This document shows, one piece after another, positions 1 through 64,000 of a stretch of 64,000 nt of DNA. Numbering within the stretch: the stretch's first letter is position 1; each line of letters starts with the position of its first letter. Position numbers and translations under genes: made by a program. Below the pieces are notes generated by a model. The model worked only from the letters and a program-made list of their open reading frames with translations. It ran no database searches and was not told the DNA's origin. The stretch is from Furfurilactobacillus milii (GTDB taxonomy: Bacteria; Bacillota; Bacilli; Lactobacillales; Lactobacillaceae), in the NCBI RefSeq assembly GCF_021654115.1, contig NZ_JAIWJF010000002.1, positions 62,001 to 126,000 on the forward strand, written 5' to 3'.

Positions 1-231
1 ATCCAACCAGTCGGCTAGGTTAGTCTCTGGGGTTGCTAGGTAGTTAGCCAGTTTGATGTCAAAGTTGCTGCCAGTAGTGGCGTCCAAAAAGGCCTTGCGC
101 AGTAACAAACGGTATGTGAAGACACCATTTGTCGCATTAGCAACGCTGGCATCGTAAAAGTTGATTGTCTGCATTTCACTGATTGCCGTTGTTAAATCGG
201 TATCCAGACGAGCAAACTGATTATTTTTCAT
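1..231 (-). CDS. pepX: Xaa-Pro dipeptidyl-peptidase PepX, N-terminal part only
   Basis: The reading frame starts at ATG 231-229 behind AAGGAG and runs off the left edge, giving 77 residues. The opening MKNNQFA, an INF motif near residue 23 and an LADWL segment near residue 72 match the helical N-terminal dimerisation region of lactobacillar PepX as I remember it. PepX is a cytoplasmic serine peptidase that removes X-Pro dipeptides from casein-type peptides, which fits the many peptide uptake genes in the window. The catalytic domain lies outside, so the assignment rests only on the N-terminus. Two palindromes just upstream may be operators. Confidence 0.75.
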   Translation of the reverse strand, partial: MKNNQFARLDTDLTTAISEMQTINFYDASVANATNGVFTYRLLLRKAFLDATTGSNFDIKLANYLATPETNLADWLD

Positions 232-246
232 AATAAACTCCTTCAT

Positions 247-288
247 GTTTGCAAACCGATTTGAGGTGCGGCACTTGATTTGCAAATC
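247..288. promoter_or_regulatory. Twin TTTGCAAA palindromes upstream of pepX
   Basis: GTTTGCAAAC (247-256) and GATTTGCAAATC (277-288) are both perfect palindromes on the core TTTGCAAA. Their centres are 31 bp apart, about three helical turns, which is the geometry expected of two sites on one DNA face bound by a dimeric regulator. They lie in the leader between the pepX start and a candidate -10 (TATAAT on the minus strand near 310). No regulator is assigned. Confidence 0.4.
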
Positions 289-434
289 CAAACACAATTT
301 AAAAATAATTATACCGCTTTCTTTCACGCGATAATGGCAACAAAATGAGAAACTTTAGAAGAGAAAGTTTAGTTGACAAGGCTACTTATTTTCAGTAAGT
401 TTATCAAGAAGGAATAACAGATGGAGGCCATCAC

Positions 435-533
435 ATGTCATTCACGACAAAAACAGTCGAACACGTTTGTTGCACACAAGAACAGTGTGTTTGTTTTGTC
501 GTGGATCAACGTGTGGTTAGTCAACAAGTCTAG
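435..533 (+). CDS. Hypothetical 32-aa cysteine-rich small protein
   Basis: ATG 435 follows GGAGG at a 7-nt spacing, and the frame closes with TAG at 533. Four cysteines cluster in residues 12-20 as CC...C.C, a metal- or redox-like pattern; no signal peptide or membrane segment is visible. The frame lies inside an inverted repeat, so the codons may partly be a by-product of RNA structure. I know no family for it. Confidence 0.3.
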   Translation: MSFTTKTVEHVCCTQEQCVCFVVDQRVVSQQV

Positions 534-558
534 TTATCAATAATCTTTGATGATAACA

Positions 559-598
559 GCGGACCTGACCACAATGTTGGTTAGGTCCGTTATTTTTG
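559..598 (+). terminator. Intrinsic terminator of the small transcript
   Basis: CGGACCTGACC (560-570) pairs with GGTTAGGTCCG (579-589) with one G-U pair, followed by TTATTTTTG. It insulates the orphan oppA downstream from the small transcript. Confidence 0.8.
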
Positions 599-703
599 TC
601 AACGAGCTAAGGTTGGTGGCAAACGTGCGATGTTGGATTTGTGAGTTACGAAATGAATGGGCACATATTGGGAGTCATATTTAAAATAAACGGGGCGATA
701 AAA

Positions 704-2329
704 GTGAAATATTTTAAACATTATCTTCGAACGGTTGCGTTAGTTTCAGTTGCTACGGTAACGGCTATTACATTGGCTGCCTGTGGTAACAAAAAGACCA
801 CCACTAATAAAAATAATTTTCGCGTGGGCACCGTTGATGCCTTAGCGACGTTAAATAGTAGTCGCTACTCAGACATTAGTTCTGGTGAAGCCATTCAAAA
901 CGCAATTGAAGGACTTTACAGACTCAACCAAAAAGGCAAGCCAGTATTGGCTGGAGCGAAGTCCGTCACCGTATCCAAAGATCAAAAGGTATATACATTT
1001 AAACTGCAGACAAACAAATGGACAAACGGCGATCCTGTGACGGCACAAAACTATGTGTACGCATGGCGAAAGCTTGCTGATCCGACGACGGGCTCACCGA
1101 ATTCGCAAAATATTGATCCATTGCAGAATGGTCAGAATGTCCGTTTGGGTAAGAAACCGATCACTGATTTAGGCGTAAAAGCCTTAAACAAAACGACGTT
1201 ACAAGTTACATTAGCCAATCCAATCACTTATTTGAACGAGTTATTAGCCACTGCACCGTATGCACCACAGGATGAAGCATATGTGAAGAAGCAGGGACAG
1301 GCGTATGGTACGATCGCTGCTCACGCTATTTACAACGGTCCATTTAAGGTGACTGAGTGGACGGGAACCAATGACAAGTGGGCCTTTGTGAAGAATTCAA
1401 AATATTGGGACGCTAAGTCGGTTCATATCAATAAAATTTCGCTGACTACCGTTAAATCTGAAAGCACAGCGGCAAACCTATACCAGTCCGGTAAATTAGA
1501 CTTTATTGATTTGGACAATGAGTATGTCAAACAGTATAAGGGTCGGAGCGGGTACCACGTTCGTAAGATTCCGGCGATTGGCTACTTAAACTTCAATACT
1601 AAGCGGGAAGCGACAGGCAATGTTCACATTCGCCGTGCCCTTGCCACTGGTTTCAATAAGACACAATTAACAAAGAATGTTTTGCAGGACGGGTCAACAC
1701 CACTAAACGGAATTGTGCCAGCAAACTTTGTTAAAAATCCGGTCACTGGTGAAGATTTCCGGAAGTACAGTGGCAATTTAGTTCCGTATGACCGTGCTTA
1801 CGCGCAAAAGGAATTCAAGGAAGGGCTGAAAGAACTTGGTAAAAAGAGCCTGACCCTGGAATTCTTATCAGCGGATACACCAGAGGCGAAGGCTGTCGCT
1901 GAATTCATGAAAAGCTCATATCAAAAGAACCTGCCAGGATTGAAAATTTCAGTCCGCGAAGTCCCATTGAAACAACGCTTGAATTTTGGTCACAATTATC
2001 AGTTTGATATCATCTACGGTATTTGGAGTCCGGATTATCAAGATCCTTACCAATTTATCACGGACGGTGGGGCTTACCACTTGAACACGGACTACAAGAA
2101 TCCAACGTACTTGAAGGATGTGGCTGACGCCAATTCGACGTATGCAACAAACCCAACCAAGCGTTGGGCGGCCTTAAAGGATGCTGAATATCAGATTGTT
2201 AAGAAGGACGCGTTTACTGCACCGGTTTTCCAAGGCGCCTACGTTTATATGCAACGTCCGAGCGTTAAGGGACTAGCCATTGATCCAAACGGAACAGGGT
2301 TGTTCTTCCGTGACGTGACGATCAAGTAA
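704..2329 (+). CDS. oppA: Peptide ABC transporter substrate-binding lipoprotein (OppA family), orphan
   Basis: This is a family-5 extracellular solute-binding protein that would capture oligopeptides outside the membrane for an Opp permease. I start at GTG 704, behind a purine-rich GGGGCG, because this puts a lipoprotein signal peptide at the N-terminus with lipobox LAAC (Cys27); an upstream GTG at 641 would bury it. The body carries family landmarks such as the NGDPVTAQNYVYAWRK region and YNGPFKVTEW. At 541 residues it has normal length. It stands alone between two terminators without permease genes, so it presumably feeds an Opp membrane complex encoded elsewhere. It resembles the copies at 40743 and 43453 more than the one at 25801. 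Confidence 0.9.
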   Translation: MKYFKHYLRTVALVSVATVTAITLAACGNKKTTTNKNNFRVGTVDALATLNSSRYSDISSGEAIQNAIEGLYRLNQKGKPVLAGAKSVTVSKDQKVYTFKLQTNKWTNGDPVTAQNYVYAWRKLADPTTGSPNSQNIDPLQNGQNVRLGKKPITDLGVKALNKTTLQVTLANPITYLNELLATAPYAPQDEAYVKKQGQAYGTIAAHAIYNGPFKVTEWTGTNDKWAFVKNSKYWDAKSVHINKISLTTVKSESTAANLYQSGKLDFIDLDNEYVKQYKGRSGYHVRKIPAIGYLNFNTKREATGNVHIRRALATGFNKTQLTKNVLQDGSTPLNGIVPANFVKNPVTGEDFRKYSGNLVPYDRAYAQKEFKEGLKELGKKSLTLEFLSADTPEAKAVAEFMKSSYQKNLPGLKISVREVPLKQRLNFGHNYQFDIIYGIWSPDYQDPYQFITDGGAYHLNTDYKNPTYLKDVADANSTYATNPTKRWAALKDAEYQIVKKDAFTAPVFQGAYVYMQRPSVKGLAIDPNGTGLFFRDVTIK

Positions 2330-2341
2330 TAGCAGATTTAT

Positions 2342-2384
2342 AAAGTGCAATGACGGTTACGAATCGTTGTTGCACTTTTTTTGT
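2342..2384 (+). terminator. Terminator after orphan oppA
   Basis: AAAGTGCAA (2342-2350) pairs with TTGCACTTT (2370-2378), followed by a T run. Repeat copy A begins about 35 nt beyond it. Confidence 0.8.
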
Positions 2385-2418
2385 GTCGACGGGAGTTTGC
2401 GTTTGTGCTTTCGTCTTC

Positions 2419-2999
2419 GCTTACGGTTGTCAACAGTGACACGCTCGCCGTGGGACCGGTTCAGGCCTTCTGAAGTTCGAAGTCCTTCACCTCGCGCCGC
2501 CAAGCCTCGTGAGAACCGCGAGTCTTTGCGGCCGTCCGTGGTGTAAATTCGGCAAAACCATCCCGAATTAACACCACCTTCACGGCTCGGTATCACTGTT
2601 GACGCCCTTCAGCTGACATAGTGACAGTAATTCGGCAGCAGTAGCGAACAAATTGCTTAACTACCTGTCACGACGTTGAGGATAGTCGAAAAAATTCGCA
2701 CTAGCACCACTTAACAATCAGAACTGGACTGCCTAGTTGACGTGGATTGGACTTTATTTGAATGAATTAATGCGCCAACGTTTGATTCGATTGCTAGCAA
2801 AGTGAATGTGAGCGAGAGGGCGGCAGCGTTGAAAACGACTGTGAGAGTGTTGTAGATTCGGTGAACTGTCCGAGTCTACAACACGGGACGGTCTTAAAGA
2901 CGGTGGGGTGTGCCGGCTTTAAGGCGAGGTGAAAGACTGTGTTTTTCAGGCTCGAACCGGTCCCCCCACAGGAGGTTTCAAAAGCAGCCAACCGTTAGC
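2419..2999 (+). repeat. Structured repeat family, copy A (divergent 3' module)
   Basis: First of seven same-strand copies. Module 1 (2419-2615) closes with GTCAACAGTGA pairing with TCACTGTTGAC and contains a GGTGTAAATTCGG/CCGAATTAACACC stem and a GCCGTG/CACGGC stem. Module 2 (about 2815-2999) differs in sequence from the other copies but keeps their layout: a long hairpin (GTGTTGTAGATTCGG with CCGAGTCTACAACAC), a CTTAAAG/CTTTAAG helix, then a CCGGTCC...AGG...GTTTCA segment. About 200 nt of unique sequence lie between the modules. Short reading frames here are frames over structured sequence and are not supported as genes. Confidence 0.75.
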
Positions 3000-3198
3000 G
3001 GACTTTTATCCACCTAACGAAGAAACAAATCGTAAGCAAACCAAACAAACACAATAAAAATAGGTAGTTTATTACAACCAAGTGACACTTCCGCAAGCTA
3101 GGTAAATTTGCTAGTTATTTGGTGTTATTTCGGTTACTATTGAAACCAATGTAAACCGCATGAGAATGCAGATTTAATGGTGATGGAGGGACGTTAGA

Positions 3199-4299
3199 TT
3201 GGCGAAAACCATTATTGAGTTTAAGGACATCGTAAAGCGTTACGGTGAGACCGAGGTGCTCAAGGGTATCAACTTTCAAATAGAACAGGGTAAGTTCTAC
3301 ACTTTGTTGGGCCCGTCTGGATGTGGGAAGACCACAATTTTACGTATTATTGCAGGATTCACGGATGCCTCTGAGGGCGACGTGATGTTTGATGGCAAAC
3401 GGATTAATAACGTGCCAGCCAACAAACGGAAGGTAAACACTGTCTTTCAGGATTACGCGTTGTTTCCACATATGAATGTGTTTGACAACGTTGCGTTTCC
3501 ATTGACGTTACGCAAGGTCAGCAAAAAGGATATTCGAACCCGCGTTTTGGATGCGTTAAAGATGGTTCAATTGTCTGGCTATGAAGACCGCGAAATTAAT
3601 GAAATTTCTGGCGGTCAACAACAACGGGTTGCGATTGCACGCGCTATCGTGAATGAGCCTGACGTGCTATTACTAGATGAACCACTGTCTGCGCTGGACA
3701 TGAAGTTGCGTAAAGAAATGCAGTACGAATTGAGAGCATTGCAGCAACGATTAGGGATTACGTTTATTTTTGTGACTCATGATCAGGAAGAAGCACTAGC
3801 CATGAGTGATGAAATTTTCGTCATGAACGCTGGACAAGTGTTGCAAACTGGTTCACCGGTCGATATTTATGATGAACCAATCAACCATTTTGTGGCTGAC
3901 TTCATTGGTGAGAGTAATATTGTGCGCGGTCATATGGTTGCTGATTATCTAGTCTCGTTTGCTGGGCATGAATTTAAGTGTGTGGACGCTGGGATGCGGC
4001 CAAACGAACCGGTTGAAGTGGTTATCCGACCAGAAGACTTGGATATCACAACGGTGGACAAGGGGTCGTTGACAATGACTGTGGATACGCAGTTGTTCCG
4101 TGGCGTGTTCTTTGAAATCACGGGCCACGATGACACCGGCAACAGTTGGCGGATTCGCTCCATTCATCGCACGGAAGTGGGTGCTCAGGTTGGCGTGTTC
4201 TTCGATCCTGAGGATATCCATGTGATGCGGTTTAACGAATCTGAAGAAGATTTTGATGCCCGTTTGGAAACGTATGAAGGGGAGGAATCTGATCGGTGA
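3199..4299 (+). CDS. potA: Spermidine/putrescine ABC transporter ATP-binding protein
   Basis: PotA hydrolyses ATP to drive polyamine import. Translation starts at TTG 3199, nine bases after GGAGG. Walker [10 protein letters not shown] is near residues 38-46, the signature [13 protein letters not shown] near 136, and Walker [12 protein letters not shown] near 157; the C-terminal third is the TOBE-type regulatory domain seen in PotA and other sugar/polyamine ATPases. The 366-residue length is usual. It is the first gene of a tightly overlapping potABCD operon: its TGA overlaps the GTG start of potB. The preceding 200 nt hold the end of repeat copy A and the presumed promoter. Confidence 0.95.
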
Positions 4300-5114
4300 A
4301 ACAAGGCAAACTGTTCTACTACATTCCGTACGGCTTGTGGATTGCACTGTTTGTCATTGCACCAGTCGTACTGATTGTTTATCAATCATTCTTTAATATT
4401 GCAGGGCACTTCACCCTAAGCAACTACGCGACGTATTTTCATTCAGGCGTTTACCTGAAAATGACGTTTAATTCTGTTTGGTATGCGTTTTTGATCACAG
4501 CAATTACGCTGCTGATCAGTTATCCAACGGCGTATCTGTTGAATCAATTAAAGCATAAGCAATTATGGTTACTGCTGATTATTTTGCCGACATGGATTAA
4601 CTTACTGTTAAAGACGTATGCTTTTATTGGGTTATTATCACGTAGTGGCTCAGTGGACAGCTTTTTGACATTTATCGGCATCGGACCTAAACAACTGCTG
4701 TTTACCGATGCAAGTTTTCTATTCGTTGCAACTTACATCGAAATTCCGTTTATGATTCTGCCCATTTATAATGCCATTGCGGAATTGAGCCCGTCCTATG
4801 TCAATGCTAGCCGTGACTTAGGGGCCAGCGGCTGGCAAACGTTTAGCCGGGTAATCTTTCCATTAACGCTGGATGGCGTAAAATCCGGAGTTCAGTCCGT
4901 TTTCATTCCATCATTATCACTCTTCATGATTACGCGCCTGATCGGTGGTAACCGTGTGATTACCTTGGGGACTGCCATTGAACAACATTTCTTGGTTACG
5001 CAAAACTGGGGGATGGGTTCGACAATCGGGGTCATCCTGATTGTGGCAATGGTGATTACGATGCTATTAACTGGGGAACGCAAGAAAAAGGGGAGGACAC
5101 GTCATGCAAAGTAA
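4296..5114 (+). CDS. potB: Spermidine/putrescine ABC transporter permease PotB
   Basis: Integral membrane subunit with about six hydrophobic segments. The coupling-loop motif [25 protein letters not shown] is characteristic of the binding-protein-dependent permease family (the EAA loop that contacts PotA). It starts at GTG 4296, overlapping the potA stop, with GGGGAGG upstream, and its 3' end overlaps potC by 11 nt, indicating translational coupling. The length of 272 residues is typical. Confidence 0.93.
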
Positions 5115-5928
5115 ACTGTCCGGCTGGTCCAAAGCCTACCTCATTATTGTGTTTATCATTTTATATGCGCCAATTTTATTTTTAGTCATGTATTCCTTTA
5201 GTAAGGGCAATACGATGAGCAATTTTCATGGCTTCACGTTTGCCCATTATCAAACATTGTTTCATGACCCGCGGTTGATTCAAATTGTGCTAGACACGCT
5301 CATTGTGGCGTTGTTATCATCACTGTTTGCGACAATCATCGGTACGGCAGGGGCGTTAGGTGTGTATGAAACGCGCCACCGTGCAGTCCGACAGACCGTG
5401 TTGTCATTGAATAACATTTTGATGGTTTCTCCCGACGTTATTATTGGGGCCAGTTTTCTGATTTTCTTCACGATGTTAGGGTTGCGACTGGGCTTTATCT
5501 CAGTGTTACTGAGTCACATTGCCTTTTCGATTCCAATCGTTGTGTTGCTGGTTTTGCCCAAACTGAATGAAATGAATGCATCTATGATCGACGCTGCCGC
5601 TGATCTGGGTGCCAATCCGTGGCAAACGTTAACGCGGGTGATTTTGCCGGCAATCATGCCGGGTATCTTTTCCGGTTTCTTTATGGCCGTTACGTATTCG
5701 CTGGATGACTTTGCTGTTACGTTCTTTGTCACTGGCAATGGCTTCTCAACGTTGTCTGTGGAAATATACTCACGTGCTCGGCAAGGGGTCGATCTGGAAA
5801 TCAACGCGTTGTCAGCGCTGTGGTTCCTAGTTTCACTGTTACTGATTGCGGGGTACTATTTCTTGGAACAGTACAATCAGGGCCGCAAAACCAAAAACCG
5901 TCAACAAGTTGAGGCGGTGATTAAATGA
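5104..5928 (+). CDS. potC: Spermidine/putrescine ABC transporter permease PotC
   Basis: Second membrane subunit, paired with PotB in the pore. Six hydrophobic segments are visible, and the EAA loop reads AAADLGANPWQTLTRVILP around residue 165. ATG 5104 follows GGGGAGG inside the potB 3' end. The stop overlaps the ATG of potD. The order potA-B-C-D supports the polyamine assignment over a spermidine-independent thiamine or iron transporter of similar architecture. Confidence 0.93.
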   Translation: MQSKLSGWSKAYLIIVFIILYAPILFLVMYSFSKGNTMSNFHGFTFAHYQTLFHDPRLIQIVLDTLIVALLSSLFATIIGTAGALGVYETRHRAVRQTVLSLNNILMVSPDVIIGASFLIFFTMLGLRLGFISVLLSHIAFSIPIVVLLVLPKLNEMNASMIDAAADLGANPWQTLTRVILPAIMPGIFSGFFMAVTYSLDDFAVTFFVTGNGFSTLSVEIYSRARQGVDLEINALSALWFLVSLLLIAGYYFLEQYNQGRKTKNRQQVEAVIK

Positions 5929-7004
5929 AGCGATTAGTTAGTTTGGTTGTTGTTATCTTAGCGGTCAGTTTGGGACTTGGTCTGACTGCGCATCATTTAC
6001 AGCGTGTTGAAGGCGTCGTTGGTTCTGGCAACAACGTGCTAAACTTGTACAACTGGGGTGATTACATCGATCCAGCGTTGATAACGAAGTTTGAACACGA
6101 AACAGGTTATCATGTCTCTTACCAAACGTTTGATAGTAATGAATCCATGTACACAAAAATCAAACAGGGTGGCACGTCATATGATCTAACGGTTCCCAGT
6201 GAGTACATGGTTCAGCGAATGAAGGCGGACCATTTACTCAGGCCATTGGACAAAAGCCGATTAACGGGGATGAACAACATTTCGCCCCAATTTAAAAACT
6301 TGGCTTTTGATCCTCACAATGAGTATTCTGTGCCTTATTTCTGGGGTACTTTGGGGATTGTTTATAATGATAAGTTTGTCAAAAAAGGTGAATTGACGAC
6401 CTGGGACGATTTGTGGAAGCCACAGTTTAAGGACAACATCATGTTAGTCGATTCTTCCCGTGATATTTTAGGGTTAGCATTGATGTCGCAAGGACACTCG
6501 GCGAATACGCACGACCAAGCTCAGTTGGATGAAGCTGAACAGAAGCTCACAAAGTTGACGCCCAATGTTAAGGCTGTGCTTGATGATGAAATCATGATGT
6601 ACATGGAGCAAAATGAGTCAGCAGTTGCCGTAACATACTCTGGCAATGCGGCTGAGATGATCAGTAATAATAGTCATCTTCATTATGTCATTCCGAAGCC
6701 AAGTACCAATCTGTGGATTGATAACCTGGTTATTCCGAAGACGGCCAAACATTTGAAGGCCGCTTACGCATTCATTAATTTTATGAACCGCCCGGAAAAC
6801 GCCAAACAGAATGCAGAGTACGTGGGCTACTCAACGCCTAATGCACCAGCGGAACAGTTATTGCCTGCAGATGTTCGCCAGGACAAGGAGTTTTATCCAA
6901 GTGCTAGTGTCATTAAAGATACACAGGTATACCAAGACCTTGGTGTAAAGGAAACGGGTACGTACAACGATTTATTCTTGCAATTTAAGATGTTTAGAAA
7001 GTAA
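5925..7004 (+). CDS. potD: Spermidine/putrescine-binding protein PotD
   Basis: Extracellular polyamine-binding subunit. An N-terminal hydrophobic segment (residues 3-22) acts as signal or membrane anchor; I see no lipobox cysteine, unlike the OppA proteins in this window. The LNLYNWGDYIDP opening and VPYFWGTLGIVYN are hallmark PotD stretches. ATG 5925 overlaps the potC stop. The operon ends in a strong terminator shared with the convergent WxL cluster. Confidence 0.93.
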   Translation: MKRLVSLVVVILAVSLGLGLTAHHLQRVEGVVGSGNNVLNLYNWGDYIDPALITKFEHETGYHVSYQTFDSNESMYTKIKQGGTSYDLTVPSEYMVQRMKADHLLRPLDKSRLTGMNNISPQFKNLAFDPHNEYSVPYFWGTLGIVYNDKFVKKGELTTWDDLWKPQFKDNIMLVDSSRDILGLALMSQGHSANTHDQAQLDEAEQKLTKLTPNVKAVLDDEIMMYMEQNESAVAVTYSGNAAEMISNNSHLHYVIPKPSTNLWIDNLVIPKTAKHLKAAYAFINFMNRPENAKQNAEYVGYSTPNAPAEQLLPADVRQDKEFYPSASVIKDTQVYQDLGVKETGTYNDLFLQFKMFRK

Positions 7005-7007
7005 GTG

Positions 7008-7046
7008 AAACAGGCTTGTGGAATTTTTCCACAAGCCTGTTTTTTG
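7008..7046. terminator. Bidirectional terminator between potD and the WxL cluster
   Basis: A 16-bp perfect stem beginning AAACAGGCTTGTGG (7008-7023) and closing by 7042 is followed by a T run; on the minus strand it is also followed by a short T-rich stretch, so it can serve both convergent units. Confidence 0.85.
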
Positions 7047-7057
7047 TGAGGCGCTAT

Positions 7058-8572
7058 TTATTTAGCAGCATTAGCAGTCGGGACATCCGCTAGGGTCCAA
7101 GAAATGGTGGCAGAGTAATGACCGCTGTTAGCCGCGTGGGTGGGATTAATTGTCAGTGTACTGCCAGATAAAAGGCTGTGAACATTAGTGTTTGGAGTTG
7201 TTGCGTTGATAACTGAAACTAGTTGGCCGTCATCTTTTAAAGTAGCCAACGATTTGTTTTGATCATTAATCAAATTCAAACTAATGCCACCTTTGTCACC
7301 TATTGGCTGATGCGTCGCCGTGTTCGTAAAGGTAGCCATCGCGGCTGTGAGTGACCAACCGGAGCTGTGTACACGAGGGTCATAAATCGATAGTAATTGT
7401 TGATCATTGCCATCATAGGTTAGCGATGTACTACCTGAGGTGTTACTAATTGATGCTAATGACACACCATGGGTAATGTTATTAACGGTGAGCGGCGAAC
7501 CATCGGCTTTGCTAAATGTAAAGTTGGGGATGGCATCTAGCGTTAATTGACCACCGGGATTCACAAACAAACGGGCTTTATTTGTATTCGTTTGCTGGTC
7601 AGCCCCACTGAATCCGATGACTGCGTAATACTGTGTTTGAGTCTGTGCAGCGCTAGTGTTTTTGACCGTTAACATACCATTTTGCATGCCGTCTGGAGAC
7701 GCTGAAATACTTACGTTAGGTCCGTTAGTGACGGGCTTGTCTGATCCATGAGGCGGTATTTGATGCCATCCGACGACGTAGGCTGATTTAGGAAATCCTT
7801 TGATGATGAAAGAAGCATCTGATCCTTCATTAACAAGTTTGTCCTGTAGTGCGCCGATATACACAACAGTACTAGCGGTAATGCCATTTGAAGTGGTGGC
7901 TGTAACCGTTACCTTGCCATATTGATTCAAATCTGAGGTTGCGGTTAGCTTGCCAGTGGTGGCGTCGATGGTGGCTAACTGTGAATTATCAACAGACCAT
8001 TTGATTGAATCCGTTGCATTAGCCGGCGTTAGCGTTGCCAGAATGTTTTCTGAATTAGCATTTGGTAGCGTATCGCTTTCACCGGCGATGGATAAGGCAG
8101 TGGCATGCACGTCCTGCGTGGAGATCGTTACTTTGGCAACCTTGGACCAGTAAACGGAAGAAGTTAAAAATCCATGAATTGTCACTGAAATTTGATAATA
8201 AAATGTAGCTACGTGATCAACGTGTTGATGGGTTTTAAAGCTGCCTGACAATGCATTGCCATCATCCTGGGCTTTTTTCCAATTTTGACCATCCTCACTA
8301 ATATACCAAGATGCTGTTACGTTATCGGTCCAGGGATCAAAAAGAGACTTAATAGCTGTAAACGAAAGTTGATAGTCTTTGTCTGATACGGTGTTCAGAC
8401 TGAGGGGTTGTTGCGTGAAGCCACCGACAAACACAAATCTACCAACTGAAAATGGATCCACACTCGGTGTGCCCTTGGGGACAACATTGTCGTCTGCATG
8501 ACCAGTAATGGGTAACAATAGTGACACTAATATGAACATGATGATACTCAACCACACGCGTTTAAACTTCAT
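7058..8572 (-). CDS. WxL-domain cell-surface protein with a bacterial Ig-like domain
   Basis: A secreted protein of 504 residues with a signal peptide ending near GHADD. Residues about 155-245 look like a Big_2-type Ig domain (WSVDNSQLATIDATTGKL). The C-terminal part is a WxL domain: the first WxL motif is GWSLTAA, the second ATISWTLADVPTA just before the C-terminus. WxL domains bind peptidoglycan non-covalently. It is the last gene of a three-gene minus-strand cluster with a DUF916 protein and a second WxL protein, the usual Csc-type surface-complex composition. Its ligand is unknown. Confidence 0.85.
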   Translation of the reverse strand: MKFKRVWLSIIMFILVSLLLPITGHADDNVVPKGTPSVDPFSVGRFVFVGGFTQQPLSLNTVSDKDYQLSFTAIKSLFDPWTDNVTASWYISEDGQNWKKAQDDGNALSGSFKTHQHVDHVATFYYQISVTIHGFLTSSVYWSKVAKVTISTQDVHATALSIAGESDTLPNANSENILATLTPANATDSIKWSVDNSQLATIDATTGKLTATSDLNQYGKVTVTATTSNGITASTVVYIGALQDKLVNEGSDASFIIKGFPKSAYVVGWHQIPPHGSDKPVTNGPNVSISASPDGMQNGMLTVKNTSAAQTQTQYYAVIGFSGADQQTNTNKARLFVNPGGQLTLDAIPNFTFSKADGSPLTVNNITHGVSLASISNTSGSTSLTYDGNDQQLLSIYDPRVHSSGWSLTAAMATFTNTATHQPIGDKGGISLNLINDQNKSLATLKDDGQLVSVINATTPNTNVHSLLSGSTLTINPTHAANSGHYSATISWTLADVPTANAAK

Positions 8573-8593
8573 GTTGATTTACAGTCCTTATCC

Positions 8594-9628
8594 TTACTTT
8601 TTCGGGTGGCGACGACTGCCCATAAGATAACCAACGATTATGAGAATGAGCGCGCCGAGTACGCTAAGCAAAATGTATAGCCAAGTCCAGTTGTGGTGAA
8701 TGTTCATATGCCGATTGACTTGACGCGCTGTTTGGCGGGTGACTGTGAAGTGGCGGCTTAAGTGCCAAATGTGTTTGCCTGATTTAGCGGTGAGTTTAAA
8801 CGTGTAGTGACCTGGTTTTAACCGGTGCTTTGTAACGGGAACACCAAAATTAAAACTTGTTAGCGGCGCCATTTCGTAATGCTTCTTGGTAGTTTCGTAC
8901 AGTAGATGCGAATTGCCGCGACGGTACACCTGTCCTGTGACAGTCATTTCGCCAAACATCACTGGTTGTGTATTGGCCACACTGGCGGTCACCTGCGATT
9001 GATAATGGTTGGTACTTGTTTTAATTTGATTCAACTTTAAATCTGGTGCTAACGTCAATGAGTCCGTTTCCTGTAAATTGACTCCCAAAGTCATGGCATA
9101 GTGGTTATTAATGCGGAAGTTTTTGCCGCTGGACAGCTGTTGTGCATGCTTATCGGTTACGTAAAAGGCGCCGACAATTTGACCCTTGAGTTGTTTGGCT
9201 GGTGTTTTAAGGACAAACGTAACGGGTTTAGCTTCATGGGGTTGAAGGGCCACATTGGCACCAGCACTGACTAAATCCGTAAAGGTATTATGTCCTGCGG
9301 GCTGCCGCTTTTTGTTAGGACTGTAGCTAATCTGACCGTTATCGCCGGTCCATGCGTTTGTCGGTATCACGCTCAACGTGCGTGCTTGCGATGAGGTGTT
9401 AGCGACAATTAGTGTCAACCGTTGCTCTAAAGACGGGTGAACCTTTAGATCGAAGTAGCTGACACTTTTATCGATTTGGTTATCAGGAATTTCAGCACGG
9501 ACGGTAAAACCAGCGCCATTGCCAGTAGATGCTGCATTAACTGACGCCAGCGATAGTAAGAGGACGGCGAATAATGAAGCAAGTAATAATCCGAAATAAT
9601 GTGTTCGATTAGGGGATAAACCGGACAT
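8594..9628 (-). CDS. DUF916/DUF3324 membrane-anchored partner of WxL proteins
   Basis: 344 residues: a signal peptide (about 1-33), a DUF916-like region with YFDLKVHPSLEQRLTLIVAN, a DUF3324-like second half, then one transmembrane helix (about 318-336) and a short basic tail SRRHPKK. ATG follows AAAGGAG. Proteins of this architecture are always found beside WxL proteins and are thought to anchor them; partners flank it here on both sides. The spacing of 21 nt to the next gene supports cotranscription. Confidence 0.85.
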   Translation of the reverse strand: MSGLSPNRTHYFGLLLASLFAVLLLSLASVNAASTGNGAGFTVRAEIPDNQIDKSVSYFDLKVHPSLEQRLTLIVANTSSQARTLSVIPTNAWTGDNGQISYSPNKKRQPAGHNTFTDLVSAGANVALQPHEAKPVTFVLKTPAKQLKGQIVGAFYVTDKHAQQLSSGKNFRINNHYAMTLGVNLQETDSLTLAPDLKLNQIKTSTNHYQSQVTASVANTQPVMFGEMTVTGQVYRRGNSHLLYETTKKHYEMAPLTSFNFGVPVTKHRLKPGHYTFKLTAKSGKHIWHLSRHFTVTRQTARQVNRHMNIHHNWTWLYILLSVLGALILIIVGYLMGSRRHPKK

Positions 9629-9730
9629 ACAAACACTCCTTTAATATAGTTGGCATTGCACTGAAACCCGTTTTGTCTGAGGACAAAACGGGCACGGTGA
9701 GTTGTTTAAGAGGTAGTGTAAATAAAAGAG

Positions 9731-10480
9731 TTAGGCTTTTGGCGCGTTAGCAGTAGGAACGTTAACCAAATTCCAGTATAAAGTGCCTTGATAAACACCC
9801 GTTGCGACATTAGTTTGTTTGCTGATGGTGAGACTATCACTCTTGGTGTCTGCGTAAAGTGCTTCGTTGAAGCCTTGACCGGTACCCTTATCAGCCGTCC
9901 AAATGGCGGTTTCTTGAGTGCCAGTGCTATTATCGTTTATTGATGATGCAGTAAGCGTGATTGCATTTGGTTTGGCAACGTCTCTATCGCCTTTTGAACT
10001 GGTTGCATTTAGTGCCAGTTTTGCATTTGCAATGGTGTCAGAACTTTTAGTGTTTTTGAATTGGCCTAGTGAGGTCATCAGCTTCCAGCCATTGTTCGTG
10101 CCAGTGTAGTCGGCAACGTCAAGTTTACCGTTGTTGTTACCATCAAAATTGTTGGCGCTGTTCACGGTGTTATCGCTGTAATTGACAGTGACGTCACCAT
10201 TGATAATGTCTGCGACTTTGGCCGTTGACAAATTTAGGTTAGGCACGTGGTCAAGTGTTAAATCACCAGGTTTCACTTCAAATTGTGCAGTGGAGTGAGC
10301 TGAGGCGTTGCTAGTGCCATCAGCAATGAAACCTTGACCAACAGTCGTGACATTAGTGATGTTATTCGCGGCAGTACCTGGGCCATGGCTGTTGTCTGCT
10401 CCACGATCCGCGCTTACCGTGGCAGTGCTAAGCGTCAGTACTGCGAGGGTTGAAAAGAAGAATAAAGTTACCTTATGCAT
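9731..10480 (-). CDS. Small WxL-domain surface protein
   Basis: 249 residues, essentially a signal peptide plus one WxL domain: GWKLMTSLGQF carries the first motif and LYWNLVNVPTANAPKA the C-terminal one. The last residues are near-identical in type to those of the larger WxL protein in the same cluster. ATG 10480 follows CGGAGG. It is the promoter-proximal gene of the cluster. No LPXTG-anchored small protein, common in other csc clusters, is visible here. Confidence 0.85.
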   Translation of the reverse strand: MHKVTLFFFSTLAVLTLSTATVSADRGADNSHGPGTAANNITNVTTVGQGFIADGTSNASAHSTAQFEVKPGDLTLDHVPNLNLSTAKVADIINGDVTVNYSDNTVNSANNFDGNNNGKLDVADYTGTNNGWKLMTSLGQFKNTKSSDTIANAKLALNATSSKGDRDVAKPNAITLTASSINDNSTGTQETAIWTADKGTGQGFNEALYADTKSDSLTISKQTNVATGVYQGTLYWNLVNVPTANAPKA

Positions 10481-10699
10481 AATCGATAAATCCTCCGTTT
10501 GGCTTGCTGTGATGGTACTTTAACCATTAGAAATCATTATCTTGGCCGTCAATTAGTGTCGCTACGTAATTGAGGTGCAAAATAATCAACTTTTTTTGTA
10601 ATGTCAGTATAGTGAGCAACTTAAGCTGCTTCAAATGAGGGCACAAGGTGATATTGATGAGAGGATAATTATTAAATCCGCTTTCATTTGTTTTTTTGA

Positions 10700-10830
10700 C
10701 AAACAAAAACGCAGGCTTCTATGGTGAAGTCTGCGTTCCAATTGATGACAAAATAATGTGAAAAATGGTTGTTAAATGGCTTTACATCGGCCTTTATAAA
10801 TAAATAAATTTACGTTTATTTATTTTGTGA
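10700..10830. other. Two unassigned hairpins between the WxL cluster and repeat copy B
   Basis: AACGCAGGCTTC (708-719 of the 10-kb block) pairs with GAAGTCTGCGTT (10726-10737). Read on the minus strand it is followed by TTTTTG and could end leftward transcripts. A second, AT-only inverted repeat (AAATAAATAAA with TTTATTTATTT) lies at about 10798-10828. I see no gene between 10481 and 10878. Confidence 0.35.
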
Positions 10831-10878
10831 TTTGCTGGCTTGATTATCACCGGCGAATACATTTGGATAATGTCTGTT

Positions 10879-11315
10879 GCCTACGGTTGTCAACATTGAC
10901 ACACTCGCCGTGGGACCGGCTCAAGCCCGAAGTTCATGGTCTTTCACCTCGTCGCAAAGCCTCATGAACTCCCGAATCTCTGCGACCGTCCGTAACCTAA
11001 ATTCGGGAACCCACCGAATTACCGGTTTGGTATCAATGTTGTCACCCTCCAGCTCACATAGTAGCCAGTTTAAGCAGATATCAGTCCATGGCAAACGGTG
11101 TTTACAATGGTTTACTGATTTGTGAAAGTAGTGGAGCTGACGGGAAACAGAGTTTCGTGTCGGCAACACTTGGCGGCGAGAATTTGGCCGCTTAGTGTTG
11201 TGGGATGACTTATGAGACGTGGGTTTCGGCTCATAATCAAGGCCGAAAACCGTGACTTGTGCGGGTTGAGACCGGTCCTCATGGAAAGGCGTTTCCAGTC
11301 AGTGTAACGGCATTA
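10879..11315 (+). repeat. Structured repeat family, copy B (full length)
   Basis: Module 1 (10879-11060) closes with CAACATTGA/TCAATGTTG, where other copies have CAACAGTGA/TCACTGTTG, a compensatory change. Its AACCTAAATTCGG stem pairs with CCGAATTACCGGTT, again changed on both arms. Module 2 (11130-11315) has the GCAACACT...AGTGTTGT hairpin and the CTTATGAG...CTCATAA helix. It lies opposite to the convergent permease gene, 30 nt beyond that gene's stop. Confidence 0.8.
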
Positions 11316-11345
11316 AGCTGTTGAGACTGTCGATAATTAATAATG

Positions 11346-12737
11346 TTAGTTGTTCACTAATTTGCTGTGACGAATCCCGTAGCCGAAGTAAATGAGCATC
11401 CCGAATGCAAACCAAATCAAGGAAGCCACCCAGGTTTCTAGTGGCAACCGGAATAGCAATAACATGCAGGCCAAGCCGGAAATGATTGGTAGGACAGGGT
11501 ACCATGGGACACGGAAGCCGTCTGTGTGATTGATATCCTTTCGGCGACGAAGTGGGATGACACCGAATGAGACAAAGGTGAAAGCAATCAGCGTTCCGAT
11601 GTTAACCAAGTTTGTCAGCTGTTCTAGTGGGACTAAACCAGCCATGATTGCGATAAGCACGGTGACCGTTGTCAAACTAGCAGTTGGATTACCACTTTTT
11701 TTGTTAACGTTGCCCAGCCATTTGGGCAGAAGGCCATCACGGCCAATGGAGTATACAAGGCGTGAAGAAGAGTAGATCATGGCCAGCATCATCGTGAACA
11801 TACCGGCAAGTGCACCGATTGAAACGAGGGCAGCACCCCAGTTTTGACCAACCTGTTGTAGAGCAAAAGCAACTGGATCAGCAACGTTTAAACGTTTGTA
11901 AGAAACTAGGCCAGTTAGGACGACGGAGACAGCAATATACAGGATAGAAGCGACAATCAAAGTTCCGATAATTCCAATTGGCATGTTTCGTTTGGGATTC
12001 TTAACTTCGGCAGCAGAGGCAGCGACCACGTCAAAACCTAAGAAAGCGAAAAATACTGCTGAGGCTCCCGCTAGTACACCGCCTTTGTAAGGAAAGAATG
12101 GGTGCCAGTTAGCCGGTTTTACATAAAATAGGCCAACTAGTACGAAGATTAGGATGATGACAATTTTAACGGCCACCATAATGTTTTGAACGCGTGTCGA
12201 GGTTTTCATGCCATTGCTGAGTAGCCAGGCAACGAACAGAACAATGAGGACGGCGACCAGATTAATATAAGTGCCGTGTGCAGGGTCAAACGCACCAGAC
12301 AATGCAGTGGGCATATGGATGCCAAAACCTGAAATCAACGAGTTGAAATAAGCAGCCCACCCAGTAGACACGGCGGCCACAGACAGCATGTACTCTAGGA
12401 CTAGAGCCCAGCCGAGAATCCAGCCGATAAATTGACCATAGACGACATTACCGTAAGAATAGGCGGAACCAGCGATTGGCAGGGCGGATGAAAATTCAGC
12501 GTAACACATAGCAGCTAGGCCACAAACGATGGCGGCGACCACGAAAGATAAGATAATGGCTGGACCGGATTTAGTTGCGGCGACTGTTCCGGGCAGAATG
12601 AAAATCCCAGTACCAATCACGGCACCAATGCCCAGTGCGACAAGATCCCACGCTGACATGGATTTAATTAGCCGACTGTCGGCATCAATATAGTTATCTA
12701 GTGATTCTTTTTTCAACATTTTGTCTAATATGGACAT
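11346..12737 (-). CDS. APC-family amino acid permease
   Basis: 463 residues with about 12 hydrophobic segments and the APC signature GIGAVIGTGIFILPG in helix 1 plus FFAFLGFDVVAASAAEVKNP in the middle. This is the cationic-amino-acid/YfnA-like branch of the amino acid-polyamine-organocation superfamily, importing an amino acid with protons. The Tyr/Phe-rich leader peptide upstream suggests, but does not prove, an aromatic substrate. ATG 12737 follows AAGGAG, directly behind an intrinsic terminator, so expression depends on antitermination. Confidence 0.9.
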   Translation of the reverse strand: MSILDKMLKKESLDNYIDADSRLIKSMSAWDLVALGIGAVIGTGIFILPGTVAATKSGPAIILSFVVAAIVCGLAAMCYAEFSSALPIAGSAYSYGNVVYGQFIGWILGWALVLEYMLSVAAVSTGWAAYFNSLISGFGIHMPTALSGAFDPAHGTYINLVAVLIVLFVAWLLSNGMKTSTRVQNIMVAVKIVIILIFVLVGLFYVKPANWHPFFPYKGGVLAGASAVFFAFLGFDVVAASAAEVKNPKRNMPIGIIGTLIVASILYIAVSVVLTGLVSYKRLNVADPVAFALQQVGQNWGAALVSIGALAGMFTMMLAMIYSSSRLVYSIGRDGLLPKWLGNVNKKSGNPTASLTTVTVLIAIMAGLVPLEQLTNLVNIGTLIAFTFVSFGVIPLRRRKDINHTDGFRVPWYPVLPIISGLACMLLLFRLPLETWVASLIWFAFGMLIYFGYGIRHSKLVNN

Positions 12738-12753
12738 GGCGTTTCTCCTTTTT

Positions 12754-12797
12754 AATAAAAAACTGGTATTTTCAGCCCCTCGCCGAAAATACCAGTT
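12754..12797 (-). terminator. Second leader terminator, directly before the permease start
   Basis: On the minus strand AACTGGTATTTTC pairs perfectly over 13 bp with GAAAATACCAGTT, followed by a T run, about 15 nt before the AAGGAG of the permease. Transcription must pass it for any expression. Confidence 0.8.
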
Positions 12798-12828
12798 AAA
12801 TCAGTAATCAACCTCAAATAGATTGACA

Positions 12829-12871
12829 CTAAAAAACCGTTTAGACGAAGGTCGTACAATCATCCAAACGG
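12829..12871 (-). terminator. Leader terminator 1 (attenuator)
   Basis: On the minus strand CCGTTTGGATGA (12871-12860) pairs with TCGTCTAAACGG (12848-12837) over 12 bp with two G-U pairs, followed by six Ts. Its 5' arm can instead pair with 12899-12913, so the hairpin is conditional. Confidence 0.75.
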
Positions 12872-12898
12872 TATGAGTTCATTTTAAATAAACGTTAG

Positions 12899-12956
12899 CC
12901 GAATGGATGCAAACCGGAAGTTTACCGTGCTTGCATCCAACAGTCGATGCAAGCAC
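12899..12956 (-). promoter_or_regulatory. Mutually exclusive attenuator hairpins of the permease leader
   Basis: Segment 1 (12946-12956, GTGCTTGCATC) pairs perfectly with segment 2 (12927-12937, GATGCAAGCAC). Segment 2 can instead pair with segment 3 (GGATGCAA with TTGCATCC, 12905-12912). Segment 3 can pair with the 5' arm of terminator 1 (CATCCA..CGG with CCG..TGGATG). Segment 1 begins on the last base of the leader-peptide stop codon, so a ribosome at the stop would mask it. Confidence 0.65.
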
Positions 12957-13012
12957 TAGCCAAACAGACTAAACGCGAATGCGTATGTGTTGTAGGTTAG
13001 TGATTGTGTCAT
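12956..13012 (-). CDS. Attenuator leader peptide, 18 aa, Tyr/Phe-rich
   Basis: ATG 13012-13010 follows AAGGAG by seven bases and the frame reads MTQSLTYNTYAFAFSLFG, stop TAG. Two Tyr and three Phe in 18 residues, at positions 7, 10, 12, 14 and 17, are what a sensor of aromatic aminoacyl-tRNA would show. A consensus-like promoter lies 40 nt upstream, and competing hairpins follow. The likely role is to set terminator 1 on or off by ribosome position. The alternative is chance, but the placement, Shine-Dalgarno and structure together argue against it. Confidence 0.7.
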   Translation of the reverse strand: MTQSLTYNTYAFAFSLFG

Positions 13013-13059
13013 AAACGTTCTCCTTGAAGTATGAGAAATATTCTCATTTGATGACCATA

Positions 13060-13088
13060 ACTATAACGATTTTTTTAGACATCGTCAA
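13060..13088 (-). promoter_or_regulatory. Promoter of the permease leader
   Basis: On the minus strand TTGACG (13088-13083) is separated by 17 nt from TATAGT (13065-13060). Transcription would start near 13053, about 40 nt before the leader peptide and 315 nt before the permease. Confidence 0.75.
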
Positions 13089-13125
13089 CCGTTAATTTTT
13101 AAAGCAAAAACGGAGGGTGAACCTA

Positions 13126-13194
13126 ATGTTTCGATTATGGAGCATTTTTAAACTCTGCGCTGATGGTGTAAACTTAACATCTGTGAGAAATTGA
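13126..13194 (+). CDS. Possible 22-aa small ORF upstream of the guanylate-kinase-like gene
   Basis: ATG 13126 is five bases after GGAGGGTGA, an unusually strong Shine-Dalgarno. The peptide begins MFRLWSIFKLC and ends 13 nt before the ATG of the next gene. It may be a coupled upstream ORF or a leader peptide; the sequence matches no family I know. Confidence 0.35.
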   Translation: MFRLWSIFKLCADGVNLTSVRN

Positions 13195-13207
13195 ACGGAG
13201 GAAAACC

Positions 13208-13765
13208 ATGAAGAAACGTGTCTTTGTCATTACCGGAGCAACCGGCACTGGCAAAACCACCGTCAGTGATTATTTGCGTGATTATTATCATATGCCTAAG
13301 GTAATCACACATACAACACGGCCACCCCGAAAGGGCGAAATGAACGGTGTCGATTATTATTTTGAAGATGATGCATCGTTTGATAAGAACCATTATTTAG
13401 AGCAAGTTGCTTATTCAGGTTACCGCTACGGCTCTTCCCATGAGGGGATCGATGCGGGGTTTGAGAAAAATCCTTACATCACGATCGTCTTAGATACGAA
13501 GGGTGCCATTACTTATGCGAAAGAGCTCGGTGATGAAGCAGTCATTATTTTCTTGACTGTTAGTCAGAATGAAGATTTGATTGATCGAATGACCAAACGT
13601 GGGGATGACACGGTGATGCTACAGGAACGGCTGGATAGTCCTGAGTATCGGCGTGACCTGACCTTGCCGGCGGAATTAAAGGATGTAGCGCATGTCATTG
13701 TAAATGACGATCTGGATTCAACAAAGAAAAAAATCGATACCTTGGTGACGGAAACCTTGAACTAG
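13208..13765 (+). CDS. Guanylate-kinase-like P-loop protein
   Basis: 185 residues with Walker A GATGTGKTT at 10-18 and the guanylate-binding region VITHTTRPPRKGEMNGVDYYF, which matches the TTR.PR.GE..G..Y.F motif of GMP kinases. Guanylate kinase makes GDP from GMP in the cytoplasm. It is slightly shorter than housekeeping Gmk (about 205 residues) and sits apart from rpoZ/dacB-type neighbours, so it is likely a second, divergent copy of unproven activity. ATG 13208 follows GGAGG. Confidence 0.75.
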   Translation: MKKRVFVITGATGTGKTTVSDYLRDYYHMPKVITHTTRPPRKGEMNGVDYYFEDDASFDKNHYLEQVAYSGYRYGSSHEGIDAGFEKNPYITIVLDTKGAITYAKELGDEAVIIFLTVSQNEDLIDRMTKRGDDTVMLQERLDSPEYRRDLTLPAELKDVAHVIVNDDLDSTKKKIDTLVTETLN

Positions 13766-13870
13766 AAACTATTGTTTTGACTGATTTTCTGTTACACTAC
13801 TTAATGGTAATCGTTACTTTTTAAAAACAATATAGATTGAAAATGTCATCAATGTACTGGAGGTCTTACC

Positions 13871-14308
13871 ATGGCAGAAGATGTGAATACCGCGGTTGAA
13901 GTTTTGCAGAAACATCATCTAAAAATCACTAAACAACGACGAACGATGTTATCGTTTTTGTGCCAACGTCCAGATCATTATACGGATGTGACGAGTTTAG
14001 ATGCGTACATGCGGGACTTTTATCCAGGGATGAGCCATGCGACCATTTACCGGAACGTCAAGGAATTTGAAGACCTGGGTTTGGTTGAGCAACAGGTAAA
14101 CGGTGACCAAGCGCGTATCAAATTCCAGTGTGACTTCGCTAATATGCACCATCATCACTTTATCTGTCGTAATTGCGGAAAAGTGACAGAATTGACCATG
14201 TGTCCAATGGACTTTTTTGCCAACCAGTTGCCAGGTGCCCAAATTGAAGGCCATCGTTTTGAAATGTATGGCCTGTGTGCGGACTGTGTCGCTGCTGGTG
14301 TAGAATGA
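13871..14308 (+). CDS. Fur-family metal-responsive repressor (Fur/Zur/PerR type)
   Basis: 145 residues. The N-terminal winged helix includes KITKQRRTMLSFL and SHATIYRNVKEFEDLGL; the C-terminal dimerisation domain has MHHHHFICRNCGKV, and a second CADC pair near the end, giving the structural zinc site (CxxC...CxxC). The HHHHF stretch contributes regulatory metal ligands. Which metal or peroxide it senses cannot be read here. ATG 13871 follows TGGAGG. Confidence 0.88.
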   Translation: MAEDVNTAVEVLQKHHLKITKQRRTMLSFLCQRPDHYTDVTSLDAYMRDFYPGMSHATIYRNVKEFEDLGLVEQQVNGDQARIKFQCDFANMHHHHFICRNCGKVTELTMCPMDFFANQLPGAQIEGHRFEMYGLCADCVAAGVE

Positions 14309-14357
14309 CATTGGTCTGAAGCAAACAAAACGAAAATCTTAAGTTCCATGTAAATCG

Positions 14358-14389
14358 AACCCGCCGACGTTTAACGCTGACGGGTTTTG
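14358..14389 (+). terminator. Terminator after the Fur-family gene
   Basis: AACCCG (14358-14363) pairs with CGGGTT (14381-14386) around an imperfect inner stem, with a short T run. Confidence 0.55.
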
Positions 14390-14476
14390 TCTATACTATA
14401 TGGTTGAATTGGTCTAGCAGCCAATGAACAAAAGATTTCGTTTCAGTGAGTAAGTTTTATAAATAAGGAGTTAGCT

Positions 14477-14953
14477 ATGGATCATCGAATTCCACCGTTT
14501 GTGACCCCCGTTGCTGTTGTGTCGATCATTTTGGCGCTGTCCGCAACTAATATTGTGGTTAACAAAGTGACGAACACGTCTGAAGGGGCACCGGTCACAA
14601 GAACGGTAACTAATTCATCCGGCAGTTCAATCCAATCGTCGGATGATTCTAAAAAAGATAGTAATTCAAGTTCAAATAGTGAAAGTTCTAAGACTGACAG
14701 CACTGCTGACGAAAGATCTAGCAGCCAAACCACTGATGAGTCGACGCCAAGCACAACGACGAAGAGCAATAGTACGACTGGCGACAATGATGGTGGAACC
14801 GCGACTCGTCAAAGTAGCTCATCAGCCGCTGAATCAAGTGCAGCCAGTTCTTCTACAACTGCCAATTCTACGAACAATAATAGTGCTACAACAGGCAATA
14901 CGGGTGCTAATACAGGCTCGTCTACCGCAACCACTACATCAAGTAGTCAATAG
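14477..14953 (+). CDS. Ser/Thr-rich membrane-anchored extracellular protein, unknown function
   Basis: 158 residues. One hydrophobic segment (about 9-29) near the N-terminus, then more than 100 residues of low-complexity Ser/Thr/Asn with scattered Asp/Glu. This looks like an N-terminally anchored wall-spanning stalk without a folded domain, possibly glycosylated. ATG 14477 follows AAGGAG. The next gene is 51 nt downstream, so the two may be cotranscribed. I know no defined family. Confidence 0.6.
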   Translation: MDHRIPPFVTPVAVVSIILALSATNIVVNKVTNTSEGAPVTRTVTNSSGSSIQSSDDSKKDSNSSSNSESSKTDSTADERSSSQTTDESTPSTTTKSNSTTGDNDGGTATRQSSSSAAESSAASSSTTANSTNNNSATTGNTGANTGSSTATTTSSSQ

Positions 14954-15004
14954 ACGGTCATTTTTGATTTAGCAACTCTCATGAAAAAGTAAGTAGGTGA
15001 CAAC

Positions 15005-15976
15005 ATGCTTAGTTTGCTCGACATGGCAAACCATTTTCTTGGTTATTTTAATGTCAACACAACGTTAAAGGGACGCATTTACACCATCTTGGGCTTTTTT
15101 GGCGATTGGTATTTGCTCTACATTGGGATTCGGTTTATTCAAAACCAGGGATACTTGCGTGGCGCATTGCTCATCTTGGTCTTCTTTGCCCTGATGTACT
15201 TTACACTGGTCAACTTCTTTTTTTATTTTCTCAAACGTCGGTTTGTACTCGACCCGTCTGAAAAGATTGCGGCCTTACTGGGCGATGAACGTTTAAAAGA
15301 ACAGGAAAGTCGTTTCAATGAACACGGTCGATACGATCATTTTGCTCCGGCCACGGGGTTATATGATGAAAAGCAGGTCATTCCGGCTAAGGTTGAGTTG
15401 AATGGTACCAATCATAAGAACTTGGCTCAGATTGCCGCACAGTTACAGGCGGCGAACCTGTTACCTCAAGATTATGAAGGCCATAGTGACCAAGAAGTTT
15501 TGAACCAGGCTAAGGAGACCAATAAACCAGTGTTTGCAATCGGTGAGGGAACACCGTTACCTTATTTTGATCTGCGACAACAGGATGGTCATTTTGTAGT
15601 CTATGCGGGGATGAATCAGATGACGGCATTGCCAGTCGGTCGGGTAACACGGGTCGGCTTGTCGGATATTAAGCAAGCACATGAGCAGTTCAAACTATTT
15701 TTAGCCACTGCTGTTTTGCAAGGCGGGGTGGCTAAATCAGCTGGACGCTCTGGTGTCATTGAGCGACGTTTGCCATACACGGTCAAAGTTGAGGTTGCTT
15801 TCAGTGAAAAGAATGCGGCCTCCAATGCGACTAGTCAGAATTCGTCTGCCTTTTCTGAAAGTCAGACGTTTACTGAGGAACCAATGCGTTCTTTTGCAAA
15901 ATCTGCTGAAAATGTAGATTCAGTTAACAACAGTTTGTCAAATAAAACGCCTCAAAATCGTCGAGAAAATCGATAA
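15005..15976 (+). CDS. Conserved membrane protein of unknown function
   Basis: 323 residues. Two hydrophobic helices (about 28-46 and 52-77) are followed by a large soluble domain from residue 85 with an internal VEL..T.HKNLAQIAAQL region and a polar Ser/Asn tail after residue 275. It resembles DUF6681-type proteins of lactobacilli from memory, without certainty. The start has GTAGGTGA upstream. A strong terminator follows. Confidence 0.6.
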   Translation: MLSLLDMANHFLGYFNVNTTLKGRIYTILGFFGDWYLLYIGIRFIQNQGYLRGALLILVFFALMYFTLVNFFFYFLKRRFVLDPSEKIAALLGDERLKEQESRFNEHGRYDHFAPATGLYDEKQVIPAKVELNGTNHKNLAQIAAQLQAANLLPQDYEGHSDQEVLNQAKETNKPVFAIGEGTPLPYFDLRQQDGHFVVYAGMNQMTALPVGRVTRVGLSDIKQAHEQFKLFLATAVLQGGVAKSAGRSGVIERRLPYTVKVEVAFSEKNAASNATSQNSSAFSESQTFTEEPMRSFAKSAENVDSVNNSLSNKTPQNRRENR

Positions 15977-16017
15977 TTTTGAGAGATTAGATTATCAATA
16001 AGAAAATATCGTGAAAA

Positions 16018-16060
16018 CGGGCGTGTCGGAGCACAGTAGCTTTGACACGCCCTCTTATTA
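16018..16060 (+). terminator. Terminator after the membrane protein gene
   Basis: GGGCGTGTC (16019-16027) pairs with GACACGCCC (16044-16052), followed by TCTTATT. Confidence 0.65.
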
Positions 16061-16087
16061 GGGTCTAAACTTAGTTAATGACCTTGA

Positions 16088-16108
16088 GAATTACACAACT
16101 TGTAATTC
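16088..16108. promoter_or_regulatory. Inverted repeat upstream of the glutamine-type ABC operon
   Basis: GAATTACA and TGTAATTC are perfect inverted arms around CAACT, 42 nt before the first start codon. It may be an operator or a small leader hairpin. It is not in the TGTNA-N7-TNACA orientation of GlnR. Confidence 0.35.
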
Positions 16109-16149
16109 AACAGTTTAGGTTGAGATTATTTGAGGGTGAGGAACCGATT

Positions 16150-16887
16150 ATGTCAATGATTGAATTTCACGACGTACAGAAGTATTACGGTGACTTTCAT
16201 GCGTTAAAAGACATTAATTTAACGATGGAAGCAGGAGAAACGGTTGTGCTCATCGGGCCGTCAGGCTCAGGGAAGAGTACATTATCCCGAACAATTAATG
16301 GTTTGGAGCGAATCCAGAGTGGTCAGTTAATTGTTAATGGGCAGGATTTGGCTAATCCGAAGACGGATATGAACCGGATTCGGAAAAATGTTGGAATGGT
16401 GTTCCAGCACTTTAACTTGTATGAAAACAAGTCTGTGTTGGAGAACATCATGTTGGCACCTCGAATCGTGCTACATAGAAAAGAAGATGAAAACAAGAAG
16501 TTAGCCATGCAACTGTTAGACCAAGTTGGTTTGGCAGACAAAGCTAACAACATGCCATCCGAAATTTCTGGTGGTCAGGCACAGCGTGTGGCCATTGCGC
16601 GTTCACTAGCCATGCAGCCAAAGGCGTTGATTTTTGACGAGCCAACATCTGCGTTGGATCCAGAAATGATTGACGATGTGTTGGGTGTTATGAAGACAAT
16701 TGCAAACGACTCAAGTATGACAATGCTGGTTGTGACTCACGAAATGGGCTTCGCCCGTGAAGTTGCTAACCGGGTTATCTTTATGGCGGACGGGCAAATT
16801 CTTGAAGATGATGCAACGAAGGAATTCTTCGATCATCCAAAAGAGGAACGTGCCCGTCAGTTCCTGAGCAAGATCATTAACCACTAA
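16150..16887 (+). CDS. glnQ: Polar amino acid (glutamine-type) ABC transporter ATP-binding protein
   Basis: 245 residues from ATG 16150, which follows GGGTGAGG; an upstream in-frame start would add an implausible 24-residue extension. Walker A GPSGSGKST, Q-loop NVGMVFQHFNLY, signature EISGGQAQRVAIARSLA and Walker B ALIFDEPTSALDPE are complete. It is the PAO-type amino acid importer ATPase. A binding protein and two permeases follow in order, giving a complete system; the substrate is inferred from overall similarity and could be glutamate or another polar amino acid. Confidence 0.88.
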   Translation: MSMIEFHDVQKYYGDFHALKDINLTMEAGETVVLIGPSGSGKSTLSRTINGLERIQSGQLIVNGQDLANPKTDMNRIRKNVGMVFQHFNLYENKSVLENIMLAPRIVLHRKEDENKKLAMQLLDQVGLADKANNMPSEISGGQAQRVAIARSLAMQPKALIFDEPTSALDPEMIDDVLGVMKTIANDSSMTMLVVTHEMGFAREVANRVIFMADGQILEDDATKEFFDHPKEERARQFLSKIINH

Positions 16888-17080
16888 TTTGGAAAGAGTG
16901 TTGCCCAATTCCGGGTGAACCCGAGCAACAACGTGAATGGTGAAATTGAACTAGCGGTCTTTGCTAGGGCAGTTTCAGCTTTCGGGTTGTGCACAGGATT
17001 CAGGAGTTGGGTGCACGTTTAGAAAGTGTTGCCGAGGCCCGGATTCCGAGTTTTAGGCACACAATTATGGAGGCACTGTC
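16888..17080 (+). promoter_or_regulatory. Structured spacer between glnQ-like and binding-protein genes
   Basis: This 193-nt spacer inside the operon is packed with hairpins: GTTGC/GCAAC enclosing CGGGT/ACCCG (16900-16928), TGAAATTG..CTAGC with GCTAG..CAGTTTCA (16941-16977), GTGCAC/GTGCAC (about 16990-17016) and AGTGTTGCC/GGCACAC further on. No T run follows any of them. It could be an RNA processing or stabilising element that raises binding-protein mRNA over the ATPase, a common need in such operons, or a regulatory leader. This is inference from structure only. Confidence 0.4.
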
Positions 17081-17911
17081 ATGAAGAAACAATTCAGACT
17101 TGCGACCTTATTAGTGGCGTTGGGCGCGTTGATGCTGACATTGAGTGGTTGTGGAAAATCACTGTCACAACAAAACGTTCTGCAAAATGATCGCAAGGCA
17201 AATACAATTACATGGGGTGTTAAGGCCGACACCAAGCTGTTTGGTTTGATGGATGTTCGTGATAATCAAATCAAAGGGTTTGATGTGGACATGGCTAAGC
17301 ACATTACCCGGCATATCCTCGGCAAAAAGGGGAAAGCTAAGTTTATTCAAGTGACGTCACAGTCACGGATTCCATTGTTGAAGAATGGGAATATTGATGC
17401 CATTATCGCCACGATGACGATTACGCCTCAACGTGAAAAAGTTGTTGGCTTCTCGAATTCGTACTTTGATGCCGGCCAGTCGCTACTGGTTCCAAACGGC
17501 AGTAAGATCAAGAATGTCAATGATTTAAACAAACCTGGGACAACTGTTTTGGGGGTTGTTGGTGCGAACTCAGTTCAAAACATTAAGAAGTTTGCGCCTA
17601 AGGCCCGTGTCTTGGAACTCCAAGATTATGCTCAAGCATTGACGTCTCTGAAGGCTGGTCAAGGGGTTGCCTTAACTACTGATAACGGGATCCTTTATGG
17701 GATGGCCGTTCAGAACCCCGGCTTTAAAGTTGTCGGCGGAACATTCACCAGAGAGCCTTATGGGGTTGCCGTTAATAAAGGTCAAAAGCCATTTACTAAC
17801 GAGGTCAACAAGGCCATCAAGGAAATGGAAGCTGACGGCGAATATAATCAATTAATTAAGAAATGGTTCGGTAACGTGCCTGGATTTAACTACAAGGAGC
17901 TGGAGCGATAA
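17081..17911 (+). CDS. glnH: Polar amino acid ABC transporter substrate-binding lipoprotein
   Basis: 276 residues with signal peptide and lipobox LSGC (Cys24). The SBP_bac_3 family landmarks are IKGFDVDMAKHI, AIIATMTITPQREKVVGFSNSYFDAGQSLLVP and a C-terminal MEADGEYNQLIKKWFG. It delivers a polar amino acid, probably glutamine or glutamate, to the two membrane subunits. It starts at ATG 17081 behind GGAGG, and its stop overlaps the next start. Confidence 0.88.
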   Translation: MKKQFRLATLLVALGALMLTLSGCGKSLSQQNVLQNDRKANTITWGVKADTKLFGLMDVRDNQIKGFDVDMAKHITRHILGKKGKAKFIQVTSQSRIPLLKNGNIDAIIATMTITPQREKVVGFSNSYFDAGQSLLVPNGSKIKNVNDLNKPGTTVLGVVGANSVQNIKKFAPKARVLELQDYAQALTSLKAGQGVALTTDNGILYGMAVQNPGFKVVGGTFTREPYGVAVNKGQKPFTNEVNKAIKEMEADGEYNQLIKKWFGNVPGFNYKELER

Positions 17912-18549
17912 TGATTACTATTTTATCTGATCATTGGCAAGAGCTGTTGACCGGTCTGGGTTGGACACTATTATCCAGTGTCCTGGCGTTGATTTTCAGT
18001 CTGATTATCGGTTCATTATTTGCCATCATGGAAGTGACGGAAAGCAAAGTGGCACGCACGATTGCCCGGATCTATATTGAAATTTTCCGGAACATTCCAT
18101 TACTGGTTATTACGAGTTTCTTCTACCTTGTCATTCCAATGTATGTCGTTAAAGTTAACGGCTTTACTGCTGGGACGATTGGGCTAACAATTTACACATC
18201 AGCGTTCATCGCTGAAACGGTACGGTCAGGGATTCAATCTGTTGACCCAGGCCAAATGGAAGGTGCTCGGGCGAACGGATTGACGTTCTGGCAAGCGATG
18301 TCAAACGTCATCTTGCCACAAGCATTCCGTTTGGTTATTCCCCCACTTGGTAACCAGTTCGTTAACTTGGTTAAGAACTCATCCGTGTTGGCCTTTGTTG
18401 CCGGGTTTGATTTAATGTATCAAGCCAACAACATTGCATCCATCACGTTTGATACGATTAACAGTTATATGGTTGTCGGGGTGTTGTACCTGATTATCAC
18501 GATGCCAATCAGTTACTACATGCGTTATCTAGAGAAACGCTTAGCGTAG
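17911..18549 (+). CDS. glnP: Polar amino acid ABC transporter permease 1
   Basis: 212 residues with about five membrane segments and the HisMQ-family loop GQMEGARANGLTFWQAMSNVILPQAFR. It overlaps the binding-protein stop by one base, so translation is coupled. It pairs with the following permease to form the pore. Confidence 0.9.
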   Translation: MITILSDHWQELLTGLGWTLLSSVLALIFSLIIGSLFAIMEVTESKVARTIARIYIEIFRNIPLLVITSFFYLVIPMYVVKVNGFTAGTIGLTIYTSAFIAETVRSGIQSVDPGQMEGARANGLTFWQAMSNVILPQAFRLVIPPLGNQFVNLVKNSSVLAFVAGFDLMYQANNIASITFDTINSYMVVGVLYLIITMPISYYMRYLEKRLA

Positions 18550-18565
18550 AAAGGGGAGCTAACAG

Positions 18566-19219
18566 ATGAAATCATTTATTGATGCCTATTCATGGATCAA
18601 CCTCCGTTACCTCCTCGAAGGGCTGTGGATTACTGTTGAAGTGTCCGTTGCATCCGTGATTTTAAGCTTTATTCTCGGTTCATTTTTAGGAATTATTCGG
18701 TACACAAAAATTAAGTATGTTTCGGCGATTGTCGGTTTTATTATCGATCTTATTCGGAACTTACCACTGTTGCTGATCATCTTCTTCACTTACTTTGGGT
18801 TGCCAAACTTCGGATTCAAACCCGAAATTATTCCAGCAACAATCTTAGCGATGACCATTTTCGAATCCACCATGTTGGCCGAAATCATTCGGTCCGGGAT
18901 TCAGGCGGTTCCAAATGGTCAGATGGAAGGTGCCCGGGCAAACGGATTGACGTACTGGCAGGCCATGTTCCAGATTATTCTGCCACAAGCCTACAAAAAG
19001 ATGATTCCTGCGTTGGTTAGTCAGTTTATTTCACTGATCAAGGATACGTCGCTGGCAACGATTATTGTGTTACCAGATTTGACGTACCACGCACAAATTA
19101 TTTATGGACAGAACGCCAACTACATTATTCCAATGTTCTTAGCACTTGCTGTGATGTACTTTATTGTATGTTACGGATTGTCTGTTTTGGCCAATTACAT
19201 CGACCGTCGTTTAGCTTAA
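18566..19219 (+). CDS. Polar amino acid ABC transporter permease 2
   Basis: 217 residues, paralogous to the preceding permease, with loop GQMEGARANGLTYWQAMFQIILPQAYK. ATG 18566 follows AAAGGGGAG. It ends the operon; a terminator and repeat copy C follow. Confidence 0.9.
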   Translation: MKSFIDAYSWINLRYLLEGLWITVEVSVASVILSFILGSFLGIIRYTKIKYVSAIVGFIIDLIRNLPLLLIIFFTYFGLPNFGFKPEIIPATILAMTIFESTMLAEIIRSGIQAVPNGQMEGARANGLTYWQAMFQIILPQAYKKMIPALVSQFISLIKDTSLATIIVLPDLTYHAQIIYGQNANYIIPMFLALAVMYFIVCYGLSVLANYIDRRLA

Positions 19220-19240
19220 TTCGGTTCAAATATCATTTTT

Positions 19241-19284
19241 GCCATCAATCAACTGTTCTATGACAATGATTGATGGTTTTTTTG
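19241..19284 (+). terminator. Terminator of the glutamine-type operon
   Basis: CCATCAATCA (19242-19251) pairs with TGATTGATGG (19267-19276), followed by seven Ts. Confidence 0.85.
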
Positions 19285-19313
19285 TGCCTTAAGGGATGGG
19301 GACGGGAACCTGC

Positions 19314-19505
19314 CGCTTCCGGTGGTCAGCATTGACACGCTCGCCGTGGGACCGGTTCAAGCCTCCCAAGTTCGGAGTCTCTCACCTCGCCGACAAGCCT
19401 CGTGAAGCCCACGAGTCTTGTCGACCGTCCGTATTGTAAATTCGAGAAAACCATTCGAATTAACAACACCTTCACGGGTCGGTATCAATGCTGACCACCT
19501 AACGC
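19314..19505 (+). repeat. Structured repeat family, copy C (module 1 only)
   Basis: This copy has module 1 alone. Its closing helix is the longest of the family, GGTGGTCAGCATTGA with TCAATGCTGACCACC (15 bp), changed on both sides relative to the GTCAACAGTGA type. The CGACAAG/CTTGTCG helix replaces CGCAAAG/CTTTGCG of other copies, again compensatory. Module 2 is absent: the sequence from 19506 to the next gene is AT-rich and holds the presumed promoter of the ABC exporter. Confidence 0.8.
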
Positions 19506-19655
19506 TTTGTTCGTGGTCTAAGGGCTGCATGCATGATAACTAGTTGAAATCAAATAAAGTTAAATAAATATTTCTTTTGTGGAAAAAGTGCTATTCTAAT
19601 TGAAAATTAATCTTTAGAATTCTTACATATTATTTTTGCTTAAGGGGTGACGGGG

Positions 19656-20384
19656 ATGGAGATTCAATTAGATCAGGTTCGCAAAGATTATGGTCGTACG
19701 GAGGTTTTACACGGTGTGTCTTTTTCATTGCCACTGGATACTGGCAATGTCTTTGGCTTGATTGGACCAAATGGGGCAGGAAAATCAACCTTAATGCGGT
19801 TGCTCAGCGGGATTACGACCATCAATGGTGGACAGCTGAGGTTTGATAATCAGGTTGATTCACACTATGACAAGTGGGCTCAGCGCAATTCACTGTATAT
19901 TCCGGCTGGTGATCGTGGATTACGAAATAAATTAACGCCAATGGAGAATCTACGCTATTTTAGTGCCATTCGGTGTGTGTCATTTAAAGATACACAGGCA
20001 AGAATGCTGGCCAATGCCAAGCTGTTTGATGCGGAAAGTCTGATGAATAAAGAGTTTGATCAAATGTCGACTGGTCAAAAGAAAAAGGCAACATTACTCG
20101 TCGCCATTTCGTTTGATACACCGATGTTATTATTGGATGAACCTTCAAATGGCCTGGATATGTCTGCACAAGTCGATTTAATGAAGCTGGTCGACTCTGT
20201 TGCTAAAAAGTCGCAGCATACGATTATTCTGTCTTCCCATGATCCAGTACTAATGAGTGAAGTGACCACACAGTATATATTTGTGAATGAGGGGACTGTG
20301 ATTAAAACGGTCGATCACAGTTTGTCGGAAGCGGAATTGCGGCAAATGTATGAACAACTTTATCAAAAGGCGGTGATTCGATGA
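19656..20384 (+). CDS. ABC exporter ATP-binding protein
   Basis: 242 residues from ATG 19656, which has AAGGGGTGA upstream; a GTG nine bases earlier lacks spacing. Walker A GPNGAGKST, signature MSTGQKKKATLLVA and Walker B MLLLDEPSNGLD place it in the ABC-2-type exporter ATPase group. The signature starts STGQ rather than SGGQ. It overlaps the membrane gene that follows by four bases; together they form a two-component exporter of unknown substrate. Confidence 0.85.
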   Translation: MEIQLDQVRKDYGRTEVLHGVSFSLPLDTGNVFGLIGPNGAGKSTLMRLLSGITTINGGQLRFDNQVDSHYDKWAQRNSLYIPAGDRGLRNKLTPMENLRYFSAIRCVSFKDTQARMLANAKLFDAESLMNKEFDQMSTGQKKKATLLVAISFDTPMLLLDEPSNGLDMSAQVDLMKLVDSVAKKSQHTIILSSHDPVLMSEVTTQYIFVNEGTVIKTVDHSLSEAELRQMYEQLYQKAVIR

Positions 20385-21169
20385 GCGTACGTGAATTGGG
20401 CACCATGATCTGGGTTGAAGTAACGATGCAAATGAAGACGGACATCAAATACTTATCATCGACCGTGAGTGAGTTTATTCTTTATACTTTTGCATATTTA
20501 GCGGTAGTGATCTTTGGAGCAGTGAAGGGCATGAACGCTTTTTATCACACAAATCTTGGCGTTGTCATGATCCTAATTGGTTTTATGTTTTGGAATATGG
20601 GCGTGGTGGCAATGGACGTGTCGACTCTGTTTATTGAGACAGGGGCACGAACGGGTATTCTAGAAACGGAAATTCAATCCCGCTTTTCGCTGTGGTTCAT
20701 TGCACTAGTTCGCAGCTGGGTCACTGATATTTATTACTTTGTGTATCTACTTATTTTGAGTGTGATCACAGCATTTGTTATTTCTGTTCCAGTCCTGCAA
20801 TTAGTTAAGGCTGACGTCCTCGTATTTGTCATCGCCATTATTTCAAACGTCGGCATGTTAGGGATCGGGCTGCTATTTGGGGCCGGTTCGTTGAGATTTA
20901 AGCGAGTGGGTAACTGGAGCAGCATTCTTCAGTCAGCAATATTATTCGTGGCAAACGTTGCGATGCCGAATTACTTTGGTGCCCAGTTGTTATTGCCGTT
21001 TGGTGCCGGTATTGAAATCACAAGGCACTTGTTCCTTGGACAATCAGTATCGCTTAATCTAATTGGAATTTATTTTGGCGTAAACGTCATCTGGTTTGCT
21101 CTGGGCTTAGTCATTTTTCGCTACGCAATGCAGAAAGAGCGGCGCATTGGCAGTTTTGACCGATTTTAA
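20381..21169 (+). CDS. ABC-2-type exporter membrane protein
   Basis: 262 residues with about six hydrophobic segments and few charged residues except at the ends. The ATGA overlap with the ATPase gene indicates coupled translation. Organisation and length fit an ABC-2-type permease. Substrate unknown: no resistance, immunity or lantibiotic partner is adjacent. Confidence 0.8.
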   Translation: MSVRELGTMIWVEVTMQMKTDIKYLSSTVSEFILYTFAYLAVVIFGAVKGMNAFYHTNLGVVMILIGFMFWNMGVVAMDVSTLFIETGARTGILETEIQSRFSLWFIALVRSWVTDIYYFVYLLILSVITAFVISVPVLQLVKADVLVFVIAIISNVGMLGIGLLFGAGSLRFKRVGNWSSILQSAILFVANVAMPNYFGAQLLLPFGAGIEITRHLFLGQSVSLNLIGIYFGVNVIWFALGLVIFRYAMQKERRIGSFDRF

Positions 21170-21182
21170 AATAAACGAAATG

Positions 21183-21215
21183 GATGCGGACATTAAAAAT
21201 GTCCGCATTTTTTTG
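21183..21215 (+). terminator. Terminator of the two-gene ABC exporter
   Basis: ATGCGGACAT and ATGTCCGCAT form a perfect 10-bp stem followed by seven Ts. Confidence 0.85.
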
Positions 21216-21225
21216 AGTTATCACT

Positions 21226-21252
21226 TGCAATTACTTTGTTACGCACTATAAT
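21226..21252 (+). promoter_or_regulatory. Promoter of the 40-aa small protein gene
   Basis: TTGCAA and TATAAT are separated by 16 nt, about 60 nt before the small ORF. Confidence 0.6.
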
Positions 21253-21311
21253 AATGGTATACAAATTACTTAAACACAAATAGTAATGCAATTGAAAGAA
21301 GGATGACGTTT

Positions 21312-21434
21312 ATGCGGAATGATGAAATGAGAGATATGCAGCTAATCAGTAATGGCGGTGTTTGGTCTGAACTGGAAATTGATGAGCTGAGTCGCCGCCG
21401 TCAACGAGGAAGAAATCAATCCAAGCGTTGGTAA
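21312..21434 (+). CDS. Hypothetical 40-aa small protein with basic tail
   Basis: ATG 21312 lies eight bases after AAGGA, behind a TTGCAA-16-TATAAT promoter, and an intrinsic terminator closes the unit at 21542, so this is a complete monocistronic small gene. The N-terminal half is acidic and amphipathic (VWSELEIDELS), while the C-terminus is strongly basic (RRRQRGRNQSKRW). It has no signal peptide or membrane segment. A nucleic-acid-binding or regulatory role is conceivable but unproven. No family recognised. Confidence 0.55.
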   Translation: MRNDEMRDMQLISNGGVWSELEIDELSRRRQRGRNQSKRW

Positions 21435-21495
21435 AAAGAAAAATGTGGGTTTGATGAAAACTGACCAACAGTACAAAATTAAAAAGTTTTAACTT

Positions 21496-21542
21496 GAATC
21501 CTTCACTGACTGTTTGAAAGTCAATCAGTGAAGGATTTTTTG
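21496..21542 (+). terminator. Terminator of the 40-aa gene
   Basis: AATCCTTCACTGA (21497-21509) pairs perfectly with TCAGTGAAGGATT (21525-21537), followed by Ts. Confidence 0.85.
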
Positions 21543-21782
21543 CTTGATGAAAATGCTGTTGTACTAGCATTTGTTTAACATCGCAGTGATTGAAAGAGCT
21601 GCTTACTATTAGTTACTGATGATGTGGGGATAAACAGGGCTGCATTTCTGCTTGTAAATTAGAATTTGATTAGTTATACTCTGTCTAATGACTTTTTAAT
21701 CTTACGAATAAGACTGTGTTCATCATACATAACGGGCAATGTTTGATGCACTTGAATGCGGTTGAAGAAATGAGGGAGTAGC

Positions 21783-22784
21783 ATGGCAGATGAAGAGAAC
21801 CATTTTCTAAAAATCGAAGACGTCAGTACAGCTTTTAAGATTCAAGGTAAATATTACCCAGCTGTATCTGACGTCTCTTTAGATATCCACAATGATGAGA
21901 TTGTTGCCATTGTGGGGGAGTCCGGATGTGGTAAAAGTACTTTAGCAACGACGATCATGGGCCTGCATGATCCTGCTGAAACCAAAATTGGTGGCAAAAT
22001 TGAGTTTGAGGGTCAAGACCTGTTGACACTCAATGAAGACCAGATGAACAAGATTCGTGGTGCCAAAATTGGCATGATCTTCCAGGACCCGTTATCAGCG
22101 TTAAACCCACTGAAACGAATTGGTGATCAAATTCAAGAAGGCTTGGATTACCACACCAAGATGACTGAGGCTGAAAAGAAGGCCCGTGTGCTTGAGTTGG
22201 TTAACCAGGTTGGGATTCCTCATCCAGAGCGGGTTATCCGTCAATTTCCACATGAATTATCTGGTGGGATGCGTCAACGTGTGGTTATCGCCATCGCGAT
22301 TGCCTGCAAACCAGATCTGATGATTGCTGATGAACCAACCACCGCCTTGGACGTTACCATTCAAGCTCAAATCTTGGACTTACTTAAAGATATTCAAAAA
22401 GAAAACCATGCCGGGATCATTTTGATCACGCATGATTTGGGCGTTGTCGCTGAGACGGCTGATGAAGTTGCTGTTATGTATGCTGGTCAGGTCGTTGAAA
22501 AGGGTTCAGCTAAACAGATTTTTGATAATCCGCTGCATCCTTACACGCGGTCATTGTTACGTTCAATGCCACAAAAAGACAGTGAAAATGACGATCTGTA
22601 TGTCATTGAAGGTTCTGTTCCTTCATTACAGAAGATGCCTCAAGACGGCTGTAAGTTTGCCCCACGGATCCCATGGGTTCCTGAAAGCGAACATGAAGCG
22701 CACCCAACGATGCATGAAGTTGAACCGGGACACCGTGTCCGCTGCACCTGCTACAAAAACTTTAAGTTCCAAGACGAAGCTTAG
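21783..22784 (+). CDS. oppD: Oligopeptide ABC transporter ATP-binding protein OppD
   Basis: 333 residues. Walker A GESGCGKST, signature LSGGMRQRVVIAIAIA, Walker B LMIADEPTTALDVT, and the C-terminal oligopeptide/dipeptide extension with HPYTRSLLRSMP and a cysteine-containing tail (DGCKFAPR...RVRCTCYKN) as in iron-sulfur-bearing OppD/DppD. First gene of oppDFBCA, order D-F-B-C-A. ATG follows GGGAG. Confidence 0.93.
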   Translation: MADEENHFLKIEDVSTAFKIQGKYYPAVSDVSLDIHNDEIVAIVGESGCGKSTLATTIMGLHDPAETKIGGKIEFEGQDLLTLNEDQMNKIRGAKIGMIFQDPLSALNPLKRIGDQIQEGLDYHTKMTEAEKKARVLELVNQVGIPHPERVIRQFPHELSGGMRQRVVIAIAIACKPDLMIADEPTTALDVTIQAQILDLLKDIQKENHAGIILITHDLGVVAETADEVAVMYAGQVVEKGSAKQIFDNPLHPYTRSLLRSMPQKDSENDDLYVIEGSVPSLQKMPQDGCKFAPRIPWVPESEHEAHPTMHEVEPGHRVRCTCYKNFKFQDEA

Positions 22785-22799
22785 AATGGGGGAGAGTAA

Positions 22800-23753
22800 A
22801 TGAGTTTAATTGAAGTTAAAGACCTAGAAGTTCATTACCCAATCCGTTCTGGGTTTTGGAACAGAGTAACAGATGAGGTGCTGGCTGTGGACGGCTTGAG
22901 CTTAAACATTGAAGCTGGTGAAACCTATGGACTTGTTGGGGAGTCTGGATCTGGTAAGTCAACAACTGGCAAATCAATTGTTGGACTAGAAAAGCCAACA
23001 AGGGGGCAGATCCTTTATAAAGGCAAGGATATTACCAAGCCTCGCAATCGTCGTGAACTAGATTACAACCAAGATGTGCAGATGATTTTTCAGGATTCAT
23101 TATCTAGTCTGAATCCGCGTAAACGGATTGAAGATATAATCGCCGAACCAATTCGTAACTTTGAACATCTTGATAAAAATCAGGAAAAATTAAGAGTTTT
23201 GCAATTATTAGATATTGTCGGCCTAGATGCCGACGCATTATACAAGTATCCTCATCAATTTTCAGGTGGTCAGCGACAACGTATTGGTGTGGCACGCGCG
23301 GTTGCCACTAATCCTAAACTGATTGTGGCTGATGAACCTGTATCGGCACTTGACCTGTCCGTTCAGGCCCAAGTTTTAAACTTTATGAAACGAATTCAGC
23401 GTGATTTCGGAATCTCCTACCTATTTATCTCTCATGATCTTGGTGTCGTCCGTCACATGTGTGACAATATTGCGATTATGCACCGTGGCAGATTGGTTGA
23501 AATTGGGACACGAGATGATATTTATAATCACCCAATGCACATTTACACGAAACGGTTACTTTCCGCAATTCCAGAAACCAGTGTTGAAGGCCGTGCAGAA
23601 GCCAGAGCACATCGTGAAGCAGTTGAACGGGAATTTCAGGAGAACCAATCCCGATACTACGATAAGGACGGCAAGGTTTTGCCATTAGTAGACGTTACGG
23701 ATACTCATAAAGTCGCTTTACCAGCGGATGAAATTGATAAGGAGGACAAGTAA
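22800..23753 (+). CDS. oppF: Oligopeptide ABC transporter ATP-binding protein OppF
   Basis: 317 residues with Walker A GESGSGKST, QMIFQDSLSSLNPRKRI, signature FSGGQRQRIGVARAVA and Walker B LIVADEPVSALDLS. It pairs with OppD as the second ATPase. Start ATG 22800 overlaps GGGGGAG spacing after the oppD stop; 15 nt separate the genes. Confidence 0.93.
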   Translation: MSLIEVKDLEVHYPIRSGFWNRVTDEVLAVDGLSLNIEAGETYGLVGESGSGKSTTGKSIVGLEKPTRGQILYKGKDITKPRNRRELDYNQDVQMIFQDSLSSLNPRKRIEDIIAEPIRNFEHLDKNQEKLRVLQLLDIVGLDADALYKYPHQFSGGQRQRIGVARAVATNPKLIVADEPVSALDLSVQAQVLNFMKRIQRDFGISYLFISHDLGVVRHMCDNIAIMHRGRLVEIGTRDDIYNHPMHIYTKRLLSAIPETSVEGRAEARAHREAVEREFQENQSRYYDKDGKVLPLVDVTDTHKVALPADEIDKEDK

Positions 23754-23754
23754 T

Positions 23755-24714
23755 ATGTGGAAAACAGTTTTGCGTCGTGTCCTCATTATGATTCCGGAAG
23801 TCATTGTTTTAAGTGTATTAGTGTTTTTACTGGCAAAGGCGATGCCTGGAGATCCATTTACAGGTAGTATCGGTCCACATACGAGTGCCGCGCAAATACA
23901 TCAATTAAAAGTGCAAGCCGGATTATATAACCCTTGGTACCAACAATATTGGAATTGGGTTGTTCACTTATTTCATGGGAATCTTGGGACTAGTTTTCAG
24001 TATCAGGAACCTGTTACCAGAATCATTGGTGAACGTGCAATTAACACAGTATGGTTAGCGCTTTTTACAATGGTATTAACTTATGCAATTGCAATTCCAA
24101 TGGGACTCTACGCTGGTCGTCATCAGAACCACATTGGAGACAACATTATTCGTGTTTACACGTTTGTAACGATGGCCATTCCTCCATTTGTTATCTTATT
24201 AATTGCATTATGGATTTTTGGATATGTATTAGGCTGGGCGCCAACCACTGGTTCTGTGAGTGCGACAGCAAGTGGAACGATGGGGACGGTTTTGTCCCGT
24301 TTGCAACATATCATACTTCCAGGACTTGTCGCTTCATTAACAGGTACAGTGAATATTGTTCAATACTTGAGATCCGAAGTTATTGATGCGAAACACTCTG
24401 ACTACGTTCGAACAGCTCGTTCAAAGGGTGTACCAACGACAAACGTATTTCGGCATCATATTTTAAGAAATTCGTTACTCCCCATCGCTGCCTTTGCTGG
24501 TTACTCAATTACTGGACTTTTGGGCGGGTCAGTGGTTACTGAAATGATCTTTTCATACCCAGGTATGGGACTTCTTTTCTTGAACTCCATTTCATATCGT
24601 GACTATACAGTTATTACTGCGCTAGTACTGTTATATGGATTGTTAAACCTTTTAGGGACGCTATTGTCTGATATCATTTTGACGGCTGTAGATCCTCGTG
24701 TAAGGGTTCAGTAA
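23755..24714 (+). CDS. oppB: Oligopeptide ABC transporter permease OppB
   Basis: 319 residues with six hydrophobic segments and the permease loop DYVRTARSKGVPTTNVFRHHILRNS. I start at ATG 23755, nine bases after GGAGG, directly after the oppF stop; an earlier in-frame start would overlap oppF without a ribosome site. Confidence 0.92.
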   Translation: MWKTVLRRVLIMIPEVIVLSVLVFLLAKAMPGDPFTGSIGPHTSAAQIHQLKVQAGLYNPWYQQYWNWVVHLFHGNLGTSFQYQEPVTRIIGERAINTVWLALFTMVLTYAIAIPMGLYAGRHQNHIGDNIIRVYTFVTMAIPPFVILLIALWIFGYVLGWAPTTGSVSATASGTMGTVLSRLQHIILPGLVASLTGTVNIVQYLRSEVIDAKHSDYVRTARSKGVPTTNVFRHHILRNSLLPIAAFAGYSITGLLGGSVVTEMIFSYPGMGLLFLNSISYRDYTVITALVLLYGLLNLLGTLLSDIILTAVDPRVRVQ

Positions 24715-24729
24715 GAGAGGAGGAGAAAA

Positions 24730-25677
24730 ATGTCACAAAATCAACTGGATAATCAATCATCAATTGATAAAGCAGACCTGGAAAAGCTTTCCAAAGAAGC
24801 AGAGCAGGAAGCCGCACCTTCGTCTTTACGAATTGTTTGGAACGAATTTAAAGCCGACAAGGTTGCTTTAACAGCGGCCGTTATTATTGTAGTGTTTATT
24901 TTATTCGTGATGATTGCGTCTTTATTTATTAATCAAAGCCAAGCCATGTCCACAAATATCATGGATTCATATGACAAGCCTTTTTCTCAATTTATTTTAG
25001 GAACCGATCAGGGTGGTCGATCTGTTGCTAAAGAATTAATTATGGGTTCAAAAAATTCCATCGGTATTGCAATTGGATTAACGGTTATTTCTTCAACGTT
25101 TGGGATTGTTTTTGGTTTAGTTTCTGGGTATTTCGGTGGAATCGTGGATAACATCATGATGAGATTCTATGACTTTATGATGATGTTACCAATTTTGCTG
25201 TTTATCATCGTCGTAGTGACAATAATACCGAGCTACAATGCGATTACGTTAACGTTAATTTTAAGTGTATTCTATTGGCTTGGAACTGCACGTTTGATTC
25301 GTGCTAGAACCATGTCTGAATCAAAAAAAGACTATGTATCTGCTTCCAAGACTTCAGGTACTAGTACTTTTAAAATCATTTTCAGAGAAATCATGCCTAA
25401 TATTTCATCACTAATTATTGTGGATACCATGCTTTCTTTCGCTGAAAATATTGGTGTTGAAACGACACTGAGTTTCTTAGGATTTGGGTTACCAAATGGT
25501 ACACCTTCGCTTGGGACAATGATTTCAAATGCCAATGATCCAAACAATATTACGCAGTATTGGTGGACCTGGTTGATTGCTGCTATTGAAATCATTATTC
25601 TAACTATTTCTATCAGTTATGTTGGTCAAGTTATTCGGCGTGCCAGTGATGCCTCACAACGACTAAGTGATGATTAA
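24730..25677 (+). CDS. oppC: Oligopeptide ABC transporter permease OppC
   Basis: 315 residues. A long polar N-terminus (residues 1-45) precedes six membrane segments; the loop DYVSASKTSGTSTFKIIFREIMPNI contacts the ATPases. GAGGAGG precedes ATG 24730. Confidence 0.92.
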   Translation: MSQNQLDNQSSIDKADLEKLSKEAEQEAAPSSLRIVWNEFKADKVALTAAVIIVVFILFVMIASLFINQSQAMSTNIMDSYDKPFSQFILGTDQGGRSVAKELIMGSKNSIGIAIGLTVISSTFGIVFGLVSGYFGGIVDNIMMRFYDFMMMLPILLFIIVVVTIIPSYNAITLTLILSVFYWLGTARLIRARTMSESKKDYVSASKTSGTSTFKIIFREIMPNISSLIIVDTMLSFAENIGVETTLSFLGFGLPNGTPSLGTMISNANDPNNITQYWWTWLIAAIEIIILTISISYVGQVIRRASDASQRLSDD

Positions 25678-25800
25678 GCAAAATGAGAACTTTTTTAATA
25701 TAGTTCTTTACAAATTCTAATTTAAGGGTAGAATGAGTTTTGTTAATTATTTGATTCATATTTGTTCATAAGGTTTTGCATTTCTTGGGAGGACGAGTTC

Positions 25801-27585
25801 ATGAAAAAAAGTAAACTAGCTTTGGCTGGGGTAGCGGCACTATCAGTTGTTACTTTGGCCGCATGTTCGAACGGAAGTAGCAGTTCATCACAACCTACTA
25901 CTGCTGTTAAAATGCCACAATCATATAGTGGCTCTGGCAAGATTGATCAAAACGGCACTATTAAGGCTGCTGAGGTTAACGACGCACCCTTCAAGGGTTT
26001 GACTGATGAGGCGTTAATTTCTAATGCTGAAGACTCAGACGTTTTCGGACCAGGTTTACAAGGTCTTTTCAATACTGATAAGAACTACAACTATAAAGAT
26101 GGCGGGCCGGCTAATATTAAATTAAGCCGTGCGGCTAAGACACTGACAATCACTCTTCGTAGTAATTTAAAGTGGTCAGATGGTTCACCAGTTACTGCGA
26201 AGGATGTTGAATATGCCTACGAGGTTTTAGGTAACAAAGATTCAACGTCACAACAATTCAGCGCTAACCTTGAAAAGATTAAAGGTATGACTGCTTATCA
26301 TCAAGGAAAGTCATCTACTATTTCCGGTATTGAAATGCCAAATGGTGAAAAGGGCAAAAAGGTTGTTATTCATTACACAGCTGTTAACCCATCCATGACT
26401 CATTCCGGTAACGGATTTGTCTGGGAATATGCTGAACCATATGAACATATTAAGAATGTGCCAATCAAGAAATTAGCTTCATCTTCTGAAGAACGTAAAA
26501 CACCGCTCTTCTACGGACCATATAAACTTAAGAAGGTTGTAGAAGGTGAATCCACGTCATGGGTTCGGAACCCATATTATTGGGGCAAGAAAGCTAACGC
26601 TAAGGCAGTTACCATTAACGTTGTTTCAACTTCGGCTGCTGCCTCAGCCTTCAAATCCCATAAATATGACTTCACAGTTGGTATTCAAGGGATTGCAAAC
26701 TCACAGTATCCAAACGTTAAGAAGTTAAGCGATTATACAAATGTCGGAACTCCACAATTAGGGTACGGTTACCTTGGGTTTATGGTTGGTCATATGGACA
26801 GCAAGACCGGCTCAAACGTCATGGATAAGAGTAGTAAAGTTGCCAACAAGAGTCTGCGTCAGGCTATGGCTTATGCTATGAACACAGATGCTGTTGAAAA
26901 GAAGTTTGGTAACGGCTTGGGTAAACGTGCAACTACGTTAATTCCAAGTGGTTTTAGTCAATATCATGACAAGAGTGCAAAGGGCTACCCTCTGAATATC
27001 AAGAAAGCCAATAAACTCCTTGATGATGCCGGATACAAGAAGAAAGGCAAGTGGCGTCAAACCCCTGATGGTAAAAAGTTGGTTCTTCACTTTGCTGCCA
27101 TGAAGTCTGGTACAACGCATGAGCAAACGATTCAAAACTACTTGCAACAATGGCATAAGATTGGTCTTGATGTTCAATTAACTGGTGGTAAGACAATGGA
27201 AATGAATGCGTTCTATGACGCTATTCAGGCTCCAAAGCCACCAAAGAACGTTGATTTCTTCGAAGCTGCATGGTCAACTGGTACCGAACCAACGCCAACC
27301 ATGTATACTGCGGATGCACCGTTTAACATGGGTCACTTTGTATCTAAAGAAAATACTGATTTGATTAACAACATCAACAATCAGAAGGCTTTCAAGGACT
27401 CATATCGTAAGACTCAGTTTAACAAGTGGCAGGAATACATGAACCAACAGGCAGCATATGTTCCTGAAAGTGAGACTTTGACTTGGACACCTGTTAACCA
27501 TCGTGTTAAGAACTTTACTTACAGTCCGGCACATAACAATACTGCATGGGCAGAATACGGTGTTACATCATCGAATCCTAAATAA
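25801..27585 (+). CDS. oppA: Oligopeptide-binding lipoprotein OppA of the oppDFBCA operon
   Basis: 594 residues from ATG 25801 behind GGGAGG, with signal peptide and lipobox LAAC. Landmarks include LKWSDGSPVTAKDVEYAYEVL, FYGPYKLKKVVEGES and RQAMAYAMNTDAVEKKFGNGL. It is clearly divergent from the other three OppA proteins in the window and is longer. A 123-nt gap after oppC may hold a separate promoter, which is common for binding proteins needed in excess. Confidence 0.92.
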   Translation: MKKSKLALAGVAALSVVTLAACSNGSSSSSQPTTAVKMPQSYSGSGKIDQNGTIKAAEVNDAPFKGLTDEALISNAEDSDVFGPGLQGLFNTDKNYNYKDGGPANIKLSRAAKTLTITLRSNLKWSDGSPVTAKDVEYAYEVLGNKDSTSQQFSANLEKIKGMTAYHQGKSSTISGIEMPNGEKGKKVVIHYTAVNPSMTHSGNGFVWEYAEPYEHIKNVPIKKLASSSEERKTPLFYGPYKLKKVVEGESTSWVRNPYYWGKKANAKAVTINVVSTSAAASAFKSHKYDFTVGIQGIANSQYPNVKKLSDYTNVGTPQLGYGYLGFMVGHMDSKTGSNVMDKSSKVANKSLRQAMAYAMNTDAVEKKFGNGLGKRATTLIPSGFSQYHDKSAKGYPLNIKKANKLLDDAGYKKKGKWRQTPDGKKLVLHFAAMKSGTTHEQTIQNYLQQWHKIGLDVQLTGGKTMEMNAFYDAIQAPKPPKNVDFFEAAWSTGTEPTPTMYTADAPFNMGHFVSKENTDLINNINNQKAFKDSYRKTQFNKWQEYMNQQAAYVPESETLTWTPVNHRVKNFTYSPAHNNTAWAEYGVTSSNPK

Positions 27586-27636
27586 GGAATAATCGGCTGT
27601 GATTATTCTGCTGTTGCCGAGAATGCAATAGTTATT

Positions 27637-27684
27637 AAAGCGTCAGCTCAATCAATTGTAATTGATTGGACTGACGCTTTTTTT
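27637..27684 (+). terminator. Terminator of oppDFBCA
   Basis: AAAGCGTCAG..CAATCAATT pairs with AATTGATTG..CTGACGCTTT and seven Ts follow. The exporter gene for double-glycine peptides starts 22 nt later. Confidence 0.9.
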
Positions 27685-27705
27685 AGAAAAAGGGGGTATT
27701 AATAT

Positions 27706-29880
27706 ATGTTTGATCTTTTGAAAAACAAAAGATTTTATGTATCACAAGTAGACGAACGCGACTGTGGTGTTGCCGCACTTTCAATGATTTTAAAGCATTT
27801 TAAATCATATGTTTCGATTGCTCATCTAAGGGATTTGGCTAAAACTAGTATGGAAGGTACAAGTTTGCTGGGGATTACAACGGCAGCCGAGAGCTTCGGT
27901 CTGAATACGACAGCAGTTCAAGCTGATATGTCTCTGTTTGATATGAGCGGTATTCCTTATCCTTTTATTGCACATGTTAATGTTCGGGAAAACTTGCAAC
28001 ATTTTTATACAGTTTTTGGAAGCATAGGCGATCAAATAATTGTAGGTGATCCTAATCCATCCATTGGTATGACAAAGATTAAAAAAAGAAAATTTGAAAA
28101 AGAGTGGGATGGATACTCTGTTTTTTTTGAACAGGGTAAAGACTATAAAATAGTTAAAGAAAAAAGGCATACACTCTGGGAGTTAGTTCCCGTTCTAAAC
28201 AAGCAACATGCTCTAGTTTCACAAATCATTTTGTACTCGTTATTAATTACTTTGGTTAGTATACTTGGCTCATACTATTTACAGGACTTGATTGATACTT
28301 TAGTGCCAGGTAAACAATTCACTTCACTTGAGATTGTGTCGATGGGCTTGATAGTTGCTTACGTAGTGCAGCAGTTATTATCTTTTTTGCAGAATTACTT
28401 AATGGCCCTGATGAGTAAGAGATTGTCGACAGATATAATTTTAAGATATATACGACATCTTTTTGAGCTTCCAATGAATTTTTTTGCGACGAGAAGAATT
28501 GGCGAAATTGTTTCCAGATTTACGGATGCAAATCAAATTATTGATGCATTAGCCAATACGATAACGACAGTTATTTTAGACGTTGGTATTATTGCTGTTA
28601 TGGGCAGTGTATTGATTTTTCAAAACTTTAAGCTCTTTTTGATATCGATAATTGCTATTCCCCTTTATGCTTTAATTATTTTTGGATTTGTTAAGTACTT
28701 TAACCACCTAAACAATGAAAGAATGCAAGCAAATTCAATGCTTAGTTCCTCGATCATTGAAGATTTAGATGGTATTGAAACCATTAAATCGTTAAATAGC
28801 GAGGGCGTATCTTTTTATAAGATACGCCATGAGTTTTCAAATTTACTAAATCAAACTTTTTCTTATCAAGTAACAACCTTTGTTCAAAATAGTTTAAAGG
28901 CTTGTTTAAAGCTCGTATTAAGTGTTTGTGTTTTATGGTATGGATCGATATTAGTCATGGAAGAAAATATGTCTATGGGTGGGCTTATTACGTTTAATGC
29001 TTTATTAATTTATTTCACAACACCTATGGAATCGATTATCAATTTACAAACTAAACTGCAAACTGCTCGAGTTGCCAACAATCGTTTGAATGAAGTTTAC
29101 CTGGTAGAGTCAGAGTTTAAGAATCAAAATGCCTTTCAAAATACTGATAAAAAATTGAAGTTAAATGAAATCCATTTAGATCATGTCAGTTTTCGATATG
29201 GATTGATGAATTATGCTTTAAATGACATCAATTTGTTGATTCCGGCAGGAAGCAAAGTTGCCCTGATTGGCGTCAGTGGTTCCGGAAAATCAACTCTGGC
29301 AAAGCTTCTGACAAGGTTTTATGAGCCTGAAAAAGGACGAATTCGGTTAGGAAAAGAAAATTTAAATAGTGTTGGTAAGAAGCTGCTAAGGGCAACAATC
29401 AACTATTTACCGCAAGCCCCATATATATTCACTGGATCTATTGAAGACAATTTGGTATTGGGATGTACAGCGGGGTCAGTTACAGAAGAAACAATGAATT
29501 GGGCCCTAAAAATAGCGGATATATACGATGATATTGAGAAAATGCCACTGAAAATGAAAACTGAGATTACATCGGATGGTGGTGGATTATCTGGAGGTCA
29601 ACGTCAAAGAATTGCAATTGCAAGAGCGGTGCTCGCTGATGCGCCAATTATGATCTTAGATGAATCGACAAGTAATCTCGACGTGATTACGGAGAAAAAA
29701 GTTATTTCGAATCTTTTGTCCTTGAAAGACAAAACGATTATCTTTGTAGCCCATCGTTTAACTATTGCCGAGAAAGTTGACCAAATAGTAGTTATGAAAG
29801 ATGGAAAAATTGTAGAACATGGTACACATGATTCGCTTAGAAATAAGGATGGATATTATGCCGAACTTTTAAATGCGTGA
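27706..29880 (+). CDS. Peptidase-containing ABC exporter for double-glycine peptides (PCAT)
   Basis: 724 residues, the standard length. Residues 1-150 are a C39 peptidase with catalytic Cys20 in VDERDCGVAALSMIL, His99 in QHFYTVFG and Asp115 in VGDPNPS. Six membrane helices follow (about 165-460), then an ABC ATPase with Walker A GVSGSGKST, signature LSGGQRQRIAIARAVL and Walker B IMILDESTSNLD. Such proteins cut leaders after Gly-Gly and export the mature peptide. Five small peptides with Gly-Gly leaders follow within 3 kb. No HlyD-like accessory protein is next to it. AT-richer than its neighbours, possibly acquired. Confidence 0.92.
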   Translation: MFDLLKNKRFYVSQVDERDCGVAALSMILKHFKSYVSIAHLRDLAKTSMEGTSLLGITTAAESFGLNTTAVQADMSLFDMSGIPYPFIAHVNVRENLQHFYTVFGSIGDQIIVGDPNPSIGMTKIKKRKFEKEWDGYSVFFEQGKDYKIVKEKRHTLWELVPVLNKQHALVSQIILYSLLITLVSILGSYYLQDLIDTLVPGKQFTSLEIVSMGLIVAYVVQQLLSFLQNYLMALMSKRLSTDIILRYIRHLFELPMNFFATRRIGEIVSRFTDANQIIDALANTITTVILDVGIIAVMGSVLIFQNFKLFLISIIAIPLYALIIFGFVKYFNHLNNERMQANSMLSSSIIEDLDGIETIKSLNSEGVSFYKIRHEFSNLLNQTFSYQVTTFVQNSLKACLKLVLSVCVLWYGSILVMEENMSMGGLITFNALLIYFTTPMESIINLQTKLQTARVANNRLNEVYLVESEFKNQNAFQNTDKKLKLNEIHLDHVSFRYGLMNYALNDINLLIPAGSKVALIGVSGSGKSTLAKLLTRFYEPEKGRIRLGKENLNSVGKKLLRATINYLPQAPYIFTGSIEDNLVLGCTAGSVTEETMNWALKIADIYDDIEKMPLKMKTEITSDGGGLSGGQRQRIAIARAVLADAPIMILDESTSNLDVITEKKVISNLLSLKDKTIIFVAHRLTIAEKVDQIVVMKDGKIVEHGTHDSLRNKDGYYAELLNA

Positions 29881-30163
29881 TGTAACATGACACATGGCTC
29901 TGTACAGGAGGTAAAAAACCTTCGATTGCTAGTGACAGGCTTTGTAACTAGATCCAATTCGCGCTTTTATCAAATGTTTCCTTGATTGTAAAAATAAAAT
30001 TTATGTAAGTATCAATAAAACGTTGACATTAAAAAATGATGAGACTATATTGATAATTATATTAGAGAATAACAACGCCGGCGTTGCAACTTTAATAAAT
30101 GGATTATTGAGTTTATGCTACTTGCAATTGTTAATTTAATATTAGTTAAGGGAGCGTGCTTTT
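29881..30163 (+). promoter_or_regulatory. Promoter region of the peptide genes with palindromic element
   Basis: TTGACA (30023-30028), a 17-nt spacer and TATATT (30046-30051) form a near-consensus promoter. Just downstream lies the perfect palindrome CAACGCCGGCGTTG (30073-30086), a possible operator or leader hairpin. Upstream of the promoter a short frame (29887 to about 29985) has no ribosome site and is not called. Confidence 0.65.
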
Positions 30164-30286
30164 ATGAATAAGATTAGTACATTTTCAAACCTTTCTAGGA
30201 ACGAACAAGCAGAAATTTATGGTGGTGCTGGTGAACGTATGTATAAGCAGGCTCGGATGGATGGTTTTCCGGTAGCAAATGATTAG
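30164..30286 (+). CDS. Double-glycine leader peptide 1 (40 aa)
   Basis: ATG 30164 follows GGGAG. The leader of 21 residues ends NEQAEIYGG; the mature part would be AGERMYKQARMDGFPVAND, 19 residues, charged and not membrane-active in character. The leader has the E-Q-x-x-I-x-G-G pattern shared by five peptides here, with Gln at -7 and a branched residue at -4. The C-terminus PVAND resembles the end of peptide 4 (YPADN). A secreted signal is more likely than a pore-forming bacteriocin. Confidence 0.65.
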   Translation: MNKISTFSNLSRNEQAEIYGGAGERMYKQARMDGFPVAND

Positions 30287-30366
30287 TGACTAAATGCATA
30301 TTGTTAATGTGCAATATGTATATTTATTAAGACTTAAAACAATTTGCTTTTTTAGGAGAAATAATT

Positions 30367-30492
30367 ATGACTAAATTAAATGCTAAAAAATTTGATGCTT
30401 GTATTTTTACAAGTCTGTGTGTACGTCAGCAAGAAAAAATTATTGGCGGTGGCGAAGTGGCAGATCAAAAGCTATTGCAAATTATGGAGTAG
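30367..30492 (+). CDS. Double-glycine leader peptide 2 (41 aa)
   Basis: ATG 30367 follows TTAGGAGAAA. The leader ends RQQEKIIGG, followed by GEVADQKLLQIME (13 residues). The leader contains two cysteines (Cys12 and Cys18) which are unusual for this class. Mature peptide is short, acidic and hydrophilic. Part of the peptide cluster downstream of the PCAT. Confidence 0.6.
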   Translation: MTKLNAKKFDACIFTSLCVRQQEKIIGGGEVADQKLLQIME

Positions 30493-30708
30493 TGATAGGA
30501 TATTGTCTTTGACAAAGTACAATTTTTGTAGATTTCCTCGTGGATTACTAGCTTAACCGAGATGTTTTTAAATGCATTTGTGGTCGTTACATCTTCAGTA
30601 CGGGTTTTTCATTGAAAATCAAAGGCTTAAATCTTTGCACCTGAAAAATTATATGGTTAACAAATATTAGAAATTCTTTTATTTCAAAGCGGAGGCAATT
30701 GAATCACT

Positions 30709-30822
30709 ATGATGAATGCATTTGTGGAAGTTGATAAAAAAGAACAGGCAACTGTTATTGGCGGCGGCATAGTCACTCGAACCCAAGAGAAAATGGTCTT
30801 GAATGAGCACACCATTTTCTAA
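30709..30822 (+). CDS. Double-glycine leader peptide 3 (37 aa)
   Basis: Two consecutive ATGs (30709, 30712) stand 13-16 bases after GGAGG. The leader ends KEQATVIGG, then GIVTRTQEKMVLNEHTIF. A short stretch near 30569 repeats its first codons (AATGCATTTGTGG) in a frame that soon stops, suggesting a decayed duplicate upstream. Confidence 0.55.
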   Translation: MMNAFVEVDKKEQATVIGGGIVTRTQEKMVLNEHTIF

Positions 30823-30917
30823 CCTTAAATGTTAGGAATTAAACACATTTGCCAGATTGGATAAATCCATTATCGAATAATGTGCAATTATTAAGAATGC
30901 TAAAAGAGGTAATTGAT

Positions 30918-31055
30918 ATGATTGAAAACAATGCTATCAAGAGTCCAGAAGATGTGTTTACCAATGTTTCTAAGGATGAACAAAGTAAAGTAGTTGGTGG
31001 AGGAGATCATAGGTTACACTTTGCACCGGTTGGCGTATATCCTGCAGATAACTGA
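30918..31055 (+). CDS. Double-glycine leader peptide 4 (45 aa)
   Basis: I start at ATG 30918 behind AGAGG, seven bases away; an upstream in-frame start at 30849 would give an over-long leader with no good ribosome site. The leader ends KDEQSKVVGG, followed by GDHRLHFAPVGVYPADN. The proline-rich C-terminus resembles that of peptide 1. A terminator follows. Confidence 0.65.
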   Translation: MIENNAIKSPEDVFTNVSKDEQSKVVGGGDHRLHFAPVGVYPADN

Positions 31056-31107
31056 TTATTAGGAAACGCTAAGTTGATCACGGTTATTATCATGTACAAA
31101 TTATTAT

Positions 31108-31154
31108 TGACACTTCCGATAGTTAAATCAAACTATTGTGTAGTGTCTTTTTTG
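31108..31154 (+). terminator. Terminator after peptide 4
   Basis: GACACT..ATAGTT (31109-31124) pairs with AACTAT..AGTGTC (ending 31147), followed by six Ts. It ends the first peptide group before the IS66 remnant. Confidence 0.75.
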
Positions 31155-31234
31155 TCAAAAGAGTTAATTGATTATAGGAACTTAAATTGTCAGCACTTAA
31201 TAACAGACCGTCTTTTTAACTGGTAGTTTTGGAT

Positions 31235-31414
31235 CTAAGGTTGCTTGCTGTTTTTTTGACGTTTCTTCGTTGACGGTACTTGATCTGTTTGTTGATTAGG
31301 ATCGACTGGTTCTGACTTTGTGCCAAATAGCTTTTTCGTCAGATAATTAATCGTTTCGGCTTGTTGCTGAACCTTAGCGGTCAGCTCAGCGATTTGTTCT
31401 TGTTCAGTTGTCAT
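31235..31414 (-). pseudogene. tnpC: IS66 transposase TnpC, N-terminal fragment
   Basis: Starts at ATG 31414 and reads 59 residues including LTAKVQQQAETINYLTKKLF and GTKSEPVD, the N-terminal coiled-coil and LFG..SE motif of IS66 transposases. It stops at 31235 just inside the left terminal repeat. The DDE catalytic domain is deleted, so it cannot transpose itself. Confidence 0.75.
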
Positions 31415-31601
31415 TGCGAGTAACCCACATTTCTTTTGATTGAATATGGGTCCGTGTACACAAGTCTTTTCGTGGTGTACTAAATTAACGAATCGTGGCG
31501 TCTAACAGCCGTTCACTGAGTAAGCGTGAGAATTGCTAACCATTCAATTTGGAATGGTCGCCTGATTAGTCGGTCACTGAAGTCGACCCTCTTCAATCCG
31601 T

Positions 31602-31814
31602 TTATATAACAATAAAATTCCGTCGCCATCCCAATAAAGCGCTTTGTATCGATCCTTGCGCGGTGCCGCAAAAGAGATAGAGTGAACGGTTATATGGATC
31701 TAATTCAAACTGTTGTTGAACGATGGCTGTTAGTCCATCGATGCCACGATGTAAGGCAGTCTTGCTACAGACAATGTAGATTTGTTTTATCGATGATTGA
31801 TCAATGAGCATCAT
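31602..31814 (-). pseudogene. tnpB: IS66 accessory protein TnpB, frameshifted
   Basis: The N-terminal part reads IYIVCSKTALHRGIDGLTAI and ELDPYNRSLYLFCGT, typical of IS66 Orf2. After CGT the frame changes: the family continuation RKDRYKALYWDGDG appears only in another frame, so the frame ends in unrelated residues at 70 aa instead of about 115. Confidence 0.75.
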
Positions 31815-31994
31815 TAAACACCGCCTTCAATAAGGCATCGACTAGATAGCTATTGGCCTTGTTGTAAATAATAACTGTTTTATTTTGGCCTAACCGCAAC
31901 TGCATCGCTTTGATTGGCGTCGTAGAAACCGATGTTTGATGATTTTGTGGCAATTCGATCTGAACAATTTCATGTTTTTCCATAAATAAAGACC
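31801..31994 (-). pseudogene. tnpA: IS66 accessory protein TnpA remnant
   Basis: The likely start is the ATG near 31984 (MEKHEIVQIELPQNHQ). The IQLRLGQNKTVIIYNKANSYLV-like region and termination overlapping tnpB fit the small IS66 TnpA. It is shorter than the usual 100 or more residues and the central part seems to be missing. Confidence 0.55.
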
Positions 31995-32340
31995 TCACCA
32001 ATTTGATTTGATGAGGTCCTTTTACCGACAATCGTGAGTATTTTATAGACGGTCGGTTATTGGGTGCTTACGTTAGCTTAGTTATCAATATTTATTGGAA
32101 AAAGAACCTGCTTAATTGCAGTTTTTTTAGATCAGTCTAATAAGTACATAATCTTGAAATATAATTAGAAAGATGTTACAGTTTCGCCAAGATATAGGAG
32201 TAGCTGATTACTAATTGCTACAAAGTAGTCAATATTTAGCGCATTCATTTTTCCTTGTGCATTTTGAAGTAGTCCAAGATTCATCGGGCCTTAAAGTATC
32301 TCGTCTGAATGCAGTGTAAGACTGTCGACCTTTATGCACC

Positions 32341-32369
32341 TTGATTATAAAGGCCGAATTTAAGATAAT
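32341..32369 (+). promoter_or_regulatory. Candidate promoter of peptide 5
   Basis: TTGATT (32341-32346), 17-nt spacer, GATAAT (32364-32369), about 75 nt before the peptide 5 start. The rest of 32072-32444 is AT-rich, with a weak CTGC/GCAG hairpin and T run near 32110-32130; no gene is seen in it. Confidence 0.45.
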
Positions 32370-32444
32370 TTGTATATTTAGTCTTATTGCTCAATTTTTA
32401 GAAGTAAAATTAGTAACTTACTGAGAAGAAGGGAGATAATTATT

Positions 32445-32630
32445 ATGATTGAACAAGCATTGAATTACGATTTAACAAAAAAGTTTAAAGTTATAAATCA
32501 GGAACAGCAAGAGGAAATAAAAGGAGGAGTGAATTTCACAATTCCTCGAGGGCCTTTGGAAGGCACGGGTTCATATGGACCTGGAGAGCCGCTCAAAGAT
32601 GTAAACGATAATCCTGGATGGTGGTGGTAA
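32445..32630 (+). CDS. Double-glycine leader peptide 5 (61 aa) with WWW C-terminus
   Basis: ATG 32445 follows AAGGGAG. The leader (28 residues) ends EQQEEIKGG, matching the Q at -7 and I at -4 of peptides 1-4. The mature part is 33 residues, rich in Pro and Gly (VNFTIPRGPLEGTGSYGPGE...) and ending GWWW. A terminal tryptophan cluster recalls the Trp-containing pheromones of some Rgg/ComR systems; four Rgg-type genes lie 2.3 kb downstream. Longer than its siblings, it may be an effector rather than a signal. Confidence 0.65.
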   Translation: MIEQALNYDLTKKFKVINQEQQEEIKGGVNFTIPRGPLEGTGSYGPGEPLKDVNDNPGWWW

Positions 32631-32696
32631 GCAACGATGAAGCTTGTCATTATTAAACTTAAGAATGGCTGAAATAAGTACCTGACAATGCCAGCT

Positions 32697-32730
32697 AAAA
32701 AAAGCCTCAGTACGTTGAGGCTTTCTTACA
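32697..32730. terminator. Terminator after peptide 5
   Basis: AAAGCCTCA pairs with TGAGGCTTT around a 6-nt loop, with A tracts upstream and TTTCTTA downstream; it may work in both directions. Confidence 0.75.
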
Positions 32731-32986
32731 TAAAAATAAGTATCAAGTACTTTACACTTGTGCGTGTTTAAATAATCAAAATGTAAATGTAACAAATAAG
32801 TTCTCGTTATTTCATAATATATTTGTCTAAGATTCCAATGCACTTTATGAATGTGCCCTGCATTTTGTCGAAATTTTGATTATACATCAGAGTCTTAACG
32901 TAGTTCGTAATTGTTAGATTAAACAATCAGGATGATAGCGCTTTTTTTAGTTAAGTGGAACTAGAGAATGGCGGAAAACTAATTTT

Positions 32987-33139
32987 ATGGTGCAATTTGA
33001 ATAGTATGAAAAATCTGTTAATGAATGTGTTTCGCTACCATATAAACTGCGATTTGAAAATTTGAAAACGCCGGTGTTATCAAATTGGTTGGATAATCAG
33101 ATTCGCGAATTTTACAAAGCAAACGGAACGGTATCATAG
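32987..33139 (+). pseudogene. Possible decayed ORF fragment before the GNAT gene
   Basis: After ATG 32987 a stop appears at codon 6, but the same frame then stays open for 44 codons (33005-33139) with a protein-like composition (SLPYKLRFENLKTP). No family is recognised and the call is weak. The remainder of 32731-33154 shows no gene. Confidence 0.25.
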
Positions 33140-33154
33140 GGAGATGGTGTCTTC

Positions 33155-33637
33155 ATGAGTGTTGAATTGATGCAGTACACGGATACGACACAAAACCGCC
33201 AGCAAATAAATGACTATCAACTAACGGATGTGACCTATACAGGAACGCCGAAATCTGTGGTGGCAAAGGCAAAAGAAGACCCAGACCGAATGCCGATAAT
33301 GATTATGTTAGAAGATCAATTGGCTGGATTCTTTTGTCTGCATATTCATAAGGGACCGTTAGAAATTGGCGGGAATGTGAAGACGGATGTCCTGTTGCGA
33401 GCATTATCGATTGATGAGCGGTTTCGTGGACAAGGCATTTCACTTACTGCAATGAATTTGGTTTCTACGTTTGTGAATGTGCTTTTCCCAAACGTGACTC
33501 GGATTATTTTGGCCGTGAATCAGCGCAATGTACCAGCACAAAGACTTTATCAGAAAGCTGGATTTCGTGATACAGGTATACATAGAGTTGGCAAGATTGG
33601 GCCACAGTATGTGCTGTTTAAGATGGTAAACAACTGA
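33155..33637 (+). CDS. GNAT-family N-acetyltransferase
   Basis: 160 residues. The acetyl-CoA-binding region reads ALSIDERFRGQGISLTAMNL, matching the R-x-x-G-x-G/A motif A of GNAT proteins, followed by LAVNQRNVPAQRLYQKAGFRDTG, the motif B region. It would acetylate an unknown amine. Start behind GGGAGATGG. The gene lies 22 nt before a DJ-1-like gene. Confidence 0.82.
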   Translation: MSVELMQYTDTTQNRQQINDYQLTDVTYTGTPKSVVAKAKEDPDRMPIMIMLEDQLAGFFCLHIHKGPLEIGGNVKTDVLLRALSIDERFRGQGISLTAMNLVSTFVNVLFPNVTRIILAVNQRNVPAQRLYQKAGFRDTGIHRVGKIGPQYVLFKMVNN

Positions 33638-33658
33638 TTTGTTTTGGGGGATATAGTC

Positions 33659-34264
33659 ATGAATAAAATTCTCGTAATGATTTATGATGGCTTTTCAATG
33701 TATGAGATTAGTGCGCTGACTTCAATTTTTGCATGGAGTCCGTTGTCTAATTGGAAGATTGACGTCGTAGCTGCTAAACGAAAAATATATCAAACAGAAG
33801 ATGGTTTTGCAGTAATGCCGCAACGAACGTTTGATGAAGTTGACAACATTCAGGAGTATAAAATGTTAATTCTACCCGGAATTGCGGATTATCATGTTGT
33901 CTTGCCAGATAAGCGTAATATTGAGTTTTTGAAGCGTTTTAAGATACGTTCTAGACCGATTATTGCAGCAATTTCCGCTTCACCAATTTTACTGGCGAAG
34001 GCTGGCTTATTGGAAGATACGCATTTCACAGCTGGCTTATTTGAAAGTGCTTATGTAGAAAATAGCTTTATCCCGAAGAAAAATTTGTTACGTAAACCGG
34101 TCGTTTCGGACAATGGTATTGTAACTTCATCTGCCTATTTTGTACGTGAGTTTGCTATTGTGGCTGCACATGAATTAGGCATAAATGTACCCGATAATTT
34201 TTTTGAGCCACTGGGTATGGATACCACTGAGGAAAGCCTTGTGTTTCATGATTCGAATCATTAA
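33659..34264 (+). CDS. DJ-1/PfpI-like protein lacking the nucleophilic cysteine
   Basis: 201 residues from ATG 33659, eight bases after GGGGG; an upstream in-frame codon has no ribosome site. The fold landmarks are ILVMIYDGFSMYEISAL at the N-terminus and LILPGIADYH. At the nucleophile elbow, where the superfamily has AxCxxP, this protein reads AAISASPILLAKAGLL, with Ser in place of Cys. It is therefore unlikely to be an active glyoxalase or amidotransferase and may be a binding or regulatory member. It may be cotranscribed with the GNAT gene. Confidence 0.75.
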   Translation: MNKILVMIYDGFSMYEISALTSIFAWSPLSNWKIDVVAAKRKIYQTEDGFAVMPQRTFDEVDNIQEYKMLILPGIADYHVVLPDKRNIEFLKRFKIRSRPIIAAISASPILLAKAGLLEDTHFTAGLFESAYVENSFIPKKNLLRKPVVSDNGIVTSSAYFVREFAIVAAHELGINVPDNFFEPLGMDTTEESLVFHDSNH

Positions 34265-34369
34265 TCGAACGACAACGTTAAAATCTTGTTGATTATGCTC
34301 ATACTTCTAAGTGTTTCTGCTAAAGAATAGTTCTTCAAAGGAATATAATTTCTTCGGAGGGAATAGAAT

Positions 34370-34714
34370 ATGAAAGACAGTCAGACTTTTCCAAATAGAC
34401 AACCTGTATCAGAACTACAAACATATGAAAAAGTTTTATCGCAAGTTTCTCCGGGGGAGCCAGTATTCTTAACACGTGATGGTGAAGATGCATATGTATT
34501 GCTGGATTTTCAAGATTATACAGAACAAATGACTTCATTAATTTCAAAGCAGCTCATGGCAGCTATTGAAGAATCAGAAAAAGGCAAAAGATACAGTATT
34601 GAAGAGGTTCGGCAAGAACTCTTAGGTGATGAAACTGAATCTTCTGATGTAAAAATCACGGATGAGCTATTTGATGCCCATGCTGAGTTTATGAAGCGAT
34701 TAGAGGTTAAATAA
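34370..34714 (+). CDS. Phd/YefM-type antitoxin-like protein without a partner toxin
   Basis: 114 residues. The N-terminal part (PVSELQTYEKVLSQVSPGEP, FLTRDGEDAYVLLDFQDYTE) matches Phd/YefM antitoxins; the C-terminal extension (ELLGDETESSDVKI..) may bind a partner. No RelE/Doc-type gene follows: the sequence downstream is a terminator and then the Rgg genes. It is probably an orphan or solitary transcription repressor. GGAGG precedes the ATG. Confidence 0.75.
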   Translation: MKDSQTFPNRQPVSELQTYEKVLSQVSPGEPVFLTRDGEDAYVLLDFQDYTEQMTSLISKQLMAAIEESEKGKRYSIEEVRQELLGDETESSDVKITDELFDAHAEFMKRLEVK

Positions 34715-34746
34715 TTGATTTGAATTAATACCAGATGGAGATAGGT

Positions 34747-34784
34747 CAAAGACGCTGAGCCAGCGTTTGCGACTTATTTTTTAT
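34747..34784 (+). terminator. Terminator after the Phd-like gene
   Basis: ACGCTG/CAGCGT with flanking CAAA/TTTG, loop AGC, followed by CGACTTATTTTTT. Confidence 0.65.
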
Positions 34785-34882
34785 GAGATAAACAAGTGAG
34801 TTCTAATCATTTTCTAACAATCGACAACATTCTGCGCTATACTTAATCAACAAGCAATTTTAATAATGGGAGATAAGTTTGT

Positions 34883-35839
34883 ATGGCCACGTACGGGACG
34901 ACGTTTCGGCGTCTACGAGTTGGCAAGAACATGACACTGAAGGAACTGGCCGATGAGCAGGTAAGCATTGGATTCTTGTCTAAGTTTGAAACGGATCAAT
35001 CAAAAATTAGCGTCGGTCGGTTGATGCATCTGTTGGATAAAATGCATGTGACTGCGGATGAATACTTTTTTGCTCAGCATGATGGTTACGACAATCCACA
35101 AATACCTGAAAGATGGTCAGAAATGAGTGTGTCGAACGCAGTGGGCGAGTTAGGCAGCAGCTTTTATTACGCGGCTGGCTTGGCAAATCGTGGTCGATGG
35201 GAGGAGCTGGTACAATGGCGAAAAAAGTTGATTGCAGATGCAAAGTTAACACCGACGATGAGTCATTGGTTGGATGTGGACTTCGTTCAGCTTCTATTAG
35301 CGCAGCATCGGCAGGAAGATGTTCATCCGTTTGTGCAACGTGCAATCACTTATTTAAAGCAGATCGATGAGTGGAGTATTTACGAGCTGATTGTGTTTAA
35401 CGTTTTCCTGTCAGGGATGGCTGTCACTGATGTTCAACAGCTCGCACAAGCAGCCAAGCGCAAATTGACTTCACAATCACAACTTAGTGAGATGGCGCGG
35501 ATGCATCGCGGCTTTTTGTTTACAAACTTTAGCTATTTCATGAATGTTGCACATTTTGACCTGGCAGAGAGAATGCTTGAACAGATGCGTGATCTTCATC
35601 ATCAACAAACACAACAACAGATGACCGGTGATTTTGGCATGTTAATTTTATGGTGTCAAGGGTGGCTAACCTATCGCAATGACGATAAACAGCGTGGGCA
35701 AGCAGAAATGAAGGACTCGTTAACTGTTATGCGATTGTGTGAAGAAACAAGTTTGTGGCAATTATATTCAGCTTTTAGTGATCAGATTTGGCAAACAGAC
35801 GATGATCATTTACTCCATCATTCACGGTTGATGGCTTAG
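34883..35839 (+). CDS. Rgg/MutR-type transcriptional regulator 1
   Basis: 318 residues. Residues 5-65 form an XRE-type helix-turn-helix (FRRLRVGKNMTLKELADEQVS.GFLSKFETD), followed by an all-helical TPR-like region that in Rgg proteins binds a peptide pheromone. First of four tandem paralogues. The first two begin MATYG and share the FLSKFE..QSKISV..LMHLL..M pattern, so they are one pair. A TATACT -10 lies about 40 nt upstream. The double-glycine peptides nearby are obvious candidate partners. Confidence 0.85.
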   Translation: MATYGTTFRRLRVGKNMTLKELADEQVSIGFLSKFETDQSKISVGRLMHLLDKMHVTADEYFFAQHDGYDNPQIPERWSEMSVSNAVGELGSSFYYAAGLANRGRWEELVQWRKKLIADAKLTPTMSHWLDVDFVQLLLAQHRQEDVHPFVQRAITYLKQIDEWSIYELIVFNVFLSGMAVTDVQQLAQAAKRKLTSQSQLSEMARMHRGFLFTNFSYFMNVAHFDLAERMLEQMRDLHHQQTQQQMTGDFGMLILWCQGWLTYRNDDKQRGQAEMKDSLTVMRLCEETSLWQLYSAFSDQIWQTDDDHLLHHSRLMA

Positions 35840-35852
35840 AAAGGGGACTGAC

Positions 35853-36809
35853 ATGGCAACATATGGTGAAACGTTTCATCAACTACGGGTTGGTAAAGGC
35901 CTGACATTGAAAGAACTTGCAGATGAACAGGCGAGTGTCAGTTTTCTCTCAAAGTTTGAACAGGGCCAATCGAAAATCAGTGTTGATCGATTGATGCATT
36001 TGCTCAAGAAAATGAATGTGACCGCTGATGAGTATTTCTTCCTGCAGCATGATCGTTATTTGAACTCTCCGATGCCGGTGGAATGGCGTGAAATGGGCGC
36101 TGCAAACGCACTAACAGATTTAACGAACATTTTCCTGATTAGTTCAGGTTTGGCGATACGACATCAGTGGAAAAAACTTTACGCGCGGCTTGATGTATTA
36201 AAAGAAAACGCTAAAAAATCCCCAACGGTTAATAATGTGTTGGGATACGACTATGGTCGAATGATGCTGGCCAATCATACCGGGAAAAGCATCGAGCACA
36301 GTTCGGATTATGCTGTGAAATATTTAAAGCAGATTGACGATTGGGGCATTTATGAAATTTTAGTCCTCGAATCCTTTTTGACCGCCATGCCATTGGCCGA
36401 TGTTGAATTATTTACTAATATTGCTGAACGTAAACTGACGGCGAATGAGTCGATTATGTATGTCGCAGGCATGCATCGCGGATTTTTAGTCAGTAGTTTT
36501 TCATATTTTATGTCGTTGGATCAGTTTGCGTTAGCCAATGAAACTTTATCGAAGATGAAAGCTTTACATAAAAAGCGCGATGGTCGTGATTTGACTGCTA
36601 ATTTTGCGATGACGATATTGTGGTGCGAAGGTTGGCTCAAATATCGTGTTGATAACAAGGCACTGGGCAAGTCCAAGATGAACGATGCCACCACCATGAT
36701 GAGGCTATGTAAGGAAGATCATATGTTTAGGATTTATGACGATTTTACGGCAGAGATTGTGAGTGCACCAAATGATCACGATTTTCATTACGGGACCGTT
36801 ATTTCTTAG
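35853..36809 (+). CDS. Rgg/MutR-type transcriptional regulator 2
   Basis: 318 residues, the same length as regulator 1 and very alike in the DNA-binding part (FHQLRVGKGLTLKELADEQASVSFLSKFEQG). The C-terminal region keeps the same landmarks (MHRGFL.SSFSYFM, LWCEGWLKYR) but diverges in the helices, which may alter peptide specificity. 13 nt separate it from regulator 1, and AAAGGGG precedes the ATG, so the genes form an operon. Confidence 0.85.
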   Translation: MATYGETFHQLRVGKGLTLKELADEQASVSFLSKFEQGQSKISVDRLMHLLKKMNVTADEYFFLQHDRYLNSPMPVEWREMGAANALTDLTNIFLISSGLAIRHQWKKLYARLDVLKENAKKSPTVNNVLGYDYGRMMLANHTGKSIEHSSDYAVKYLKQIDDWGIYEILVLESFLTAMPLADVELFTNIAERKLTANESIMYVAGMHRGFLVSSFSYFMSLDQFALANETLSKMKALHKKRDGRDLTANFAMTILWCEGWLKYRVDNKALGKSKMNDATTMMRLCKEDHMFRIYDDFTAEIVSAPNDHDFHYGTVIS

Positions 36810-36820
36810 GAGAGGTCAAT

Positions 36821-37804
36821 ATGCAATCGTTAGGACAAACGTTTCATGAACTACGTAAAAGTAAGAATCTAACACTTAAGGAAGTTGCGGATGACGAAAT
36901 CAGTATGGCGGTGATTTCGAAGTTTGAGAATGATCAAACGATGTTGGGCGTGGACCGCTTTTTACATTTGTTGCAACAAATCAATGTCACAACGACAGAC
37001 TTTTTCTATCGTTATCGGGAATCAGATGAGCGAGCTCAAAGAGCAGGACTTGAGATTTCAGACGATGGCACGCCACTGCCTGAAATCTTTGATGTTTTGG
37101 AGCCGTTCAACGACATATTTCAAATTTCTGGTGATGACAATCAAAGTACGGCACAAAAGATTTTAAGTTTTCAAACGTTCATCAAATTGACAGAGCAGGA
37201 ATTAAAGAAAAATTCTTGTTTGGCTAATCGTTTAAAATTGTCCTTAGCGGAAGCAGCGCTGAAGATGCATCAGTCTAAGATGAGAGATCACGTCTCGACA
37301 CATCAAGAAATGTTCCCAATTATTGATTATTTAGGCGGTGTATCAGCATGGACAGCGTTTGAATTATTGCTTTTCATTACCACGTCGATTTACATGGACG
37401 TCGAAGATTCAATGATGCTGTTTTCCCGTTTTATGAAGCAAGCCAATTTTTATGTTCGTTTGACTGATTTGCGACACTTAGGATATTCCGTCTGTTTTAC
37501 GCTCTTTTCGACTATGGTTGCACATAGGACTTTTGATGACGCAAAATTTGTGTTGGAAAAATTCGATGATTTGATGAGCAAGGACAATGATGTAGAAGCA
37601 CAATTTGCAATCCTGAGTTTATTTTTACACGGGTGGTATCTTTATTTGACGGGACAAGAAGATGTCGGCAAAGATAAGTGCAAAACTGTGCTGCAACTTT
37701 GCAAGACACTGCATTTAACTGAAGATTCGCGTTTCTATCGTAAAATTTATGATAGCATGCAGGACAAAACATCAGCGACAATTTATTCAAAGATCTTTGA
37801 CTAG
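36821..37804 (+). CDS. Rgg/MutR-type transcriptional regulator 3
   Basis: 327 residues with N-terminal HTH (FHELRKSKNLTLKEVADDEISMAVISKFEND). It differs from regulators 1-2 and pairs with regulator 4 (AVISKFE, LGVDRFLHLL). The C-terminal helical part lies near a common LFLHGWYLYLTG landmark. GGAGAGG precedes ATG 36821, 11 nt after the previous stop. Confidence 0.85.
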   Translation: MQSLGQTFHELRKSKNLTLKEVADDEISMAVISKFENDQTMLGVDRFLHLLQQINVTTTDFFYRYRESDERAQRAGLEISDDGTPLPEIFDVLEPFNDIFQISGDDNQSTAQKILSFQTFIKLTEQELKKNSCLANRLKLSLAEAALKMHQSKMRDHVSTHQEMFPIIDYLGGVSAWTAFELLLFITTSIYMDVEDSMMLFSRFMKQANFYVRLTDLRHLGYSVCFTLFSTMVAHRTFDDAKFVLEKFDDLMSKDNDVEAQFAILSLFLHGWYLYLTGQEDVGKDKCKTVLQLCKTLHLTEDSRFYRKIYDSMQDKTSATIYSKIFD

Positions 37805-37817
37805 GGGGGTGTATACA

Positions 37818-38789
37818 ATGCCGGCGTTGGGAGAGACATTTCGAGCGTTACGTAAAAGTAAAGGCTTAACGCTTAAAGAGATTGCTGATGAGCAGGTTAG
37901 TGTGGCCGTGATTTCGAAGTTTGAAAATGGCACTAGTATGCTTGGTGTCGACCGTTTCTTACATCTTCTGGATCAAATTCATGTGACGACTAGTGAATTC
38001 TTCTATTGGCAAACGAACCGGTATGCGGTTTCCCCGATGCCATTATTTGGTAACAGCGATCATGCGTCGCCGAGTTGGAAGTTAGTATTGCCCATGCAGA
38101 AAATTCTAGAGCTTGTTAATAAGGCCGATCCACCAAAAGGTGTGCAGGAAGTTGAGAACTATCAAAAAGAGTTTACAAAGGTTTTTAGCGATCAACCGAC
38201 TCAGATGAATTCGCTGGTCATGGCGATTATAAATAGTAGTGTGGATTTACTACATTTTAGGTTGAACAAAACGGCGTCAGATATACTGCCAGTGACGAAG
38301 TACCTGACTAGTGTTGAACAGTGGGGTGAATTCGAAATATATTTGCTGATATTTTCAGTTTCTTTTCTAGATGCCTCAGATTTATTTCGTTTATTCAAAC
38401 GGGCAATGTATCGAGCGGATTGGTACAAATGGTTGGCTGACGATCAGCACACACGCTTTAATTTATGTTTTGATGCATTTTCAGCTTTAATAGGGAAACA
38501 ACATTATACCGAGGCAGCTGAAGTGCTTAAAATTATGGATAATCTTGTACATGACAAAGATGATTCTGACGTGCGTTTTGCAGTCCAAAATCTATTTATG
38601 CATGGTTGGTATGATATTGTGACTGGTGAAAAAGAAAAAGGTAAACAGCAATGCGAAAATGCATTGTCTGTTTACCGAATTCTAAACGTTAGCGGGGATG
38701 AGGAACTATTACGATTGGTTTATGAGCATATTCTGAAATATGATCCTAGTGATGTGAAACACATGTTTATTATACTGACAATGGGATAA
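37818..38789 (+). CDS. Rgg/MutR-type transcriptional regulator 4
   Basis: 323 residues from ATG 37818 behind GGGGGG; a longer in-frame extension into regulator 3 has no ribosome site. The HTH reads FRALRKSKGLTLKEIADEQVSVAVISKFENG. Last gene of the four-gene run. The two-by-two similarity suggests an ancestral pair that was duplicated, or one duplication followed by divergence. Confidence 0.85.
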   Translation: MPALGETFRALRKSKGLTLKEIADEQVSVAVISKFENGTSMLGVDRFLHLLDQIHVTTSEFFYWQTNRYAVSPMPLFGNSDHASPSWKLVLPMQKILELVNKADPPKGVQEVENYQKEFTKVFSDQPTQMNSLVMAIINSSVDLLHFRLNKTASDILPVTKYLTSVEQWGEFEIYLLIFSVSFLDASDLFRLFKRAMYRADWYKWLADDQHTRFNLCFDAFSALIGKQHYTEAAEVLKIMDNLVHDKDDSDVRFAVQNLFMHGWYDIVTGEKEKGKQQCENALSVYRILNVSGDEELLRLVYEHILKYDPSDVKHMFIILTMG

Positions 38790-38943
38790 GGTAATACACT
38801 TGACTACGTTGTTTTGTTTGCTTTGTATAAACAATTGCTAGAGGTCAAAGAATAAGTCGGTTACTGTGAATAAGAGGAAATTTATTACCCTTCAAATCGT
38901 GTTAAAAAGAGTTTTTTAAGACGTTTATCCACTGGTCAATAAT

Positions 38944-39000
38944 AAAAAAGCTTTTTCCCTTTAATTCGATATGGTCGAATAAGAGAGAAAAAGCAGTTTT
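38944..39000. terminator. Bidirectional terminator between regulator 4 and hflX
   Basis: GCTTTTTC..TTAATTCGA pairs with TCGAATAAGAGAGAAAAAGC around a short loop, with A tracts before and T-rich sequence after on both strands; the convergent hflX very likely uses it. Confidence 0.7.
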
Positions 39001-39014
39001 CATTGGTGCTTTAA

Positions 39015-40295
39015 TTAGTTTACCCGATACTTCTCAAACCGTTGCGCTGATTCATCCGTCAGCTCGACGGTTATTTTAGTACCTTCGGCAACATATTCGG
39101 TTTCCAAAATATGTGCCTTTTCATTCAAGAAGTTCAAAATGTTGCCTTGGTCAAACGGAATCAACAGGGTAACTGTCTGGTAGTTCTTAAAGACTTGTTC
39201 CCGAATCATGGTGATTAATTCGTCTAATGATGCATCATCGCGGGCCGAGTAAACGAGTTGCATGCCCTCGCGAGAAGGGTACTTAGCTTCCGTCTTGTCG
39301 GCCTTGTTGAACGCAACGATCATTGGAATATCAGTGACACCAATGGCCTTCAAGGCTTCATTAGTCGTAGCCATCATTTGCTCACTATTAGGGTCACTAT
39401 AATCTACAACCTGAATGAGCAAATCGGCGTTAGCAGCTTCAGCCAGCGTAGAACGGAATGCCTCCACTAAGCCATGAGGTAACTTACTGACAAATCCGAC
39501 GGTGTCTGAAAGTAAGAACTGCTTTTGATCGGGCAGGTTGATTTGTCGAACACTGGTATCCAACGTTGCAAACAACATGTTCTTTTCAAATACTTGTTTG
39601 TCTTCGTTTAAACCATATTTGCGGACAAGACCGTTCATGGTGGTTGATTTACCAGCGTTGGTATAACCGACTAATGCTACAGTTGGGAGCCCATTCTTTT
39701 CCCGTTGCGTGCGTTGCGTGTCGGCAGCTTTGGTGATGTCGGTTAGCTCGCCTTTCAGATGTTTGATCTGATTGTTGATGGTTCGGCGATCCATTTCCTG
39801 TTGTGTTTCACCAGCACCACGGTTAGTGAATCCGCCACCACCGCCGGCACCAGTTTGCTGGTCCAAACGTTGGTTAACACTAGTATGCAACCGTGGCAGT
39901 TGATATTGGAGTTGGGCAATTTGAACCTGTAGTTTAGCTTCCCGTGTCTGAGCACGGTTGGCAAAGATATCCAGGATCAAGGCAGTTCTGTCCAGTACAC
40001 TCGCTTTAGTAGCCGATTCGATGTTACGAATCTGTGAAGCGGTAAGTTCGTCGTTTGTCACGATGGTATCCACGTTTTCACTGGCCACAATTTCAGCCAG
40101 TTCGGTAATTTTTCCCTTACCAAAGTAAGTACCTGGATGCGGCCGTTCAAGTTTTTGACGAACTTCTTCCTTAACAATCATATTATTGGCGGCAACTAGG
40201 TTGGCAAGTTCTTCCATGGAATATTCAAAGTTGCCAGCACCGGTGTTGAGACCGGCAATAATAACTTCTTTTGGTGCAATTGCAGTTTCGTCCAA
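39015..40295 (-). CDS. hflX: Ribosome-associated GTPase HflX
   Basis: 426 residues. The N-terminal HflX domain ends in the Gly-rich linker GAGGGGFTNRGAGETQ, followed by the G domain with G1 GYTNAGKST, G3 DTVGFVSKLPHGLVEAFRSTL and G4 NKAD. HflX binds the 50S subunit and rescues or splits stalled and heat-damaged ribosomes. A TG-TATAAT extended -10 on the minus strand lies near 40342-40337. Confidence 0.93.
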   Translation of the reverse strand: MDETAIAPKEVIIAGLNTGAGNFEYSMEELANLVAANNMIVKEEVRQKLERPHPGTYFGKGKITELAEIVASENVDTIVTNDELTASQIRNIESATKASVLDRTALILDIFANRAQTREAKLQVQIAQLQYQLPRLHTSVNQRLDQQTGAGGGGGFTNRGAGETQQEMDRRTINNQIKHLKGELTDITKAADTQRTQREKNGLPTVALVGYTNAGKSTTMNGLVRKYGLNEDKQVFEKNMLFATLDTSVRQINLPDQKQFLLSDTVGFVSKLPHGLVEAFRSTLAEAANADLLIQVVDYSDPNSEQMMATTNEALKAIGVTDIPMIVAFNKADKTEAKYPSREGMQLVYSARDDASLDELITMIREQVFKNYQTVTLLIPFDQGNILNFLNEKAHILETEYVAEGTKITVELTDESAQRFEKYRVN

Positions 40296-40619
40296 ATGTG
40301 TGTCCTCTTTTCTAAGCCGAGACTTGTAATGACTTAATTATACCATTTCGCACGTTACGCTGGCCGGTTCGGTGTTTGCGAGAGGTAAAGGGCAATCCGT
40401 TTTAGGAATGAATGTTGAAGGCCAGTTAGATTAGAGGAAAATATCTGAAATCAATGGTCTGTGAGCATGACAAACCTTCAACGGAACTGAAAAAATCCAG
40501 ACCAATTGTTCTATGCACGAAATATTTCATGCTAAAACATCTGCTACGAACGGACTAATACATTACATAAGCAACTTATACCGTTTTTAAATTAATTAAA
40601 ATAAAATTAGCAAAACTCG

Positions 40620-40648
40620 TTGACTTTAATCTTATTTTAATCTATTAT
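40620..40648 (+). promoter_or_regulatory. Promoter of oppA paralogue 3
   Basis: TTGACT (40620-40625), 17-nt spacer, TATTAT (40643-40648), about 95 nt before the start. Apart from this and the divergent hflX promoter, I see nothing in 40296-40742. Confidence 0.6.
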
Positions 40649-40742
40649 CATCACAACTTTTCAAAACATAAGTTGCCGCGAAAAGTACATAGCTTGGAAT
40701 GCATCACCATAATAAGGTGAATTCCACAAGGAGTGTGGTTGA

Positions 40743-42377
40743 ATGAAGGTTCGTAAAATTTTAGCAATGGGTGCAACAGCGACGTTATCCGTATTAACGT
40801 TAGCTGCGTGTGGTAACAAGGGGGCGTCAGGGCATAAGGGCGAGTTAAACTTAATGGAATCTGCCGAAATGCCGACACTAGATCCTTCGATTGCGACAGA
40901 CAATGTTTCAATGACGGCGTTATCGAACACATTTTCAGGAATTTACCGAATTGGTAAGGATGCTAAGCCACAAAATGAGTTGGCAACGAAAACGACGGAA
41001 TCGAAAGATGGGCTTCACTGGACATTTGATTTGCGTCACGGAACAAAGTGGTCAAACGGGGATCCGGTTACTGCTCAAGATTTCGTTTATTCCTGGCAAC
41101 GCACAAACAGTCCAAAGACAGGGTCACAATATGCGTATCTATTTGAAGGCGTGAAGAACGCGGATGCCGTTCAAAGTGGCAAGATGAAACCCAGTGCCTT
41201 AGGAATTAAGGCTGATGGCAAGTACAAGCTATCCGTTACGTTGTCCAAACCAATTCCATATTTTAAACTGTTACTTGGTTTCCCAAGCTTCTTCCCACAA
41301 GACAAAAAGGCCGTTGATAAATACGGCAAGAAGTATGGGCAAACATCTGGCACCCAGGTTTACAACGGACCATTTAAGGTTCAAGGGTACAAAGGAACCA
41401 ATGCTAAATGGGACTGGGCTAAAAACAACACATACTGGGATAAAAAGAACGTTAAGTTAAACAAGATCAATTTCCAGGTTGTTAAGGAAAACAGTACGCA
41501 ACTAAATATGTACAACTCTAAGAAGGCTGACCTGACCCAGTTGAGTGGAGACCAAGTTGCCCAATATAAGAACAACAAGAATTACATTTATCGTCCCGGT
41601 TCATCAGCTGCTTACCTTGAATTGAATGAAGAAAAGGTGCCAGCGTTCAAGAACCAAAAGATTCGGGCTGCACTATCATATGCAGTTAGCCGGTCACAGT
41701 TGACTAACAACATTTTGCAGGACGGTTCCAAACCTGCGACGACGTTTACACCTTCCAAGTTGGCCAAAGATCCAAACACTGGTGAGGACTTTGCCAAAGA
41801 AGCCGCAGTTAAGGGCGCTTTGACGCAGAACCTGACTAAAGCTAAGCAACTGCTCAAGCAAGGGGAACAAGAAGCTGGTATTTCAGATTTGAAGTTCACG
41901 TTGATGGCTGATGACACTGACACTGGTAAGAAGAACGCTGAATTCTTGCAGTCCGAATTCCAGAAGTTACCAGGTGTTAAGGTGACCGTTCAAAACGTGC
42001 CTTATAAGACACGATTAACCCGTTCTGCTGCTCACAACTTCCAGTCCGTTGTCACACTATGGGGCGCTGACTACAACGATCCATACACGTTTGCTTTGTT
42101 CACGTCAGATGGGACGTACAACGATGGTTTGTGGAAGAACGCCACTTATGACCAGAATGTTAAAGATTCCGCCGGTAAGAATGCGTTGAACAAGGAAGCA
42201 CGGTTCAAGAACTTAGTTACCGCTGATCAAACGTTGGTTAAGGATTACGGTGTCTTGCCATTATACACTGGCTCATTCTCTGGCTCTGGTCCATTCTTGC
42301 AACGTCCATACGTCAAAGGGATTATCTATAATTCAGCTGGTATTAACTGGAACTACAAGTACGCTTATGTGAAGTAA
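40743..42377 (+). CDS. oppA: Peptide-binding lipoprotein, OppA paralogue 3
   Basis: 544 residues, ATG 40743 behind AAGGAG. Signal peptide with lipobox LAAC, then WSNGDPVTAQDFVYSWQRTNS, VYNGPFKVQGYKG and the C-terminal YTGSFSGSGPFLQRPYVKG. It is very like the gene at 43453 over its entire length, with a mazEF module between them, pointing to a tandem duplication later separated. It presumably feeds the oppBCDF complex downstream. Confidence 0.92.
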   Translation: MKVRKILAMGATATLSVLTLAACGNKGASGHKGELNLMESAEMPTLDPSIATDNVSMTALSNTFSGIYRIGKDAKPQNELATKTTESKDGLHWTFDLRHGTKWSNGDPVTAQDFVYSWQRTNSPKTGSQYAYLFEGVKNADAVQSGKMKPSALGIKADGKYKLSVTLSKPIPYFKLLLGFPSFFPQDKKAVDKYGKKYGQTSGTQVYNGPFKVQGYKGTNAKWDWAKNNTYWDKKNVKLNKINFQVVKENSTQLNMYNSKKADLTQLSGDQVAQYKNNKNYIYRPGSSAAYLELNEEKVPAFKNQKIRAALSYAVSRSQLTNNILQDGSKPATTFTPSKLAKDPNTGEDFAKEAAVKGALTQNLTKAKQLLKQGEQEAGISDLKFTLMADDTDTGKKNAEFLQSEFQKLPGVKVTVQNVPYKTRLTRSAAHNFQSVVTLWGADYNDPYTFALFTSDGTYNDGLWKNATYDQNVKDSAGKNALNKEARFKNLVTADQTLVKDYGVLPLYTGSFSGSGPFLQRPYVKGIIYNSAGINWNYKYAYVK

Positions 42378-42387
42378 CGTATTTCTA

Positions 42388-42427
42388 AACAATCTCGACA
42401 TTTCAAAATGTCGGGATTGTTTTTTTT
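42388..42427 (+). terminator. Terminator of oppA paralogue 3
   Basis: AACAATCTCGACATTT pairs with AAATGTCGGGATTGTT (one G-U pair), followed by seven Ts. Confidence 0.9.
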
Positions 42428-42450
42428 CTGTAGTATATACTACAGAAAAA
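42423..42450. promoter_or_regulatory. Perfect palindrome, probable mazEF operator/promoter
   Basis: The 18-bp core CTGTAGTATATACTACAG is perfect and extends with five Ts and five As to a 28-bp palindrome. It contains TATACT in both orientations, so it overlaps a likely -10. It lies about 45 nt before the antitoxin start, which fits autorepression by a MazE-MazF complex. Confidence 0.6.
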
Positions 42451-42489
42451 CAAATTAGCGTTTAAGCGAGTTAAAACGGAGGTGTTGAC

Positions 42490-42750
42490 ATGCAAAACGC
42501 AAAGATATCAAAGTGGGGTAATTCTCAAGGTATTCGAATTCCAAAGGCTATTTTGTCAGAAATTGGCATTACTAATCTTGATGATGCTGAAGTATCAATG
42601 ACTGTTGAACAGGGAAAATTAATAATCATGAAAACTAAGAGCGAATCAAAAATAATGAGTCGATTTGCCAATTTTGATTATGAAAAGTATTTGCAAGGTG
42701 AAAATCGCGTGGCTGACTTGGGAGAGCCGAAGGGGCGCGAACTCTGGTAG
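42490..42750 (+). CDS. mazE: MazE-type antitoxin (AbrB-like)
   Basis: 86 residues. The N-terminal swapped-hairpin DNA-binding domain reads KISKWGNSQGIRIPKAILSEIGI, the SpoVT/AbrB fold of MazE/PemI. The acidic C-terminus (EKYLQGENRVADLGEPKG) would wrap the toxin. GGAGG precedes the ATG. The toxin gene starts 34 nt further on. Confidence 0.88.
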   Translation: MQNAKISKWGNSQGIRIPKAILSEIGITNLDDAEVSMTVEQGKLIIMKTKSESKIMSRFANFDYEKYLQGENRVADLGEPKGRELW

Positions 42751-42784
42751 ATAGCTACTAATGATTTTTTTGAGGGAAGGAGAA

Positions 42785-43123
42785 ATGCTTTTTAAAAAAA
42801 TTGATCGAGGAGACATTATTTTAGTTGATTTCAGTCCTTCGCTTGGGCACGAACAAAAAGGTTATCGCCCTGCACTCGTTTGGACTAATAGAGCCAGTCA
42901 GCAGGTCAGTGGATTTGCGAGTGTTTTTCCAATAACATCTCATGATAAAGGCTATCCGCTGCATGTTCGATTGGGAAAGCGGGTCTCTAAAGTAAAGGGA
43001 GTCGTTATGACGGATCAAATTACGACGATTGATCTAGAAATTCGTTCGGTGCGCAAAATAGCTCATGTTGGAAATGATATTCTTTATGAGGTAGCGGAAA
43101 TATTTGCAGACATGACTGAATAG
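42785..43123 (+). CDS. mazF: MazF-type mRNA interferase toxin
   Basis: 112 residues from ATG 42785 directly after AAGGAG; the upstream ATG 42761 has no ribosome site. Landmarks are DRGDIILVDFSPSLGHEQKGYRPALV (with the conserved Arg), ITSHDKGYPLHVRL and VVMTDQITTIDLEIR. MazF cleaves mRNA at short motifs when the antitoxin decays. Confidence 0.9.
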   Translation: MLFKKIDRGDIILVDFSPSLGHEQKGYRPALVWTNRASQQVSGFASVFPITSHDKGYPLHVRLGKRVSKVKGVVMTDQITTIDLEIRSVRKIAHVGNDILYEVAEIFADMTE

Positions 43124-43338
43124 GCTAAAACCGTAGGTATTGCAATTGAAATAATCGTGAGAAAAATGAGGATATGCTGTATAAATGTATAATTCGTATT
43201 AGCTGCTAAACGGTCTAGATAAATAAAATGATTCGACACATAATTGTAATAATGGTTAACAAACACTAACAAGGTGGGCTTTAAGTCGACCTTTTTTGTT
43301 TGCTAAAAAATTCTAAGCAATAAATGGGAAAAGCTGCG

Positions 43339-43367
43339 TTGACATTCATTGAATTCTCATTTATCAT
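43339..43367 (+). promoter_or_regulatory. Promoter of oppA paralogue 4
   Basis: TTGACA (43339-43344), 17-nt spacer, TATCAT (43362-43367). The spacer contains GAATTCTCATT, a string found again near 45200 upstream of oppBCDF. No gene is seen between 43124 and 43452. Confidence 0.6.
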
Positions 43368-43452
43368 TTGACACATACTTTTCGAATAGATATTTTATTG
43401 CGGAAGGTCACAAATTGTTACCGGGGTAACAAATTAAAAAGGAGTTGGCGAT

Positions 43453-45093
43453 ATGAAGTTGCGAAGAGTATTAGCACTTGGTGCTGTCGCAGCCATTTCT
43501 GCCTTAACATTGGCAGCGTGTGGCAACAAAAGTGGTGCTTCTTCACACAAGGGTGTATTGAACCTGTCTACTACTGCTGAAATGCCAGGTTTGGATACAT
43601 CAAAGGTTACGGATAATTCATCTTTGACAGCCTTGTCAAACACACAGGAAGGGATTTACCGAATTGGTAAAAACTCTAAGCCTGAAAATGCGTTGGCAAC
43701 AAAGACGACTGAATCAAAAGATGGTTTACACTGGACCTTTAACTTGCGTAAGAACACAAAATGGTCAAATGGTGACAAAGTCACTGCCAAAGATTTCGTT
43801 TATTCATGGCGGCGCACAAACGATCCAAAGACGGCATCACAATACGCATACTTGTTTGATGGTGTGAAGAACGCAGATGCCATTCAAAATAAGAAAGCTG
43901 ACGTGAAGTCGCTTGGTGTTAAGGCAGTCGGCGACTACAAGTTGGAAGTTACACTTGAAAAGCCAATTCCTTACTTCAAGTTATTGCTTGGTTTCCCAAT
44001 CTTCTTCCCACAAGATCAGAAGGTTGTTGATAAGTACGGTTCTAAGTACGGAATGTCGGCTAACAAGCAAGTTTACAACGGACCTTTCAAGGTTGAAGGC
44101 TGGACTGGCACTAACACCAAGTGGAAGTGGGTTAAGAACAACAGTTACTGGGATAAGAGTGCTGTTAAGACGAACACCATCAACTTCCAAGTGGTTAAGG
44201 AAGGTAACACTGCACTTAACCTCTACAACTCCGGTAAGATTGACCGAACTCAGTTACAGGGTTCACAAGTGGCCAACTACAAGAACAATAAAGACTACAC
44301 GTACTTCCAGGGTTCAACTTCTGCATATCTGGAATTGAACGAAGAAAAGGTACCTGCATTTAAGAACCAAAAGATTCGTCAAGCATTATCCTTAGCACTA
44401 GATCGTAAGCAATTGGTTAACAATGTTCTGGAAGATGGTTCAAAAGCCGCAACTGGTTTAATTCCAACGAAGTTAACAAAGAACCCTAAGACAGGTGCTG
44501 ACTTTGCTAACGATTCTAAGGTTGCTGATACAACTGATCACAACTTGGCTAAGGCTAAGCAGCTGTTGAAGGAAGGGGAGAAGGAAGCCGGTATTTCTAG
44601 CTTGAACTTCACCTTGCTTGCTGACGATACGTCAGGAACTAAGCAAAACTCAGAATTCTTACAATCACAATTTGAAAAGTTGCCTGGGGTTAAGGTTTCT
44701 CTTCAAAACGTGCCATTTAAGAACCGTTTAACCAAGTCTGCTAACGGTGACTTTGATGCCGTTATCACACTTTGGGGAGCTGACTACAACGATCCGTACA
44801 CGTACTCATCATTGTTCACATCAGATAACTCACAAAATAATGGTAAATGGAAGAACTCAGAATATGACACTCTGATCCAAAATTCAGCTAATAAAGATGC
44901 TAATGACAAGCAAAAACGTTATGACGACTTAGTTAACGCTGAAAAGATCCTGACGAAGGATGTTGGGATTGTGCCATTGTACTGGGGTACTGCTTCTGGT
45001 TCTGGTCCTATGCTTCAAAAGAGTTACGTTAAGGGTGTAATTTACAACTCAGCTGGTGTTAACTTCAACTACAAGAACGTTGAAGTTAAGTAG
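43453..45093 (+). CDS. oppA: Peptide-binding lipoprotein, OppA paralogue 4
   Basis: 546 residues, ATG 43453 behind AAGGAG, lipobox LAAC. WSNGDKVTAKDFVYSWRRTND and VYNGPFKVEGWTG are the landmarks. It is the nearest binding protein to oppBCDF and probably its main partner. Codon use is highly regular (GTTAAG, AAGAAC), as in highly expressed genes. Confidence 0.92.
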   Translation: MKLRRVLALGAVAAISALTLAACGNKSGASSHKGVLNLSTTAEMPGLDTSKVTDNSSLTALSNTQEGIYRIGKNSKPENALATKTTESKDGLHWTFNLRKNTKWSNGDKVTAKDFVYSWRRTNDPKTASQYAYLFDGVKNADAIQNKKADVKSLGVKAVGDYKLEVTLEKPIPYFKLLLGFPIFFPQDQKVVDKYGSKYGMSANKQVYNGPFKVEGWTGTNTKWKWVKNNSYWDKSAVKTNTINFQVVKEGNTALNLYNSGKIDRTQLQGSQVANYKNNKDYTYFQGSTSAYLELNEEKVPAFKNQKIRQALSLALDRKQLVNNVLEDGSKAATGLIPTKLTKNPKTGADFANDSKVADTTDHNLAKAKQLLKEGEKEAGISSLNFTLLADDTSGTKQNSEFLQSQFEKLPGVKVSLQNVPFKNRLTKSANGDFDAVITLWGADYNDPYTYSSLFTSDNSQNNGKWKNSEYDTLIQNSANKDANDKQKRYDDLVNAEKILTKDVGIVPLYWGTASGSGPMLQKSYVKGVIYNSAGVNFNYKNVEVK

Positions 45094-45125
45094 TCACGTT
45101 AATGTAACGGATTAAATTTAGAGGG

Positions 45126-45175
45126 AAACGTGAGGAAAAACCATTTCATTCTGGTTTATCCCCACGTTTTGCTTT
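45126..45175 (+). terminator. Terminator between oppA paralogue 4 and oppB
   Basis: AAACGTG.GG..AAACC pairs with GGTTT..CC.CACGTTTT in an imperfect stem with a T run. It would keep binding-protein mRNA above that of the transporter core. Confidence 0.65.
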
Positions 45176-45270
45176 AAGATGAACATTAATGATTTTCAGC
45201 GAATTCTCATTATTCAACGGAAATCTCGCACTTATTACTTGTCTGGTTTAGATTGTGAGGAAGTAAGTTT

Positions 45271-46200
45271 ATGGCAAAATACCTGCTCAAACGACTGTTT
45301 TACCTCATTCTAACGTTATTCCTGATTGCAACCATCACGTTCTTTATGATGAAGCTGTTACCAGGGACACCGTTAAGCAACGAGTCAAAACTCTCGCATT
45401 CACAGATTCAAATGATTTACCACACGTATGGGTTGGATAAGCCTGTGTGGCAGCAATACCTAATTTACCTAGCCGGCATGGTTCGTGGTAACTTCGGTTT
45501 GTCATTCCAGTTTGATAACCAACCGGTATCATACCTTTTGGCAACCCGGATGCCTGCATCATTCCAGCTTGGGATTCAAGCGATGATCGTTGGGGTGCTT
45601 TTAGGTATCATCGTTGGTGGGATCGCGGCAATTCGTCGGAACACTTGGGTCGACGGCACGATGACGATTATTTCTATCTTAATGATCTCGATTCCAAGTT
45701 TCGTGCTTGCCATCTTGTTACAGTACTACATTGGTTTGAAAGCTGGTGCCTTTCCGGTTGCCGGCTGGGGGAACTTCTCGTATACCATTCTCCCGACCAT
45801 CGCGCTGGCGGGTTCTCCGTTTGCAACGACAGCGCGGTTTATTCGAACCGAAATGGTTGACGTCATGAGTTCTGATTACATTGAATTAGCGAAGGCAAAG
45901 GGGCTGACTAGTACTGGCGTGGTTTATCACCATGCTTTGCGGAACTCCTTGATTCCACTGATTACATTGATCGGACCACTGACGGTTAACTTGATGACCG
46001 GTTCACTGGTTGTTGAAAATATCTTCGCCGTTCCTGGGATTGGGGAACAATTCGTTAAGTCAATTACGACTAACGACTACCCAACTATCATGGGGATTAC
46101 GATGATGTACTCAGTACTGCTCGTGGTTGTCTTATTGATTACCGATATCGTTTACGGAATCGTTGACCCACGGATCCGTCTGCAAGGAGGTCAAAGCTAA
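45271..46200 (+). CDS. oppB: Oligopeptide ABC transporter permease OppB (second system)
   Basis: 309 residues with an N-terminal helix, loop DYIELAKAKGLTSTGVVYHHALRNS and C-terminal VDPRIRLQ typical of OppB/DppB. It overlaps the ATG of oppC by one base (TAATG). Gene order B-C-D-F differs from the D-F-B-C-A order of the first system. Confidence 0.92.
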   Translation: MAKYLLKRLFYLILTLFLIATITFFMMKLLPGTPLSNESKLSHSQIQMIYHTYGLDKPVWQQYLIYLAGMVRGNFGLSFQFDNQPVSYLLATRMPASFQLGIQAMIVGVLLGIIVGGIAAIRRNTWVDGTMTIISILMISIPSFVLAILLQYYIGLKAGAFPVAGWGNFSYTILPTIALAGSPFATTARFIRTEMVDVMSSDYIELAKAKGLTSTGVVYHHALRNSLIPLITLIGPLTVNLMTGSLVVENIFAVPGIGEQFVKSITTNDYPTIMGITMMYSVLLVVVLLITDIVYGIVDPRIRLQGGQS

Positions 46201-47222
46201 TGGCTGAAAACGCGAATGTTTCAAACGATGCCTTCGAACCACTTGGCAAAGAAGAACATCTTGATAATGAAAAAATTGCTGCGCCTTCGCTGACCTTCAC
46301 ACAGGATGCATGGCGACGATTAAAGAAAAACAAAATTGCGTTTATCTCGATGTGGATTTTATTGGCGGTTTTGGTGCTTTCACTGGCCGGTCCGCTGATT
46401 TCACCACACCAACCAAATAACGCACAACCGGCCTACACGAACTTGCCGCCAAAAATTCCGGGTGTTCACATTCCTGGACTGGATGGGACAAAGGCCGTGG
46501 ATGGTGGCCGTGTTGATGCTTATCAACAGCAACACGTTCCGTCAGGTAAGTACTGGATTTTAGGGACCGACTATTTAGGTCGTGACCTCTTATCACGGAT
46601 TATTGCAGGTACCCGGGTGTCACTAGCCGTTGCCTTGATTGCGACGCTGCTAGATTTGACCGTCGGGGTCGGGTATGGCCTGATCTCGGGATGGCGTGGA
46701 GGCAGAACGGATATGATCATGCAACGGATCATTGAAATTTTGTCCTCCGTTCCTAACCTGGTTTACATGATTTTACTTTTAGTTGTGATGCGTGGTTCGC
46801 TACTGTCTATTTCATTAGCGATTGCCATCTCCAGTTGGACGACGATGGCCCGCTTAATTCGAGCCGAGTCGCTGACGTTGAAGAGCCAAGAATATATCTT
46901 GGCGGCACGGACGCTGGGTGAAAGTTCATGGAAGATTGCGTGGAAACACTTGATTCCAAACATGAGCTCAGTGATCATCATTCAAACGATGTTTACGATT
47001 CCAAGTGCCATCTTCTTCGAAGCCTTCCTATCATATATTGGGATTGGGATTCAGCCGCCGACTGCATCACTTGGGACGTTGATCTCAGATGGGCAAAAGA
47101 ACTTCCAGTTCTTGCCATTCCAGATGTGGTACCCAGCCGTTGTCCTGATGGTCATCATGATTTGTTTCAACCTGTTTGCCGATGGCTTGCGGGATGCCTT
47201 TGACCCACGTTCAAGAGAGTAG
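46200..47222 (+). CDS. oppC: Oligopeptide ABC transporter permease OppC (second system)
   Basis: 340 residues. A polar N-terminus of about 45 residues precedes six membrane segments, with an inserted extracellular loop of about 65 residues (NLPPKIPGVHIPGLDG..) between the first two. Loop QEYILAARTLGESSWKIAWKHLIPN contacts the ATPases. Stop is followed directly by oppD. Confidence 0.92.
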   Translation: MAENANVSNDAFEPLGKEEHLDNEKIAAPSLTFTQDAWRRLKKNKIAFISMWILLAVLVLSLAGPLISPHQPNNAQPAYTNLPPKIPGVHIPGLDGTKAVDGGRVDAYQQQHVPSGKYWILGTDYLGRDLLSRIIAGTRVSLAVALIATLLDLTVGVGYGLISGWRGGRTDMIMQRIIEILSSVPNLVYMILLLVVMRGSLLSISLAIAISSWTTMARLIRAESLTLKSQEYILAARTLGESSWKIAWKHLIPNMSSVIIIQTMFTIPSAIFFEAFLSYIGIGIQPPTASLGTLISDGQKNFQFLPFQMWYPAVVLMVIMICFNLFADGLRDAFDPRSRE

Positions 47223-47234
47223 GTGACGTTAATC

Positions 47235-48356
47235 GTGGAAAATAATGACACAGAAAACTTAATTGAAGTCAAAAACCTGAAGATTAACTTTGATACCTAT
47301 GCGGGCAAGGTTAAGGCGATTCGCGATGTTTCATTCCATTTGAAAAAGGGTGAAACGTTGGCCATCGTTGGTGAATCAGGTTCTGGTAAGTCTGTTACAA
47401 CGCGTTCGTTAATGGGACTTAATGCTGACAACGCCGAAATTGCTGGCGGTCAGATTATGTTTCACGGCGAGGACGTGTTGAAGAAGTCCGAAAAAGAAAT
47501 GCAACAGATTCGTGGTAAAGATATCGCGATGATCTTCCAGGACCCAATGACTTCGTTGGACCCAACTATGAAGATTGGCCGTCAGATTGCTGAGCCGCTG
47601 ATTATTCATAACCATGTTTCAAAAAAGCAGGCCATGGCCCAAGCTTTGGAAATGTTAAAGTTGGTCGGCATTACGGATGCTGAACACCGCATCAATGACT
47701 ACCCGCACCAATTTTCAGGTGGGATGCGTCAACGGATCGTGATTGCGATTGCGCTGATTTGTTACCCAGAGGTGTTGATTGCCGATGAACCAACCACTGC
47801 GTTGGATGTGACGATCCAAGCTCAAATTCTGAAGTTAATGAAAGAATTACAAGAAAAGATCGAAACTTCGATTATCTTTATCACGCATGACCTTGGTGTG
47901 GTTGCCGGTATGGCTGACCGAATTGCCGTTATGTATGCTGGTAAGATTGTTGAATATGGAACTGTGGATGAAATCTTTTACAATCCACAGCATCCATATA
48001 CATGGGGGTTACTGAACTCTATGCCAACCTTGGATACTCAAAGCGGTGAATTGTCTGCTATTCCAGGGACACCGCCAGACTTGTTGGATCCACCAAAGGG
48101 TGACGCGTTTGCGGCCCGTAACCCTTACGCATTGAAGATCGATGCTGAGCAGGAACCACCGTTCTTTAAGGTTTCAGACACTCACTATGCAGCGACGTGG
48201 TTATTAGATCCCCGTGCTGAAAAAGTGACACCACCTGAGGCAATTGCCAAACGGCAGGCGCAATGGGCTAAGATGCACACGGATGATGGCGAACTTGTTC
48301 GCCCAGCAACACCATTGAACACGGCTGATAACTTAGACGACTCAGATCGCGAATAG
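47235..48356 (+). CDS. oppD: Oligopeptide ABC transporter ATP-binding protein OppD (second system)
   Basis: About 373 residues from GTG 47235, eight bases after AGGTGA; the in-frame GTG 47223 has no room for a ribosome site. Walker A GESGSGKSV, signature FSGGMRQRIVIAIALI, Walker B VLIADEPTTALDVT, and the C-terminal HPYTWGLLNSMPTLD extension. The long C-terminal tail (after residue 320) lacks the Cys cluster seen in the first system's OppD. Confidence 0.9.
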   Translation: MENNDTENLIEVKNLKINFDTYAGKVKAIRDVSFHLKKGETLAIVGESGSGKSVTTRSLMGLNADNAEIAGGQIMFHGEDVLKKSEKEMQQIRGKDIAMIFQDPMTSLDPTMKIGRQIAEPLIIHNHVSKKQAMAQALEMLKLVGITDAEHRINDYPHQFSGGMRQRIVIAIALICYPEVLIADEPTTALDVTIQAQILKLMKELQEKIETSIIFITHDLGVVAGMADRIAVMYAGKIVEYGTVDEIFYNPQHPYTWGLLNSMPTLDTQSGELSAIPGTPPDLLDPPKGDAFAARNPYALKIDAEQEPPFFKVSDTHYAATWLLDPRAEKVTPPEAIAKRQAQWAKMHTDDGELVRPATPLNTADNLDDSDRE

Positions 48357-48371
48357 AGAAAGGAGACGCAC

Positions 48372-49331
48372 ATGGATTACACAGATCGTAAAAAGATTCT
48401 GGAAGTTAAAAACTTGAAACAGTATTTCAATGTTGGCAAAAACGACGAAGTTCGCGCTGTCGACAACGTCTCCTTCGATATTTACGAAGGTGAGACGTTT
48501 GGCTTAGTTGGTGAATCAGGTTCTGGTAAAACGACAACAGGGCGCGCTATCATTCATTTATACGAACCAACTGCCGGTGAAGTCTTATTCAACGGTAAGG
48601 ATGTTGCAAAAATCAAGGGCCGTAAAGATCAGTTGGAATTTCGTAAAGAAATGCAGATGATCTTCCAGGATCCTTATGCCTCCCTGAATCCCCGGATGAA
48701 GGTCAAGGATATTGTTGCTGAAGGCATCGACATCCATCACTTGGCGAAAAATAATCAGGAACGAACAGATATGGTTGAAAACTTGCTGGAAACAGTTGGT
48801 TTGAACAAAGACCATTCAAGCCGGTATCCGCATGAATTTTCAGGTGGTCAGCGTCAACGAATCGGGATTGCTCGTGCGTTAGCTGTTGATCCGAAGTTCA
48901 TCATTGCCGATGAACCCATCTCAGCATTGGACGTGTCAATTCAGGCGCAAGTTGTTAACTTGATGAAGGAATTGCAAATCAAGAACAATTTAACGTACTT
49001 GTTCATTGCCCACGATTTATCGATGGTGAAGTATATTTCTGACCGGATTGGTGTTATGCACTATGGTCGGATGTTGGAAATTGGACCTGCTGACGAAGTT
49101 TATACAAAACCGTTGCATGACTATACAACGAGCTTGTTATCAGCTGTGCCAGTTCCTGATCCAGAAGTTGAGCGAGCACGGAAACAGATTCCGTACGAGC
49201 CAACGATGGAAGGCGACGATAAACCACGGACAATGGTTGAAATCGCACCACACCACTTTGTTCGTGCAGCGGAAGATGAAGTTGCGATGTATCAAGAACG
49301 GGCTGAAAAGGCTGGTCTTGATGTGCTCTAA
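48372..49331 (+). CDS. oppF: Oligopeptide ABC transporter ATP-binding protein OppF (second system)
   Basis: 319 residues. Walker A GESGSGKTT, QMIFQDPYASLNPRMKV, signature FSGGQRQRIGIARALA, Walker B FIIADEPISALDVS. AAAGGAG precedes ATG 48372. Last gene of oppBCDF. Confidence 0.92.
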   Translation: MDYTDRKKILEVKNLKQYFNVGKNDEVRAVDNVSFDIYEGETFGLVGESGSGKTTTGRAIIHLYEPTAGEVLFNGKDVAKIKGRKDQLEFRKEMQMIFQDPYASLNPRMKVKDIVAEGIDIHHLAKNNQERTDMVENLLETVGLNKDHSSRYPHEFSGGQRQRIGIARALAVDPKFIIADEPISALDVSIQAQVVNLMKELQIKNNLTYLFIAHDLSMVKYISDRIGVMHYGRMLEIGPADEVYTKPLHDYTTSLLSAVPVPDPEVERARKQIPYEPTMEGDDKPRTMVEIAPHHFVRAAEDEVAMYQERAEKAGLDVL

Positions 49332-49342
49332 GACGTCAATTT

Positions 49343-49392
49343 AAAAAGTGTCATTACCTTGGTTTCACAGCCCAGGTAATGACACTTTTTTG
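49343..49392 (+). terminator. Terminator of oppBCDF
   Basis: AAAAGTGTCATTACCT pairs perfectly with AGGTAATGACACTTTT, followed by more Ts. Repeat copy D begins 20 nt later. Confidence 0.9.
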
Positions 49393-49411
49393 TTTAGCAA
49401 ACGTGGTCTGT

Positions 49412-49745
49412 CGCCTGCGGTTGTCAAAATTGAATGCCACCGTGGGACCGGTTCGAGCCTTCTGAAACCCGAAGTCTTTCACCTCGCCGTCAAGCCTCGT
49501 GAAAATCCGAGTCTTTACGCCCGTCCGGTGTCGTAAATCCGGCACAAACCGCCAGATCAACGACACCTTCACGGCTTACATTCAATTTGACGCCCTCCGG
49601 CTATGTCGGAGCACTGGCGACACTTATTGTGTCCATGCGGTTTTACCACGATTGTGCTAGTGCAGCTAGGTGAAGACAGAGTCCAGTGAAAGTAAGACCG
49701 TGGTCCCCAGCGGGCTGAAATGGTCCCCACAGAACGTCGTCTTGA
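49412..49745 (+). repeat. Structured repeat family, copy D (degenerate 3' module)
   Basis: Module 1 (49412-49603) closes with CAAAATTGAATG against CATTCAATTTG, changed on both arms relative to other copies. The GTGTCGT/ACGACAC helix replaces GGTGT/ACACC. Module 2 is only loosely recognisable (GAAGACAGAGTCC, GGTCCCC). A further hairpin (AAGCGTCCAC with GTGGACGCTT, 49795-49834) lies beyond it without a clear role. No gene is seen from 49332 to 50076. Confidence 0.7.
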
Positions 49746-50076
49746 TCCAGCAAAACGAAAAAAGTAGCAATGCACAAGTTTGAGTACAAAACAAAGCGTC
49801 CACTCTGCTAGCCATAACAGGTGGACGCTTCAACGGGGTATTTGATTCAGGAGTTGTACTGTTGAGTACTATTAGGGGTGATAGGCAACTTGTCGTTGTC
49901 TATGTTTAATAGAATAACGGTGGGACCTTAACGCTACCTCAAAATTTAGTAACAAATTTATTAATGACTAAATTAAAGCCGATATGACGTTTTGAGGGCA
50001 AAATCTGCATTTTCGTTGTAAGATTGTAAAAGAGTGATGCCGCAGTTTGGCAATGACACGATGGAGGTTACACGTG

Positions 50077-51072
50077 ATGAAAATGAAACATATTCTAGCA
50101 ACGGCAGGCTTAGTGTGTGCTGCAGCTGTAACTGTGCAGGCTAAGTATGTTGAAAAACGGAGCGTTAGTAGCAAGGTGTTGGAAAATCTCTTGCGATTAC
50201 AGCCTAAACGAATGTTCAGTCCATACAAACATATGGAAAACCTCGTAACCTACGACTATTATTTGCACAAAAATGAACAGCCATGGTCGATGGACGCGCG
50301 ATTGTCACGTCAATATGACGTTCAGGTCCCAACCAGTTACGATAATACCTATGAGTTACACGGTAAATACGGCGATCAACGGTACACGGTAATTTACCTG
50401 CATGGCGGTTGTTTCTGGAATCAGCCGCTGGGGATGCAGGTCCGTTTGGCACGCAAACTGGCGGACACGATTTCTGCAACGGTGTTAATGCCAATTTATC
50501 CATTAGCACCGGCGCATGATTTTAAAGACGTGTTGAACATGTTGGAAAAGGTTTACCGTCAAGTGCTTGAGACGACGGCGCCCGATAAAATCATTTTACT
50601 CGGGAATTCTGCTGGCGGTGGTCTCGCACTGACGTTGGCCGAATATTTAAAGACGGTTGATTTGCCACAGCCGAAGGATATCATCGCCTTATCACCAGTG
50701 TTAGATGTCGGGTTAACAAACGAAGAAATCGGCCACTATGAGGCAGCGGATCCAATCTTGGATCGCTATTCACTGCAAGTGATGATGGGGCACTACTACG
50801 CCAGAAATACGGATACCACAGATTGGCGTGTTAGTCCTTTGTATGGCGACATCAGTAATCTTGGTCACATTGCATTATTCGTTGGGACCCGAGAAATTCT
50901 GTATCCAGATGCTGTTAAGTTCCGTGATAAGGCGAAGGCAGCCGGCATTCACTTGAATTTCTTTGAGTATCCTTATATGGTTCACGATTTCTTCGGGCTC
51001 CCAATTCCTGAAACTGAGCAGGCGTTTGATCAGATTATTCGCATAATCGAAAAACCTGTTGAAGTTGGATAA
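50077..51072 (+). CDS. Alpha/beta-hydrolase, lipase/esterase type
   Basis: 331 residues from ATG 50077; a GTG three bases earlier is equally possible, and GGAGG sits upstream. An N-terminal hydrophobic stretch (residues 4-21) suggests a signal peptide or anchor. Landmarks: YLHGGCFW oxyanion motif, nucleophile GNSAGG, Asp in LYPDAVKF and His in VHDFFGLP. This is the hormone-sensitive-lipase-like family (Abhydrolase_3), hydrolysing small esters at or outside the membrane. Confidence 0.85.
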   Translation: MKMKHILATAGLVCAAAVTVQAKYVEKRSVSSKVLENLLRLQPKRMFSPYKHMENLVTYDYYLHKNEQPWSMDARLSRQYDVQVPTSYDNTYELHGKYGDQRYTVIYLHGGCFWNQPLGMQVRLARKLADTISATVLMPIYPLAPAHDFKDVLNMLEKVYRQVLETTAPDKIILLGNSAGGGLALTLAEYLKTVDLPQPKDIIALSPVLDVGLTNEEIGHYEAADPILDRYSLQVMMGHYYARNTDTTDWRVSPLYGDISNLGHIALFVGTREILYPDAVKFRDKAKAAGIHLNFFEYPYMVHDFFGLPIPETEQAFDQIIRIIEKPVEVG

Positions 51073-51120
51073 ACTGGTTTGAGTTCGCTTAGATTTTGTT
51101 CAAATAGATAGGTGTGATTC

Positions 51121-51587
51121 CGCTTGCGGTTGTCAACAGTGACACACTCGTCGTGGGACCGGTTCAAGCCGGAAGGTGCACCGTCTTTCACCTCGCCGCA
51201 AAGCCTCGTGAAAATCCGAGTCTTTGCGACCGTCCGTAACCTAAATTCGGATAAATCACCGAATTAACGTTACTTTCATGACTTGGTATCACTGTTGTCG
51301 CCCTCCAGCTAATATTAGGAGTGGTTGGCAACATTGCATTTAATTTGGTGAATTTCAAAGAGACCTGATTGCCGTCGCTACCGGAGAATTTCACATTAGA
51401 GAGTGGAGTGGAATTGAAACAGAGTTCCGTGTCGGCAACACTTGGCGGCGGGAACTTAGCCGCTTAGTGTTGCAGGACGACTTATGAGATGTGGTTTTCA
51501 GTTCATAATCGAGAGTGAAAACCGTGATTCGTGCGGGTTGAACCTGGTCCCATGGAACGGCGTTTCAATTACGCGTAACGGTATCGG
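51121..51587 (+). repeat. Structured repeat family, copy E (full length)
   Basis: Module 1 (51121-51310) closes with CAACAGTGA/TCACTGTTG; the GTAAC/GTTAC helix replaces GGTGT/ACACC. Module 2 (51405-51587) has GCAACACT/AGTGTTGC, a TTATGAG/TTCATAA helix and an interleaved GGTTTTCA/TGAAAACC helix that would make a pseudoknot (51481-51526). No gene is seen between 51073 and 51708. Confidence 0.8.
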
Positions 51588-51708
51588 GTCTAACAAAATG
51601 CAGAGCTTGAATTCATAACTTATTTTTAATAAGTTAACCCGTTGACATCAGCGCAAGTTAGCTTTATGATGTTTGTCACATTCTAGTTGATAAGTGAGGT
51701 GCAAACAG

Positions 51709-52026
51709 ATGAATGATGTAATTTCTTACTTGGCGCAACACATTGATAATGATGAGTTGCTGGGCAAAATGGTACGTGACCTTGTGACGTTTGAACCATC
51801 TCGTCGCGATGGTGATGTTAAGCAATTAACATCGAGTATTAATAATGTTGCACGTCGCTTTGTGCAAGGGAGCGGAGAAGCTCCTACAGAAGACTTAACG
51901 CATGTCCACCGCGATCCTAAACTGGCAGCGTTAGAATCTGCTTTGTCACAAGCAGGCCAACGTAAATCCGTTGGTGGGCAGCCGTTGCTCAGTGCACCAC
52001 GCTATACAACTGAACAAAATCGATAA
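51709..52026 (+). CDS. Hypothetical 105-aa protein
   Basis: ATG 51709 follows GAGGTG by eight bases; a promoter-like TTGACA with TATGAT lies upstream near 51642-51670. The first 55 residues are helical and polar (DNDELLGKMVRDLVTFEP) and the remainder looks disordered. No signal peptide or membrane segment. Length and helical pattern would allow a bacteriocin-immunity-type bundle, but I see no specific motif. Function unknown. Confidence 0.6.
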   Translation: MNDVISYLAQHIDNDELLGKMVRDLVTFEPSRRDGDVKQLTSSINNVARRFVQGSGEAPTEDLTHVHRDPKLAALESALSQAGQRKSVGGQPLLSAPRYTTEQNR

Positions 52027-52029
52027 AAA

Positions 52030-52075
52030 TAAATTAGCAGCGACGTGGATAAAACGTCACTGCTAATTTTTTGTC
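52030..52075. terminator. Bidirectional terminator between convergent genes
   Basis: AAATTAGCAG.GACGT pairs with ACGTC.CTGCTAATTT; T-rich tracts follow on both strands. Confidence 0.8.
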
Positions 52076-52080
52076 TCATT

Positions 52081-52911
52081 TTATTCTTGATTAGTTTTAA
52101 ATGCGGATTCATTAATGGAAGTAAGAAAGTGACGCCAGTAGTCGTCAAACAGTCGTGGCTGATCCTGAAGCAAATTATGACCGGCGTGATCAATCAGACC
52201 AACAGTTAACCGAGAAAAACTGTTGAGTAAGGGTAGCTGATCTTGGAACCCGACTGTGCTATCTTGGCGGCCTAACAATAAAGTTACCGGACCTTTAAAC
52301 GGAGTTTGCATGAGGCTACTTTCAAACGAAAATTGATAATGTTTCCGTAACAAAGCGATAAAATCGTGATTAGCTTGTTGCAGACCCGGCAGTACTTGTT
52401 GTTGATAGGCGTTCCAAGCATCAGCGTTTAGGTTAACGTTCATATCCTTAAATGCAGCAAATGCATCTTGATTATATTTCACTGGGAAATCCGTTTGGAC
52501 GGCAACATAATGATGGCCAACGTGGCGATCTGGTGCATCCGCAACCGTTACAGGACAAGTGAGAAAAGCACCGAGGATGCGGGTGGGCCAGTCATGGATC
52601 AACCCCAAAGCGAGATATCCGCCATATGAGTGACCGACAACATAAAACGGTTGGTCGCCGATGATTTGATTAACGAAAGTTTCTAATAATGCCAATATGG
52701 CATCACTGCTGGCGACACCAATGTTAGCCGAAGATTCGCCCATGCCGGGTAATTCGACGTAGATTTGTTGGATATTAGCCGCTGCCAGCACAGGCATGAG
52801 CGGAATTTGCATACTATCAATATTTTGCGCTAGTCCGTGAATAATCAGCATCGGTGTGCCGGAACCATTCACTTCATAATGAATCGTGGTGTCGTTAATG
52901 ACCGTTTTCAT
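52081..52911 (-). CDS. Alpha/beta-hydrolase
   Basis: 276 residues without signal peptide. Landmarks: oxyanion HGLAQN, nucleophile elbow GHSYGGY, Asp in LLGRQDSTVG and His in DHAGHNL, a full triad. It could be an esterase, lactonase or peptidase of the prolyl-iminopeptidase type; the substrate is not predictable. ATG follows AGGAG. Convergent with the small protein gene. Confidence 0.82.
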   Translation of the reverse strand: MKTVINDTTIHYEVNGSGTPMLIIHGLAQNIDSMQIPLMPVLAAANIQQIYVELPGMGESSANIGVASSDAILALLETFVNQIIGDQPFYVVGHSYGGYLALGLIHDWPTRILGAFLTCPVTVADAPDRHVGHHYVAVQTDFPVKYNQDAFAAFKDMNVNLNADAWNAYQQQVLPGLQQANHDFIALLRKHYQFSFESSLMQTPFKGPVTLLLGRQDSTVGFQDQLPLLNSFSRLTVGLIDHAGHNLLQDQPRLFDDYWRHFLTSINESAFKTNQE

Positions 52912-53074
52912 GGAGAACTCCTAATTTATTGACTTATTTCATTAATAACACAATCATTCGAATCAAACGATTACCATTTGATAACAATCGTTAAATCACA
53001 AAACAAATAATAAAACGGTTAAAGAAAAATGTGAAAAACTGTTATACTAATAACTATATTAGGGGGATCTACAT

Positions 53075-54883
53075 ATGGCAAAGAAGTTAGCAACGCGGGC
53101 GGAAGTCCCGGATGAATTGAAATGGAATTTGAAGGATTTATATCCAAGTGATGACGCATTTGAAAAAGCTGTTACAGCGTATAAGCAGCAATTAGCTGAG
53201 TTTAGCAAACGTGAAGGGCACGTGACGGAGAGTGCGCAAACGCTTTATGAAACAGCCAGTGAAGCGGTAAGCTTATCTGGTGTGCTAAGGCGAATTTACT
53301 TTTATGCTAACGCCCGTAATGATAGTGACACGACGGATCCGGTTGGTACCAAACTAGCTGGTCAGGCGCAGTCGCTTTACGCGCAAACGCAAACGGCCCG
53401 CAGCTTTTTAACGACTGAAATCACAGCGCTGTCCAAAGAAAAGTTTGACCAGTATCTAAAAGATGAACCTCGTTTAAAGGACTATCGGCGTTATCTGGAG
53501 TTGAACTTTTTACGTAATCAGGGACATGTGCTGCCATTAGCTGAAGAAAAATTGTTAGCGCAAAGCAGCAAGGTGTTTGAGGGTGCTGAAAACATCTTCT
53601 CCATGTTAAATGATGGCGATATGAAGTATGGCGACATTGAGGATGAAAATGGCGAAACGGTTGAATTAACAGATGCTAAAGTCAGTGAATTTATGCAGTC
53701 AACCAACCGCGATTTACGCAAACGGACAAGTCACTTGATTAAAAAGGCGTATGATGGGCTTCAACATACGTTTGCCACAACCCTGTCGACTCACATGGAA
53801 GGGACGGTTCTTAAGAACCGTGCCCATCATTTTACGACAGCGCGAGAAGGGGAATTGTTCGATAATGAAATCCCAGAAAGCGTCTATGACACGTTAGTAG
53901 CGACCGTGCATGATCATTTGCAGGGCGAACATGATTACATGCAGTTACGTCAAGATGTGCTGGGATTAAAGCCAATGTACAATTACGATCGTTCTGCGCC
54001 TTTACTGGGCGACCCCAAATTGAAATTTACGTTTGACGAGTCTAAGGCCATCGTACTGGATGCATTGAAGGTGCTTGGTGATGATTATTTGGATGGTTTG
54101 AGGGCTGAATTTTCCGGTAGCTGGATCGATGCAGCCGAAAATGTTGGCAAACGTTCCGGCGGTTATGAGAGCGAGGTTTACGATGTTCACCCGTATATCT
54201 TGCTGAACTGGTCGGACAATTATTATGGTCTAACCACGTTGGCTCATGAGTCTGGACATGCGATGCAATCTTACTTTACTGATGCAACACAGCCCCTTCA
54301 GGATGCAGACTATCCAATCTTCACGGCGGAAATTGCTTCGACAACCAACGAAAACTTGTTGATGGACTACATGTTAGATAAGTATGCAGATAACAAGGAA
54401 GTTAAGGCGTACTTATTACAACAATCCATCCAAACATTTATCGGCACGGTTAATTTGCAAACTTTATTTGCAGAATTTGAGCATCAAGCCTATGAAAAAG
54501 TTGAAAGTGACGAAGCGTTAACTTCCGATTATTTGAGTACGATGTATGCTAAATTAGGCGAACAATACAACGGTCCGGCTGTTACCTTTGAAGATGAGAA
54601 GAATACAGGCTGGGCCGGCGTGCCGCATTTCTATTACAACTACTACGTTTACCAATACGCGACATCGATGGCCATCTCCACGACCATTGCGGACCGAATT
54701 TACCGCAAGGTGCCTGGTACGTTGAACCAATACAAGACATTCCTCAAAGCTGGTGGCTCACAAGCACCAATTGAGCTGATCAAACAAGCGGGGGTGGACG
54801 TCACCTCTCGACAATACCTAGACGATGCATTTGCCGTGTTGGACAAAAGGATTGCGGAATTAAAAGAAGTGCTTGGTAAGTAA
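53075..54883 (+). CDS. pepF: Oligoendopeptidase F, copy 1
   Basis: 602 residues, typical of M3B zinc peptidases. The HExxH motif is in TTLAHESGHAMQSY, with the second Glu ligand in FTAEIASTTNE. PepF is cytoplasmic and cuts peptides of about 7-17 residues imported by Opp. A TATACT -10 lies about 30 nt upstream. Strong N-terminal identity with the following gene (RTEVPDELKWNLKDLY). Confidence 0.94.
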   Translation: MAKKLATRAEVPDELKWNLKDLYPSDDAFEKAVTAYKQQLAEFSKREGHVTESAQTLYETASEAVSLSGVLRRIYFYANARNDSDTTDPVGTKLAGQAQSLYAQTQTARSFLTTEITALSKEKFDQYLKDEPRLKDYRRYLELNFLRNQGHVLPLAEEKLLAQSSKVFEGAENIFSMLNDGDMKYGDIEDENGETVELTDAKVSEFMQSTNRDLRKRTSHLIKKAYDGLQHTFATTLSTHMEGTVLKNRAHHFTTAREGELFDNEIPESVYDTLVATVHDHLQGEHDYMQLRQDVLGLKPMYNYDRSAPLLGDPKLKFTFDESKAIVLDALKVLGDDYLDGLRAEFSGSWIDAAENVGKRSGGYESEVYDVHPYILLNWSDNYYGLTTLAHESGHAMQSYFTDATQPLQDADYPIFTAEIASTTNENLLMDYMLDKYADNKEVKAYLLQQSIQTFIGTVNLQTLFAEFEHQAYEKVESDEALTSDYLSTMYAKLGEQYNGPAVTFEDEKNTGWAGVPHFYYNYYVYQYATSMAISTTIADRIYRKVPGTLNQYKTFLKAGGSQAPIELIKQAGVDVTSRQYLDDAFAVLDKRIAELKEVLGK

Positions 54884-54899
54884 CCTTATTGTTAATTGA

Positions 54900-54937
54900 A
54901 ATGCCAGTTCATTAACTTTGAACTGGTATTTTTTTCA
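54900..54937 (+). terminator. Terminator between the two pepF genes
   Basis: ATGCCAGTTCA pairs with TGAACTGGTAT, one G-U pair, followed by seven Ts, so the second copy needs its own promoter. Confidence 0.85.
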
Positions 54938-55013
54938 CTTATGAAAAAAATCAGCAATGTCTTTTGTCTAGCTGATAGGATACAAACATACAAGGCAAAG
55001 GGGATACATAAAA

Positions 55014-56822
55014 ATGACAGAAAAATTAGCAACACGGACTGAAGTGCCTGATGAATTGAAATGGAATTTGAAAGATTTATATTCGAGTGACGATGCATTT
55101 GAACAGGCTGCGGCTGCCTTCAAAGAAAAACTAAAGAGTTTTGGGGAACATGAAGGGCATGTGGCGGATTCAGCAGAAAGCCTGTACAAAACCTTTAGCG
55201 ATGGCGTTGCACTAGATAACGAACTAAAACGACTCTATGTTTACTGTATGACTCGTGATCATAGCGATACAACGAATCCACAGGGAACCAAGCTGTTGAC
55301 AGAAGGACAGGGACTTTTTAGTGCATTCGGTGCAGCAACAGCATTTCTAAATGTTGAGGTAACTCGCATCACGTCAGACGAATTTAAAAAATTATTATCT
55401 GATGAGCCTAGATTAGAAGAATATAAACGTTATATTGAAGTCAATTTTTTACGAAATCGTGATCACATTCTACCTACAGAACAAGAAAAGATTCTCGCTA
55501 AAAGTGACACTGTCTTCAATAGCTCAGAAAATATATATTCTAATTTAAATGATGCGGATATTAAGTTTGGTGAAGTGAAAGACGAGAATGGCGACATAGT
55601 TGAGTTAACGCCTGCTAGATATTCAGAATTCATGAATTCGACAAATAGGGGATTGCGTAAACAGGTATCAGAAAATTTCAAAACCGCTTATAAAAACTTA
55701 CAACATACCTTTGCTGCAACGTTGACGGCACATATGAATGGGGTGATCGTCAAAAATCAATTGCATAACTTTAAAACAGCGCGTGAAGGTGAATTATTCC
55801 AAAATGAAATTCCAGAAAGCGTTTATGACACATTGGTGACAACCGTTCACAATCATTTGGACGGTCAGCATCGTTATATGCAATTACGCAAAGATGTCAT
55901 GGGTTTGAATCAAATGTATGGTTACGATACTCGGGTACCTCTGGTAGGAGGATCCAAGTTAAAGTTTACTTTTTCAGAATCTAAGTCGATTGTTTTGGAT
56001 GCCTTGAAGATCCTCGGTGACGATTATGTAACGGGTTTAAAACACGAATTTAGCGAGGGCTGGATTGACGCTGCCGAAAATGTCGGTAAATATTCTGGCG
56101 GCTACCAGATTGATGTGTATGGGGTTCACCCATATGTGTTATTAAACTGGTCAGATAATTATGATGGTTTAACTACTCTGGCACATGAGTCAGGCCACGC
56201 TATGCAATCATACCTTACAGACCAATTTCAAGCAGTGCAGAATACAGATTATCCTATTTTTACAGCCGAAATTGCATCAACAACTAATGAAAATCTGCTG
56301 ATGGCTTATATGTTAGACAAGTATGCAGACAATAAAGCAATGAAAGCCTATTTACTGCAGACTTCAATTGAAACGTTTATTGGTACGGTTAACACGCAAG
56401 CTATGTATGCTGAATTTGAACACCAGTGTTACGAAACTGTTGAAGACGGTGAACCGCTGACCGCAGACAGATTAGGCGAATTGTATGGCGAATTGGATCG
56501 TCAATATGATGGCCCGGCTCTTTCCACAACAAGTAAAATGAGTCCATCGTGGGCAGGAATTCCACATTTTTACATGAACTACTATGTTTACCAGTACGCG
56601 ACTTCAATGGCGATTTCGACGATACTCGCCGATCGCATCTATCGCAAAGTTCCCGGCGCATTAGAACAATATAAGGCTTTTCTTAAGGCCGGCAGTTCGC
56701 AAGCCCCAATTGATTTGATTAAACAGGCGGGCGTGGATGTAACATCAGGTCAGTACCTGGACGATGCGTTTGCCGTGTTGGACAAACGGATTGCGGAATT
56801 AAAGGAATTATTAGGCAAATAA
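55014..56822 (+). CDS. pepF: Oligoendopeptidase F, copy 2
   Basis: 602 residues, the same length as copy 1 with all catalytic residues kept (TTLAHESGHAMQSY; FTAEIASTTNE). Differences concentrate in the region of residues 60-220 and around 480-520, so specificity may differ. Base composition is slightly AT-richer than copy 1. A tandem duplication with separate transcription. Confidence 0.94.
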   Translation: MTEKLATRTEVPDELKWNLKDLYSSDDAFEQAAAAFKEKLKSFGEHEGHVADSAESLYKTFSDGVALDNELKRLYVYCMTRDHSDTTNPQGTKLLTEGQGLFSAFGAATAFLNVEVTRITSDEFKKLLSDEPRLEEYKRYIEVNFLRNRDHILPTEQEKILAKSDTVFNSSENIYSNLNDADIKFGEVKDENGDIVELTPARYSEFMNSTNRGLRKQVSENFKTAYKNLQHTFAATLTAHMNGVIVKNQLHNFKTAREGELFQNEIPESVYDTLVTTVHNHLDGQHRYMQLRKDVMGLNQMYGYDTRVPLVGGSKLKFTFSESKSIVLDALKILGDDYVTGLKHEFSEGWIDAAENVGKYSGGYQIDVYGVHPYVLLNWSDNYDGLTTLAHESGHAMQSYLTDQFQAVQNTDYPIFTAEIASTTNENLLMAYMLDKYADNKAMKAYLLQTSIETFIGTVNTQAMYAEFEHQCYETVEDGEPLTADRLGELYGELDRQYDGPALSTTSKMSPSWAGIPHFYMNYYVYQYATSMAISTILADRIYRKVPGALEQYKAFLKAGSSQAPIDLIKQAGVDVTSGQYLDDAFAVLDKRIAELKELLGK

Positions 56823-56841
56823 TTGTATATTAGTCGTATCG

Positions 56842-56892
56842 AAAAAGCACAATCAACGAAATTTTTGGGAATTTCGTTGATCGTGCTTTTTA
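56842..56892. terminator. Bidirectional terminator between pepF copy 2 and the phosphatase
   Basis: AAAAAGCAC..ATCAACGAAATT pairs with AATTTCGTTGAT..GTGCTTTTT, symmetrical T and A tracts. Confidence 0.85.
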
Positions 56893-56901
56893 ACATTAAA
56901 G

Positions 56902-57558
56902 TTATTCAATATTATCTAATCGGTCGGTATACAGCACTTTCACATTATCATCGTCTACAACCAGTTTGGTAACACTGCCATTTCGTGGGCCAGGGAAGGC
57001 ACCAATTGTGTCAGAGTAATGATCCATGATGTGGCGCAGGTATGTGCCGTGGGTGACTAGCAAAATGTTATCGCCGTCCTTGGCGTTATCCCGTAACAAC
57101 TGCATTCCAGCTTGGATCCGTTCCCACAATTGCGCGTACGTTTCGGCGTCGTGATACTGATCCGCATTGGCAACTAAGTCTGTTGTTTCTTGCAGGCCAA
57201 ACTTTTCGACCAACTCATTATAGGTGTTACCACCTTTAGGAGAGCCAATCTGATGCCACATTAACATGTCGTCATAGCCTTCCCAATAGCCGAAGAATTC
57301 TTCGCGGAATTCTTTGCGGGCGACTGGTTCGGTGAGGGTGCTAGGGTTTTCGGCCAGGATCAGTCGGCCTGTAGTTTGTGCCCGAGCCAAATCACTAGAA
57401 TATGCAGCGTCAAACTTAACATGGCTCAGTAACTGACCGGCATGTTTGCCGTCATTCTGGCCTTTTTCAGTAAGCGGTGCGTCTGACCAGCCTTGCATCC
57501 GATGATACAAGTTTAAATAAGTTTGACCATGACGAACCATGTAAACGTTAAATGACAT
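56902..57558 (-). CDS. Histidine phosphatase family protein (phosphoglycerate-mutase-like)
   Basis: 218 residues. The RHG motif is at MVRHGQTYLN, and the second His is in LLVTHGTYLRHI. I start at the ATG 57558, behind GGAGG; an in-frame GTG at 57570 has no ribosome site. It is more likely a broad-specificity phosphatase than glycolytic mutase. The DedA gene ends 50 nt upstream. Confidence 0.85.
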   Translation of the reverse strand: MSFNVYMVRHGQTYLNLYHRMQGWSDAPLTEKGQNDGKHAGQLLSHVKFDAAYSSDLARAQTTGRLILAENPSTLTEPVARKEFREEFFGYWEGYDDMLMWHQIGSPKGGNTYNELVEKFGLQETTDLVANADQYHDAETYAQLWERIQAGMQLLRDNAKDGDNILLVTHGTYLRHIMDHYSDTIGAFPGPRNGSVTKLVVDDDNVKVLYTDRLDNIE

Positions 57559-57620
57559 GAGAACCTCCACAATTTATGATGGTTCTATCATAGCATATCA
57601 ACGTTTGAGATGAGACCACG

Positions 57621-58268
57621 TTATGGTTCATAAAAATGATTACTGTGACGGCGAAGGTAGCGCGTCGCACCAACAATGAACCCTGGCAAGATACCAATTA
57701 CTGCCACACCGAGGAAAATGAGGGCAAAGTGTGATTTTACGAATGGCAAACGGCCAAAGTAATAACCTAAAACGCTACCGACTGTGACCCACAGGGCGAC
57801 ACCAATAACGTTGAGGACGGCAAAACGACGTTCACTCATTTTTGTCGTGCCCGCCAAAAGTGGGACGAAAGTTCGAATCAGTGGCACAAACCGACCAAAG
57901 ATCACTGCTCGGCCACCATAACGTTTGAAAAATGCCTCGCCACGTTTTAGACCACCATGAAGACGTCGATTAATAAACTTAAAGTGCATCAACCACATGC
58001 CGATTCGAAAGTTCAGAGTGTCACCGAGAACGGCGGCAAAGAAGAAGATGGGAACCAGAACTTTGATGTCCAAACTGGATTGGGTGGCCGCCGCGATAGC
58101 ACTCGTCACAAAAATCAATGATTCACCCGGCAACCACGGGAAGACAACCAAACCAGTTTCAGCAAAAATCAATAGAAACAAGGTCACGTAGCTCCAGTTG
58201 CCCATCCACGAGAACAAGGGCAGAATATAATCCTGTAAATGGCTCAAGATGTGAATCAGCTGATCCAT
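57621..58268 (-). CDS. DedA-family membrane protein
   Basis: 215 residues from ATG 58268 behind GGGAGG. Hydrophobic segments and the motif GESLIFVTSAIA, RHGGRAV-like KRYGGRAVIFGRFVPLIRTFVPLLAGTTKM show the SNARE-associated/DedA (VTT) fold, whose members translocate undecaprenyl phosphate or phospholipids. Substrate is not decided here. It lies divergent from the helicase gene with repeat copy F between. Confidence 0.88.
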   Translation of the reverse strand: MDQLIHILSHLQDYILPLFSWMGNWSYVTLFLLIFAETGLVVFPWLPGESLIFVTSAIAAATQSSLDIKVLVPIFFFAAVLGDTLNFRIGMWLMHFKFINRRLHGGLKRGEAFFKRYGGRAVIFGRFVPLIRTFVPLLAGTTKMSERRFAVLNVIGVALWVTVGSVLGYYFGRLPFVKSHFALIFLGVAVIGILPGFIVGATRYLRRHSNHFYEP

Positions 58269-58395
58269 AGGCGACCTCCCATTTTTACCTACAGTGTAAG
58301 CAACTGAACGATGAATAGCGAAACTAATCACTCAGCTTTGAGAAAACTTATGAGTTAGGGCAAAGTGTGATTGAAAATAGTGCAATGGCAATTTT

Positions 58396-58820
58396 CGCTT
58401 CCGGTTGTCAACAGTGACACGCTCGCCGTGGGACCGGTTCAAGCCTCCTGAAAATCGGAGCCTTTGCGACTGTCCGTGGTGTAAATTCGGTTAAACCATC
58501 CCGAATTAACATCACTTTCACGACTCGGTATCACTGTTGACGCCCTCCAGCTGATAGAGTGGCAAGTTTCAAACGTCTAATCGAAAACATAGCAGTGCAC
58601 CCAAATGTTACTCAAAGTTTCATTAGTTACTGCGGGAGTGGAGCTGATTGGAAACAGAGTTCCGTGTCGGTAACACTTAGCGGCGGGGTGGGCCGTTTAG
58701 TGTTACAGGATGACTTATGAGACGTGTTTTTCGGCTCATAATCAAAGGTGAAAATCGCGGTCTGCGCGAGTTGAACCTGGTCCCAGGGAACGGCGTTTCA
58801 AATCAGCGGAACGGCAGTAA
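58396..58820 (+). repeat. Structured repeat family, copy F (full length, internally shortened)
   Basis: Module 1 (58396-58565) keeps CAACAGTGA/TCACTGTTG but lacks the segment around CTTTCACCTCGCCGC, so one internal helix is lost. Module 2 (58640-58820) has GTAACACT/AGTGTTAC where others have GCAACACT/AGTGTTGC, a compensatory G-C to A-U type change. No gene is seen between 58269 and 58995 apart from promoter sequence. Confidence 0.8.
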
Positions 58821-58893
58821 GCGGATTTGCAATCAGATGTAATACAGGTTTGCTAGAAATTAGACGTTTTATGACTCGAATGGTGAGTAGAAT

Positions 58894-58923
58894 TTGTCAC
58901 CAACTGTGAAAATGCGCTATAAT
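58894..58923 (+). promoter_or_regulatory. Promoter of the HelD-like gene
   Basis: TTGTCA (58894-58899), 18-nt spacer, TATAAT (58918-58923), about 70 nt before the TTG start. Confidence 0.6.
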
Positions 58924-58995
58924 ATTTAGTACAATTTTTGAGTTTATTGATGAGAATGGTCGCATAATAACGGCCAAAAAACGGGGGCAAACCAG

Positions 58996-61287
58996 TTGAC
59001 GGAAACAGTAAAGCAGCAAGAGCAAAAACATTTAGATGCTGTCGTTAAAAAAGTCAAACAGGCTGAAGTTGTGGCCAAACAGGATATTCAAACTGCCTCG
59101 CGTGATACAAAGGAAATTGAGCGGGCGTTTGGTGAGGTTCACCTCAATACTGGTAGCTACGAGGGGATGACCGACACTGCCATGTCGTTGCGTGCACAGC
59201 AACAAATGCTTGATGAACGGCAAAATAGCTGGCAACACGCTACTCAACGACTTGATGTGTTACAAAAATTGGAACGCACCCCATATTTTGCCCGCATTGA
59301 CTTTCAGGAAGAGGGTACTCGCGGTCCTGAGACAATTTATATTGGGTTGGGTTCGTTTGCCGACTCACCAGATCATTTCTTGGTTTATGACTGGCGGGCG
59401 CCAATTTCTTCTATCTATTATGACGGTGGTCTTGGCGACATCACGTACCAAACGCCGGATGGGCCGCAAACCGTTGATGTTAAGTTAAAACGTCAGTTCC
59501 AAATCAAAGACGGCGTCATTCTCACTGTCTTTGATACAGATGAAGTGGTCGGCGATCAAATGCTTATGGAAGCGTTGGGCAACTCATCCAACACCAAGAT
59601 GAAGAGCATTGTCACTACCATTCAGAAGGAACAAAACCAAATTATCCGAGATACGCAATCTGACCTGTTATTTGTTCAGGGGGCTGCTGGGTCCGGTAAG
59701 ACGGCTGCTGTCTTACAACGAGTGGCATGGCTATTGTATCGATACCGCGGTAACTTAACGTCTGGACAAGTGGTCTTGTTCTCACCAAACCAACTTTTTA
59801 ACGACTATATTAACCAGGTGTTGCCTGAATTGGGCGAACAAAACATGGTGCAGATGACTTATCTGCAATACACTAATCGGCGTTTGCCAAAAATCCAGGT
59901 TGAAACGTTGCAACAACGTTTTGATGCCACCACTGATACTAAATTCAAGACGGTCAATGCCTTGAAAGGTAGCTTGGCGTACTTTGACGTGATTACGCGC
60001 TATGCCAACCACCTTGAACAGGCTGACATGCGGTTCCGGGACATTAAGTTTCAGGATCAAGTATTTATTAGTAAGGAAAAGATTGCCGAAATTTACTATT
60101 CATTTAATGAAAACTATCATTTAGGTAATCGATTATCTGCGACTCGGGAAGAGTTGATCAAGATGTTGAACCGGCGCATCAGTTCTTCTTTGCACGATAA
60201 GTGGGTTGAAGAAACCGTTCAAAACTTAACGAAAGAGCAGGTTGACACGATGTTTGGCGATCAACCGCGTGAGTTTGACAGTCAGGATAAGGAGTATCGT
60301 TTCCTGGCTCGTCAGATCGTGATGCAAGCCTACAAGCCAGTTCAGCTTGCCATCGTACGTAGTCGTTACTTAAACATTAATGCTCAGTATGCTCATTTCT
60401 TACGGCATGTGCCTAATCTGATTGAGCTTAGCAAACACGATGTGACTACGGAACAGTGGCAGGCCGGTGTTGACGCAACATTGGATGGTTACCGTGACCA
60501 CCGCTTGTCATTGGCGGATACGTCAGCTTACCTTTACTTGTATGATTTAATGACGGGTAAAAAAGGTGAAAAGGAAATCCGTTTTGTCTTTATCGATGAA
60601 GTTCAAGATTATTCGGCCTTTCAATTGGCCTTTTTAAAGTTTAGTTTTCCTCGTGCACGGTTCACTTTGCTTGGTGACTTAAATCAGGCAATCTTTACGC
60701 AAGAAAACAGTCGAACGCTTCTGGGCGAACTGTCCACGATGTTTGATCCAGATAAAACTCGGGTCGTTCAACTGACGAAATCGTACCGGTCTACACAACA
60801 AATCACTGACTTTACGAAGGACCTTTTGGTTGATGGTGAACAAATTACGGCCTTTGATCGTAATGGCGACAGGCCAGCCGTATTAGTCGCCAATGACAGA
60901 GAAGCCTTGTATCAACGTTTGGAACAACAGTTAGCAGTCAATGATAAAGCAGATGAAACGACTGCTATCATCGGCAAAACACTGGCGGAGTGTGAGGCTG
61001 TTGCCGATCGCCTCAAAGCTGATGGTGTCCATGCTACATTAATTCGGACTGAAAATCAGCGGTTAGTGCCCGGCACACTGATTATCCCTGCGTACTTGGC
61101 TAAGGGACTTGAGTTCGATGCCATCATCGTTTGGGATGCCTCGAAAGCCGTTTATCACGATGAAAGTGAACGGCAATTGCTGTACACGATTTGTTCACGT
61201 GCGATGCACCAGCTCACAATTTTGGCAAACGGTGAACTGACGCCGTTGATGGATCACGTGGATTCAGATTTATACGTGCGTGAATAG
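58996..61287 (+). CDS. helD: HelD-type RNA polymerase-recycling helicase (UvrD-like superfamily 1)
   Basis: 763 residues from TTG 58996 behind GGGGG. A coiled-coil N-terminal region (residues 1-90), Walker A FVQGAAGSGKTAAV near residue 230, Walker B FIDEVQDYS near 535, and helicase motifs LTKSYRS and AKGLEFDAIIVWDASK. HelD uses ATP to free stalled RNA polymerase from DNA. Function is inferred from the family. Confidence 0.88.
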   Translation: MTETVKQQEQKHLDAVVKKVKQAEVVAKQDIQTASRDTKEIERAFGEVHLNTGSYEGMTDTAMSLRAQQQMLDERQNSWQHATQRLDVLQKLERTPYFARIDFQEEGTRGPETIYIGLGSFADSPDHFLVYDWRAPISSIYYDGGLGDITYQTPDGPQTVDVKLKRQFQIKDGVILTVFDTDEVVGDQMLMEALGNSSNTKMKSIVTTIQKEQNQIIRDTQSDLLFVQGAAGSGKTAAVLQRVAWLLYRYRGNLTSGQVVLFSPNQLFNDYINQVLPELGEQNMVQMTYLQYTNRRLPKIQVETLQQRFDATTDTKFKTVNALKGSLAYFDVITRYANHLEQADMRFRDIKFQDQVFISKEKIAEIYYSFNENYHLGNRLSATREELIKMLNRRISSSLHDKWVEETVQNLTKEQVDTMFGDQPREFDSQDKEYRFLARQIVMQAYKPVQLAIVRSRYLNINAQYAHFLRHVPNLIELSKHDVTTEQWQAGVDATLDGYRDHRLSLADTSAYLYLYDLMTGKKGEKEIRFVFIDEVQDYSAFQLAFLKFSFPRARFTLLGDLNQAIFTQENSRTLLGELSTMFDPDKTRVVQLTKSYRSTQQITDFTKDLLVDGEQITAFDRNGDRPAVLVANDREALYQRLEQQLAVNDKADETTAIIGKTLAECEAVADRLKADGVHATLIRTENQRLVPGTLIIPAYLAKGLEFDAIIVWDASKAVYHDESERQLLYTICSRAMHQLTILANGELTPLMDHVDSDLYVRE

Positions 61288-61411
61288 GTAATGGAAGTGC
61301 AATAGTAACGTTTTCGCTGAAATTTCGGAGTATCTGTGTTCAATTCCGGTATCACAGATTGAGCTATGCTATACTTTAAGGGATTTTTGAAGAAAACATG
61401 GTGGATGAGTT

Positions 61412-62338
61412 ATGGCAGACAAATTAGGCAACTATGATCGTTTTGAGCGTGACCGGTGGCGGGATTTATTTGATGCAGAGGCAGTTCCATTAACAGAAGC
61501 AGATTTGGATCAGATTCGGTCTCTGAACGACCGAATTTCACTAGCGGATGTAAAGGAAATTTACATGCCGTTGGTGCACTATATTCTCCTTAAATACCAT
61601 GAATTTCAGTTGGCCAATAATGCTCGTAGCGATTTTTTGAAGGTGCCGCGTCGACATGTGCCATTTTTAATAGGTATTGCAGGATCTGTGGCAGTGGGGA
61701 AGTCAACCACTGCGCGTTTGTTAGCGCTGATGTTGAAACATTTGTATGCACAATTGAAGGTTCAGCAAATCACCACGGATGGCTTTTTATATCCCAATAA
61801 TGTACTGGAAGAAAAGGGCATTAGTGACGACAAGGGCTTTCCCGACAGCTATGATATGCCGCGGCTAATTCAATTTTTAAACGACGTAAAGCAATCACGA
61901 CCAAACGTCAAAGCACCACGATATTCACATCAAGTTTATGATGTAATTCCTGATGAGTACGATGAGATAGATCAACCAGATATCTTAATTGTCGAAGGAA
62001 TCAATGTTCTGCAGTTACCATCACAGGCAGAAATATTCGTTAGTGACTTCTTTGACTTCTCGATTTACGTCGATGCTGAGCCAAAGTTAATTGAGCACTG
62101 GTTCTTGGAACGGTTCAGCATTTTGCTGGATTCGGCGTTTAACGATAAGACGAATTATTATCATGAACTAGCCACGGGGTCCCGTGAAGATGCGTTTTTG
62201 TATGCACGCCAAGTATGGGATGCTGTGGATCTGCGTAATTTAAACGAATATATCTTGCCTACTCGTAATCGTGCCAATGTCATTCTGCACAAGCGTCAGC
62301 ATCACGCTATCGATGCCGTTTATTTGCGTCAGTACTAA
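61412..62338 (+). CDS. coaA: Pantothenate kinase, type I
   Basis: 308 residues with Walker A GIAGSVAVGKSTTARLL and QITTDGFLYPN, then DILIVEGINVLQ, all hallmarks of bacterial type I CoaA. It phosphorylates pantothenate, the first step of coenzyme A synthesis. ATG 61412 with GGTGGATGAG upstream and a TATACT -10 about 50 nt before. No other CoA genes are adjacent. Confidence 0.94.
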   Translation: MADKLGNYDRFERDRWRDLFDAEAVPLTEADLDQIRSLNDRISLADVKEIYMPLVHYILLKYHEFQLANNARSDFLKVPRRHVPFLIGIAGSVAVGKSTTARLLALMLKHLYAQLKVQQITTDGFLYPNNVLEEKGISDDKGFPDSYDMPRLIQFLNDVKQSRPNVKAPRYSHQVYDVIPDEYDEIDQPDILIVEGINVLQLPSQAEIFVSDFFDFSIYVDAEPKLIEHWFLERFSILLDSAFNDKTNYYHELATGSREDAFLYARQVWDAVDLRNLNEYILPTRNRANVILHKRQHHAIDAVYLRQY

Positions 62339-62357
62339 GCATCTGAATCTAACGTTG

Positions 62358-62793
62358 CGCTTACGGTTGTCAACAGTGACACGCTCGTCGTGGGACCGGT
62401 TCAAGCCCGAAGTTCACGGTCTTTCACCTCGCCGCAGAGCCTCGTAAAAGCTGAGTCTCTGCGACCGTCCGTGCTGTAAATTCGATAGGACCACTCGAAT
62501 TAACAGCACCTTCACGACTCGGTATCACTGTTGCCGCCCTCCAGCTGATATAGTGGACAAACTTTCGATGACATGAGAGGTCGGAAACGATTAATTATCA
62601 ATGTACAAGTGGAGCTGACCGGAAACAGAGGCCCGTGTCGGCAACACTTAGTGGAAAGGCCTTGGCCGCTTAGTGTTGCGGGATGACTTATGAGACGTGA
62701 ACTTCGGCTCATAATCAAAGTTGAAGACTCCGGGCTTCAGGAGGCTGAGACTGGTCCTCACGGATCGGCGTTTCTGGTCAGCGAAACGGCATA
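62358..62793 (+). repeat. Structured repeat family, copy G (full length)
   Basis: Module 1 (62358-62550) closes with CAACAGTGA/TCACTGTTG; GCTGT/ACAGC replaces GGTGT/ACACC and CGCAGAG/CTCTGCG replaces CGCAAAG/CTTTGCG, both compensatory. GTCGTG pairs with CACGAC. Module 2 (62610-62793) has GCAACACT/AGTGTTGC with AGTGG/CCGCT using a U-G pair. It begins 19 nt after coaA; no gene is seen up to 62976. Confidence 0.8.
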
Positions 62794-62828
62794 TTCTATC
62801 TCATTACATCTTTAATCAAAATACGATT

Positions 62829-62864
62829 AACATCCTAGTCGATAAGGACTGGGATGTTTTTCTT
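62829..62864 (+). terminator. Terminator downstream of coaA and repeat copy G
   Basis: AACATCCTAGTC pairs with GACTGGGATGTT, a T-G pair included, followed by Ts. It suggests that coaA transcripts read through the repeat before ending here. Confidence 0.75.
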
Positions 62865-62976
62865 TGCAGAGAGGTTGGCAATAACGAAATTTAGCTCCAT
62901 TATTGAAATAATTATCTATTTATAGAAGCAATCTGTTATGATGGATTGACATTCTGTGAAACGGGGGAGAGAATCG

Positions 62977-64000
62977 ATGGCACAAAACGCACCACTTAAT
63001 CAAAAACGTAAATTTAGTTGGCCGCTTTTCTTAAGCCCGTTTATTTCACGGCTCGGCGACGCCCTTTATATTTTTGGCTTGAACTGGTTCATTGTGAAAG
63101 CAACTGGAACGGCGTCTATCTTAGGGGTGGTTCAGGGAATCGGCGGTCTCGTATTGGTTGCTGCCGATGTGCTGGCAGGACCACTTGTCGATAGCGTGAA
63201 TCGTAAACGAGTCATGTTGTGGTCAGATATTATTAGTTTTGTTGCTTGTTTGTTAATGGCCCTGATTGTAGATGTCAATCATCCGATTTTCTATCAACTG
63301 GTTTTATTGACGGCTATTTTAGATATTGGATTGGGTTTCAACTTTCCTGCAGCAAAGGCAATGGTGCCAGAACTCATTCAAGATTCGGCGCTACAACGAT
63401 TTAATGCGATTTCAAATACGTCGCTTAGTTTGGCAGACATTTTTGCACCATTGCTTGGCGGCGCGTTACTAGCCGTTTCATGGATTAACTTTCGAGAATT
63501 TCTATTAATTAATGCTTTTTCATTCCTATTGTCGATTGCGTTGCTACTGGGGATTCGGTATCGGTATCAACCCAGTAAGAGTGGTCGACTGTCTATTTGG
63601 ACAAGTCTACAAGACGGTTTTAAGTATGTCATGGGTAAGCCCGTGCTGGTCAAAATGGTTGTCATCGACAGTGTTGTGAATATTTTTTATGCAGCATTTA
63701 ATTTGTTGCTTCCATATGATGTGAAACATTACTTTGGTGGTAACGAACACCTTTATAGTTATTTGATGGCTGTAATGGCCATTGGTGGCATGCTGGGCGG
63801 TTTGAGTTTGGTACGAGCTCGCAGTGCCCGTGCGTTACCTCAGATTGAACGTGACATTTATCTACTGGCCGTTGTTATGCTGATTGCTGGTTTTTGGCGG
63901 CCGTATCCAGTACTACTGGCGATGACTGGATTGTACGGATTCTTGATCTCAAGAATTGGGGTAGGTTTGTTTACGCTAGTGCAAAATGTAACTGATGTGG
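62977..64000 (+). CDS. MFS transporter, 3' end cut by window
   Basis: ATG 62977 follows GGGGGAGAG; 341 codons are visible with no stop. About ten membrane segments, the GPLVDSVNRKRVMLWSD loop (MFS motif A-like between helices 2 and 3) and a FNFPAAKAMVPELI region resemble MFS_3/enterobactin-exporter-like drug or macrolide efflux proteins. The substrate is unknown. A TATGAT -10 lies about 35 nt upstream. Confidence 0.85.
   Translation, partial: MAQNAPLNQKRKFSWPLFLSPFISRLGDALYIFGLNWFIVKATGTASILGVVQGIGGLVLVAADVLAGPLVDSVNRKRVMLWSDIISFVACLLMALIVDVNHPIFYQLVLLTAILDIGLGFNFPAAKAMVPELIQDSALQRFNAISNTSLSLADIFAPLLGGALLAVSWINFREFLLINAFSFLLSIALLLGIRYRYQPSKSGRLSIWTSLQDGFKYVMGKPVLVKMVVIDSVVNIFYAAFNLLLPYDVKHYFGGNEHLYSYLMAVMAIGGMLGGLSLVRARSARALPQIERDIYLLAVVMLIAGFWRPYPVLLAMTGLYGFLISRIGVGLFTLVQNVTDV

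Follow-up and report, generated by a model that had tools for sequence, protein, structure and literature searches.

The amino acid permease gene on the minus strand of the window, a 64,000-nucleotide stretch of the Furfurilactobacillus milii genome (contig NZ_JAIWJF010000002.1), is very likely controlled by a ribosome-mediated attenuator that responds to charged tRNA-Phe, or perhaps to aromatic tRNAs in general, and that belongs to an order-wide class. The gene (11346–12737) encodes an APC-family, BcaP-like permease, and its transcription is probably decided by a short leader peptide together with a set of alternative RNA pairings. Judging from comparative sequence evidence, we also think it likely, if with less confidence, that a single modular class of leader-peptide attenuator is shared by the Lactobacillales and a few genomes beyond the order. 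It would have an odd relay of five or seven segments, a finishing ribosome that masks segment 1, and an untranslated default that is ON. The codon run would vary by pathway. Phe/Tyr runs would go with aroE, TrpX-like transport, and aminotransfer, Trp runs with trpB and TrpX, and Ile runs with ilv and liv genes; there is one possible His case. This class would be a second codon-reading system beside the T-box and would explain two Rfam families, RF04312 and RF02863.

Promoter, Leader Peptide, and Alternative Pairings

All parts of the element lie on the minus strand, and the promoter and leader described in the original prediction were found again on re-reading the sequence. The −35 box TTGACG (13083–13088) and the −10 box TATAGT (13060–13065) are separated by a 17-nt spacer, and both boxes are invariant in six sequences from the genus. 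A ribosome-binding site, AAGGAG (13020–13025), precedes an 18-codon leader ORF, MTQSLTYNTYAFAFSLFG (12956–13012), which runs from an ATG at 13012 to a TAG stop codon at 12958–12956 and carries Tyr7, Tyr10, Phe12, Phe14, and Phe17.

The leader is followed by five segments that pair in mutually exclusive ways. Segment 1 (12946–12956) pairs with segment 2 (12925–12939) in a helix of 11 bp, and the G that closes the TAG codon is the first base of both segment 1 and helix 1:2, as had been claimed. Segment 2 can instead pair with segment 3 (12899–12917; 14 pairs, one bulge). Segment 3 can instead pair with segment 4 (12860–12872; nine pairs flanking a 2x2 mismatch), which is then an antiterminator arm. 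Paired with segment 5, segment 4 becomes the first arm of an intrinsic terminator, a hairpin of 12–13 bp followed by TTTTTT (segment 5 and T-run, 12831–12848). The predicted pairings 1:2, 2:3, and 3:4 and the terminator 4:5 were all re-found, and they are kept in the six Furfurilactobacillus sequences. A second, strong terminator that the original prediction did not list (segments 6:7; hairpin 12797–12761 plus a T-run, 12757–12797) lies directly before the permease ribosome-binding site (12745–12750). Further along the minus strand (7058–10480) are three genes that, by eye, resemble a WxL/DUF916-type cell-surface cluster.

Other regulatory signals were considered. An Rfam scan of the whole window gave zero families at the gathering score, T-box included, and there was no T-box among the ten leader matches at E ≤ 10. 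A T-box was therefore rejected, in agreement with the earlier remark that the leader holds none. Downstream of the −10 box and ahead of the leader lies a palindrome, ATGAGAATATTTCTCAT (13031–13047), which relatives keep with minor changes. It was considered as a candidate operator. It has one near copy elsewhere in the genome, before a TrpX-like gene with a Trp leader, a match possibly due to chance, since the reversed control pattern is also found once on each strand. The leader's CUGUUUGG can pair with segment 5, and 8/8 pairs form in five distinct sequences; because the stretch is nearly invariant, this pairing says little.

Proposed Mechanism

In the trp, pheA, and his attenuators of Escherichia coli, segment 1 is masked by the stalled ribosome, and termination follows when the leader is not translated. 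The element described here resembles them in its control codons within a leader peptide, its alternative pairings, and its intrinsic terminator. Unlike the E. coli trp/his layout, where segment 1 overlaps the control codons, segment 1 here starts at the stop codon. With this position and an odd number of segments (five or seven), stalling or a lack of translation should therefore result in read-through. A ribosome stalled at Phe12/Phe14, or a leader left untranslated, would leave segment 1 free, and helix 1:2 would form. Segment 3 would then pair with segment 4, and terminator arm 5 would be left alone. A ribosome at the stop codon would instead cover segment 1, so that 2:3 and 4:5 form and transcription terminates. 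For a ribosome whose P site holds the last sense codon, the usual footprint, about 16 nt from the first base of that codon, would end on the last base of segment 1. The mechanism had been proposed in this form, with five segments and a finishing ribosome that masks segment 1, and as a reading of the sequence it is well supported by the conservation, compensatory changes, and match of codon to gene set out below.

Up to segment 4, the folding of the window RNA switches as this scheme requires. The free transcript cut at segment 4 folds as 1:2 and 3:4. When the 13 nt from the stop codon are masked in the transcript to segment 4, 2:3 forms and segment 4 is freed from segment 3. Once segment 5 is added, the minimum-energy fold contains 4:5 whether the RNA is masked or unmasked, and the switch must therefore depend on the order of folding during transcription. 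An automated fold test on 86 elements separates them only modestly from shuffles: a strict switch was seen in 23/86 elements vs 33/430 shuffled controls, and free was above masked in 65/86 elements.

A stop-codon ribosome could also act through the nascent peptide. In TnaC-type sensing, release at the stop codon is delayed by a free amino acid that the ribosome binds along with the leader peptide, and here such a delay would mask segment 1 when the amino acid is plentiful. The stop codon does sit at segment 1, most of the leaders listed end in G, R, S, or M, and both models require a ribosome at the stop codon for termination. We nevertheless consider this explanation improbable: runs of Phe/Tyr, Trp, or Ile, at varying positions on one kind of RNA, fit the reading of codons better than a fixed arrest peptide.

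Conservation Within the Genus

We compared six genus sequences: the window, two F. milii, F. rossiae, the MAG UBA11204, and F. siliginis. The promoter, leader, and segments are kept in all six. The C-terminal half of the leader, AFSLFG followed by the stop, is kept in 6/6, and the N-terminal half is variable. The original prediction had described a Tyr/Phe-rich leader, and the Phe part of that description holds, with three Phe codons in all six leaders (translated by eye, then confirmed). The Tyr part does not. Tyr7 is His in 4/5 relatives and is not preserved in F. siliginis, and Tyr10 is lost in 2/5 (UBA11204 and F. siliginis). Tyr was thus rejected as the sensed residue, and Phe is the likelier of the two because its three codons are present throughout and those of Tyr are not. 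Conservation of the leader codons and segments in relatives was also one of the two points on which the prediction had staked itself, and the Phe codons and the segments are kept in every sequence.

In ungapped comparison of the window with F. siliginis, the core is identical at 119/146 positions (81.5%) and segments 1–3 at 54/60 (90%). Identity in the same kind of comparison is 75.6% for the permease gene, 62.9% for the upstream DNA, and 59.0% for the first half of the leader, and the third positions of identical-residue permease codons agree at 161/382. Across the six sequences, the element is conserved beyond its surroundings, more than would be expected by chance. Within the genus, helices 1:2 and 4:5 have one-sided changes only, and the second terminator was not seen in F. 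siliginis.

These comparisons bear on whether the element was captured from an aromatic gene and survives as a relic, with two tandem terminators that simply hold the permease low. Five permease relatives at 63–64% identity (L005–L008, L012) have no such leader in their upstream 420 bases, which would fit a capture, and the terminators are indeed in tandem. Against this, the 90% identity of segments 1–3 stands well above the agreement at permease third positions, and we regard a relic as very improbable.

The Permease and the Probable Sensed Amino Acid

The permease is 100% identical to those of F. milii C5 and F. rossiae DSM 15814. Its best family is BcaP, a branched-chain transporter family, but its NF053761 score of 596.7 bits falls short of the equivalog cut-off of 690. 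The solved structures closest to it by sequence are 5oqt and 6f34. It is the sole such gene behind a Phe/Tyr leader among the 112 Phe/Tyr leaders described below.

The family assignment raises the question of whether the same attenuator is tuned not to Phe alone but also to leucine or branched-chain supply. Leu16 is conserved to the same degree as the last two Phe codons (kept in 6/6), and BcaP is the family to which the permease comes closest. On the other side, the leader has two Leu codons vs three Phe codons, relatives of the element before branched-chain genes carry Ile-rich leaders, and the BcaP match is below cut-off. Joint tuning seems doubtful to us, and charged tRNA-Phe is the signal that we favor.

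Compensatory Changes in the Four Helices

The original prediction had proposed covariation in relatives as a check, and two-sided changes were found in all four mutually exclusive helices. They were counted in an alignment of 28 elements, hand-chosen as distinct from 58 with a leader, in which some rows are misaligned in segment 5. Two-sided changes affect four pairs (13 cells) in 1:2, five pairs (14 cells) in 2:3, eight pairs (26 cells) in 3:4, and six pairs (22 cells) in 4:5. These cell counts, and the percentage paired, were reached in 0/500 shuffles for each of the four helices. The number of two-sided pairs was reached in 71, 19, 3, and 57 of 500 shuffles, and the number of further pair types in 279, 5, 78, and 92 (for 1:2, 2:3, 3:4, and 4:5, respectively); both measures are less open to shared descent than cell counts, and they give the helices weaker support. 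Helices 2:3 and 3:4 are the better supported, because their pair counts are seldom reached in shuffles. When the partners are offset by one to three columns, pairing falls from 96, 95, 77, and 78% to 24–45%. Since 1:2 excludes 2:3, 2:3 excludes 3:4, and 3:4 excludes 4:5, the two-sided changes support a switch and not one fixed fold.

The element thus has two features expected of a leader-peptide attenuator, in which read-through would depend on leader translation and amino acid supply. Its leader has a codon cluster, with three Phe codons in 6/6 sequences and a class-wide match of codon to gene, and its helices are mutually exclusive and include an intrinsic terminator.

Relatives Across the Lactobacillales

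A first covariance model, R1, was built from the six genus sequences. It found relatives in 59/397 family genomes and in 14/40 genera. An ATG leader with a ribosome-binding site, ending at the expected point, is present at 58/64 R1 places; as the model includes the last leader codons, the leader content at these places is biased. Examples are NNFFGSFFG, HSYYYGYYG, TSFYFWYFR, and AFSFFFR. The other six places (L101, L103, L107, L121, L128, and L129) lack a leader and look like chance matches.

A second model, R2, starts at the stop codon, and its training loci were drawn from R1. It matched 248/395 order genomes and 64/81 genera. We looked for leaders at 129 R2 places, a subset of the matches made up of 30 loci that were returned, 19 hand-picked for family coverage, and 80 taken mostly in list order, and including the window and other R2 training loci. 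A leader led by a ribosome-binding site ends at the match in 124/129. Among the 124 leaders, 110 have at least four Phe/Tyr in their last nine residues, 12 are Ile-rich, and two others are aromatic too, which gives 112 Phe/Tyr and 12 Ile leaders. The five places counted as leaderless (L154, L227, L257, L290, and L298) have an aromatic leader by eye, with no match to the ribosome-binding site. The stop codon is TAG in 28/28 aligned elements and in 106/124 of the wider set. As a control that covers Phe/Tyr-rich leaders and not Ile-rich ones, 27,740 further stop codons within these loci were examined: 1,322 end an ORF led by a ribosome-binding site, and 20 of those ORFs are Phe/Tyr-rich. The elements share descent, and the counts are not independent events.

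The class-wide search matched 34/398 genomes at E ≤ 0.001, of which five lie outside the order. In each of these five, an aromatic leader lies ahead of a gene that reads as aromatic-pathway, aminotransferase, transketolase, or TrpX-like (genes named by eye). One of the outside genomes (G838) has two strong members (L303 and L321), before aminotransferase-like and transketolase-like genes, which it possibly acquired by horizontal transfer.

Peptide-dependent attenuators had been called rare in the Lactobacillaceae in the original prediction. The R1 and R2 counts contradict this, as do matches to RF04312 at E ≤ 0.01 in 184/397 family genomes, 11 of them over the cut-off.

Leader Codons and Downstream Genes

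The residues that run in the leader agree with the gene that follows. Classing the genes by similarity to members of the same set with family-checked examples, the 112 Phe/Tyr leaders precede 61 genes for TrpX-like ABC proteins, 42 aroE genes (shikimate dehydrogenase), six aminotransferase genes, the one permease gene described here, and two unassigned genes. Every one of the 12 Ile leaders lies before a livJ-like (4), ilvE (3), ilvA (3), or ilvB (2) gene (L208, L209, L211, L220, L271, L274, L278, L292, L294, L295, L300, and L301). Among the assigned cases there are zero crossings between leader class and gene class. The aminotransferase and livJ-like proteins score below specific family cut-offs, and we infer their substrates from sequence similarity. 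Three TrpX-like proteins behind Phe/Tyr leaders score 313.0, 356.4, and 317.9 bits vs the TrpX cut-off of 390, and the one TrpX-like protein tested behind a Trp leader scores 468.5 bits, above that cut-off.

The Trp Branch and the Rfam Families

RF04312 (the trpB motif) aligns with the window over the full length of the model, at 36.7 bits vs a gathering cut-off of 59, and RF02863 (Enterococcus sRNA 2410) scores 20.2 bits vs a cut-off of 61. The window is below both cut-offs, and a plain filing under either family was rejected.

RF04312 resembles the window element in having 2:3, a linker, and a terminator in the same order. The model starts at segment 2 and is blind to leaders. At 28 of the best 30 RF04312 loci within the family, Trp is among the last six residues of a leader, vs 0.7% both in shuffles and at 2,718 other positions. 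The two exceptions are L047, with no leader, and L041, with a His-rich leader. Another 40 RF04312 places were read by eye, three of which repeat loci of the best 30 (together L036–L065 and L163–L202). A Trp or aromatic leader is present at 36 of them; L177, L193, and L196 have none, and L201 has another kind. The weaker RF04312 matches include members with Phe/Tyr leaders, e.g., L184, L188, L194, and L199. The genome of the window itself has a Trp leader before an OppA-like gene (L130) and, in a reading by eye of both leader and gene, a second one upstream of a TrpX-like gene (L332). The His-rich leader of L041, MFKSNVTLHHHLHR, is found where RF04312 matches upstream of a gene for a basic amino acid antiporter. 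It is a single case and possibly a His version of the element.

RF02863 exceeds its cut-off at 2/17 loci scanned, L159 (75.2 bits) and L149 (70.7 bits). Both elements lie before aroE (family-checked for L149, by similarity for L159). The RF02863 consensus takes in the end of the leader as well as the segments; it differs in being filed as a small RNA gene. From these matches, RF02863 looks like the same kind of element. The terms "2410" and "leader peptide" were not found in the text of PMC7724050.

Both families have been read in other ways. In the part of the paper available to us, the trpB motif is a riboswitch candidate for which an attenuator is left possible, and "leader peptide" is absent from the main text (Narunsky 2024, PMC11109978). 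A metabolite riboswitch or a trans-acting small RNA would be in keeping with that proposal and with the filing of RF02863, the two matches over cut-off included. Leaders led by a ribosome-binding site at 124/129 places, with codons that match the amino acid of the gene, argue against it, as do mutually exclusive helices with compensatory changes, and a terminated leader would in any case resemble a small RNA. We consider such an explanation extremely improbable.

The Second Terminator

Taking the best hairpin before a T-run as the criterion, a second terminator is present in 144/154 distinct elements. In 126 of these 144, segment 5 pairs with the first arm of the second terminator better than in all 20 shuffles, a comparison that covers the 5–6 pairing alone. 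In the window, this pairing is −13.2 vs a shuffle mean of −7.2. This suggests that the second terminator, with an arm complementary to segment 5, would extend the relay to seven segments in most members examined.

Relation to Known Attenuators

Leader-peptide attenuation itself is already known, and Firmicutes cases are published. In the portions of these papers available to us, they include a leucine-rich attenuator of ilv in Staphylococcus aureus (PMC5794164) and His attenuators of other Firmicutes (PMC9413887, PMC2965389), which share leader-peptide attenuation with the element described here and differ in genes and lineages. The available part of PMC9413887 names the T-box as the usual control for His in Lactobacillales and lists attenuators in other orders, and that of PMC2494555 mentions Tyr T-boxes in the Bacillus cereus group. 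According to the accessible text of PMC5794164, branched-chain leader peptides were earlier predicted in Lactococcus lactis and Streptococcus, and attenuators in the order are thus not unheard of. Our literature search, outside of which most subscription papers lie, found no description of the class. In the literature consulted we saw no account of an odd segment number, of a segment 1 placed at the stop codon, or of codon specificity being exchanged on a single order-wide RNA scaffold.

If the class is as we propose, its layout predicts the opposite of E. coli trp, in that loss of the start codon in the leader would switch expression on. The substrates of transporters could be predicted from the codons of their leaders. 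The nature of the trpB motif and of sRNA_2410 would be settled, and the amino acid genes of the Lactobacillales would have a widespread second codon-reading control beside the T-box.
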